This document shows, piece by piece, positions 1 to 36,966 of a stretch of 36,966 bases of DNA (positions are counted from its first letter, which is position 1; every line of letters starts with the position of its first letter). The DNA comes from Bacillota bacterium. GTDB lineage: Bacteria; Bacillota; Sulfobacillia; JAJZIM01. The notes beneath the pieces were generated by a model. It ran no database searches and was not told the origin of the DNA. It was given only the letters and a program-made list of their open reading frames with translations. The translations under genes were made by a program, and so were the position numbers. The stretch spans positions 1-36,966 of the forward strand of contig JAJZIM010000029.1 in assembly GCA_021810565.1 (NCBI GenBank), given 5' to 3'.

Positions 1-2
1 GC

Positions 3-725
3 ATCGCGGAGGACCCGGCGGTGCGCCTGCCGGTGATGGTGATGCAGGACGGGTTTCAGATCAGCCACGCCCTGGAGAACCTGGAGGTGCTGGAGGACGC
101 CCAGGTGCGCCGGTTCGTGGGGGAGTATCATCCGGAGCACAGCCTCTTGTCCGTGGAGCACCCGGTGACGGCAGGGGCCTTCGCCTCCCCCGACTACTAC
201 TTCGAGCTGCGCCGCCAGCAGGCGGAGGCGATGCGCCGCGCACCCGAGGCGATCCGGCGGGTGGCCGAGGAGTACGGACGGCTGAGCGGGCGACGCTACG
301 ACTGCTTCGAGGGGTATAGAATGGAGGACGCAGCGGTGGCGGTGGTGGTGCTGAACTCCACGGCCGGCACGGCCAAGGACGCGGTGGACGAGCTGCGGGA
401 GCAGGGGGTGGCGGCGGGAGTGCTGAAGCTGCGGGTATTCCGCCCCTTCCCCGAGGAGGAGCTGCGCCGCGCCCTGGGGGGCGTGCGGGCCTTGGCGGTG
501 CTGGACCGCTCCGACGGCCTGGCGGGGCAGGGCGGGCCGGTCTACTCCGAGGTGCGCGGGGCGCTGTTCGGGCTGGAGCGCGCGCCGCGGGTGGTCAACT
601 ACGTTTACGGCCTGGGGGGCCGGGAGGTCACCCTGGAGCACATCCGCTCGGTGTACCGGGATCTGACGGGGATGCTGGAGGGGCGGGAGCAAAAGCCCGT
701 GTCCTACCTGGGCATTCGGGAGTGA
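3..725 (+). CDS. porA: Pyruvate:ferredoxin oxidoreductase alpha subunit, 3' part (cut by left edge)
   Basis: This is the C-terminal part of the alpha chain of pyruvate (or a related 2-oxoacid):ferredoxin oxidoreductase, which converts pyruvate, CoA and oxidised ferredoxin to acetyl-CoA, CO2 and reduced ferredoxin in the cytoplasm. The frame is open to the window edge and reads IAEDPA before the GTG at 21, so that GTG is internal. The stretch RLPVMVMQDGF and the following SHALENLEVL are typical of the end of the pyrimidine-binding domain. A domain II region starting near VVVLNSTAGTAKDAVDELR and a C-terminal segment with GQGGPVYSEV follow. The gene ends 9 bases before porB, so the two should be co-transcribed. 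The exact 2-oxoacid is inferred from similarity to the POR rather than the KOR or VOR branch. Confidence 0.9.
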   Translation: MAEDPAVRLPVMVMQDGFQISHALENLEVLEDAQVRRFVGEYHPEHSLLSVEHPVTAGAFASPDYYFELRRQQAEAMRRAPEAIRRVAEEYGRLSGRRYDCFEGYRMEDAAVAVVVLNSTAGTAKDAVDELREQGVAAGVLKLRVFRPFPEEELRRALGGVRALAVLDRSDGLAGQGGPVYSEVRGALFGLERAPRVVNYVYGLGGREVTLEHIRSVYRDLTGMLEGREQKPVSYLGIRE

Positions 726-734
726 GGGATTGAC

Positions 735-1655
735 ATGGCCAGATTGAAGGACCTGACCCGGATCCCCGAGACCCTGACGGGCGGGCACCGGCTTTGCGCG
801 GGCTGCGGCGCCTCGGTGGCGGCGCGAGCGGTGCTGCGGGCGGCGGACTCCCCGGTGGTGGTGGCGCAGTCCACGGGGTGCCTGGAGGTGGCGACCACCG
901 TCTACCCGTACAGCTCCTGGCGCTGCTCCTACATCCACAGCGCCTTCGAGAACGCGGCGGCCACCCTGAGCGGGGTGGAGTCGGCCTACCAGGCGCTGCG
1001 CCGGCGGGGGAAGTTGTCCGAGAAGATCCAGTTCGTGGCCTTTGCGGGGGATGGGGGCACCTACGACATCGGGCTGCAGTCCCTGTCGGGGGCCATGGAG
1101 CGGGGGCACGACCTGGTCTATGTGTGCTACGACAACGAGGGGTACATGAACACGGGGATCCAGCGCTCCAGCGCCACGCCCACGGGGGCGGAGACCACCA
1201 CGACGCCGGTGGGCACGGTGATCCCGGGGCGGCAGGGAAGGCGCAAGGACATGACGGCGGTGATGATCGCCCACGGGATCCCCTACGTGGCGCAGGCGTC
1301 GATCCACGACTGGAACGATCTGGTCACCAAGGCGCAGAAGGCCTTCGCGGTGGAGGGGCCGGCCTTCCTGAACGTGTTCGCCCCCTGCCCGCGGGGCTGG
1401 CGCCACGAGGGAGACCTGGCGGTGGAGGTGGCCCGTCTGGCCACGGAGACCTGCTACTGGCCGCTGTTCGAGGTGGAGGACGGCAAGTGGAAGCTGAACC
1501 GTCGGCCCAGGGAGAAGCGGCCCCTGGTCGACTACCTGAAACCCCAGGGACGTTTCCGCCACCTGTTCCGCCCGGATAACCGGGAACTTTTGGAATCGCT
1601 GCAGGCGGAGGTGGACCATAACTGGGAGGATCTGCTGCGCCGCACGGGGAATTGA
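735..1655 (+). CDS. porB: Pyruvate:ferredoxin oxidoreductase beta subunit (TPP-binding)
   Basis: The 306-residue product is the thiamine diphosphate-binding beta chain of pyruvate:ferredoxin oxidoreductase. The TPP/Mg motif begins with GDGG at residues 105-108 and continues through YDNEGYMNTG. Four cysteines expected to hold the proximal [4Fe-4S] cluster are visible at C21 and C24 (CAGC), C49 (STGC) and C218 (APCPRGW). The length fits the family. The ATG follows a GAGGGATTGAC leader and lies 9 bases after porA. Its stop codon overlaps the TTG start of the next gene. With porA it supplies acetyl-CoA and low-potential ferredoxin, which fits the CO dehydrogenase at the other end of the window. 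Confidence 0.95.
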   Translation: MARLKDLTRIPETLTGGHRLCAGCGASVAARAVLRAADSPVVVAQSTGCLEVATTVYPYSSWRCSYIHSAFENAAATLSGVESAYQALRRRGKLSEKIQFVAFAGDGGTYDIGLQSLSGAMERGHDLVYVCYDNEGYMNTGIQRSSATPTGAETTTTPVGTVIPGRQGRRKDMTAVMIAHGIPYVAQASIHDWNDLVTKAQKAFAVEGPAFLNVFAPCPRGWRHEGDLAVEVARLATETCYWPLFEVEDGKWKLNRRPREKRPLVDYLKPQGRFRHLFRPDNRELLESLQAEVDHNWEDLLRRTGN

Positions 1656-2107
1656 GGCCGGTGCTGCGCTTCGACCGGCACAAGCACGCCTTGGTGGAGG
1701 AGGAGGACGGGCAGTTCCTGGTGCGGGCCGATCTTTGCGACACCTTCCACGAGATGGCCGTCTTCCTGCGGGTGGACGGGGCCAGCCGGGTGATCCTGGA
1801 GGCCAGGGCGCAGATGCTGCGCGTCCCCTATCGGCCGTGTCTGGCGGTGGAGAGTGCCCTGGCTTGCCTGGTGGGGGAGGCCGTCGCCCCTGGGGTGGGC
1901 AAGAAAGTGAAGGCCGGGGTGGGCGGCCCCGGGGGATGCCTGCACCTGTCGGATCTCACCATGGACGCGCTGCGCTCCTTCCTCCTGGCGGTGCGTTCGG
2001 CCCAAGGAGTGCTGGAGATGACGCCGGCCGAGCGGTACCGGGCCAACTACGAGGAGCTGAAGGGCACCTGCCGCACCTTCAGCCGGGAGCCGGAGGGAGA
2101 GCTTTGA
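1652..2107 (+). CDS. DUF2889 family protein
   Basis: A 151-residue protein of unknown function. The pattern D-x-x-D-T-F-H near residue 27, a strand resembling VILEARAQMLRVPYRPC, and the signature GGCLHLSDLTMDALRS near residue 90 resemble DUF2889 proteins, which carry GCTHLTELL at the equivalent place. There is no signal peptide or membrane segment. The TTG start overlaps the porB stop as TTGA, and the gene overlaps the next one the same way, so translation is probably coupled along por, DUF2889 and DUF1786. A GTG three codons downstream is an alternative start. The context suggests a role tied to 2-oxoacid oxidoreductase or ferredoxin metabolism, but that is inference only. Confidence 0.7.
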   Translation: MRPVLRFDRHKHALVEEEDGQFLVRADLCDTFHEMAVFLRVDGASRVILEARAQMLRVPYRPCLAVESALACLVGEAVAPGVGKKVKAGVGGPGGCLHLSDLTMDALRSFLLAVRSAQGVLEMTPAERYRANYEELKGTCRTFSREPEGEL

Positions 2108-3132
2108 GGCTTTTGGCCGTCGACGTGGGTACCGGCACCCAGGACATCCTCCTGTGGGAGGAGGACCGGGCCATGGAGAATTGCTTCCAGATGATCATGC
2201 CCTCCCCCACGGCCATGGCGGCGGCCAAGATCCGCGCCGCGGCCGAGGAGGGCCGCGGGGTGCACCTTTTGGGGAACCTGCAGGGAGGCGGGCCGGTCAC
2301 CCGGGCGGTGCGGGAGCACCTGCGCGGGGGGCTGCCCGTCACGGCCACGCCCCGGGCGGCCAAGAGCTTTCACGACGATCCGGAGGTGGTGCGCTCCTGG
2401 GGGGTGGAGTTCGCCGCGGCGGCTCCGGCGGGGGCGGTCCCGGTTCGTCTGGGGGACGTGGACCGGGAGGTCCTGGAGCGCGCCTTCGGTGCCTTCGGGG
2501 TCGAGCTGCCGGAGCGCTTCGCCGTGGCGGTGCAGGACCACGGCGAGGCGGTGGCCGAGTCGAACCGGCGGGTGCGCTTCCGCTACTGGCAGCGGTTCAT
2601 GGACGAGGGTGGAGCGCTGTCCTCCCTGCTCTACCAGGAGCCGCCCGAGCGGCTGACGCGGATGCGGGCGGTGCGGGAGGACGTGCCGGGAGCCTGGGTG
2701 ATGGACACCGGCCCGGCGGCCTTCCTGGGAGCCCTGGAGGATCCCCAGGTGAGCGAGTGGGCCGAGCAAGGGGTGCTTTTGATCAACGCCGGGAACTCCC
2801 ACACCCTCTTGGCGGTGGTGCGGGGGGAGCGGGTGCTGGCCCTGGCCGAGCACCACACCGGCAGGCTGGACCCGGCGGGCCTGTCCCGAACCCAGGAACG
2901 TCTTCTGGCGGGGGAGCTTTCCTTCGAGGAGGTCTATGACTCGGGGGGCCACGGGGTGGCCTACGCGCCGGACTATCGGCCCAGGAGCGACCTGCCCGCG
3001 GCGGTCACGGGCCCGCGGCGCACCCTGGGGGTGGACGGCAGGCGTCACCTGGCGGTGCCCCACGGCGACATGATGCTGGCCGGCTGCTACGGGCTGGTGC
3101 GGGCCGTGCGCGCGCGGGAAGGGAGGGGATAG
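2104..3132 (+). CDS. DUF1786 family protein, actin/Hsp70-like ATPase fold
   Basis: A 342-residue protein resembling DUF1786, a family sometimes labelled pyruvate formate-lyase activating enzyme-like without biochemical proof. The N-terminus LLAVDVGTGTQD looks like the phosphate-1 loop of the acetate kinase/Hsp70/actin superfamily, VLLINAGNSHTLLAVV near residue 222 looks like phosphate-2, and SGGHGVAY near residue 280 may be the adenosine site. It lacks the CxxxCxxC motif of radical SAM activases, so the common database name is probably wrong. The TTG start overlaps the upstream stop (TTGA) and is preceded by GGAGGGAG. An in-frame extension upstream to 1735 would overlap the DUF2889 gene and is not used. 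I infer ATP-dependent activation or assembly of a partner, possibly linked to por. Confidence 0.75.
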   Translation: MRLLAVDVGTGTQDILLWEEDRAMENCFQMIMPSPTAMAAAKIRAAAEEGRGVHLLGNLQGGGPVTRAVREHLRGGLPVTATPRAAKSFHDDPEVVRSWGVEFAAAAPAGAVPVRLGDVDREVLERAFGAFGVELPERFAVAVQDHGEAVAESNRRVRFRYWQRFMDEGGALSSLLYQEPPERLTRMRAVREDVPGAWVMDTGPAAFLGALEDPQVSEWAEQGVLLINAGNSHTLLAVVRGERVLALAEHHTGRLDPAGLSRTQERLLAGELSFEEVYDSGGHGVAYAPDYRPRSDLPAAVTGPRRTLGVDGRRHLAVPHGDMMLAGCYGLVRAVRAREGRG

Positions 3133-3135
3133 GCG

Positions 3136-3894
3136 GTGCGCAGGATCCGGGTGCTGCTGGCCGGCGCCACCGGGCGGACCGGCCGCGAGGTGGCCCGCTA
3201 CCTGGTGGGGCAGTCCGATCTGCAACTGGTGGCGGCCCTGGCTCGGGAGGGGGCGGGAGGGGATCTGGGCGACTTGGCGGGGCCGGAACTGGCCGGTGTC
3301 CCCGTCTTCGCGGGGCTGGAGGAGGCCTACCGGGCCGCGGCTCCTCAAGTGTGGGTGGATTTCACCCGGGCGGCGGCGGTGGAGGAGAACCTGCTCTTAG
3401 GGGTGCGCCTGGGGCTGCATCCGGTGGTGGGGACCAGCGGCATCCGGCCCGAGAAGCTGCGGGAGCTGGAGGCCGAGGCGGAACGAGTGGGCGTCGGAGC
3501 GGCGGTGATCTCCAACTTCTCCCTGGGCGCCATGCTGTTGGCCCAGTGCGCCGTGCAGGTGCACCGCTGGTTCCCGGACGTGGAGATCATCGAGCTGCAC
3601 CACGCCACCAAGGTCGACCGGCCCTCGGGGACCGCCCTGCGGCTGGCCGAGCGCCTGGGAGGCGAGGTGCCCATCCACAGCGTGCGGCTGCCGGGGCTGA
3701 TGGCCCACCAGGAGGTGCTCTTCGGGGGGGACGGCGAGGTGCTGACCCTGCGCCACGACGCCCTAAGCCGCTCCTGCTACGGGCCGGGGGTGGCCACGGC
3801 GGTGCGCAAGGTGCAGCGGCTGCGCCGGGTGGTGTATGACCTGGAGGAGTTGTTGGAGGAGGAGCGCCCGCGGCGCGGGGTTCGGAAGGGCTGA
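3136..3894 (+). CDS. dapB: 4-hydroxy-tetrahydrodipicolinate reductase
   Basis: This 252-residue enzyme reduces 4-hydroxy-tetrahydrodipicolinate to tetrahydrodipicolinate with NAD(P)H in the lysine/diaminopimelate pathway. The dinucleotide-binding loop GATGRTG spans residues 10-16. The substrate motif ELHHATKVDRPSGTA has the catalytic histidine pair at 155-156, lysine 159 and GTA at 165-167. The length is slightly short for the family but both domains are present. It starts at GTG 3136 behind GGGAGGGG, 3 bases after the DUF1786 stop. No other dap gene is adjacent; lysA and murE, which use the same pathway, are about 12 kb downstream. Dipicolinate for spores also branches from this pathway. Confidence 0.92.
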   Translation: MRRIRVLLAGATGRTGREVARYLVGQSDLQLVAALAREGAGGDLGDLAGPELAGVPVFAGLEEAYRAAAPQVWVDFTRAAAVEENLLLGVRLGLHPVVGTSGIRPEKLRELEAEAERVGVGAAVISNFSLGAMLLAQCAVQVHRWFPDVEIIELHHATKVDRPSGTALRLAERLGGEVPIHSVRLPGLMAHQEVLFGGDGEVLTLRHDALSRSCYGPGVATAVRKVQRLRRVVYDLEELLEEERPRRGVRKG

Positions 3895-3912
3895 CGGAGG
3901 AGGTGGTGGGGC

Positions 3913-4626
3913 GTGCCGTTCACCCTGGAGGAGGAGGGGCATCCCGCCCACGGCAACTGGCTGCGGGACGTGGTCTTCGGCCTGAACGACGGCCTGGTGT
4001 CGAACCTGGCCCTGGTCGCGGGAGTGGCCGCGGCTGGATCCCCGCCGGCCATCGTGGTGCTGGCGGGCGTCTCCGGGCTGGTGGCCGGGGCGTCATCCAT
4101 GGGCATCGGCGCCTACATCTCCGAGAAAAGCCAACGGGAGTTCCACCAGAGCGAGCGGCGGCGCGAGGAGGAGGAGATCACCGCCTACCCGGAGCGGGAG
4201 CGGGCGGAGGTGCGCAATATCTACCGGGCCAAGGGGCTGGAGGGGGAGTTGCTGGAGCGGGTGGTGGACCGGCTCACGGCGGACCGGGAGCAGTGGGTCA
4301 AGGTGATGATGGAGGAGGAGCTGAACCTCCTGGAGAACGAGACCCATCCCGGCATGGACGGGCTGGTGCTGGGAGGATCCTTCGCCCTGGGAGCCGTGGT
4401 GCCCCTGGTGCCCTTCACCTTTCTGACCACCACCGTCGGGCTGACCACGGCCCTGGTCTTCTCGGTGCTGGCCCTGTTCGTGGTGGGAGCCGGGCGCAGC
4501 CGCTATACCCGGCGCAGCCCGCTGCGGGGAGGCCTGGAGATGGTGCTGGCCGGCGGCGCGGCGGCCGGGATCGCCTGGGGCTTGGTGCGGCTTCTGGGTT
4601 TGGGGCATGTGGCGGCAGGTCTTTGA
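3913..4626 (+). CDS. VIT1/CCC1 family iron/manganese transporter
   Basis: A 237-residue membrane protein of the VIT1/CCC1 family, which moves Fe2+ or Mn2+ across membranes, usually by proton exchange. The first segment carries GLNDGLVSNLALVAGV and the second has AGASSMGIGAYISEKSQ, both hallmarks of the family. Residues 60-145 form a charged cytosolic stretch rich in Glu (REFHQSERRREEEE, MMEEELNLLENE), as expected for the metal-collecting helices. Three hydrophobic segments follow (LGAVVPLVPFTFL, TALVFSVLALFVVGAG and the C-terminal one). GTG 3913 has GGAGGAGG about 10 bases upstream. It lies 18 bases after dapB in the por transcription unit, perhaps managing iron for Fe-S enzymes. Confidence 0.88.
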   Translation: MPFTLEEEGHPAHGNWLRDVVFGLNDGLVSNLALVAGVAAAGSPPAIVVLAGVSGLVAGASSMGIGAYISEKSQREFHQSERRREEEEITAYPERERAEVRNIYRAKGLEGELLERVVDRLTADREQWVKVMMEEELNLLENETHPGMDGLVLGGSFALGAVVPLVPFTFLTTTVGLTTALVFSVLALFVVGAGRSRYTRRSPLRGGLEMVLAGGAAAGIAWGLVRLLGLGHVAAGL

Positions 4627-4644
4627 GAGAGGAGGAGGGCGCGA

Positions 4645-5016
4645 ATGCAGTTGCGCTTGTCGGATCAGGCTCGGGAGTTCATTAGGAGGAAGGGCGGTAC
4701 GGTCACCGTGGAGGCGCCCCATCTGGAGAGCGAGGGCTGCTGCAAGACCACCTTGGTGCCGGCCCGGGCGCGGCCGGGGCAGCCCCGCCGCGCGGCGGAA
4801 TATGACCAGGTGCGCGCCGAGGACGTGACGGTGTTCTGGCCCCGGGGGCTCCAGGCCGAGGCGGACGGGGTGTTCATCGACGTGGTGCGGCGCCTTTTCG
4901 GCGGCGAACTGGTGGTGGAGGGCGTGCGGCTGCCTGAGCAGATCGCCCGCTACCTGCAGGAGGTGGAGGAGCTGGGCCCCACCATGCTGCGGCTGAAGCG
5001 CGGCGGGGAGGAGTAG
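4645..5016 (+). CDS. CC/Se-motif family protein (HesB-like N-terminus)
   Basis: A 123-residue soluble protein. Its N-terminal pattern (LRLSDQAREFIRRKGGTVTVE) resembles the start of HesB/IscA-like proteins, followed by an adjacent cysteine pair at C32-C33 in EGCCKTT. This matches my recollection of a family called CC/Se motif (seleno)proteins, in which one cysteine can be selenocysteine; here both are ordinary TGC codons. The function is not established, and a redox or metal-trafficking role is inference. The start ATG has GAGGAGGG upstream, and the gene lies 18 bases after the VIT1-type gene. It is the last gene of this unit before the hairpin at 5048. Confidence 0.6.
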   Translation: MQLRLSDQAREFIRRKGGTVTVEAPHLESEGCCKTTLVPARARPGQPRRAAEYDQVRAEDVTVFWPRGLQAEADGVFIDVVRRLFGGELVVEGVRLPEQIARYLQEVEELGPTMLRLKRGGEE

Positions 5017-5047
5017 GGCGGGCGGATCAATCAAGGCGGGTAAAGGG

Positions 5048-5074
5048 AAACTGTGCGGGTCACCGCGCAGTTTT
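5048..5074 (+). terminator. Rho-independent terminator-like hairpin after the por unit
   Basis: AAACTGTGCG at 5048-5057 pairs with CGCGCAGTTT at 5064-5073 (ten pairs, one G-U), with a 6-base loop GGTCAC. The 3' arm ends in TTTT. It lies 32 bases after the last stop codon of the por-DUF-dapB-VIT series. The short T run makes it moderate rather than strong. Confidence 0.65.
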
Positions 5075-5153
5075 CGCATGCCCGGTGGCATCGATGCCGG
5101 TGGAGAAGGAGGAATGCGGGGGTTCAGGACCAAAAAGGATGGCGACGGGGTGT

Positions 5154-5298
5154 ATGGATATGGAGGGAACAGGGACGGTTGATGGCCACCGCCTGGCCTA
5201 TTGGCGCGGCTTTGGGGGAGGTTCCCGATGCCGGCCATTTGCTGCCCGAGGAGCAGCCCGCGCTGTTGGCCGAACAGCTGCGCCGCTTCTGGGCGTAG
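5154..5298 (+). pseudogene. Relic of an alpha/beta-hydrolase gene with the middle missing
   Basis: From ATG 5154 one frame gives MDMEGTGTVDGHRLAYWRG, which looks like the first strand of an alpha/beta hydrolase (VDGHRLAY then a Gly-rich turn). At about 5214-5220, within a GGGGGAG run, the similarity switches to another frame reading EVPDAGHLLPEEQPALLAEQ, ending LRRFWA and TAG at 5296-5298. That is the classic C-terminus of this fold, with the catalytic His in AGH. About 200 residues between the two are absent. I infer an internal deletion that joined the gene's ends out of frame. The N-terminal part is short, so chance similarity cannot be excluded; the C-terminal match is much more convincing. 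Confidence 0.5.
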
Positions 5299-5551
5299 GC
5301 CGCGACAGCGTTCCGAGGTCTCCCTTTGCCGCACCGTCCCTCAGCTCAAGATCACCGTCCGTCTGCGGCTTTGAAGCTTCGAGCGCGGCAGTAAAGTCGG
5401 TGGAACGGCGAGCCCGTGCCGGAAGATGTCCCTCCCCAAAGTGCCATGTCGCGCCAGCAGTGCCGGGTCGTCAGTCAGGACAGCCGGGCATTCCGGTCAT
5501 GGTCGATTGGGCGAGCACCCACCTGCTCGGGGGCGGAACCGGCTTCCTCAA
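5299..5551. other. Intergenic stretch, no gene recognised
   Basis: I see no credible coding region, promoter or RNA between the hydrolase relic and the end of the minus-strand permease gene. Short open frames exist on the plus strand but have low-complexity, unrecognisable products. The stretch is less strictly GC-rich than its neighbours, consistent with decayed sequence. Confidence 0.5.
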
Positions 5552-6949
5552 TCATGGCGTGGCGATGGTCACCTCTGCCGACAGCCCGGGCAGGAGCCGG
5601 TAGCCGGGCGTCTTCACGTCGATGCGCACCGGCACCGTCTGAGCCACCTTGGAGAAGATTGCGGTGGCATTGTTCGGGGGCAGGCCCTGGACCAGGGCGG
5701 CGGTGGCGGGGACCAGCCCGGCCACCCGGCCTGAGAAGTTGCGGTGCCAAGCGTCCACATGCACCACGGCGGCGTCCCCCCGCCCGATCCGGAAGACTTG
5801 GCCCTCCGGGACGTTGGCGTAGATCCAAAGCTTTTGCAGGTCGACCAGCGTGACCACCGCCTGGCCGGGAGCCACCAGGGTCCCCGCAGGCAAGTGAGCC
5901 ACCACCCGTCCGGCCGCCGGGGCCTCCAGCACTGCGCGCACAGGGGTGCCGGCTGGGGAGGGACGATCCAAGAGGGCCAGGGGCTGGCCGATCCGCACCT
6001 TCTCGCCGGTCCGTACCTCCACCGCCGCCACCCGTGCGGAAGAGGTGAGGGGGCCGACCCGGACGAGATCCGCAGCCACATAAGCGTCGTCGGTGCTGAC
6101 GAAATGGGTGGATTGGTACCACAGCCAACCAACGCCTACGCCGGCGGCCGACAGGACCGCCAAGGCCAGCCCCAGGCGGATGCCCAAGGAGCCGCGGACC
6201 TCCTGGGCGGCATCCCCCGGCAGGCTGCGGCCTGCCAGCAGCAGCAGGGCCAGGGTCCAGCCGACCAGGGCCAAGAGGTAGCCGTATTGCCCCTTGATCC
6301 CGGTATCGGCCAGGACCAGGGCGTGCAGCACCGGCACGGCGTAGCGCAGGGGCACCAGGAGGGCCAAGGCCTGCGCCCAGGCGGGCAGCTCCCCCACGGG
6401 CAGCAGCATGCCGGAGAGGAGCACCCCGGGCAGGATCACCAACGGGATGAAGGGGATGACCTGGCTCTCGCTCTTAGCCAGGTTGGATACCAGGATGCCC
6501 AAGGCCAAGGAGGCCATTCCCAGAAGCCAGAAGGTGACGAAGACCCAAGTTATCTGATACCAAGAGAGATACAGGGAGAAGATTGCCACCGACAAGCCCA
6601 GGACCTCGACCGTGAGCAGGGTGACCAGAACCGTGTAGGCCAGGGCGTAGCCCAGGACCACCTGGGAGCGACCATAGCCAGCCACGAACATGCGGCCCAA
6701 GGTGCCCTGGGTACGCTCCCGCACCAGGACCAGAACGCACAGCAGGTAGGCCACGAAGTGTACCAGGAAGGCAGCGAAGGGCAGGATGTAGCGGGCGGCA
6801 GGGAATCCCGGTGTGCCGGAAAGGGCATCCAGGATCACCTTCACTATGTACAGCTCCGCCAAGGGCAGCAGCAGCAGCGGCAGCACCAGGCGCCGATCGC
6901 GGGAGAGTTGGCGCAGAACCCGGGCGGCCACCTGTTGCACATGGCGCAC
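5552..6949 (-). CDS. ABC-2 type permease fused to an HlyD/EmrA-like adaptor
   Basis: A 465-residue fusion. Residues 1-240 look like an ABC-2 exporter membrane domain: hydrophobic segments near 20-40, 55-76, 97-128, 133-155, 165-184 and 221-240, with LVRERTQGTLGRMFVAG between segments 2 and 3, as in drug and polysaccharide ABC-2 permeases. After a linker, residues 257-277 form another membrane helix, then STDDAYVAADLVRVGP (285-300), the typical start of an EmrA/HlyD adaptor. Lipoyl-like halves (EVRTGEKVRIGQPLA and AGRVVAHLPAGTLV) follow with almost no alpha-hairpin between them, then a beta-barrel part with NNATAIFSKVAQTVPVRID. The start is GTG 6949, 2 bases after the ATPase stop. Likely an exporter of toxic or hydrophobic compounds; the substrate is unknown. 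Confidence 0.85.
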   Translation of the reverse strand: MRHVQQVAARVLRQLSRDRRLVLPLLLLPLAELYIVKVILDALSGTPGFPAARYILPFAAFLVHFVAYLLCVLVLVRERTQGTLGRMFVAGYGRSQVVLGYALAYTVLVTLLTVEVLGLSVAIFSLYLSWYQITWVFVTFWLLGMASLALGILVSNLAKSESQVIPFIPLVILPGVLLSGMLLPVGELPAWAQALALLVPLRYAVPVLHALVLADTGIKGQYGYLLALVGWTLALLLLAGRSLPGDAAQEVRGSLGIRLGLALAVLSAAGVGVGWLWYQSTHFVSTDDAYVAADLVRVGPLTSSARVAAVEVRTGEKVRIGQPLALLDRPSPAGTPVRAVLEAPAAGRVVAHLPAGTLVAPGQAVVTLVDLQKLWIYANVPEGQVFRIGRGDAAVVHVDAWHRNFSGRVAGLVPATAALVQGLPPNNATAIFSKVAQTVPVRIDVKTPGYRLLPGLSAEVTIATP

Positions 6950-6951
6950 CT

Positions 6952-7812
6952 CTATTCTCCCACCTTCCCGTACAGATCCACCAGGGCCTCCTGCACTGTG
7001 GGGGGGCGGATGCGGATGCGGGCCACGACCGGCGACAGCCCCCAGGGGCGCAAAAGCCCGGGGAGTTCCCGGGAGAGATCATGGGCCTGGAGCCGGGTTG
7101 TCTCACCGTCGGCCAGGATTTCCACCTGGGTCCGACCCCGGGCCACCAGACCCTCGGGGGTGTCCTGAGCCAGGATCCGCCCGCGGGAGAGCACCACCAC
7201 TCGGGTACAGTTGTACACCTCTTCCAGCAGGTGGGTGGAAAGCAGTACGGCTGCCCCTTCCTTAACCAGAGCTCGCAGGTGCGACCAGATGCGCCGGGAC
7301 ACGAGGGGATCCACGCCGGCGGTGGGCTCATCCAAGAGCAGCATCCTGGGCCGATGCACCAGGGCACACGCCAAGGAGACCCGCTCCTGCATTCCGCCGG
7401 AGAAGCGGCCCACCGGCAGGTCGGCGACGCTGCTCAAATCAAGCAGCGCCAGCAGTTCCCGGGCCCGCTCCCGCAACTCCTGCCGATCCGGCAGGAAGGC
7501 GGATCCGAAGAAGACCACGTTCTCCGTGGCGGTCAAGTCCCCGAACAGGGCGGGAACCTGCGGCATGTACCCCAAGAGCGGCCGGGCGCGGCCAGCCTGG
7601 GCGGGCATTTCCCACCCGCCGAGGAGCACCCGCCCGCCGGAAGGCCGCTCCAGGCCCACGGCGCAGCGGATCAGGGTGGTCTTGCCCGCTCCGTTCGGGC
7701 CCAAAAGCCCCACCAATTCCCCCGGGGAAACCGTCGCGTCAACCTCGGAAAGGGCCTGGATCGGGCCGTAGTGGCAGGAGAGTCCCGACATCTCCAGGAG
7801 CGGCTGTACCAT
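6952..7812 (-). CDS. ABC exporter ATP-binding protein
   Basis: A 286-residue ATPase that would power the fused permease encoded just downstream. It has Walker A GPNGAGKTT (about residue 38), a Q-loop in YMPQVPALFGDLTATENV, signature FSGGMQERVSLACAL, Walker B MLLLDEPTAGVDP and the H-loop STHLLEE. The C-terminal 70 residues resemble the regulatory tail of CcmA/DrrA-type ATPases. I use ATG 7812 because AAGGAAGGGG lies just upstream and similarity begins there; the open frame extends to 7995 but that part is proline/arginine-rich and has no homology signature. The stop is 2 bases from the permease start, so the two form an operon driven from about 7939-7967. Confidence 0.93.
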   Translation of the reverse strand: MVQPLLEMSGLSCHYGPIQALSEVDATVSPGELVGLLGPNGAGKTTLIRCAVGLERPSGGRVLLGGWEMPAQAGRARPLLGYMPQVPALFGDLTATENVVFFGSAFLPDRQELRERARELLALLDLSSVADLPVGRFSGGMQERVSLACALVHRPRMLLLDEPTAGVDPLVSRRIWSHLRALVKEGAAVLLSTHLLEEVYNCTRVVVLSRGRILAQDTPEGLVARGRTQVEILADGETTRLQAHDLSRELPGLLRPWGLSPVVARIRIRPPTVQEALVDLYGKVGE

Positions 7813-7938
7813 CGTGGGCCCCTTCCTTTCGTGAAGATCGGCCGGTCTGTGCTCCGACGCGCCTTCCCCTGGACCGGACCAGGTCGGGCGGCGCGCCATC
7901 CCCCTTGGCGCATCTGGTCGTGCCGGCAGCCGCCTAAC

Positions 7939-7967
7939 AGTATGGCACTCGCCTGGTAGACGGTCAG
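7939..7967 (-). promoter_or_regulatory. Putative sigma-A promoter of the ABC exporter operon
   Basis: Read on the minus strand, CTGACC (7967-7962) and CATACT (7944-7939) are 17 bases apart. Each matches the vegetative consensus at 4 of 6 positions. It would start transcription about 120 bases before the ATPase start. Confidence 0.4.
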
Positions 7968-8015
7968 GGATAAGGACGGCGCCGCCGCGGGACAATAGCC
8001 GCGGGGGTGTTCAAA

Positions 8016-8292
8016 TTGCGTCTGTGGCTCATGTTGCTGCTTCTCCTGGTGCTGGCGGGATTCCTGCTGCTGCGACCGGCGGCACCGACGATGCCGACGG
8101 GAGCGCATTTCGTCCTGCATAGCCCAGGCGGCGGCGGCGGGGAGAATACGGCGTGGCGGACCTGAAGGAGGCGGCGGAGGGGATCCGGGTGTCCTTGGAG
8201 GGCGGGCCGCTGTGGGGACCGACCCGGCCGGTGGGGGAGGGCACCCGAGTGGAGGTGAGCGGCCGCAAAATGCTGTGGGGCGAGGAGGAGAG
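8016..8292 (+). pseudogene. NfeD-like short membrane protein split by a frameshift
   Basis: From TTG 8016, behind GGGGGTG, one frame gives a 49-residue peptide with a hydrophobic N-terminus (LMLLLLLVLAGFLLL) and stops at 8163-8165. Overlapping it in another frame, 8141 onward reads GEYGVADLKEAAEGIRV, then GPLWGPTRPVGEGTRVEV and SGRKMLWGEEE. This resembles the C-terminal OB-fold of NfeD proteins (G-x-A-x-x-D-L-x-P-x-G, then G-x-x-V-x-V). One extra G in the GGGG run at 8139-8142 would join the two. The second frame has no stop before the dodecin gene and would run into it out of frame, so the 3' end also looks damaged. A sequencing error or programmed shift is possible. The family assignment is tentative. 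Confidence 0.4.
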
Positions 8293-8294
8293 CG

Positions 8295-8498
8295 ATGAGC
8301 GTGGTGAAAGTGATCGAACTGGTGGGGGAGTCCCGGCGAGACTGGCAGGACGCGGTGGGCAACGCGGTGGCCGAGGCGTCCCGGACCATCGACCGGATCA
8401 GCGGCGTGGAGGTATCCAATTGGACGGCCAACGTGGACCACGGGCGGATCACGGAATACAAGGCCAACGTAAAGGTGGCCTTCCAGGTCGAGCGCTGA
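8295..8498 (+). CDS. Dodecin family flavin-binding protein
   Basis: A 67-residue protein matching the dodecin family over its whole length. Dodecins form hollow dodecamers that bind FMN, riboflavin or related cofactors. The hallmark start VVKVIELVGES, the helix DWQDAVGNAVAEASRTI, the SGVEVSNWTANVDHGRI stretch with the tryptophan that stacks on flavin, and the final strand EYKANVKVAFQVE are all present. The ATG has GAGGAGGAG 6-8 bases upstream. It sits 24 bases before spoVAC, so it may be expressed with the spore genes, an unusual pairing to my knowledge. Confidence 0.9.
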   Translation: MSVVKVIELVGESRRDWQDAVGNAVAEASRTIDRISGVEVSNWTANVDHGRITEYKANVKVAFQVER

Positions 8499-8522
8499 AG
8501 CTCCGGCGGGAGGGATAAGGCG

Positions 8523-8963
8523 ATGCGGTCCCGAGAATACCAACAGTTGGTGCGCCGCCGGGAGCCGCCGCGGCCCGTGCTCGGCAACGCCCTGCGGGCC
8601 TTTCTGATCGGAGGGATCATCTGCGCCGTGGGGCAGGGAGTCTTGAATTTCTTCCTCTCCCGGGGCATGTCCCCCCAGCAGGCGGCGGCCCCGCTGTCCA
8701 TCGTGATGGTCTTCCTGGGCTCCCTGCTCACCGCTCTGGGCCTGTACGACCGGCTGGGCAAGGCGGGGGGCATGGGGGCGGGCTTGCCCATCACCGGCTT
8801 CGCCAACACCATCGTGGCGGCCGGGATGGAGTATCGGCAGGAAGGGCTGGTGCTGGGGGTGGGGGCCAAGCTGTTCACCGTGGCCGGCCCGGTCATCGTC
8901 TTCGGGCTGGTGACCGCCTTCGCGGTGGGCCTGGTGCATTGGCTGCTACGCATCGTCTCATGA
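8523..8963 (+). CDS. spoVAC: Stage V sporulation protein AC
   Basis: A 146-residue membrane protein of the SpoVA channel complex in the inner spore membrane, which carries Ca-dipicolinate into the forespore and out at germination. SpoVAC has been described as a mechanosensitive channel component. Four hydrophobic segments are visible: AFLIGGIICAVGQGVLNFFL, PLSIVMVFLGSLLTALGLY, the GAGLPITGFANTIVAAGMEY region and LFTVAGPVIVFGLVTAFAVG. The family motif YDRLGKAGGMGAGLPITGFAN is intact. The ATG has GGGAGGGAT upstream. The stop overlaps the spoVAD start as ATGA. Confidence 0.95.
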   Translation: MRSREYQQLVRRREPPRPVLGNALRAFLIGGIICAVGQGVLNFFLSRGMSPQQAAAPLSIVMVFLGSLLTALGLYDRLGKAGGMGAGLPITGFANTIVAAGMEYRQEGLVLGVGAKLFTVAGPVIVFGLVTAFAVGLVHWLLRIVS

Positions 8964-9976
8964 GTGGGCAGCGTCGCGGTGCCACGGTGCTGTTCTCGCC
9001 GCCGGTGTCCATCGCGGCTACGGGCACGGCGGTGGGCCCCAAGGAAGGCCAGGGCCCCCTCGGTCCACGCTTCGACCGGGTGGAGACCGACGAGCTCTTG
9101 GGACAAGGCTCCTGGGAGCAGGCGGAGGTGCAGCTTTTTCTGGGAGCGGCCCGGATTGCCTTGGCCAAGGCCGGGCGCCAGCCCGGGGAGGTGGACCTGC
9201 TCCTGGCGGGGGACCTGCTGAACCAAATCGTGGTCTCCAACTTCGCCGCCGCCCAACTAGGCATACCCTTCCTAGGCCTGTACAACGCCTGCGCCTCCCT
9301 GGCGGAGGGGCTGGCCCTGGGGGCGATGCTCCTGGGTGGTGGCATGGCCCAGCGCGCCCTGGTGGTGGCCTCCAGCCACCATCTGACCTCCGAGCGCCAG
9401 TACCGCTTTCCGGTGGAACTGGGGGTGCAGCGCACCCCCACCGCCCAGTGGACCACCACCGGAGCGGGGGCGCTGCTGCTGGAGGAGGCCGCCGGGGGAC
9501 CGGCCATAACCGCCGCGACCCTGGGCACGGTGCAGGACCTGGGGATAAAGGACGTGAACAACATGGGTGCGGCCATGGCCCCGGCGGCCGCCGCCACCAT
9601 CGCCCGCCATCTGCGGGAGACGGGGCGCACCCCGGCCTACTACGATCTGGTGGTCTCCGGGGATCTGGGGCGGGTGGGGGTGCCCCTGGCCAAGGAGCTA
9701 TTGTCCCGGGAAGGATTCGCCTGCGGGGACAATTTCACCGATTGCGGCATCCTGCTCTACGAACCAGGGCAGGACGTGCATGCCGGCGGCAGCGGCGCCG
9801 CCTGCTCCGCGGTGGTGCTGGGGGCGGAGCTTTGGCGCCGGCTGGCCCAGGGGGAATTGCGGCGCATCCTCTTCGTGGGCACCGGCGCCTTGCACAACGT
9901 CACCACCTACCAGCAGGGATCCTCGGTGCCGGGGGTGGCCCACGCCGTGGCCATCGAGGGGAGGATCGGCGCATGA
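8960..9976 (+). CDS. spoVAD: Stage V sporulation protein AD
   Basis: A 338-residue soluble thiolase-fold protein that binds dipicolinic acid on the SpoVA channel. It begins SGQRRGATVLFSPPVSI and includes NACASLAEGLALGAMLLGGG, SSHHLTSERQYRFPVELG and FTDCGILLYEPGQDVHAGGSG, all family landmarks. I use ATG 8960, which overlaps the spoVAC stop by four bases; an upstream in-frame start at 8939 lies inside spoVAC. The length is as usual for SpoVAD. It overlaps spoVAEb the same way, giving translational coupling along C-D-Eb. Confidence 0.96.
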   Translation: MSGQRRGATVLFSPPVSIAATGTAVGPKEGQGPLGPRFDRVETDELLGQGSWEQAEVQLFLGAARIALAKAGRQPGEVDLLLAGDLLNQIVVSNFAAAQLGIPFLGLYNACASLAEGLALGAMLLGGGMAQRALVVASSHHLTSERQYRFPVELGVQRTPTAQWTTTGAGALLLEEAAGGPAITAATLGTVQDLGIKDVNNMGAAMAPAAAATIARHLRETGRTPAYYDLVVSGDLGRVGVPLAKELLSREGFACGDNFTDCGILLYEPGQDVHAGGSGAACSAVVLGAELWRRLAQGELRRILFVGTGALHNVTTYQQGSSVPGVAHAVAIEGRIGA

Positions 9977-10323
9977 GCTACCTGATCGCCTTCCTGGTGG
10001 GGGGAGCGCTGTGCCTGGTGGCCCAACTGGTCCTGGATCTGGGCCGGCTCACCGTGGCTCACGTGATGGTCATCTTCGTGGTGGCGGGAGCCCTGGCGGG
10101 GGGCCTGGGTCTGTACGGTCCCCTGGTGCGCTTCGCCGGGGCCGGGGCCAGCGTTCCCGTGTCCGGCTTCGGCTACGCCCTGGTGCAGGGGGTGCTGCAG
10201 GACGTGCATCGCAGCGGCTTTTTGGGCATCTTCACCGGCGGCCTGAAGGCCACCGCCGCGGGCATCAAGGCGGCGGTGATCTTCGGCTATCTGGCCGCGC
10301 TGCTCAGCCGACCCCGCAATTGA
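9973..10323 (+). CDS. spoVAE: Stage V sporulation protein AE (AEb type)
   Basis: A 116-residue membrane protein of the SpoVAEb type, third member of the conserved C-D-Eb core of the dipicolinate channel. It has hydrophobic stretches at the N-terminus (YLIAFLVGGALCLVAQLVLD), the middle (VMVIFVVAGALAGGLGLYG) and the C-terminus (IKAAVIFGYLAALLS), and the motif GAGASVPVSGFGYALVQGV, which is related to the spoVAC motif. The ATG overlaps the spoVAD stop (ATGA). No spoVAA, AB, AEa or AF lies here, so the cluster is the minimal set common in Clostridia. A hairpin with a T run follows. Confidence 0.94.
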   Translation: MSYLIAFLVGGALCLVAQLVLDLGRLTVAHVMVIFVVAGALAGGLGLYGPLVRFAGAGASVPVSGFGYALVQGVLQDVHRSGFLGIFTGGLKATAAGIKAAVIFGYLAALLSRPRN

Positions 10324-10360
10324 GCGCCCTCGGCGGTCCGGTGCCGGAAGGGTGGCCGCT

Positions 10361-10390
10361 CCGGGGTTTTCGGCCGGGGCCCGGTTTTTT
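10361..10390 (+). terminator. Terminator after the spoVA cluster
   Basis: CCGGG at 10361-10365 can pair with CCCGG at 10380-10384; a smaller alternative is the CCGG-CCGG stem at 10374-10384. A run of six T follows at 10385-10390. It lies about 40 bases after the spoVAE stop and just before the next promoter. Confidence 0.65.
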
Positions 10391-10395
10391 CTCGG

Positions 10396-10424
10396 TTGTC
10401 ATACCGCTCGCCCCCTGCTAGAAT
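10396..10424 (+). promoter_or_regulatory. Sigma-A promoter of the activase gene
   Basis: TTGTCA (10396-10401) and TAGAAT (10419-10424) are separated by exactly 17 bases, each matching the consensus at 5 of 6 positions. This is among the best promoters in the window. It places the start site near 10431, so the coding region must begin downstream, which favours TTG 10444. Confidence 0.75.
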
Positions 10425-10443
10425 GGCCTTGGGGGTGAAGTGT

Positions 10444-11430
10444 TTGCAGGGATATCTGGGCATCGACGTGGGGTCGGTCACCACCAAGGTGGTGGCCATG
10501 GATGAAGAGCGGGGCGTTTTGGCCAGCGTGTATCGCCGCACGGGGGGCGAGCCCATCCGGGCGGTGCAGGCAGGTCTTTCGGAGATCCGGGACATGATTC
10601 CGCCCCAGTTCACCGTCCGGGGAGTCGGCACCACCGGCAGCGGTCGGCAGCTCACCTCCGTGGTGGTGGGGGGCGATGTGGTGAAGAACGAGATCACCGC
10701 CCATGCCGTGGCTGCCCTGCAGCTCATGCCGGATGTGCGTACCATCCTGGAGATCGGCGGTCAGGACTCCAAGATCATCATCCTGCGGGACGGCGTGGTG
10801 GTGGACTTCGCCATGAACTCCGTGTGCGCGGCGGGCACCGGCTCCTTCCTGGACCGGCAGGCGGCCCGGCTGGGGCTGCCCATCGAGGAGTTCGGTGGCC
10901 TGGCCCTGACCAGCGAGTCCCCGGTGCGCATCGCCGGTCGCTGCGCCGTCTTCGCCGAGTCGGACATGGTCCACAAGCAGCAGGTGGGCTATCCCCGGGA
11001 GGACATCGTCAAGGGACTGTGCGAGGCCTTGGTGCGCAACTACCTGAACAACGTGGGCAAGGGCAAGGACGTGCAGCAACCGGTACTCTTCCAGGGCGGC
11101 GTGTCCGCCAACCTGGGCATCAAGCAGGCCTTCGAGGAGGCCTTGGGCTTTGCGGTGCAGGTGCCCGAGCACAGCAAGGTGATGGGGGCCCTGGGGGCGG
11201 CCATCCTGGCCCAGGAAGCGGTGGCCCGGTCGGCGGCGCCCACCGCCTTTCGCGGCTTCGGTGTGGTGGACGCCCACTACGACACCCGCAATTTCGAGTG
11301 CCAGGTCTGCGCCGACAAGTGCGACATCATGGAGGTCAAGGTGGACGGCAAGGTGGCGGCCCGCTGGGGCGGCCGCTGCGACCGCTGGGAACGGGTCCGC
11401 GAGCCGCAAAGGGCGCGCGCCAAGGCTTAG
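10444..11430 (+). CDS. 2-hydroxyacyl-CoA dehydratase activase (BadF/BadG/BcrA/HgdC family) with Cys-rich tail
   Basis: A 328-residue ATPase of the family that injects a high-energy electron into 2-hydroxyacyl-CoA dehydratases or benzoyl-CoA reductases. It has phosphate-1 GIDVGSVTTKVV, GGQDSKIIIL and CAAGTGSFLDRQ, and C128 and C167 lie where HgdC holds the [4Fe-4S] cluster shared between two subunits. After the ATPase fold, about 40 residues carry a second cysteine set (FECQVCADKCDIM and GGRCDRW), as at the start of the second part of the very large activase/DUF2229 fusion proteins. No dehydratase gene adjoins it, so the partner is unknown. I choose TTG 10444 because the promoter excludes the earliest starts and GGGGGTG lies 6 bases before it; GTG 10435 would be nearly leaderless. 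Confidence 0.88.
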   Translation: MQGYLGIDVGSVTTKVVAMDEERGVLASVYRRTGGEPIRAVQAGLSEIRDMIPPQFTVRGVGTTGSGRQLTSVVVGGDVVKNEITAHAVAALQLMPDVRTILEIGGQDSKIIILRDGVVVDFAMNSVCAAGTGSFLDRQAARLGLPIEEFGGLALTSESPVRIAGRCAVFAESDMVHKQQVGYPREDIVKGLCEALVRNYLNNVGKGKDVQQPVLFQGGVSANLGIKQAFEEALGFAVQVPEHSKVMGALGAAILAQEAVARSAAPTAFRGFGVVDAHYDTRNFECQVCADKCDIMEVKVDGKVAARWGGRCDRWERVREPQRARAKA

Positions 11431-11435
11431 GGGCC

Positions 11436-11462
11436 GGGCGGCGGGGAACTCCCCCGCCGCCC
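11436..11462. terminator. GC-rich hairpin between convergent genes
   Basis: GGGCGGCGGGG (11436-11446) and CCCCGCCGCCC (11452-11462) form an 11-pair perfect stem with loop AACTC. It lies between the activase stop and the convergent adaptor stop. There is no T run on either side, so it may be a transcript-stabilising or bidirectional stop structure rather than a classical terminator. Confidence 0.5.
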
Positions 11463-11467
11463 GCCTG

Positions 11468-12919
11468 CTACCAGCGGGGGCGGCAGGCACCGGGGGGCAG
11501 GAGGCGCTCGCCCGCCTTAAGCTCGGGGGAGACCAGCTGTACATAGTCGCCCTGCTTCAGCCCGGTGCGCACCAGAAGGAACCCGGGGCTATTGGCCAGG
11601 CAGACGCCCCGCAGGTGATGATGGTGCGCCACATAGCGCTTCGGGGCATACAGGGCGTGGGCAGCCGAGGCCAGGAAGGCCACCCGCACGGTCATCCCCG
11701 CCCGCAGGCTACCGCGGTTGGCCACGGTGACCTGCACCGGGAAGCTGTTGACCCCCTGCACCGTCTGAGCCTGCGGCGCGATGCGGAACACCTTCCCGGC
11801 GAACACGGCCCCCGGCATGTCCCCGGTGGTGATCTGGGCCGGCTGCCCCGGATGCACCATGGCGATCCGGTCCTCGTCCACCTGGGCCACCACCTTCAGG
11901 GCCTTCCCGCCCACCAGGGACACCACCGTCGTGCCAGGCCCCACCACATCCCCCACCTGAAAGGGGGCGCTGGCCACCACCCCGGCGAAGGGGGCGGTGA
12001 TGCTGGTCCGGCTCAGGGCGTGGCTAGCCTGACGGTACGCGGCGGCGGCCTGGTCCACGGCGGCCTGAGCCGCCGCCACGGCCTGGGTAGTGGCCGGGGC
12101 CGTCTCCAGGGCATAGCCGGCCTGGGCCTGGGCGTAGGCCTTTTGGGCGGCGGCCAGGCCCGCCGCTGCCTGGTCCAGGGCGCTCTTCAACTGCACCGGG
12201 TTGTTCACCGCCGTTTGTGCCTGCGTCAGGGCCTCCTGGGCGTTGGTCACCTGGGCCTGAGCCTGGGCCGCCGCCGCGGCGGCCTGGTCGTAGGCCTGGT
12301 GGGCCTGGATCACGGGCAGGGCGGTGGGTGGATAGGCCTCTTTGGCCAGGGCCAATTGCAGATTCGCCTCCTGAGCCTGCTGGCTGGCGGAAGCGTAGGC
12401 GGTCTGGGCCTGGGTCAGGTCGGCCTGGGCTGCGGCCACCTGGCGTTGGGCGGATTGCACGCCTTGGCTAAAGGCCGCCTGGGCGTCGGTGTAGGCGGTC
12501 TGGGCGCCGGCCAGGGCGGTCTTGGCCGCGGCCAGTTGGGCCTGATCGCGGGCCAATTGCTGGGCGGTGGGCCCGGCGGTGAGTTGGGCGAGTTCGGCCT
12601 GGGCGCGGGCCAGCCCCGCCGCCGCCTGGGCGGCGGCCTCCCGGAAACGCGCCGCGTGCAGGGTGGCCAGGACCTGGCCGGAGCGCACCCTTTGGCCCCG
12701 TACCGCGCTCAGGCTGGCCAGGCGGCCACCGGCGGGGAAGCTCAGGCTGACCCGCTGCCATGCCTCCACCGTGCCGGCGGCGGACACCGATTCCCGCAAG
12801 GTGCCCTGGCGCAGGGAGAAGGTCGGCGAGGGGGCGGGCCCGGTGCGGGCATGAGCGGCGAACCAACCGGCGCCTCCCAGCACCGCCAGGACGCCTGCGA
12901 TCAGGAGCGCCTTCTTCAT
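11468..12919 (-). CDS. HlyD/RND-type membrane fusion (adaptor) protein
   Basis: A 483-residue secreted or membrane-anchored adaptor for the MMPL exporter encoded just upstream. The N-terminus KKALLIAGVLAVLGGAGWFA is a signal anchor. A lipoyl half follows (GTLRESVSAAGTVEAWQRVS), then roughly 200 residues of Ala/Gln-rich heptads from AAGLARAQAELAQLTAG to YRQASHALS, predicted as a long alpha-hairpin. The second lipoyl half (ITAPFAGVVASAPFQVGDVV) and a beta-barrel (VVAQVDEDRIAMVHPGQPAQI) come next, with a C-terminal membrane-proximal part. A histidine run lies near residue 435. The ATG overlaps the MMPL stop (ATGA) and has AAGGAGG upstream. The substrate is unknown. Confidence 0.88.
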   Translation of the reverse strand: MKKALLIAGVLAVLGGAGWFAAHARTGPAPSPTFSLRQGTLRESVSAAGTVEAWQRVSLSFPAGGRLASLSAVRGQRVRSGQVLATLHAARFREAAAQAAAGLARAQAELAQLTAGPTAQQLARDQAQLAAAKTALAGAQTAYTDAQAAFSQGVQSAQRQVAAAQADLTQAQTAYASASQQAQEANLQLALAKEAYPPTALPVIQAHQAYDQAAAAAAQAQAQVTNAQEALTQAQTAVNNPVQLKSALDQAAAGLAAAQKAYAQAQAGYALETAPATTQAVAAAQAAVDQAAAAYRQASHALSRTSITAPFAGVVASAPFQVGDVVGPGTTVVSLVGGKALKVVAQVDEDRIAMVHPGQPAQITTGDMPGAVFAGKVFRIAPQAQTVQGVNSFPVQVTVANRGSLRAGMTVRVAFLASAAHALYAPKRYVAHHHHLRGVCLANSPGFLLVRTGLKQGDYVQLVSPELKAGERLLPPGACRPRW

Positions 12920-15129
12920 CGCTTCGTGCCTCCTTCAGGAGCTAGGGGTGGGCGCTTGGGTCGGCGGCCGGGCAGCCACCAGTTCCACGGGCCCAGAATG
13001 GCCATGGAGGCCGGCACCAGCAAGGTTCGGATCACGGTGGCGTCCAGCACCACGGCGAAAGCCATGCCCAGGCCCATCTCCTTCATGAACTCCAACTGGC
13101 TGAAACCGAACACCACGAACACGCTGACCATCAGGAAGGCGGCGCTGGTGATGAGTCCCGCGGTCTCCTCCAGCCCCCGGACCACGCTCTCCCGGTTGTC
13201 GCCCGAGGCCCGGTAGCGCTCGCGGATGCGGCTGAGCAGGAATACCTCGTAATCCGTGGAGAGGCCGAACAGGACGGCGAAGATCAGCGGGGGCGCCTCC
13301 CAGGTCACGGCTCCCGGGGAATGGAAGCCGAGGAGGGCGGCGCCGTAGCCGTCCTGAAACACCAGGACCAAGAAACCATAGGCCGCCAGGGTGGACAGCA
13401 GGGTCAAGAGGACGGCCTTCAGGGGCAGCAGCACGGAGCGGAAAAGGGCGAAGAGCAGCAGGTAGGACAGGAGCATGACCGACACCACCACGAAGGGGGC
13501 CGAGGTGCGGATGCGGCTGACGACGTCCGCGGTCTGGGCCGCGCCGCCCCCCACCAGCACCTGCCCGTCCAGACCGTGGAAGCCGCTCAGGAAGCGGCGC
13601 ACCCTCCCCACCAGGGCCAGACTGGCCTGGGAACTGGGCGGACTCTTGGGATATACCCAGACTAGGGTGGTGTGGTCGTGGGAACCGAGCAGGGTTTTCA
13701 GGGCCGCGGGACGGCGGCTCATGGTGGGAAGGCCCCGGAGGGTGGCGGCGCTCAGGTCGGTCAGACCGCGGACCTTCTTCACGTCGGAGAGTTTTCCCAG
13801 ATCCCGCTCCAGGCGGCGCAGGTCGGACAACACCCGGGGCGAGCTGATCCGGGAGGAGGTGCGCAACGTCAGGACCAGCGGCCCCATGGAGCCGGCACCG
13901 AAGGCCGCCGTGTAGAGCTGGTAGCCCTGCCGGGCGCGGCTGGCGGCGGGCAGTGCCGCGCTGCCGGGTTCCCACAGGCGCAGGCCCGCGGCCGGCAGGG
14001 CCAGGAGGACCAGAAAGGCCACGGCACCCAGCAGGACGGCCCACGGACGATGCATGATGCGCCGAGCCAGGCCTTCCCACATCCCCCGTCCCCAGGACAC
14101 CCGGCGGCGCAGCCGTCCCAGGGCGGCGGGCCATTCCAACCCGGGGCCGAGGCAGGCCAAGAGGGCCGGGGTCAGGGTCAGGGAGGCGAGGAGGGTGAAG
14201 GCGACGGCGGCGGCCACCCCCAAGGCCAGGGAGGCCAACAGGGGCTGATTTATGGTGGACAGGGCCAGATTGGTGGCCAGCACCACGAGGCCGGAGAAGG
14301 CCACGGCCTCGCCGGCGGTGGCCATGGTGGCCGCCGCCGCGTCCCGGGTGGTGCGTCCCCCGCGCACCTCGCGCCGGAAGCGGGTGACCAGGAGCAGGGA
14401 GTAGTCGATGCCCACCCCCAGCCCGATCATGGCGGCGGCCTCCTGGACGTTGCTGGTGAGGGGCAGGAAGGAATGGAGGGCGTACAGCGCGGCCAGGCCC
14501 AGGGTGATGCCGGCGAAGGCGGAGATGAGGGGCACCATCGCCGCCGCCAGGGAGCCGAAGATGAGCACCAGGGCCAGGAAGGTCACCGGCAGGGTCCACC
14601 GCTCGGCGCGGCCCAGATCGGCCATGACCGTGTGGTCGAAGGCGTAGGAGAGGGGGGCGTCGCCCGTGAGGCGGACGGTGAGGGCCTGAGGGAGGTGCAC
14701 CCGGGCCAGGCGCCGGCGCAGGGATGGCACCGAGTGCTCCCCTTGGACGGTGTGGCGGGCGTGCAGTATCACATCCAGATATGCCAGGTGGCGGTGGGGG
14801 GAGAAGTAGGGGCCGGTGACCTTGTGCACCGCGGCGGCATCCTTCAACTGCCGGGCCGCTTGGCGGATGGCCAACTGGTCCAACGCGTCCAAAGGGCGCG
14901 CGCCGCGATGAAAGACCACCAAGGTGGTGGCGTGGCGCGTGGCGGGAAAGCGGCTCTCCCAAAGGGCCTTGGCCCGGGCCGAGGGACTGCCGGGCGCCCC
15001 CTGTCCCGTGGCGTTCAACACCCGGATCAGGGAGAAGGAGTAGGGGAGAGCCAGGAGCAGCACCCCGGCCCACAGGGCCACCACCCACCAGCGCCGCCTG
15101 GCCGCGGCATGGCCCAGGGTCTGGAACAA
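12916..15129 (-). CDS. MMPL family RND exporter
   Basis: A 737-residue transporter of the MMPL branch of the RND superfamily, which exports lipids or drugs using the proton gradient. It begins with a membrane helix (WWVVALWAGVLLLALPYSFSL) and an extracellular domain. A helix bundle follows with the conserved GLGVGIDYSLLLVTRFRRE, an MMPL hallmark. The second half repeats this order and has the matching LFGLSTDYEVFLLSRIRERY and, in the last helices, SAAFLMVSVFVVFGFSQLEFMKEMG cut here as SAAFLMVSVFVVFGF. The start is TTG 15129, preceded by GGGAGGG; the ATG at 15136 is out of frame. A good promoter lies at 15166-15194. Confidence 0.93.
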   Translation of the reverse strand: MFQTLGHAAARRRWWVVALWAGVLLLALPYSFSLIRVLNATGQGAPGSPSARAKALWESRFPATRHATTLVVFHRGARPLDALDQLAIRQAARQLKDAAAVHKVTGPYFSPHRHLAYLDVILHARHTVQGEHSVPSLRRRLARVHLPQALTVRLTGDAPLSYAFDHTVMADLGRAERWTLPVTFLALVLIFGSLAAAMVPLISAFAGITLGLAALYALHSFLPLTSNVQEAAAMIGLGVGIDYSLLLVTRFRREVRGGRTTRDAAAATMATAGEAVAFSGLVVLATNLALSTINQPLLASLALGVAAAVAFTLLASLTLTPALLACLGPGLEWPAALGRLRRRVSWGRGMWEGLARRIMHRPWAVLLGAVAFLVLLALPAAGLRLWEPGSAALPAASRARQGYQLYTAAFGAGSMGPLVLTLRTSSRISSPRVLSDLRRLERDLGKLSDVKKVRGLTDLSAATLRGLPTMSRRPAALKTLLGSHDHTTLVWVYPKSPPSSQASLALVGRVRRFLSGFHGLDGQVLVGGGAAQTADVVSRIRTSAPFVVVSVMLLSYLLLFALFRSVLLPLKAVLLTLLSTLAAYGFLVLVFQDGYGAALLGFHSPGAVTWEAPPLIFAVLFGLSTDYEVFLLSRIRERYRASGDNRESVVRGLEETAGLITSAAFLMVSVFVVFGFSQLEFMKEMGLGMAFAVVLDATVIRTLLVPASMAILGPWNWWLPGRRPKRPPLAPEGGTKR

Positions 15130-15165
15130 AAGGCATCCCTCCCTGGCCGTGGGGCGTTCCAGGGA

Positions 15166-15194
15166 ATTGTATCATGACCGGGCGGGGGGGACAA
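15166..15194 (-). promoter_or_regulatory. Sigma-A promoter of the MMPL-adaptor operon
   Basis: On the minus strand TTGTCC (15194-15189) and TACAAT (15171-15166) are 17 bases apart, and the -10 box has an extended TGA just before it. The -10 matches the consensus at 5 of 6 positions. Transcription would start about 30 bases before the TTG start codon. Confidence 0.65.
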
Positions 15195-15262
15195 CCGGCC
15201 CGCCGACAGGAATCGGGACGCGGCGGGGCGAATAGCTTGGGCCATGGGAGGAGAGGAAGAGC

Positions 15263-16606
15263 ATGAGCATGGAGGCGAGCCCGGGCGTGCTTCCCGCGCA
15301 GGACGCCGCGTTGGGGGTGAACGAGGCCGGGCATCTGACGGTGGCCGGCTGCGACGCGGTGGAGCTGGCCAGACGCTTCGGCACTCCCTTGTATGTCCTG
15401 GACGAGTTGGCCGTGCGCGGCCGCTGCCGCGCCTACCGGCGGGAGATGGGGGCCTTCGGGAGCGACCACGGGGTCATCTACGCCTCCAAGGCCTTCATGG
15501 CCAAGGGCATCTGCCGCCTGATGGACCAGGAGGGGATGCACCTGGACGTGGTCTCCGGCGGCGAGCTTTTCACCGCCATGAGCGCCGCCTTTCCGCCGGA
15601 GCGCATCTTCTTCCACGGCAACAACAAGACGCCGGAGGAGATCACCTACGCCCTGGAGGCGGGGATCGGGCGCTTCGTGGTGGACAACCCGGCGGAGTTG
15701 GAGTTGCTGGAGGAACGGGCGGCGCGCCGCGGAGTGCGGGCGGCGGCGCTTTTGCGCATCACCCCCGGCATCGAGGCCCACACCCACGAGTACGTGCGCA
15801 CCGGCAGCATCGACTCCAAGTTCGGCTTCACCCTGGCCACGGGCGAGGCCATGGCCGGGGTGCGCCGCGCCCTGGAGCTGGCCCACGTGGAGCTTAAGGG
15901 CCTGCACTGCCACATCGGGTCGCAGATCCTGGAGACGGAGCCCTTCGCCTTGGCGGCCCGGGTGATGGTGGACCTTTTGGCCCAGATCCGACGCGAGAGC
16001 GGGATCTGCCTGGGGGAAGTGGACCTGGGTGGCGGTCTGGGCATACGCTACACCGCCGAGGACCGGCCGCCCACGGTGACCGAGTTCGCGGTGGCCACGG
16101 CGGGGACCGTGCGCCGGCGGGCGGAGGAGTTGGGGCTCGAGTCGCCGCGGGTGCTGGTGGAGCCCGGCCGCAGCATCGTGGGGGAGGCGGGAGTCACCCT
16201 GTACACCGTCGGCAGCGCCAAGGAGATCCCGGGGGTGCGCTACTACCTGGGGGTGGACGGCGGCATGGGGGACAATCCCCGCCCCGCCCTCTACGGCGCC
16301 GTTTACCGCGGCCTGCTGGCCGACCGGCCCCTGGCCGCCCCGGAGGGCACCGTGACGGTGGCGGGGCATTGCTGCGAGTCCGGCGATGTGCTCGTCCGGG
16401 ATTTGCCGCTGCCCCACGCCCGGCGGGGCGAGATCCTGGCGGTGCTCGCCACTGGCGCGTACAACTACTCCATGGCCTCCGACTACAACCGTTTTCCGCG
16501 CCCCGCCGCCGTGCTGGTCCGGGAGGGCCGGGCCAGGCTGCTCATCCGGCGGGAGACCTACCAGGACGTGGCGGCCCTGGACGAGTTGCCGGAAATGCAA
16601 CCCTGA
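15263..16606 (+). CDS. lysA: Diaminopimelate decarboxylase
   Basis: A 447-residue PLP enzyme that decarboxylates meso-diaminopimelate to L-lysine. The PLP lysine lies in VIYASKAFMAKG near residue 70. LHCHIGSQI, DLGGGLGIRY, LVEPGRSIVGEAG and HCCESGDVL (with the active-site Cys) are the usual fold III landmarks. The C-terminal GAYNYSMASDYNRFPRPAAV is typical. I use ATG 15263 after GGAGGAGAGGA; a second ATG two codons later is also possible. It is convergent with murE, with only 9 bases between stops. Together with dapB and murE it indicates a diaminopimelate-based lysine and cell-wall pathway. Confidence 0.96.
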   Translation: MSMEASPGVLPAQDAALGVNEAGHLTVAGCDAVELARRFGTPLYVLDELAVRGRCRAYRREMGAFGSDHGVIYASKAFMAKGICRLMDQEGMHLDVVSGGELFTAMSAAFPPERIFFHGNNKTPEEITYALEAGIGRFVVDNPAELELLEERAARRGVRAAALLRITPGIEAHTHEYVRTGSIDSKFGFTLATGEAMAGVRRALELAHVELKGLHCHIGSQILETEPFALAARVMVDLLAQIRRESGICLGEVDLGGGLGIRYTAEDRPPTVTEFAVATAGTVRRRAEELGLESPRVLVEPGRSIVGEAGVTLYTVGSAKEIPGVRYYLGVDGGMGDNPRPALYGAVYRGLLADRPLAAPEGTVTVAGHCCESGDVLVRDLPLPHARRGEILAVLATGAYNYSMASDYNRFPRPAAVLVREGRARLLIRRETYQDVAALDELPEMQP

Positions 16607-16615
16607 GGGCGCCGG

Positions 16616-18121
16616 TCAAAGCCGCTCCAGGATCCGGCGCACCACCTGGCGATCGTCGAAGGGGATGCGCCGGTCGCCGATGATCTGGTGCGTCTCGTGG
16701 CCCTTGCCGGCCACCACCACCACGTCGCCGGGCTGCGCCCAGGCCAGCGCCTCCCGGATGGCCTCCCGGCGGTCGGGGATCAGGCGGTAGGGGGCGCGCT
16801 CCCGGCGCAAGCCCTGCTCCACGGCGGCGGCGATGTCCCGGTATGGCTCCCAGAATAGGTTGTCCGAGGTGAACAGGACCAGATCCGCGTTCCGCCCGGC
16901 CACGGCGCCCATCAGGGGACGCTTGCCTGGATCCTTGCCTCCCTCGCAGCCGAAGACCACCGCCACCCGCCCGCCGGCGCTGCGCGCCAGCTCCAGGATT
17001 TCCGCGAGGGCGGCGGGATTGTGGGCGAAATCCACCAGCACCGTGAAGCCCCGATCCGAGGGGATCCGCTCGTGGCGTCCCGGGACGAGGGCGACCTTGG
17101 CCAGGGCGTCGGCGATCGCTTGGGGCGCCAGGCCCTCGGCCAGGCAGGCGGTTAAGGCGCCCACGGCATTGTGCAGGCTGAAGCGTCCCGGCAGCTGCAG
17201 GTTGAGCCGGATCCGCTCGCCGCGGCACTCGAGGGTGGCCCGGGCACCCTCCAGTCCGGCGCTGGTGTGGAGGAGGCGCACGGTCGCGTCCGGGGCGCGT
17301 CCGAAGGTCCAGACCTGAGCGCGGGTGGCGGCGGCCAGCCGGGGCCACGCCGGATCGTCGGCGTTCAGCACGGCCGTCTTGGGACCGGTCTTGCGGGCGT
17401 CCGCTCCCAAATCTTTAAACAGCCTGGCCTTGGCCGCCAGATAGGCTGCGCGATCCCGGTGGAAGTCGAAATGGTCCCGGGTAAGATTAGTGAACACCGC
17501 CGTGTCCACCTCGCAGCAGCGCAGCCGTTCCAGGGCCAGGGCGTGGGAGGAGGCCTCCAGGACCGCATGGGTGTCGCCGGCGGCGACCATGGCGGCCAAG
17601 AGCTCCTGGAGCTCGGGGGAGTCGGGGGTGGTCCGCCGGGCGGGTTGGGGCCGGCTGCCCACCAGGTTGTGCACGGTGCCGATGAGACCGGCCGGGCGGC
17701 CGTTGGCCTGCAGCGCGGCCTGGATCAGGTGGGCGGTGGTGGTCTTGCCGTTGGTACCGGTGACGGCGAGCACCCTCAAACACCGGGAGGGTTGGCCGTG
17801 AAACCAGGCTGCCGCGTCGCCCAGGGCGCGGCGGGTGTTTGCCACCTGCAAAAGGGCCGCTCCGGCGGCCGCCATCGGGCGCTGCACCAGCAGGCAGGCC
17901 GCCCCGCGCGCCAAGGCCTCGGGGATGTAGCGGTGGCCGTCCTCCTTGAGCCCGGGGATGCAGGCGAAGAGGTCGCCGGGGCGCACGCTCCGGGAGTCGT
18001 TGGTGACGCCCCGGATGGGCGTGGCGGGATCTCCCGAGAGCCGGGATCCCGGCAAGGCGGCGGCCAGGTCGCCCGCCGTGATCCGGCGGGTGCCGGTGCC
18101 GTGAGGCTGCGGGTCGGACAC
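16616..18121 (-). CDS. murE: UDP-N-acetylmuramoyl-tripeptide synthetase (MurE) with an atypical substrate motif
   Basis: A 501-residue Mur ligase that adds the third amino acid to UDP-MurNAc-L-Ala-D-Glu. It has an N-terminal domain with GVTNDSRSVRPGDLFACI, the ATP loop TGTNGKTTTAHLI, and the carbamoylated-lysine region. The C-terminal domain has RHERIPSDRGFTVLVDFAHNPAAL and the ending GKGHETHQIIGDRRIPFDDRQV. The site that normally reads DNPR in diaminopimelate-adding MurE reads DNLFWEP here (TSDNLFWEPYRDI), so the arginine that grips diaminopimelate is missing. GTG 18121 is chosen for its GGAGAAGGAG; the frame continues 14 codons upstream with an arginine-rich stretch. The third residue in this organism's peptidoglycan cannot be read from the sequence. 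Confidence 0.92.
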   Translation of the reverse strand: MSDPQPHGTGTRRITAGDLAAALPGSRLSGDPATPIRGVTNDSRSVRPGDLFACIPGLKEDGHRYIPEALARGAACLLVQRPMAAAGAALLQVANTRRALGDAAAWFHGQPSRCLRVLAVTGTNGKTTTAHLIQAALQANGRPAGLIGTVHNLVGSRPQPARRTTPDSPELQELLAAMVAAGDTHAVLEASSHALALERLRCCEVDTAVFTNLTRDHFDFHRDRAAYLAAKARLFKDLGADARKTGPKTAVLNADDPAWPRLAAATRAQVWTFGRAPDATVRLLHTSAGLEGARATLECRGERIRLNLQLPGRFSLHNAVGALTACLAEGLAPQAIADALAKVALVPGRHERIPSDRGFTVLVDFAHNPAALAEILELARSAGGRVAVVFGCEGGKDPGKRPLMGAVAGRNADLVLFTSDNLFWEPYRDIAAAVEQGLRRERAPYRLIPDRREAIREALAWAQPGDVVVVAGKGHETHQIIGDRRIPFDDRQVVRRILERL

Positions 18122-18196
18122 GTCATCGCTCCTTCTCCGGCGGCGCGGCGGGCCAGGGAGCATGGATATACGGCTATAGGTCTATAAAGGCGGGCG

Positions 18197-18225
18197 TTGC
18201 CCAATATTCGCCCGGATGCTATAAT
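18197..18225 (+). promoter_or_regulatory. Strong sigma-A promoter (extended -10) for the M50-trpS-scp-ytfJ run
   Basis: TTGCCC (18197-18202), a 17-base spacer and a perfect TATAAT (18220-18225) with TGC just before it. The start codon of the first gene is 22 bases beyond the -10 box. The divergent murE promoter on the other strand is not clear to me; several TATA-like hexamers lie at 18164-18186 but without a matching -35 box. Confidence 0.8.
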
Positions 18226-18246
18226 CTCCTGCAGACCGAGGGAGGT

Positions 18247-18900
18247 ATGCGCTTGTTATTTTTCGGGGGCCGCGATCCGCTCCTGAACCTCTTGCTGATG
18301 CTGCCGGGCATGCTCCTGGCCCTCACCCTGCACGAGCTGGCCCACGGGCTGGTGGCCGACCATCTGGGCGACCCCACGGCCCGGTACGCCGGCCGTCTGA
18401 CCCTGAACCCCCTGCGCCACCTGGATCCCTTGGGCACCATCCTGCTCCTGGTAGTGGGCTTCGGTTGGGCCAAACCGGTGCCGGTGGATCCGCGCAACTT
18501 CGCTAACCGGCGCGGGGGCATGGCCGCGGTGGGGCTGGCCGGTCCCCTGACCAACTTCCTGTTGGCCTTCGTCCTGTCCTTTCCCTTGGTGTACCTGCAG
18601 CTGGCGGCGGGCAGCGCCTTGCTGGAGCGGATGCTGTCCTTCGCGGTGATCATCAACGTGCTGCTGGGCATCTTCAACCTGCTGCCGGTGCCGCCCCTGG
18701 ACGGATCCCGGATCTTGCCGGCCTTCCTGAGCCCTCGGGCGGCCTACGCCTACGAGCTGCACGAGCGATGGGGCTACGTGGTGCTCCTGGTGCTGTTGTT
18801 CACCGGGCTGTTGGGGAACATCCTGGTGCCGCTGGTGAACACCACCTACGGCTCTATGATCACCACCGCGGCCAGCATCCTGAGTCCCTTTGGCCGCTGA
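18247..18900 (+). CDS. M50 (site-2) family membrane metalloprotease
   Basis: A 217-residue integral membrane zinc protease. The zinc motif HELAHG gives H29, E30 and H33, and the third ligand D152 is in NLLPVPPLDGSRIL. Five or six hydrophobic segments surround these, with the AGPLTNFLLAF loop typical of group 3 site-2 proteases. There is no PDZ or CBS domain, so it is the short form (like YwhC/Rip3-type enzymes in spore formers). The substrate is not known. The ATG follows GAGGGAGGT. It is the first gene of the run leading into trpS and scpAB, an arrangement common in Clostridia. Confidence 0.9.
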   Translation: MRLLFFGGRDPLLNLLLMLPGMLLALTLHELAHGLVADHLGDPTARYAGRLTLNPLRHLDPLGTILLLVVGFGWAKPVPVDPRNFANRRGGMAAVGLAGPLTNFLLAFVLSFPLVYLQLAAGSALLERMLSFAVIINVLLGIFNLLPVPPLDGSRILPAFLSPRAAYAYELHERWGYVVLLVLLFTGLLGNILVPLVNTTYGSMITTAASILSPFGR

Positions 18901-18924
18901 AGCCAAAAGCGGGGAGTTGAGGGC

Positions 18925-19905
18925 TTGGACCGACAGCGGGTGTTAAGCGGCATGCGGCCCACGGGCCGGCTGCATTTGGGCAACTGGATGGGCGCCCTGG
19001 CCAGTTGGGTGGAATTGCAGGAAGCGCACGAGTGCTTCTTCATGGTGGCCGACTGGCATGCCCTGACCACCGGCTACCAGGACACTACCGGTCTGCGGGA
19101 CAATATCCGGGAGATGGTGCTGGACTGGTTGGCCGCCGGGCTCGATCCGGAGCGGTCCGTGCTCTTTCGCCAATCCGAGGTGAAAGAGCACGCGGAACTG
19201 CACCTGATCCTGTCCATGGTCACCCCCCTGTCTTGGCTGGAGCGGGTCCCCACCTACAAGGAGCAGTTGCGCGAGCTGAATGGGCGGGACCTGGCCACCT
19301 ACGGCTTTCTGGGCTACCCGCTGCTGCAGGCGGCAGACATCCTGGCCTACCGGGCCACCCGGGTCCCCGTGGGGGAGGACCAACTGCCCCACCTGGAGCT
19401 GACGCGGGAGGTGGTGCGCCGCTTCAACCACCTCTTCGGCGAGGTGTTCCCCGAGCCGGCGGGCACCCTCCATCGGGCGGCGGTGCTGCCCGGGGTGGAC
19501 GGACGCAAGATGTCCAAAAGCTACGGCAACTTCATCGCCCTCACCGCCGACCCCGAGGAGGTGCGCACCAAGGTGCAGGCCATGGTGACCGATCCCCGGC
19601 GCATCCACCGCGCGGACCCGGGCCGTCCCGAGGTCTGCGACGTCTTCGTCTTTCACCGCCTCTTCAACGCCGAAAACGCGGAGCAGATCGCGGCGGACTG
19701 CCGCGGCGCCCGCATCGGCTGCGTGCAATGCAAGAAACTCATGGCCGCGCGGTTAAACGAGGTGCTGGAACCGGTCCGCCGTCGGCGGGCGGCCCTGGAG
19801 GAGGATCCGGAGCTCGTGGAACGCATCCTGGAGGCGGGGGCCGTGCGCGCCCGCCGGGAGGCGGCCGCCACCCTGCGCTTGGTCCGTCAAGCCGTCGGCC
19901 TATGA
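18925..19905 (+). CDS. trpS: Tryptophanyl-tRNA synthetase
   Basis: A 326-residue class I synthetase that charges tRNA-Trp. The HIGH-equivalent is RPTGRLHLGN (residues 11-20) and the second signature KMSKS sits at residues 195-199. The GEDQLPHLELTREVVRRFN stretch and the C-terminal anticodon-binding helices with GCVQCKKLM are standard. The start is TTG 18925 with GGGGAG about 8 bases upstream, a weak start for an essential gene. The stop overlaps the scpA ATG (ATGA). Confidence 0.96.
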   Translation: MDRQRVLSGMRPTGRLHLGNWMGALASWVELQEAHECFFMVADWHALTTGYQDTTGLRDNIREMVLDWLAAGLDPERSVLFRQSEVKEHAELHLILSMVTPLSWLERVPTYKEQLRELNGRDLATYGFLGYPLLQAADILAYRATRVPVGEDQLPHLELTREVVRRFNHLFGEVFPEPAGTLHRAAVLPGVDGRKMSKSYGNFIALTADPEEVRTKVQAMVTDPRRIHRADPGRPEVCDVFVFHRLFNAENAEQIAADCRGARIGCVQCKKLMAARLNEVLEPVRRRRAALEEDPELVERILEAGAVRARREAAATLRLVRQAVGL

Positions 19906-20591
19906 ACTACCGGGTGCGGCTGGAGGTCTTCGAAGGCCCGCTGGACCTCTTGCTCTACCTGGTGGAGGAGGCCCAGCTGGATATCCACGAGGTGTCCCTG
20001 GTCAGGGTGACCGATCAATTCTTGGAGTACCTGGCCGCCACTCACGATGTGGAGCAGGCCAGCCGTTTCCTGGTGGTGGCCGCGCAGCTCATGGCGATCA
20101 AGGCGCGCAGCCTGCTGCCGCTACCCCAGGCCCCCTCGCCCCGGGAGCAGGAGGATCCCGGGCCCGGGTTGGCCCGGCGTTTGGCCGAGTACCGGCAGGT
20201 GCGCCGCCAGGCGGATTTGCTGGCCACGCTTTGGGCGCGCGAATCTTTCCTGTATCCTGCCCCCGACCGGACCGAGGGAGCCGTCCAGGCGCCGCCGGTG
20301 CGGGGGACCGCCGCGGCGTTGGCCCGGGCCATGGCCTGGGTTCTGGGGCGCGCCGAGGTCGCGGTGAGCGTGCCGCAGGTCCCCATCAGCGTCACCGAGC
20401 GGCTGGCTGCCCTGCGGGATGCGCTCGAGGGGCGCGGGCGCTTTGTGTTCCAGGAGGTCATGGGGCGCGGCCGTGGCTGCGTCGTGGGCAGTTTTCTGGC
20501 CCTGTTGGAGTTGTGGCGCACGGGGGAGGCCGAGGTGCGCCAGGAGGAACCCTTCGGAGCCATTCAAGTTTGGCGGGAGGAGGGCGCGTGA
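19902..20591 (+). CDS. scpA: Segregation and condensation protein A
   Basis: A 229-residue kleisin that bridges the two SMC heads in the bacterial condensin with ScpB. The opening VRLEVFEGPLDLLLYLVEEA is diagnostic, as are DIHEVSLVRVTDQFLEYL and LVVAAQLMAIKARSLLP. The winged-helix C-terminus ends with FLALLELWRTGEAEVRQEEP. ATG 19902 overlaps the trpS stop; the frame is open upstream inside trpS but that part is not coding. It is translationally coupled to scpB. Confidence 0.95.
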   Translation: MNYRVRLEVFEGPLDLLLYLVEEAQLDIHEVSLVRVTDQFLEYLAATHDVEQASRFLVVAAQLMAIKARSLLPLPQAPSPREQEDPGPGLARRLAEYRQVRRQADLLATLWARESFLYPAPDRTEGAVQAPPVRGTAAALARAMAWVLGRAEVAVSVPQVPISVTERLAALRDALEGRGRFVFQEVMGRGRGCVVGSFLALLELWRTGEAEVRQEEPFGAIQVWREEGA

Positions 20592-21127
20592 TGTCCGAGC
20601 TTGGCGCCGCGCTGGAGGCGGCGCTATTCGCCTCCCCCCGCGCCCTCACCGGGGCCGAGTTGGGCCGGGTGCTGGACGCGCCCGAGGAACTGGTGGAGCG
20701 GGAGCTGGCCGCCTTGGGCGCCGCCTACGAGCGTCGCGGCGCGGGGGTCCAGTTGCGGCGGGTGGGCGGCGGCTGGCGCCTCATGACCCGTCCGGAGCAC
20801 GCCCAGGTGCTGGCCAGGCTGGGGGGACTCGCCCGGCGAGCCGCCCTGTCCCGGGCGGCCATGGAGACCTTGGCGGTGGTGGCCTACCGGCAACCCGTGA
20901 CCCGCGCGCAGCTCGAGGAGTTGCGGGGCGTGGGCTGCGAGGGGGCCTTGGCCACCCTGCTGGAACGGGGGATGGTCGAGGAGGTGGGCCGCAAGGAGGC
21001 GCCGGGCCGGCCGGTGCTGTACGGCACCACCCGGGAGTTTCTGACCGCCTTCGGCCTGCGGGACTTGGGGGAGCTGCCGGAGCCAGAGGCGGAGGAACTG
21101 CTGCAGGAGCGGCTGGAGCTGGAATAG
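20591..21127 (+). CDS. scpB: Segregation and condensation protein B
   Basis: A 178-residue protein with two winged helices that dimerises on ScpA in the SMC complex. Landmarks are LEAALFASPRALTGAELGRVL, LRRVGGGWRLMTRPEH, ETLAVVAYRQPVTRAQLEELRGV and the ending GRPVLYGTTREFLTAFGLRDLGELP. ATG 20591 shares one base with the scpA stop; GTG 20588 immediately before it is an equally placed alternative. GGAGGAGGG lies upstream. Confidence 0.95.
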   Translation: MSELGAALEAALFASPRALTGAELGRVLDAPEELVERELAALGAAYERRGAGVQLRRVGGGWRLMTRPEHAQVLARLGGLARRAALSRAAMETLAVVAYRQPVTRAQLEELRGVGCEGALATLLERGMVEEVGRKEAPGRPVLYGTTREFLTAFGLRDLGELPEPEAEELLQERLELE

Positions 21128-21157
21128 GGGGGGAGGGGGCGGGGAACCCTAACCCCC

Positions 21158-21691
21158 ATGAACTGGTACCTGGCGGCGGTCCTGGCGGGGCTGCTCCTGG
21201 GGTGGTACCTGCCCTGGAGCGTGCGCCTCACCTATCGGGGCGGCGGGGGGCAAAACCTGCTGGACATCTGCGTGGCGGCGGGGGGCCTGCCTTTGCTGCG
21301 GCGGCGTTGGGACCTGGGGGCCACGCCGTCCCGGTCTTCCGGAGGCGGGCTGCGGCGGGTGCGCCGCGTGGCGGTGCCGTTTTTACGCCAGGTGCTGCCC
21401 TGCCTGCGCTGCCACCGGCTGGTGTGGCACACGCGAGTGGGGCTGGGCGACGCGGCGGCCACCGGCCTGGGTTGCGGGCTGGGGTGGGCGGTGATGGGTG
21501 GTGCGGTGCCCTGGCTGCGCCGGCGGGTTCGCTTTGCCGCGGGCCAGCCGCGCCTGATTCTGGTGCCCTCCTTTGGGGAGCCGGCTCTAGATATCTTCCT
21601 GGATTGCATAGTATCGGTAAGAACCGGGCAGCTTATCCTTGCCGGGGGGCGGGCGCTGCCCGGAATATTCGCCGGGAGGGGACGGGCCTAA
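21158..21691 (+). CDS. DUF2953 (YtfI-like) sporulation-associated membrane protein
   Basis: A 177-residue protein with an N-terminal membrane helix (WYLAAVLAGLLLGWYLPW) and the DUF2953 pattern: WHTRVGLGDAAATGLGCGLGW, a short loop, then LILVPSFGEPALDIFLDCIVSVRTGQLIL. The same family (YtfI) precedes ytfJ in Bacillus and Clostridium, as here. Its role in sporulation is not defined. The cysteine pair CLRC near residue 85 is not a family feature I know. The stop shares one base with the ytfJ start. Confidence 0.8.
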   Translation: MNWYLAAVLAGLLLGWYLPWSVRLTYRGGGGQNLLDICVAAGGLPLLRRRWDLGATPSRSSGGGLRRVRRVAVPFLRQVLPCLRCHRLVWHTRVGLGDAAATGLGCGLGWAVMGGAVPWLRRRVRFAAGQPRLILVPSFGEPALDIFLDCIVSVRTGQLILAGGRALPGIFAGRGRA

Positions 21692-22098
21692 TGGCGGAGC
21701 ATCCCATCCAGGGTCTGATGAAAACGGCCATGGAGAGCATCAAGGACATGGTGGACGTGAACACGGTGGTGGGGGATCCGGTGGAGACCCAGGACGGCAG
21801 CGTCATCGTGCCGGTTTCCCGGGTCAGCTTCGGCTTCGCCGCCGGCGGCGGGGAGTATGGCGGGGAGGCCGGGAAGGGGGAGGAGGCGGGCGGCGCGCTG
21901 CCCTTCGGGGGCGGCAGCGGTGCGGGGGTGACCGTGGCCCCGGTGGGCTTTCTGGTGCTGACTCCCGACGCGGTGCGCCTCTTGCCGGTGGACGGCGGGG
22001 CGGTGCTGGACCGGCTCATCGACCTGGCGCCCCAGGTGCTGGACCGGATGGGATGGCGCCGCCGGCCCGAGGCGGCGGGCGAGGAGCTGGCCGACTGA
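21691..22098 (+). CDS. ytfJ: GerW/YtfJ family spore protein
   Basis: A 135-residue soluble protein of the GerW (YtfJ) family, needed for full germination function in Bacillus. It opens EHPIQGLMKTAMESIKDMVD, then VNTVVGDPVETQDGSVIVPV and SRVSFGFAAGGGEYGG, followed by a Gly-rich stretch (GGGSGAGVTVAPVGFLVL) that is typical. The C-terminus adds a short acidic tail. GGGAGGGG lies before the ATG. It closes the trpS-scp-ytf run. Confidence 0.93.
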   Translation: MAEHPIQGLMKTAMESIKDMVDVNTVVGDPVETQDGSVIVPVSRVSFGFAAGGGEYGGEAGKGEEAGGALPFGGGSGAGVTVAPVGFLVLTPDAVRLLPVDGGAVLDRLIDLAPQVLDRMGWRRRPEAAGEELAD

Positions 22099-22189
22099 GC
22101 CTGCGGGCCGCGATCCACTTTTTGCAACGGTTAGCCGACCGATGCCGCCGGGATACTTAACACCGGGGCATCGGAAGGAGAGAGTCGGT

Positions 22190-23785
22190 TTGCAAGGATT
22201 TCGCTGCTGGAAGCAGCTGGGTCCCCTGTGGTGCCAGGCGGGGGTGCGGGTGTATCCCCACCAGATGGACAGCGCCAGACGGGTGCTGGAGGAGATGGGC
22301 TGCCGGGCCATCCTGGCCGACGAGGTGGGCCTGGGCAAGACGGTGGAGGCGGGCCTGGTGCTGCGGGAACTCATGGCCCGGGGGCAGGTGCACAAGGTGC
22401 TGGCGTTGGTGCCGGCCTCCTTGGTCGGCCAGTGGGCCGAGGAGCTGGCGGGGAAATTCGCTTTGGATTTCTGCACCAGGCCGCGGGGAGCCCAGTGGCT
22501 GGAGGAGCCGCGGCTGTTGGCCTCGTTGGATCGCGCCAAGCGCCAGGACGCGCGCCGCCTGCTGGCCCTGCGCCGGTTCGATCTGGTCATCGTGGACGAG
22601 GCGCACCATCTGAAGAACCACCGCACCCGCAACTACCAATTGGTAGAGGGGCTGGCCACCCGATTTCTGCTGCTGTTGACGGCCACCCCGGTGCAGAACG
22701 AACTGCCCGAGCTGTACAACTTGGTGCATCTGGCGCAGCCGGAGCGCTTTCCCTCCTACCTGCGGTTCTACGGGGCGCTGACGGCCCGGCGCGGGCAGGC
22801 CAAGAACGCCGGGGAGCTGCACGAGCTCCTGGACCGGGTGATGATCCGCCACCGGCGCTCGGAGGTGCTGGGGCAGCTGCCGCCGCGCCGCGTCAGCCTC
22901 CTGCCGCTGGAATTGTCGGCCGCCGAGCGCGAGCTGTACCAGGAGGTCAGCCGGGTCCTGCGCCGGGAATACCGGCGGCGCTCGGGGAGCGGCGCCGGCC
23001 TCCTGTCCCTGATCACCCTGCAGCGGGAGCTTTGCTCCAGCTCCTTCGCCCTCCAGGCCACCCTGGAGCGCATGGGGGAGGAGGTGCTGGGAGGCGCGCT
23101 GCCGCAGCTGGTGCGCCGCGCGGCGGCGGTGCGGGAGAACCGCAAGGCGCAGGTGCTGGAGGACCTCGTGCGCGGCGGGGCGGAGCAACTGATCGTCTTC
23201 ACCGAATACCGGGCCACCCAGGAACACCTGTCCCATCGCATGAAGGCCGCCGGGCGGCGGGCGGTCGTGTTCCACGGCGGCCTGTCCGCCCATGAGCGCA
23301 ACCGGGCCTTGGAGGAGTTCCGGCGGGGAGCGCAGGTGCTCATCGCCACCGACGCCGGGGGACAGGGGCTAAATCTGCAGTTTTGCCACCGGATGATCAA
23401 TTACGACCTGCCGTGGAACCCCATGCGGGTGGAGCAGCGCATCGGGCGCGTCCATCGCCTGGGCCAGGAGCAGCCGGTGGAGATCTTCAACCTGTACGCC
23501 CGGGAGACGGTGGAGGAGCATATCCTGCATCTGCTGCACCGCAAGATCGACCTGTTCCGCCGCGTGGTGGGGGAGTTGGACGTGATCATCGAGCGCCTGG
23601 AGCGCCAGCGTTCCTTCGAGGGGCGCGTGCTGGAGATCGTCCTGGGGAGCCAGGCCCCCGAGGAGGTCCAGCTGGGCATGGAGCGCCTGGGTGACGAAGT
23701 GCTGCGGGTGCGCCGCCGGGTGGCCCGGGAACTCACCCCGGCTTGGCCCGCGGAGGGGCTCCCGCCATTCGTCGCCCCATGTTAG
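22190..23785 (+). CDS. SNF2/RapA-like DEAD/DEAH-box helicase
   Basis: A 531-residue superfamily 2 ATPase. The N-terminal RecA domain has the Q-motif region (VYPHQMDSARRVLE), Walker A DEVGLGKTVEAG (GLGKT at 47-51), DEAH at 136-139 in VIVDEAHHLKN and motif III LLTATPVQNEL. The C-terminal RecA domain has FTEYRATQEHL, VFHGGLSAHERN, ATDAGGQGLNLQFC and the arginine fingers in EQRIGRVHRLGQ. It resembles B. subtilis YqhH and the core of RapA, without added domains. These proteins remodel nucleic-acid complexes; the target is unknown. I use TTG 22190 after GGAAGGAGAG because similarity starts at GFRCWKQLGP. Confidence 0.9.
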   Translation: MQGFRCWKQLGPLWCQAGVRVYPHQMDSARRVLEEMGCRAILADEVGLGKTVEAGLVLRELMARGQVHKVLALVPASLVGQWAEELAGKFALDFCTRPRGAQWLEEPRLLASLDRAKRQDARRLLALRRFDLVIVDEAHHLKNHRTRNYQLVEGLATRFLLLLTATPVQNELPELYNLVHLAQPERFPSYLRFYGALTARRGQAKNAGELHELLDRVMIRHRRSEVLGQLPPRRVSLLPLELSAAERELYQEVSRVLRREYRRRSGSGAGLLSLITLQRELCSSSFALQATLERMGEEVLGGALPQLVRRAAAVRENRKAQVLEDLVRGGAEQLIVFTEYRATQEHLSHRMKAAGRRAVVFHGGLSAHERNRALEEFRRGAQVLIATDAGGQGLNLQFCHRMINYDLPWNPMRVEQRIGRVHRLGQEQPVEIFNLYARETVEEHILHLLHRKIDLFRRVVGELDVIIERLERQRSFEGRVLEIVLGSQAPEEVQLGMERLGDEVLRVRRRVARELTPAWPAEGLPPFVAPC

Positions 23786-23788
23786 AAT
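23779..23788 (+). promoter_or_regulatory. Possible extended -10 or sigma-G-like -10 element
   Basis: TAGAAT (23783-23788) preceded by TGT gives an extended -10 box. The overlapping CATGTTA (23779-23785) also fits the sigma-G/F -10 pattern CATNNTA. I see no clear -35 box for either. It lies 18 bases before the small ORF start, overlapping the end of the helicase gene. Confidence 0.3.
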
Positions 23789-23805
23789 AAAGGGGAGAAG
23801 GGGGG

Positions 23806-24003
23806 ATGCGCATGGCGGGGGAACGCGAGGGAGGGCGGCCGGAGCGGGAGACGCTGCTGCGGCGGCTGGCCGAGCTGGAGGAGGATCTGGGCCTGGAGGC
23901 GGAGGTGGTGGACGAGCAGGTGGGCACCGCCCTGATGCGTTTGACGACCCAGGCCCTGCGGGAGTTGCGCCAGCACTTGGAGCGTCAGCAGAAAGATTCC
24001 TGA
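23806..24003 (+). CDS. Small coiled-coil protein of unknown function
   Basis: A 65-residue highly charged protein (many Glu, Arg, Leu) predicted to be one or two helices, such as LLRRLAELEEDLGLEAEVVDEQ and QALRELRQHLERQQ. I do not recognise a family. It has a good site GGGAGAAGG before ATG 23806; a second ATG lies two codons later. It is flanked by the SNF2 gene and a spore coat-DNA protein gene, with promoter-like -10 boxes on both sides, so expression in sporulation is possible but unproven. Confidence 0.55.
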   Translation: MRMAGEREGGRPERETLLRRLAELEEDLGLEAEVVDEQVGTALMRLTTQALRELRQHLERQQKDS

Positions 24004-24024
24004 AGGGATGGGCCCGGCGCGGGA

Positions 24025-24030
24025 TAGAAT
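24025..24030 (+). promoter_or_regulatory. Possible -10 box upstream of the SASP gene
   Basis: TAGAAT lies 30 bases before the SASP start. The region 17-18 bases upstream (TGAAGG) is a poor -35 match. Forespore promoters of SASP genes use sigma-G, and no clear sigma-G site is visible, so this call is weak. Confidence 0.25.
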
Positions 24031-24060
24031 AGGGGTGCTGTCCCGGAAGGAGGGGTCTGC

Positions 24061-24366
24061 ATGCGCAGGCGGCGGGCGCTTCGGCAGGAACTGGAGCGGC
24101 TGAAGTACGACGTGGCGCAGGAGATCGGCCTGACCAATACTCCCTCCGGCGAGGAAGGCTACCGGGAGGCCCTGCGGCGGCGCAAGGAGGAGGCGGCCGA
24201 CGAGCTCGGTATCTCGGACCGGGTCCGGGAAGTCGGCTGGCCCCAGATGACCGCCCGGGAATGCGGCCGGGTGGGTGGTCGCACCGGGGGCAGGATCGGC
24301 GGCCAGATGGTGCGCAGGATGATCGAGTACGCGGAAAAGGGCTTGGGACAGCACGAGGGGCGTTAG
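24061..24366 (+). CDS. Long alpha/beta-type small acid-soluble spore protein
   Basis: A 101-residue DNA-coating spore protein. The N-terminal half LERLKYDVAQEIGLTN matches the first conserved helix of alpha/beta SASPs, including the QEIG region near the germination protease site. The C-terminal GGQMVRRMIEYAE matches the second helix. Between them, where usual 60-75 residue SASPs have a short link and one NGSVGG-type turn, this protein has about 30 extra charged residues and a threefold glycine pattern (GRVGGRTGGRIGG). It should bind DNA in the forespore and be degraded at germination. GGAAGGAGGGG lies upstream of the ATG. The stop codon lies in the loop of a terminator hairpin. Confidence 0.82.
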   Translation: MRRRRALRQELERLKYDVAQEIGLTNTPSGEEGYREALRRRKEEAADELGISDRVREVGWPQMTARECGRVGGRTGGRIGGQMVRRMIEYAEKGLGQHEGR

Positions 24367-24376
24367 CCCCTCCTTT
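24355..24376 (+). terminator. Terminator overlapping the SASP stop codon
   Basis: GAGGGGC (24355-24361) and GCCCCTC (24366-24372) form a perfect 7-pair stem with loop GTTA, followed by CTTTGATTT. The TAG stop of the SASP gene sits in the loop and 3' arm. The T run is interrupted. Confidence 0.6.
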
Positions 24377-24406
24377 GATTTCGGCTGATTTCGGCGCCGC
24401 TGAGGC

Positions 24407-24435
24407 TTGTCCACCGGGGATCGCCTTGCTATCAT
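24407..24435 (+). promoter_or_regulatory. Sigma-A promoter of the panC gene set
   Basis: TTGTCC (24407-24412), a 17-base spacer and TATCAT (24430-24435), with an extended TGC before the -10. The -10 matches the consensus at 5 of 6 positions. It lies 23 bases before the panC start. Confidence 0.65.
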
Positions 24436-24458
24436 TGAGGGGAACGGGGGGTGAGCCG

Positions 24459-25307
24459 GTGCGAGGCGTGAGCGCCAAGGAGGAGGCGCGCCGGTGGGCG
24501 GAGGAGGTGCACCGCGCGGGGGGGCGGGTGGCGCTGGTGCCCACCATGGGTTTTCTGCACCGGGGGCACGCCGCGCTGATCGAGGCGGGGGTGCATACGG
24601 GGGCCCAGGTGGCGGTCAGCGTCTTCGTCAACCCCCTGCAGTTCGGGCCGCGGGAGGATCTGGCCCACTATCCCCTGGACGCGGTCCGCGACCGGGAGGT
24701 CGCCCGGGGGGCGGGAGCCGCGCTACTGTTCACGCCTGACCCGGAGGAGATGTATCCGGAGGGGTTCGCCACCCGGGTGGAGGTGGCGGGGCTGTCGGAG
24801 CGCTGGTGCGGCGCGGCCCGGCCGGGGCATTTCCAGGGGGTGGCCACGGTGGTGACCAAGCTGCTCAACCTCTTCAGGCCGGATGAAGCGTATTTCGGCG
24901 AGAAAGACTATCAGCAGCTGGTGCTCCTCCGCCGCCTGGCGCGGGATCTGGACTTTGGCTGCCGGGTGGTGGGGGTGCCCACGGTGCGGGAGGAGGACGG
25001 GCTGGCGCTAAGCTCGCGCAACGCCTATCTCTCCCCCGAGGAGCGACGCCGGGCGCGGGCGATCCCCGCCGCCCTGGCCGCGGCGGCCGCAGCTCACGCG
25101 CGGGGGGAGCGGGACGCCGAGGAGCTGCGCCGGGCGGCCTTGCAGGTGCTGAAGGGTGCGCCGGGGGTGCGGGTGGAGTACGTGGCGGTGGTGGATCCCG
25201 AAACCCTGGAGCCGCTGGAGGCGGTGCGGGGGCCGGTCAGGATGTTGCTGGCGGCGTGGGTGGGGAGCACGCGGCTCATCGACAACCGTTTCCTGGCGGG
25301 GGCGTGA
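24459..25307 (+). CDS. panC: Pantoate-beta-alanine ligase
   Basis: A 282-residue ATP-dependent enzyme joining pantoate and beta-alanine to give pantothenate, the precursor of CoA. Visible motifs are PTMGFLHRGHAAL (residues 28-40, nucleotide and pantoate binding), VSVFVNPLQFGPREDLAHYP, GHFQGVATVVTKLL, YFGEKDYQQL and REEDGLALSSRNAYL. I use GTG 24459, preceded by GGGGGGTGAG; GTG 24468 is possible. The frame is open upstream into the SASP region but not coding there. panB and panD are not present. Confidence 0.95.
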   Translation: MRGVSAKEEARRWAEEVHRAGGRVALVPTMGFLHRGHAALIEAGVHTGAQVAVSVFVNPLQFGPREDLAHYPLDAVRDREVARGAGAALLFTPDPEEMYPEGFATRVEVAGLSERWCGAARPGHFQGVATVVTKLLNLFRPDEAYFGEKDYQQLVLLRRLARDLDFGCRVVGVPTVREEDGLALSSRNAYLSPEERRRARAIPAALAAAAAAHARGERDAEELRRAALQVLKGAPGVRVEYVAVVDPETLEPLEAVRGPVRMLLAAWVGSTRLIDNRFLAGA

Positions 25308-25310
25308 GGC

Positions 25311-26084
25311 ATGGAGGAGCGGCTGCAGAAGGTCTTGGCCCGGGCGGGGCTTGGCTCGCGCCGGGGGGTGGAGGAGTTGCTGCGGCGCGGGGCGGTGCGG
25401 GTCAACGGGCGGGTGGCGACCTTGGGGGACAAGGCCGATCCCGAGCGCGACGTCATCACCGTGGAGGGGGAACCCTTGCCCGCCGCCGCTTCCCCGCTCT
25501 ACCTGCTGCTAAACAAACCGGTCGGGTATCTGACCACCCGGCACGATCCCTTCGGGCGGCCCACGGTTTTCGATCTCTTGCCGCCGCTGCCGGCGAAGGT
25601 TTTCCCGGTGGGCCGCCTGGACCTGGATACCGAGGGGTTGCTGCTTTTCACCAACGACGGGGCGTTGGCCCAGCGGCTCGCCCACCCGGGCGGCGAGGTG
25701 GAGAAGGAGTACCTGGCCTGGGTGGCGGGAGTGCCGACCCCGGCGGCGCTGACGGCGTTGCGCCAGGGGGTGGAACTCCCCGAGGGGCGCACGGCCGAGG
25801 CCCGGGTCCGGCTGGTGGAGCGCCAGGGGACGGCGGCCCTGCTCCGCCTGACGCTGCGGGAGGGCAGGAAACGGCAGGTGAGGAGGATGCTGGCGGCGGT
25901 GGGACATCCCGTGCGGCGGCTGCTGCGGGTGCGCCTGGGCACCCTGGAGCTGGGGGATCTGGGCCCCGGCGAGACGCGGGGGCTGACGGCGGAAGAGGTT
26001 CGCCGGCTGGGGCAGCCGGCAGGAAAACCCGCGCGGGGCGCGAATAGGGAAAGGATGACCCGGCACCGAAGCGAGAGAGGGTAG
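25311..26084 (+). CDS. rluB: RluB/RsuA-family pseudouridine synthase
   Basis: A 257-residue enzyme that makes pseudouridine in rRNA. It has an N-terminal S4 RNA-binding domain (ERLQKVLARAGLGSRRGVEE to VRVNGRVA). The catalytic domain has the catalytic Asp104 in GRLDLDTEGLLLFTNDG, LLLNKPVGYLTT and the C-terminal REGRKRQVRRMLAAVGHPV. RluB (23S U2605) is favoured over RsuA by its position among Firmicute sequences I recall, but the site cannot be proven. ATG 25311 lies 3 bases after panC. The last 20 residues are a basic, poorly conserved tail. Confidence 0.9.
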   Translation: MEERLQKVLARAGLGSRRGVEELLRRGAVRVNGRVATLGDKADPERDVITVEGEPLPAAASPLYLLLNKPVGYLTTRHDPFGRPTVFDLLPPLPAKVFPVGRLDLDTEGLLLFTNDGALAQRLAHPGGEVEKEYLAWVAGVPTPAALTALRQGVELPEGRTAEARVRLVERQGTAALLRLTLREGRKRQVRRMLAAVGHPVRRLLRVRLGTLELGDLGPGETRGLTAEEVRRLGQPAGKPARGANRERMTRHRSERG

Positions 26085-26089
26085 AAGAT

Positions 26090-26755
26090 TTGGCCAAACG
26101 CAAGCGTGGCGGCGGGCCGTCCCGCTATGAGGAGATCGCGGCGGACATCGCCAACCGGGTGGTGAACCACGAGTATCAGGAAGGGGAACGCATCTTCGGG
26201 CGTTCCAGCCTGGCGGGGGTGTATCGGGTCTCCCCGGAAACCATTCGCCGCGCCATCGCCCTTTTGCACAGCCACGGGGTGGTGCGGGCGGTGGCCGGCA
26301 CGGGGATCATCATCCTCTCGGAGCAGGCGGCCGCCAAATACCTGGAGGAGTTCCAATTGGGCTCCGCCCTGGGCAAGTTGCAGGCGGAGCTGGCGGACCT
26401 CCTGGCCGAGCGGCGCCGATTGGACCAAGCCATCGAGGAGGCCCTGGAGCGGGCGATCCACTACACGGCGGGCACCCTGGCCACCATGCGCCACGTGGAG
26501 GAGCTGTCCGTGCCGTCGGGTTCGCCCCTGGTGGGGGAGACCCTGGCCTCCATGGCCCTGCGGGTGCGCACGGGGGCGACGGTCATCGCCGTGGTGCGGG
26601 GGGCGGAGGAGCTGTATTCCCCCGGGCCGGGTTTGCGGCTGACGGCGGGGGATCTGCTGATGCTGGTGGGATCCCAGGAGGCGCGGGAGAAGGCGCGGGC
26701 CTTGGTGGAGGGCCGGGAGGCGCCGGCCGCCGGCGAGGGGGGGATCGAACCGTGA
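26090..26755 (+). CDS. GntR-type HTH regulator with RCK_C (TrkA_C) domain, BusR-like
   Basis: A 221-residue regulator. Residues 11-78 form a GntR-type winged helix (RYEEIAADIANRVVNHEY, then SSLAGVYRVSPETIRRAIAL and a wing GVVRAVAGTGIIIL). Residues 85-125 are a charged helix likely to dimerise. Residues 136-212 are an RCK_C domain (EELSVPSGSPLVGETLASMA to LRLTAGDLLMLVGSQEA). This order is that of BusR, which binds cyclic di-AMP through RCK_C and represses osmolyte uptake. I infer cyclic-di-AMP sensing here. The start is TTG 26090. It overlaps the next gene as GTGA, and an SLC13-type permease with RCK_C domains lies 2 kb downstream in the same direction. Confidence 0.85.
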   Translation: MAKRKRGGGPSRYEEIAADIANRVVNHEYQEGERIFGRSSLAGVYRVSPETIRRAIALLHSHGVVRAVAGTGIIILSEQAAAKYLEEFQLGSALGKLQAELADLLAERRRLDQAIEEALERAIHYTAGTLATMRHVEELSVPSGSPLVGETLASMALRVRTGATVIAVVRGAEELYSPGPGLRLTAGDLLMLVGSQEAREKARALVEGREAPAAGEGGIEP

Positions 26756-27273
26756 CCGGGCGGGCCCTGGTGGTGGTGGACATGCTGCGGGATTTCGTGG
26801 AGGAGGGCGGCGCCCTGGACTGCGGGCCCTCGGCGCGGGAGATCCTGCCCCGGGTGGCCCAGGAGTTGGCGCGGGCCCGGCGGGAGGGCGACCTGGTGAT
26901 CTATCTGGCCGACCACCACCGGCCCGACGACCCTGAGTTCGCCATGTTTCCGCCCCATTGCATCGCGGGCACCCGGGGAGCCCAGGTGGTGGATGACCTG
27001 GCGCCGCAGGCGGGGGAGTGGCTGATCCCCAAGCGGCGCTACAGCGGCTTCTTCGCCACCCAATTGGACCTGGTGCTGCGGGAGGCCGGGGTGCGGGAAC
27101 TGACCCTGACCGGGGTGTGCAGCAATATATGCGTCCTGTACACGGCGGCGGACGCCCGCAACCGCGGCTACGCGGTGCGGGTGGTCCGGGAAGGGGTGGC
27201 GAGCTTCGATCCGGAGGCCCACCGTTTCGCCCTGGGGGAGCTGGAGCGCACCCTGGGCGCCACCCTGGTTTGA
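26752..27273 (+). CDS. Isochorismatase/nicotinamidase-family hydrolase
   Basis: A 173-residue cysteine hydrolase. The catalytic triad expected for nicotinamidases is visible: D10 in VVVDMLRDF, K94 in LIPKRRYSGF and C127 in GVCSNICV. Possible metal ligands D54, H56 and H69 (ADHHRPDD, FPPHCIAGTRGAQ) favour a nicotinamidase-like enzyme, which makes nicotinate for NAD salvage, over an isochorismatase. The substrate remains uncertain. GTG 26752 overlaps the regulator's stop by four bases, so the two are translated together. Confidence 0.85.
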   Translation: MTGRALVVVDMLRDFVEEGGALDCGPSAREILPRVAQELARARREGDLVIYLADHHRPDDPEFAMFPPHCIAGTRGAQVVDDLAPQAGEWLIPKRRYSGFFATQLDLVLREAGVRELTLTGVCSNICVLYTAADARNRGYAVRVVREGVASFDPEAHRFALGELERTLGATLV

Positions 27274-27316
27274 GTTCGGCGGGGGCCGGGTGGGACGACA
27301 CAGAGGGGGTAGACTT

Positions 27317-28522
27317 TTGACCGGCGGCAAAGAGCGGGAGAAGCTTCTGATGGGACCCGGCCCCAGCAACGTGCATCCCCGGGTGTTGGCGTCCCTGGCT
27401 TCCCCCATGATCGGACACCTGGATCCGGACTTCCTGGAGGTCATGAACGAGGTGCGGGACCTGTTGCGACTGGTGTTCCAGACCGAAAACCGGCTCACCT
27501 TGGCCATGTCCGGCACCGGCAGCGCCGGGATGGAGACCTGCCTGGTGAATCTGATCGAGCCGGGCGATCGGGTGCTGGTGGCGGTGGAGGGATATTTCGG
27601 GGAGCGGATGGTGGAGATGGCCAGCCGCTGCGGCGCCGACCTGACCGTCCTGCGGGTGCCCTGGGGAGAGGTCCTGGACCCGGCCGCGGTGGAGACGGCG
27701 TTGCGGCGCGGCGGCCATCGTCTGCTGGCGGTGGTGCACGGGGAGACCTCCGCCGGGGTGCTGCAGCCGGTGGAGGAGTTGGCCGCCATCGCCCACCGTC
27801 ACGGGGCCCTGCTGGTGGTGGACGCGGCGGCCACCTTGGGCGGGGTGCCGGTGCTGGTGGACGAGTGGGGCATCGACGCCTGCTACTCGGGCAGCCAGAA
27901 GTGCCTGGGCTGCCCGCCGGGTCTGGCACCGCTATCCTTCAGCGAGGCGGCCAGCCGGCGCCTGGCCGAGCGGCGCGAGCCGGTGCGCAGTTGGTATCTG
28001 GACCTCTCCCTGCTCCAATCCTACTGGGGCCGTGACCGTTTCTACCACCACACCGCGCCGGTGTCCATGCTCTTCGCCCTGCGGGAGGCGTTGCGCATGG
28101 TGGCCGAGGAAGGATTGGAGGAGCGATTTCGGCGCCATCGGGAGAACGCCCGCGCCTTGGCGGCGGGGCTGGAGGCCATGGGCCTGGAGCTGTTCGTTCC
28201 GGAGACCCACCGTCTGGCCACCCTGACGGCGGTGCGGGTGCCCGCCGGGGTGGATGGCGAGGTGGTGCGCCTGGGAATGATGCGGGAGCACCGCATCGAC
28301 ATGGGGGCGGGCTTGGGGGAGTTGAAGGGCCGCGTTTGGCGGATCGGGCTCATGGGCATGGGGGCCAGCCGGCGCAACGTGCTGTTCTTCCTGAAGAGCC
28401 TGGAGGAGGTGCTGCGCCGGCAGGGGTTCGAACTGCCGGAAGGGGACGGGGTGCGCCGCGCGGACGAGGCCTACGCCACCGCGCCGGGCGGGCGGCTGAG
28501 GGTGGAGGGCCAGACCAGCTGA
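27317..28522 (+). CDS. Class V aminotransferase (serine/alanine-glyoxylate type)
   Basis: A 401-residue PLP enzyme of the alanine-glyoxylate/serine-pyruvate branch. It begins LLMGPGPSNVHPRVL, then SPMIGHLDPDFLEVMNEV and MSGTGSAGMETCLVNL, with the PLP lysine K195 in YSGSQKCLGCPPG and VVHGETSAGVLQP before it. The C-terminal half includes HHTAPVSMLFALREALRMV. Members use serine, alanine or aspartate with glyoxylate or pyruvate; the pair here is not readable. TTG 27317 is chosen because AGAGGGGGT precedes it and similarity begins there; an in-frame GTG at 27290 would lack homology. The last 30 residues are an unconserved tail. Confidence 0.9.
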   Translation: MTGGKEREKLLMGPGPSNVHPRVLASLASPMIGHLDPDFLEVMNEVRDLLRLVFQTENRLTLAMSGTGSAGMETCLVNLIEPGDRVLVAVEGYFGERMVEMASRCGADLTVLRVPWGEVLDPAAVETALRRGGHRLLAVVHGETSAGVLQPVEELAAIAHRHGALLVVDAAATLGGVPVLVDEWGIDACYSGSQKCLGCPPGLAPLSFSEAASRRLAERREPVRSWYLDLSLLQSYWGRDRFYHHTAPVSMLFALREALRMVAEEGLEERFRRHRENARALAAGLEAMGLELFVPETHRLATLTAVRVPAGVDGEVVRLGMMREHRIDMGAGLGELKGRVWRIGLMGMGASRRNVLFFLKSLEEVLRRQGFELPEGDGVRRADEAYATAPGGRLRVEGQTS

Positions 28523-28558
28523 GGGTTCGGGCCCCGGCGGCGAGGAGGTGGCGGATTC

Positions 28559-28729
28559 TTGGAGGTGCGGTGCATCGTCTGCGGGCGCAAGCTGGAGATA
28601 GCCAAATGGCACCCGGAGTATGAGCAGCTGCGCTCGGAGGGCGAGCACGCGCCGTACATCTGCGAGCGGTGTTCGACCATGATCACCGGCGAGGCTCGGG
28701 AGGCCCAGCAACCGAAAAAGCCCATGTAG
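28559..28729 (+). CDS. DUF2197 (YlaI-like) zinc-ribbon protein
   Basis: A 56-residue protein with two CxxC knuckles: C5/C8 (VRCIVCGRK) and C35/C38 (YICERCSTMI). The ending QQPKKPM is typical of DUF2197 proteins of spore-forming Firmicutes such as B. subtilis YlaI. A zinc ribbon is likely; function is unknown. It starts at TTG 28559 behind a near-perfect AGGAGGTG with 8-base spacing, which decides the start. Confidence 0.85.
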   Translation: MEVRCIVCGRKLEIAKWHPEYEQLRSEGEHAPYICERCSTMITGEAREAQQPKKPM

Positions 28730-28735
28730 GGCAGG

Positions 28736-28766
28736 AGCGGCCAGGGAAAGCCGCTTTTTTCGCGGC
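28736..28766 (+). terminator. Terminator with an overlapping alternative hairpin
   Basis: AGCGGC (28736-28741) pairs with GCCGCT (28750-28755), loop of 8 bases, followed by T at 28755-28760, a standard terminator 7 bases after the DUF2197 stop. The same GCCGC (28750-28754) can instead pair with GCGGC at 28762-28766 with the T run in the loop, so the two folds exclude each other. The permease start is 23 bases further on. Confidence 0.65.
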
Positions 28767-28788
28767 TGTAAGGAGGTGGCGCGCGGCG

Positions 28789-30561
28789 GTGACGGTCTCC
28801 GGGTGGGAAGCGGTGCTGGTACTGGCCTTGGTGGTGGGCCTTTTGGCGCGCAACCGGGTGCGGGCCGACGTGGTGGGGCTGCTGGCCATGGGGCTGGTGG
28901 GCGTGTTGGGCTTGGTGCCCTACCCGGCGCTGTTCGGGGGCTTCGCCAACCCGGCGGTGATCCTCATCGCCTCCATGATGGTCATGGGGGAGGGGCTGCA
29001 GCGCACCGGAATCACCGCCCGCATCGGCCGCTGGGTGGCCGATCGGGCGGGGGGCGGCGAGGGACGCACGGCGGGTCTCTTGATGCTGGCGGCGGCCATT
29101 CCCTCGGCCCTGGTCAGCGATGTGGGGGTGACCGGCATCTTCATCCGGGTGGTGGAGGGCATGCGCCAGCGTCTGGGCACCCCTCCCTCGCGGCTGCTGA
29201 TGCCCGTCGCCTTCGGGGCCATGCTGGGCGGGCTCTTGACCCTCCTGGGCAGTTCCACCAACATCTTGGCCAATCAGTTTCTGCTCCATGCCGGTCACCG
29301 GGGCCTGTCCCTTTTCGCCCTGACGCCCCTGGGGGCCGTCCTGGTGGCGGTGGGCGTGGTGTACATGGCTTTCTTGGGGCGGCGTCTTTTGCCGCGGCGG
29401 GAGGCGGAGACGGATCTGGACCGCCTGTACGGTTTACGGCAGTACCAGGGGGAGGTGCGGGTGGACCCGGGTTTTTCCGGGTGCGGGAAGAGCCTGGCCC
29501 AACTGGCCTGGCCCAAGGAGTTGGGCGTGCAGGTGCTGAAGATCCAGCGGCGGGACGGACGGGTGGTGGCCCATCCGGGGGCGCAGGACCTGGTGGAGGA
29601 GGGCGACCGGCTCTGGGTCCAAGGGGCGGCCTTGGACCTTTTGCGCAGCCAGGAGCATCCGGGGCTGACGCTGGAGGAGGAGGCGGGGTTCTCCCAGGGG
29701 GAGGAGAGCCATGCCGAGGCCTTGGTGACCCCCCATTCTCCCCTGCGGGGGCATACCCTGGCGGAGGTGCGCTTCCGGCAGCAGTACCATCTGGCGGTGG
29801 TGGCGGTCTCCCGCCTGGGGGAGGGCATCCACGACCGGCTGAGCCAGGTGCGCTTCCGGGTGGGAGACACCCTGATCCTGCGGGGCAGCCGGGAGGACCT
29901 GGGGCGCTTGGCCCAGGGAGGCACCCTGCTGCTGCAGGAGGAGGTGGAGTACCAGCCGGGGCATCCCGACCGGGCGGTGCTGGCCGTGGCCACCATGGCC
30001 GCGGTGCTGCTGGCGGCGGCCGCAGGCTGGCTGCCGGTGGCCGTGGCGGCGGTGCTGGGGGCGGCGGTGATGGTGCTGGGGGGCTGCCTGACGCCTGAGG
30101 AGGCCCAGCACTCCTTGGAGCTGCGCCTGTTGGTGCTCATTGCTGGGATGCTGGCCCTGGGGGCGGCCCTGGACCACACCGGCGTGGTCCTGGTGGCGGC
30201 CAGGAGCGTGCTGGCCGCAGCGGGACCGGCCGGCCCGCTGGCCCTTTTGGCGGCGGTGTACATATTGGCGGGACTTTTGACCCAGGTGCTCTCCAACGCC
30301 GTCACCGTGGTGCTGGTGGCGCCGTTGGCTATCCAGGCGGCGACGACGCTGCACCTCAATCCCGCCTCCCTGGTGGTGGGGACGGTGGCGGCGGTCTCGG
30401 CCTCGCCCGCCACGCCGTTCAGCAACCAGGTGAATCTGCTGGTGATGGGAGCGGGCCGCTACCGCCTGACGGATTACCTGCGGGTGGGACTGCCCCTGGC
30501 GCTCGTGCTGTTCGCCCTTTCCCTGGTTTTCATCCCCCTGCTGTGGCCCTTTGGGGGATAG
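28789..30561 (+). CDS. SLC13/DASS-type permease with central RCK_C domains
   Basis: A 590-residue membrane protein. The N-terminal half has about five hydrophobic segments and the motif LTLLGSSTNILANQFLLHAG (the SNT signature of the divalent anion:Na+ symporter fold). Around residues 205-375 lie two soluble RCK_C/TrkA_C repeats (FSGCGKSLAQLAWPKELGVQ to LWVQGAALDLL, and HSPLRGHTLAEVRFRQQYHL to TLILRGSREDL). The C-terminal half repeats the transporter fold with VLSNAVTVVLVAPLAIQ and SASPATPFSNQVNLLVMG (second SNT-like motif). Such proteins carry sulfate, dicarboxylates or similar anions; the substrate is unknown. RCK_C domains can bind cyclic di-AMP. GTG 28789 has AGGAGGTGG upstream. Confidence 0.9.
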   Translation: MTVSGWEAVLVLALVVGLLARNRVRADVVGLLAMGLVGVLGLVPYPALFGGFANPAVILIASMMVMGEGLQRTGITARIGRWVADRAGGGEGRTAGLLMLAAAIPSALVSDVGVTGIFIRVVEGMRQRLGTPPSRLLMPVAFGAMLGGLLTLLGSSTNILANQFLLHAGHRGLSLFALTPLGAVLVAVGVVYMAFLGRRLLPRREAETDLDRLYGLRQYQGEVRVDPGFSGCGKSLAQLAWPKELGVQVLKIQRRDGRVVAHPGAQDLVEEGDRLWVQGAALDLLRSQEHPGLTLEEEAGFSQGEESHAEALVTPHSPLRGHTLAEVRFRQQYHLAVVAVSRLGEGIHDRLSQVRFRVGDTLILRGSREDLGRLAQGGTLLLQEEVEYQPGHPDRAVLAVATMAAVLLAAAAGWLPVAVAAVLGAAVMVLGGCLTPEEAQHSLELRLLVLIAGMLALGAALDHTGVVLVAARSVLAAAGPAGPLALLAAVYILAGLLTQVLSNAVTVVLVAPLAIQAATTLHLNPASLVVGTVAAVSASPATPFSNQVNLLVMGAGRYRLTDYLRVGLPLALVLFALSLVFIPLLWPFGG

Positions 30562-30599
30562 GGGCGTCGGTTGCGCCAGCCTCTTCGAGCCGGGCCGAT

Positions 30600-30995
30600 C
30601 TACGCCTCCGGCTTCTGGCGCGCGTCGCGTTCCCGGAAGACCTCTTTGGCCGTCGCCATGCCGTTGAGCGCCGCCGGGAAGCCTGCGTACACGGCCATTT
30701 GGATGATGACCTCGACGAGTTCCTCTCTGGTGCAGCCCACGTTCAGGGCACCGTGGAGGTGGACCTTGAGTTGCGGCTGGGCATGGCCCAGGGCGGTCAA
30801 GGCGGCCACCGTGGCAAGCTCCCGGGATCTGAGATCCAGCCCGGGGCGGGCATAGACGTCCCCGAAGGGGAATTCGATGGTGTAGCGGGCCAGATCCGGC
30901 GCGATGGACTCCAGTCCGGCCATGACCCGCTCCCCGGCTTCGCCGTCGATCCGCCTCAGCATCTCCCAACCTCGCTGGTAGCGCTCCTCGTCCAT
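30600..30995 (-). CDS. Carboxymuconolactone decarboxylase (AhpD-like) family protein
   Basis: A 131-residue protein with [20 protein letters not shown], then [40 protein letters not shown] and [20 protein letters not shown], the CMD family pattern. It has one cysteine (VGCTREE) instead of the CxxC of AhpD, so peroxidase-type disulfide chemistry is unlikely. The real reaction is not known. ATG 30995 has AGGAGGAG; an in-frame ATG at 31028 overlaps the sbcC stop as ATGA but has a weaker site. It is the last gene of the sbcD-sbcC unit. Confidence 0.88.
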
Positions 30996-31024
30996 CAGAT
31001 CTCCTCCTGTTCCCATCGAAACCT

Positions 31025-33736
31025 TCATCCCTCGGCGGCGATCCGCCCGTCTTCGGGCACCCGGATTAGGCTGGCCTTTTGGCCGGCGTAGGGCGTGTCG
31101 TCGCAGGTGGCCAGCAGGATCTGGAGCCGCTGGGCCGCCTCCTGGAGGATCAGGTTGAGCCGCTGCATGCGCAGCGGGTCCGCGTTCACCAGGGGATCGT
31201 CCAGCACCACCAGTTGAGGCTCATCGCCGCTCAGGAGCCAGCCCAGGCTCAGGCGCAACAGCACCACCAACTGCTCGTGGGTGCCCCAGCTCAGGCTGTC
31301 CACGGGCAGCTGGGCGTCGTAGCGCGGGCTGTGGAGGGCTTGGGGCAAGAGCTCCCCGCTCAGCTCGGCGCGGTCGTAGGAGCCGCCGGTGAGGGTGGCG
31401 ATCCAGGGGTTCAGCAACTCACCCACGGGGGCGGTGAGGGCGGCGGAGCGTTCCTGCCGGTGGGCCTCGACCAGCTCCCGCAAGACCCGGGCGCCCTCGG
31501 CCCGCCGCTGCAGGTCCAAGCGGCGTTGCCGGCGCTGCTCCAGCCGCTGCTCCACCTCCGGCAATCGGGTGTAGAAGCCCTCGGTTAGGCCGGTCTCCAG
31601 GCGGGCCTGCCGATCCACGCGTTGCCGCTCCAATTCGGACACGTCCTGTTCCAGGCTGCGGACGGCCTCGACGGCCTGACGGTGCAGCAGGCGCGGCGCC
31701 TCCACCGCTTCCCGGTAGGCGGCCCGGCGCGCGGCGTGTTCCTGCTCCGCCTGGGCCAGCGCGTCCCGCGCGGCTTGCGCCTGCCGCTCCAGCTGGTCCA
31801 GATCGCCGTAGGGGGCCAGGTCGGCGGCGTTCTCGCCCGCGGCGCTACGGATCTGGGAGCGCAGCTCGATGATCGTGGCTTGGCCGCGCTGCCGGTGCTG
31901 CTCCAGTTGCTCGGCCGCGGCCCGGGCCGCCTGCTCCCATTCCTGGGCCTGGGCGATGTCCCGGATCAGGCGGTCCTTGCGCCGCTGCCAGTCGGCCTGC
32001 TCCTGCTGCACTCGGGGCAGATCCCAGGCCAGTTGCTCGGGCGGGCCGTCCGCCAGCCGCTGCTGCGTGGCGGCGCGCTGGGCGCGGATTTCGGCCAGCC
32101 GGCGGGTGACCTGGGGCTCCCGTTCCTGCGCCTCCCGCAGCTCCCGGGACCGTTCGGACTGCTGGCGCTCCCGCTCCAGGCGTTCCTGGCGCCGGTCGGA
32201 CAGCTCCTGGACATCCCGGGCGGCGAAGCGGTCGAGAAACTCCCGGGCGGCATCCGTGAGCCGGCGCACCTTCTCGTCCAACTCGGCCAGGGATTCGCCG
32301 CCGCCCCGCACCGCCACGCGGCCGAACCCCGGCAGCCGGAAGGTGGTCGGACGGGACACCAGGAACTCCGGGTGGTCGACGCCTGGGACGCGCTCCGTCT
32401 CGGGTTCGGACCGGACCATCGCCTGCGGATCATCCGGTTCGAAGCTGACGCGGATGGCTGCCACCCGGCGCTGCGCCTGGGCGTCGTCCAACTCGCGCTG
32501 CAACTTGGTGAACTCGCCCCACTCCCGGTCCGAGGGCGCCAGCAACTCGGCCAGGGCCTTTCCCTGAGCCTCGATCTCTCGGGTCAGGTGCGCCTGCCGC
32601 CGCTCCTCCTGCTCCAAGTTCGTCTCTTCGCGCTGCTGGGTCAAGAGCCGCTCCAAAGCGGTGAGCCGGGCGATTTGCCCCTCCACCTGCTGGAGCTCGG
32701 GCTCCAGTTCCTCCTTCCACTGGCGCCGGTGGCGCTCCTCCTCGCTCTTCTTGCGCCCCCGCTGTTCCTCCAGGTCCTCGGTCTCGCGCTGCGCGTCCGC
32801 GCGTTTTTCCGCTTTCTCCTGGATCTGCGCCGAGCGGTGGCGCACCCGGTCCAGCACTCCGGAGCTTTTCGCCGCCTCCCCCCGGAGGCCTTCCAACCGC
32901 TGGTCCAGCGCCGCAAACTCCTGCTCCCCCTGGGCGGCCGCCTCCGCTTGGGCCGCCAGTTGGGGCAGTTGGGCGCGGTGTCGCTCCAACTCCGCGGCCT
33001 TGTCCCGGTGCCGGGCTGCCAGATCCTCCAACTCGGTGCGCAACTGGTCCACGGCGGCGGCTTGGTCCCGCAGTTGCTGCAGCTCCTGCTCCAAGGTGGT
33101 GATCTCGGCCCCGGCGGTAGCCAACTCGCTCCCCGTCCTGATCCGCCCCGTGGGGGTGTAATACTCGGCGAAGGACCGCTCCAGGGCCTCGGCCAAGCGC
33201 CGCTCGGCGGGGGACTCGCTGACGGTGGCGACCAGGCCGGACAACCCCTGACGCACCGCCTCGTCCCAAGTCTCCGCGGGGAGCGGCTCGTCCCGCTGCA
33301 GGTACCACAAGGCCTGGGCCAGGCCCCGATGCTCCGGACGCAGCACGCGGGTGGAGCGCTGCCCGCCCAGCACGGCCCGCAGCCGCTCGTCCGCCTGGTC
33401 GCCCTCGTGTTCCAGCTCCCACCCGCCGTCGCGCGCGACCCACAGGCGGCTTTGGGGATGCTCCAGGAACTGCTTGGCCACCTTGTAGCGGCGGCCGCCG
33501 GTGGAGAAGACCAATTCGGCGGCGGGCGCCAGGCTGGTGCCCACCGGTTGCAGGGCGGCCAGTTCCCGGCGCCGTCCCGTGTGGCTGTCGAAGAGCAGGC
33601 AGGCCAGGGCCTCGAAGAGGGTGGACTTGCCGGCCTCGTTGTTGCCCAAGAGCAGGTTCAGGCCGGGGCCGAAGCGGAAGCAGTGGGGATCCCGGTAGCC
33701 GCGCCAGTGGCCCAGGGTGAGCTGCTCGATGATCAC
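31025..33736 (-). CDS. sbcC: SbcC/Rad50-like ATPase without a zinc hook
   Basis: A 903-residue SMC-like ATPase partnered with the SbcD-like nuclease. Head motifs are Walker [10 protein letters not shown] (31-39), signature [18 protein letters not shown] (about 812) and Walker [15 protein letters not shown] (about 838). Two coiled coils (about 175-415 and 490-770) flank residues 420-490. That apex has no CxxC hook; it reads instead as a beta-rich domain ([36 protein letters not shown]). The only cysteines in the protein are in the head parts. GTG 33736 overlaps the sbcD stop as GTGA and has GAGGAGGTGG; the frame is open upstream inside sbcD but not coding. It probably acts on DNA ends, but lacks the usual zinc dimer joint. 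Confidence 0.85.
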
Positions 33737-34857
33737 CGGGCCACCTCCTCGGCCAACCGGGACAGGAGCCGCCGGGCGGCCTCCAGCACCGCGGGATCCC
33801 GGTCCCGCACGGCGGCGGCGGGGCCGGACGGGGCTTGCCCTGCGGCGAGGGCGGCCAGGTCTTCCGCCGCCTGGCGGAAAATCCCCTCGGGGAGTTCCTC
33901 CGACCGGAGACGCCGCGGCGGCGCCTCCGCCTCCCAGCGCAGCAGCAGCGCCTCTGCGGCCCAGCGGGTTCGCAGCCCCTCCAGGTGTTCCAGAGCCTCC
34001 GGCGGGGCGGTCGCGGCCACGCGGCAGCTGACCCTGGCCAGGAGGCGGGCCGGATCCCCCGCCGCCGCGAGCTGCTCCGCCAGGCGCTGCACGTCGGAGG
34101 GATCTTCCACCCGGCACTCCAAGGCCTCCCAGCGCAGTTGTCCCACGGCCTCCCGGCGGACCTGGGGCATCGATCCCGCGCCGGTGAGCTCCACCACCGC
34201 CACGTTGCCGGCGTCGCGCTCGTCGAAGGCCGTCTGCTCGGGGGTGCCGCAGTACACCGTCCGACCGAAGACGCGGTAGCTATGCCAGTCGCCCAGGGCC
34301 AGGTAGTCCAGGCCCGCAGTCTCGGCCCGGTCCCGGGCGATGGGGAAGTTCTCCGCCTGGGGCAGCACCCGCAGGGAACCGTGGGCCAGGCCGAGGCGGA
34401 GGCGCGCGTCGCCCGCCTCCCGGGCCGGTATCCAGTCGGTGGGATCCGCGCGGTTTTGTTTTTGCCGCAGGGGACAGGGATAGAGGACGGAGCCGCCGGG
34501 CAGCTCCAATGGCTCCGGACGCTCCAGCAGGTGGACGTGCCCCTCCACCCTTCGCCAGCTGCGCCGGTCCCAAACGCCGCCGGGAACCAGCGGGTCGTGG
34601 TTTCCCGGCAGCACGTAGACCTGGATGGGCGCGAAGCGGTTCAAGACCTCCACCGTGCGCTCCACGTCCGCCTCGTCCACGTCGTGATCCTCGAAGGTGT
34701 CCCCCGCCAGGAGGACAAAATCCGCCCGCTCCCGGCGGGCCACCTCCGCGATGCGCCGGGCGGTGTCGAAGCGCGCCTGGCGCACCTGTCGGGCGCGATC
34801 TTGGGCCTGGACGGCCCGCAAGCCCATCTGCCAGTCTCCCGTGTGGACGAAGCGCAT
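33733..34857 (-). CDS. sbcD: SbcD/Mre11-like metallophosphoesterase
   Basis: A 374-residue nuclease-type phosphoesterase. Motifs are I RFVHTGDWQMG, II LLAGDTFEDHDVDE, III VLPGNHDP, IV GLAHGS and V LALGDWHSYR. Motif I normally ends DxH; here it is D8-W9-Q10, so one usual metal-ligand histidine is glutamine, a variant I also recall from some bacterial SbcD-like proteins. The C-terminal 150 residues form the capping and partner-binding part. I use ATG 34857 with GGGGAGG upstream; the frame extends 20 codons to ATG 34917 without a ribosome site. Exonuclease activity should be considered likely but altered. Confidence 0.88.
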   Translation of the reverse strand: MRFVHTGDWQMGLRAVQAQDRARQVRQARFDTARRIAEVARRERADFVLLAGDTFEDHDVDEADVERTVEVLNRFAPIQVYVLPGNHDPLVPGGVWDRRSWRRVEGHVHLLERPEPLELPGGSVLYPCPLRQKQNRADPTDWIPAREAGDARLRLGLAHGSLRVLPQAENFPIARDRAETAGLDYLALGDWHSYRVFGRTVYCGTPEQTAFDERDAGNVAVVELTGAGSMPQVRREAVGQLRWEALECRVEDPSDVQRLAEQLAAAGDPARLLARVSCRVAATAPPEALEHLEGLRTRWAAEALLLRWEAEAPPRRLRSEELPEGIFRQAAEDLAALAAGQAPSGPAAAVRDRDPAVLEAARRLLSRLAEEVAR

Positions 34858-34961
34858 CGGCGCCGCCTCCCCTCGGCTTGCCGGTAGGACAAGCATTTGG
34901 AGGCTTAGATTCTCCATGGACCCAGGGTTATCCTTCCGGGCAGGGGCGGCGAGGGCGCCTC

Positions 34962-34993
34962 AAAAAAAGAGGCGGGCAGGCGCTCAGCCCGCC
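34962..34993 (-). terminator. Strong rho-independent terminator after the ferredoxin gene
   Basis: On the minus strand GGCGGGC (34993-34987) pairs with GCCCGCC (34977-34971), with a 9-base loop holding the TGA stop of the ferredoxin gene. TC and then seven T follow (34968-34962). It isolates the ferredoxin gene from the sbcDC genes downstream, which must have another promoter that I could not pick out. Confidence 0.8.
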
Positions 34994-35370
34994 CGCCCCG
35001 CCTGCCGCTCCTCGCGCTCGCGTTGGTGGCGTTCCCGCACCGCGGCCATGTGAGCGCGCAGGGCCTCGGGGGTGGGCCAGGCCAGGCGCTGGACCGGCTC
35101 ACCCCGGCGCAGGTGCTGCTCCACGATCTCTTCCACCTCCCGGGGGGTCACGCCGGAGTACCAGGTGCCCTCCGGGTAGACCAGGACGTTGCCCGGGCGG
35201 TCGCAAAGGCCCAGGCAGCCGCAGGTGGTGAGCTTGACCTCGGGCAGTTTGGCCTTTTGGATGGCCGCTTTCAGTTGCTCGAAGAGGTCTTGGGAACCCT
35301 GCGTGGCGCAGCACTCGCCCTCCTCCTTGCGACGGGTGCACACGAAAACGTGGTGGCGAAAGGCATCCAA
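34984..35370 (-). CDS. Thioredoxin-like [2Fe-2S] ferredoxin domain protein
   Basis: A 128-residue protein with the thioredoxin-like ferredoxin pattern: HVFVCTRRKEEGECC at the N-terminus and TTCGCLGLCDRPGNVLVYPEG in the middle, where the cysteines at about C11, C20/21, C50/52 and C56 hold the cluster. GTWYSGVTPREVEEIVEQHL follows, as in the family. The final 30 residues are a basic, charged tail. ATG 35379 is only one base after GGAGG, too close for initiation; TTG 35370 has a 10-base gap, so I prefer it. Such proteins are electron carriers, sometimes subunits of hydrogenases or formate dehydrogenases; here it stands alone with its own promoter and terminator. Confidence 0.85.
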   Translation of the reverse strand: MDAFRHHVFVCTRRKEEGECCATQGSQDLFEQLKAAIQKAKLPEVKLTTCGCLGLCDRPGNVLVYPEGTWYSGVTPREVEEIVEQHLRRGEPVQRLAWPTPEALRAHMAAVRERHQREREERQAGRAG

Positions 35371-35402
35371 AATCGGCATACCTCCTTGCGGAATTTGGGG
35401 AG

Positions 35403-35431
35403 ATTATAGCGCGGGGGAGGAGGAAGGGCAA
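35403..35431 (-). promoter_or_regulatory. Sigma-A promoter of the ferredoxin gene
   Basis: On the minus strand TTGCCC (35431-35426), a 17-base spacer and a perfect TATAAT (35408-35403). The hexamers and spacing are identical to those of the promoter at 18197-18225. It predicts a leader of about 25 bases. Confidence 0.75.
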
Positions 35432-35587
35432 GGCCGGGAGCAGGAGCGCTCGCGAAGGCCCTTGGGCACGCGCCTTGCATTGAAGACCACCGAAGACCCC
35501 TCGGGAGGCGATCCGCTCCTCCCGGCGCAGCCCACCCCCCGGCGCTGACCGTAGGCAACTGAGTTTTGGCAATTCACGCTCGATTGC

Positions 35588-35617
35588 TTGCCGGGCGGGC
35601 GGGGTGGCGGGTATAGT
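35588..35617 (+). promoter_or_regulatory. Putative promoter of cooS
   Basis: TTGCCG (35588-35593), an 18-base spacer and TATAGT (35612-35617). It is the best candidate in the 350-base space before cooS. An inverted repeat GCAAT/ATTGC lies just upstream (35567-35571 and 35583-35587), which could hold another regulator. The start site would be near 35624. Confidence 0.5.
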
Positions 35618-35648
35618 GAGGGCGGACGCCTGGTTGCTGACCGAGAGA

Positions 35649-35666
35649 TTGAGAAAGAATTCACAA
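35649..35666 (+). promoter_or_regulatory. Rex-type operator, upstream copy
   Basis: TTGAGAA-AGAA-TTCACAA matches the Rex consensus TTGTGAA-WWWW-TTCACAA with a single arm mismatch and a G in the spacer. Rex is the NADH/NAD+-sensing repressor of anaerobic metabolism in Firmicutes. The site begins about 25 bases after the predicted cooS start site. Confidence 0.65.
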
Positions 35667-35753
35667 GCCCTGAGGGATCCAGCCGATTCGATGCCTGGCG
35701 AAAGGAGGAGGTTGCCGCCAGAAGCACAGACCCCGCGTTCCTTTACCCTTCGC

Positions 35754-35771
35754 TTGCGAACAATTTCACAA
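35754..35771 (+). promoter_or_regulatory. Rex-type operator, downstream copy at the ribosome site
   Basis: TTGCGAA-CAAT-TTCACAA also departs from the Rex consensus at only the fourth base of the left arm. Its last base is the first of AGGAGGT, the cooS ribosome site. The distance to the upstream copy is 105 bp, ten helical turns, as expected for binding on the same DNA face. Confidence 0.7.
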
Positions 35772-35784
35772 GGAGGTAAGGAAA

Positions 35785-36966
35785 GTGGAGCTGCGCAGCA
35801 TCGACCCCGCAGTGCAGGAGATGCTGGAACTGGCGGACCGGCTGGGAATCGAGACGGTATTCCAACGCTCGGAGCGGATCAAGGCCTGCCCCATCGGGCA
35901 GGACGGCGCCTGCTGCAGCATGTGCGCCATGGGGCCGTGCCGGCTGGTGGGCAAGACCGAGACGGGAGTATGCGGTGCCAACCGGGCGACGGTGGCGGCG
36001 CGCAACGTGGCGCGGATGGTGGCGGCGGGGGCGGCGGCCCACTCCGACCACGGTCGGGACCTGGCCATCACCCTGCGGGAGGTGGCCTTGGGGAAGGCCT
36101 CGGGATATCGGATCCGCGACGAGCGCAAGCTGCGCATGGTGGCGGGTCTTTTCGGCGTGAGCACCGACGACCGGCAGCTTTCCGAGATCGCCCTGGAGGT
36201 GGCGGAAAAGGCCCTGGCCGAGTACGGCCGCCAGGAGGGGGAACTGACCAACCTGGCCCGGGCGCCCCGCAAGCGATTGGAGATCTGGCGCAAGCACAAC
36301 CTCGCGCCTCGGGGCATCGACCGGGAGGTCGCGGAGACCCTGCACCGCACCACCGTGGGTACCGACCAGGACGCGGAGCACCTTTTGGACCAGGCCCTCC
36401 GGGTCGCCCTGGCCAGCGGCTGGGGGGGCAGCATGTTGGCCACGGAGCTGTCGGACATCCTGTTCGGCACGCCCAAGCCGGTGGCCTCACGGGCCAACCT
36501 GGGGGTGCTGGCCGAGGATCAGGTGAACATCATCGTGCACGGGCACGAGCCGACCCTGTCGGCGATGCTGGTGGATGTGGTGTCCGATCCGGAACTCTTG
36601 GCCTACGCCCGGAGCAAGGGGGCAAAAGGCATCAGCCTGGCGGGGGTGTGCTGCACCGCCAACGAGATCCTGTCCCGCCAGGGGGTTCCCTCGGCGGGTA
36701 ACTTCCTGCACCAGGAGCTGGCCATGCTCACGGGGGCGACGGAGCTGATGGTGGTGGACGTGCAGTGCATCTTCCAGTCCTTGGCGGAGCTTTCCAAGAA
36801 GGGGCACACCCGCTTCGTGACCACCTCGCCCAAGGCCAAGGTGGAGGGGGCGGAGCACTTCCCCTTCGACGAGGAGCACGCGCCGGAGCTGGCCAGGAAG
36901 CTGGTGCGCATGGCCATCGACAACTACCCGAACCGGCGGGAGACCTTCATCCCGCACCACACGGGG
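35785..36966 (+). CDS. cooS: Anaerobic Ni-Fe-S carbon monoxide dehydrogenase catalytic subunit, 5' part (cut by right edge)
   Basis: The first 394 residues of a protein usually about 620-670 long, open to the window edge. It interconverts CO and CO2 at the Ni-Fe-S C-cluster, passing electrons to ferredoxin. C35, C43, C44, C47, C52 and C63 (CPIGQDGACCSMCAMGPCR, GVCGAN) are placed as the D- and B-cluster ligands of CooS. HGHEPTLS, SLAGVCCTANEIL and DVQCIFQSL are C-cluster and active-site landmarks. GTG 35785 has AGGAGGT 8 bases before it. Whether acetyl-CoA synthase or a hydrogenase follows cannot be seen, so it could be the energy-conserving or the acetogenic type. Rex-like operators suggest redox control. 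Confidence 0.95.
   Translation, partial: MELRSIDPAVQEMLELADRLGIETVFQRSERIKACPIGQDGACCSMCAMGPCRLVGKTETGVCGANRATVAARNVARMVAAGAAAHSDHGRDLAITLREVALGKASGYRIRDERKLRMVAGLFGVSTDDRQLSEIALEVAEKALAEYGRQEGELTNLARAPRKRLEIWRKHNLAPRGIDREVAETLHRTTVGTDQDAEHLLDQALRVALASGWGGSMLATELSDILFGTPKPVASRANLGVLAEDQVNIIVHGHEPTLSAMLVDVVSDPELLAYARSKGAKGISLAGVCCTANEILSRQGVPSAGNFLHQELAMLTGATELMVVDVQCIFQSLAELSKKGHTRFVTTSPKAKVEGAEHFPFDEEHAPELARKLVRMAIDNYPNRRETFIPHHTG

Follow-up and report, generated by a model that had tools for sequence, protein, structure and literature searches.

Candidate Rex operators in the leader of a CO dehydrogenase gene of a member of the Sulfobacillia

Results

The DNA analysed here, called the window, is the entire contig C26 (36,966 nucleotides) of the home genome (G000), an assembly of 3.18 Mb with 99.4% completeness and 2.6% contamination. 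The window ends within a cooS gene that is broken off by the contig end after 394 codons and is not a pseudogene; because it is incomplete, its TIGR01702 score does not reach the cut-off. The leader of this gene contains a promoter-like pair, two Rex-type palindromes and a Shine-Dalgarno sequence (Table 1). The promoter-like pair (TTGCCG-18-TATAGT, 35588-35617) matches at 9/12 positions in the promoter scan, with 0.1 from shuffles of the region, and predicts a transcription start near 35624, which would place the centre of site 1 near +34 and that of site 2 near +139. On the opposite strand, a divergent gene for a thioredoxin-like 2Fe-2S ferredoxin (34984-35431, - strand) has its own promoter-like TTGCCC-17-TATAAT (35431-35403), away from the Rex-type sites.

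Table 1. Features of the cooS leader and the start of the gene, numbered from the first letter of the window
Feature	Position	Strand	Remarks
-35-like hexamer TTGCCG	35588..35593	+	Predicted cooS promoter, promoter scan
-10-like hexamer TATAGT	35612..35617	+	Promoter scan
Rex-type operator 1	35649..35666	+	TTGAGAAAGAATTCACAA; 1 mismatch to TTGTGAAN4TTCACAA; centred about +34
Rex-type operator 2	35754..35771	+	TTGCGAACAATTTCACAA; 1 mismatch; abuts ribosome site
Shine-Dalgarno GGAGGT	35772..35777	+	Read directly; kept in paralogue leader
cooS/acsA, first 394 codons	35785..36966	+	GTG start at 35785; TIGR01702 E=8e-118

Both sites fit the reference Rex motif used for mismatch scoring, TTGTGAANNNNTTCACAA (TTGTGAA-N4-TTCACAA, an 18-bp inverted repeat with a fixed 4-bp spacer). 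The right arm TTCACAA is perfect in both and the left arm is altered at position 4, to A in site 1 (TTGAGAA) and to C in site 2 (TTGCGAA). The spacers, AGAA and CAAT, are 3/4 A/T each, in keeping with the A/T-rich spacer of a Rex operator. The site centres, at 35657.5 and 35762.5, are separated by 105 bp, and site 2 ends directly 5' of the GGAGGT hexamer. These readings agree with a preliminary description of this DNA, which had reported two 18-mers at these positions with a perfect right arm and a single left-arm change at the same base, a centre spacing of ten helical turns (arithmetically right, 105/10.5), and one site just past the predicted start with the other abutting the ribosome site. 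A Rex operator is expected in or near the promoter of a redox-linked gene; site 1 lies close to the predicted promoter and site 2 far downstream of it.

The genome was scored by mismatch counts to the Rex pattern, with the reversed pattern as a control. In the window, the two leader sites are the only ones within 3 mismatches, with 0.16 expected from shuffles. Across the whole genome three sites lie within 2 mismatches versus none for the control, and all three precede cooS copies, the two window sites being the two best Rex-type sites of the genome. At exactly 3 mismatches, the 14 further sites in the genome compare with 13 in the control and are thus background, indicating that the Rex-pattern signal stops at 2 mismatches. 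The scan revealed no crowd of equal-scoring sites elsewhere, a pattern that the preliminary description had said would refute its reading. A 3-mismatch site before fdhA (C115:4694), examined as a possible additional Rex site, was set aside as no better than background; by eye, it lies ~60 bp upstream of the nearest -35.

The third site within 2 mismatches, TTGAGAACGTTTTCACGA (G000:C115:9932-9949), abuts the ribosome site of another cooS, and the protein encoded by this second copy is 95% identical to the window CooS protein. The two leaders align over the last ~35 bp only (operator, ribosome site and start) and differ everywhere further upstream; by position, the single C115 site is the counterpart of window site 2. 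A promoter scan before this second cooS found none. The gene sits behind an NAD-linked formate dehydrogenase operon encoding FdhA together with NuoF-like and NuoE-like subunits, in the arrangement fdhA-nuoF-nuoE-cooS. FdhA itself (L007:829-3540, G000:C115) has an in-frame TGA (CART-U-HAPT) and is likely a selenoprotein in which this codon is read as selenocysteine. C115 is a short contig in a bin with 2.6% contamination and could derive from a close relative; the recurrence of the site would still hold.

The preliminary description had called the window gene product a CO dehydrogenase. TIGR01702 supports a CODH catalytic subunit, and the gene neighbourhoods refine this assignment: the product is most likely AcsA, the CODH of CODH/ACS, because acsB adjoins the orthologous cooS in the relatives G001, G059 and G084 and because contig C4 of the home genome ends in an acsB tail beside acsC and acsD. 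A search of the assembly for the missing 3' half of the window cooS matched only two distant cooS copies. The window cooS and the C115 cooS break at the same codon 394 (C26 end, 36966; C115 end, 11144), and the C4 end (10280) falls inside the acsB tail next to acsC/acsD. The absence of the cooS 3' half and of most of acsB from the assembly is as expected if these form an unassembled repeat.

As the preliminary description had proposed to check, the home genome encodes Rex: there is a single rex gene, and its product is a full Rex protein by NCBIfam (NF003995, E=2e-76). The gene (G000:C8, L006:6448-7092) lies downstream of what look like genes for HdrA/MvhD-like and Fe-S/NAD-binding oxidoreductases and for a polyprenyl synthetase, and no Rex site within 3 mismatches is present in this neighbourhood (L006:1-7092). 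The nearest solved relative is Thermotoga maritima Rex (E=1e-46). Among the 12 DNA contacts listed for the T. maritima protein, 9 are identical in an ungapped alignment (R12, S33, Q46, R48, K49, G58, R60, G61 and Y64), the changed residues being E34, K43 and S52; the NAD-pocket residues N92, A96, Y100, D115 and K120 are kept in the same alignment. In the T. maritima Rex-NAD+-operator structure (7WB3), as described, Arg48 and Lys49 read three bases of the arm (G3, G5 and A6), the base contacts given do not include arm position 4, and the crystallised natural operator, ATTTGAGAAATTTATCACAAAA, has a TTGAGAA arm (PMC8836258). G3, G5 and A6 are intact in the TTGAGAA and TTGCGAA arms of the window. 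For Staphylococcus aureus Rex, much affinity is lost upon a position 4 change, and an A/T-rich spacer is required (PMC2883068). Since the position 4 change is tolerated in the T. maritima operator and harmful for S. aureus Rex, the window sites are probably of medium affinity, which might explain the presence of two of them in the window leader.

Comparison of cooS leaders among relatives, also proposed earlier, gave a divided answer. In G001 (same order; cooS 70% identical), where acsB follows cooS, TTGAGAATAAATTCACGA lies at -65 with 2 mismatches. In two members of the same class the site has 1 mismatch: in G084, where cooS and cooC are divergent, TTGTGAAGGACTTGACAA is located between them at -202, and in G059 a cooC-cooS-acsB operon has TTGTGAAGGATTTCGCAA 241 bp upstream of cooC. 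However, six rex-bearing class members (G058, G045, G027, G038, G015 and G002) have no site near cooS, and 80 cooS loci in named genomes, mainly of Chloroflexota and Actinomycetota, searched over 300 bp of upstream sequence, gave none within 2 mismatches. The link between the Rex site and cooS is therefore lineage-specific. In G005 and G092, from the same family as G084 and G059, neither rex nor a site was detected in genomes that are just 86-87% complete.

The class as such appears to use the standard Rex motif, as other members have exact sites in front of genes that, judged by sequence, look like typical Rex targets (NuoE/NADH-linked, ndh-like and Hdr-like). Position 4 variants of the motif number 22 in 151 genomes versus 6 in the control. 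In six genomes of family f8 (L231-L236), TTGAGAAN4TTCACAA with varying spacers is conserved where an MFS transporter gene begins; the changed arm is always on the far side, and these may be sites of Rex or of another regulator. Separately, TTGTGAAAATAATCACAA occurs four times within 2.5 kb in G001 (G001:C285:2099, 2617, 3507, 4538) and resembles a repeat family.

Discussion

The presence of one rex gene, the conserved DNA contacts of its product, the location of the best sites of the genome exclusively at cooS and the Rex-like sites in three relatives together make Rex control of the window cooS well supported by sequence, and we consider it likely that both palindromes are operators at which the single Rex of this genome represses cooS (acsA) at low NADH/NAD+. 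The lack of a site in G005 and G092, where no rex was detected, points the same way. The preliminary description had proposed that two operators exactly ten helical turns apart let Rex repress the gene by looping or as a double roadblock; Rex control of cooS is supported, the ten-turn mechanism is not, and none of the contrary findings that it had named (no rex gene, no conserved site in relatives, many equal-scoring sites at unrelated positions) was obtained outright, although the site is conserved in only some relatives. Rex usually has several targets, and the lack of any other good Rex site (within 2 mismatches) in this genome counts against the Rex reading, as do the position 4 change in one arm of both window sites, given the S. 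aureus data, the missing sites in the six rex-bearing class members and the 80 more distant cooS loci, and the part of the motif shared with CRP-type sites.

We suggest that at low NADH/NAD+ Rex-NAD+ dimers would occupy the transcribed cooS (acsA) leader near +34 and +139 and that bound Rex would block early transcription, with site 1 acting near the promoter and site 2 forming a further obstacle next to the ribosome site. A rise in NADH would lead Rex to bind NADH and leave the DNA, and CODH would be made, probably together with the product of acsB downstream; CO2 reduction via the Wood-Ljungdahl pathway would then serve as an electron sink. The positions +34 and +139 fit hindrance of early transcription and are not usual activator sites. 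In this model we infer binding, the response to NADH, repression, the promoter and the physiology.

The main alternative is that the palindromes are sites of a CRP/FNR-family regulator, CRP-like or CO-sensing, that reads TGTGAN6TCACA. The Rex motif contains this pattern, the genome encodes at least three CRP/FNR-type proteins (on C36, C111 and C1), one of which matches CooA structures among many others, and a perfect TGTGAN6TCACA lies at -75 of the cooS on C50 of the home genome and at -99 of its counterpart in G001 (C126). However, the inner A..T and outer T..A that are specific to Rex are missing from those two palindromes (CTGTGAGGCGCCTCACAT and CTGTGATATTTATCACAG), whereas the inner A..T and the outer TT are present in 6/6 acs-operon sites, these having been chosen by the Rex pattern, however. 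Moreover, each window site has one mismatch to TGTGA-N6-TCACA. The normal place of a CRP-type activator is upstream of the promoter, and the window sites at +34 and +139 lie downstream of the predicted one. In total, we regard this alternative as unlikely. CooA specifically was considered and rejected: its consensus is TGTC-N8-GACA (PMC7306483), and the window sites read TGAG/TGCG...CACA. The more distant cooS genes have their CRP-type palindromes 75 bp (TGTGAGGCGCCTCACA; G000:C50, L040:5159) and 99 bp (TGTGATAAATATCACA; G001:C126, L043:5811) before them. Since neither palindrome has the inner and outer bases specific to Rex, different regulators may act on the two kinds of cooS, the distant copy perhaps being under one of the CRP family.

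Given Rex at both sites, the 105 bp between their centres, nearly 10 x 10.5, would allow a DNA loop over ten helical turns with tight cooperative repression. We think this quite improbable: the second cooS copy, G001, G084 and G059 have one site each, so that neither spacing nor site number is conserved, published descriptions of Rex are of a homodimer, our search of the literature found no report of Rex tetramers, and an in-phase spacing within 1 bp is expected by chance in about 1/4 of cases. The single site in the paralogue and the relatives and the homodimeric state of Rex likewise tell against a double roadblock that depends on exactly ten turns, and we favour dimers that bind each site independently over a loop.

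An RNA structure of the leader at the ribosome site, in place of a DNA operator, would account for site 2 abutting the Shine-Dalgarno sequence and for a weak Rfam match (RF02924, 22 bits, below the gathering score of 36.7), yet it is very improbable, as the leader shows no stable fold and folds no better than shuffles (z = -0.03), an Rfam scan gave no family at gathering score, and site 1 and the G001 site lie away from the ribosome site. Chance palindromes, for which the low GC content of the region 35624-35784 (55% within a window of about 70% GC) might speak, are disfavoured and the least probable explanation of all, since the site recurs at the paralogue and in three relatives and, in agreement with the earlier claim that such a pair is unlikely by chance in a GC-rich genome, dinucleotide shuffling of the leader sequence (35380-35784), repeated 52,782 times, never gave two sites within 2 mismatches and gave a site within 1 once.

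Returning to Rex, predicted Rex sites before CODH genes and two putative sites before one gene are already known. In Parageobacillus sp. G301, the Rex consensus TTGTGAA-N4-TTCACAA is likewise predicted upstream of the CODH genes cooCSF (Ni-CODH/ECH), the expression of which tracks electron-acceptor limitation and not CO (PMC13077300); there, a single site serves a CODH tied to an energy-converting hydrogenase, whereas the window has two sites and an acetyl-CoA synthase-linked enzyme. Similarly, cooS of the CO-using thermophile Calderihabitans has a Rex motif, and Rex control of Wood-Ljungdahl genes in Clostridium is cited in the same work (PMC7306483); in contrast to the cooS copies here, which have the only good sites of their genome, that cooS also has a CooA motif and its Rex has many targets. 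The operator of T. maritima Rex, the closest solved Rex (7WB3), shares the TTGAGAA arm of window site 1 and belongs to another target gene (TM0201) and organism (PMC8836258). S. aureus ldh1 likewise has two putative Rex sites before one gene (PMC2883068), but these overlap the promoter or lie at most a few bases from it, whereas one window site lies at about +139, at the ribosome site. What is new is an acsA with an unusual duplicated operator, in a genome in which no other good Rex site was found.

Given that the strong Rex sites of this genome lie only at acsA copies, one may go further and propose that Rex is here essentially dedicated to CODH/ACS and that the two in-phase operators of the window leader act together, by roadblock or loop, to set a steep NADH threshold for Wood-Ljungdahl CO2 fixation; we hold this extension to be unlikely. 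The duplicated operator and the site shared with the second cooS behind the formate dehydrogenase operon offer simple test cases. If Rex control is true, the key CO2-fixation enzyme of a GC-rich lineage would be switched on by the level of NADH and not by CO itself, and the control of Ni-CODH genes by redox state instead of CO, recently proposed for CO oxidisers that evolve hydrogen, would extend to the enzyme linked to acetyl-CoA synthase.
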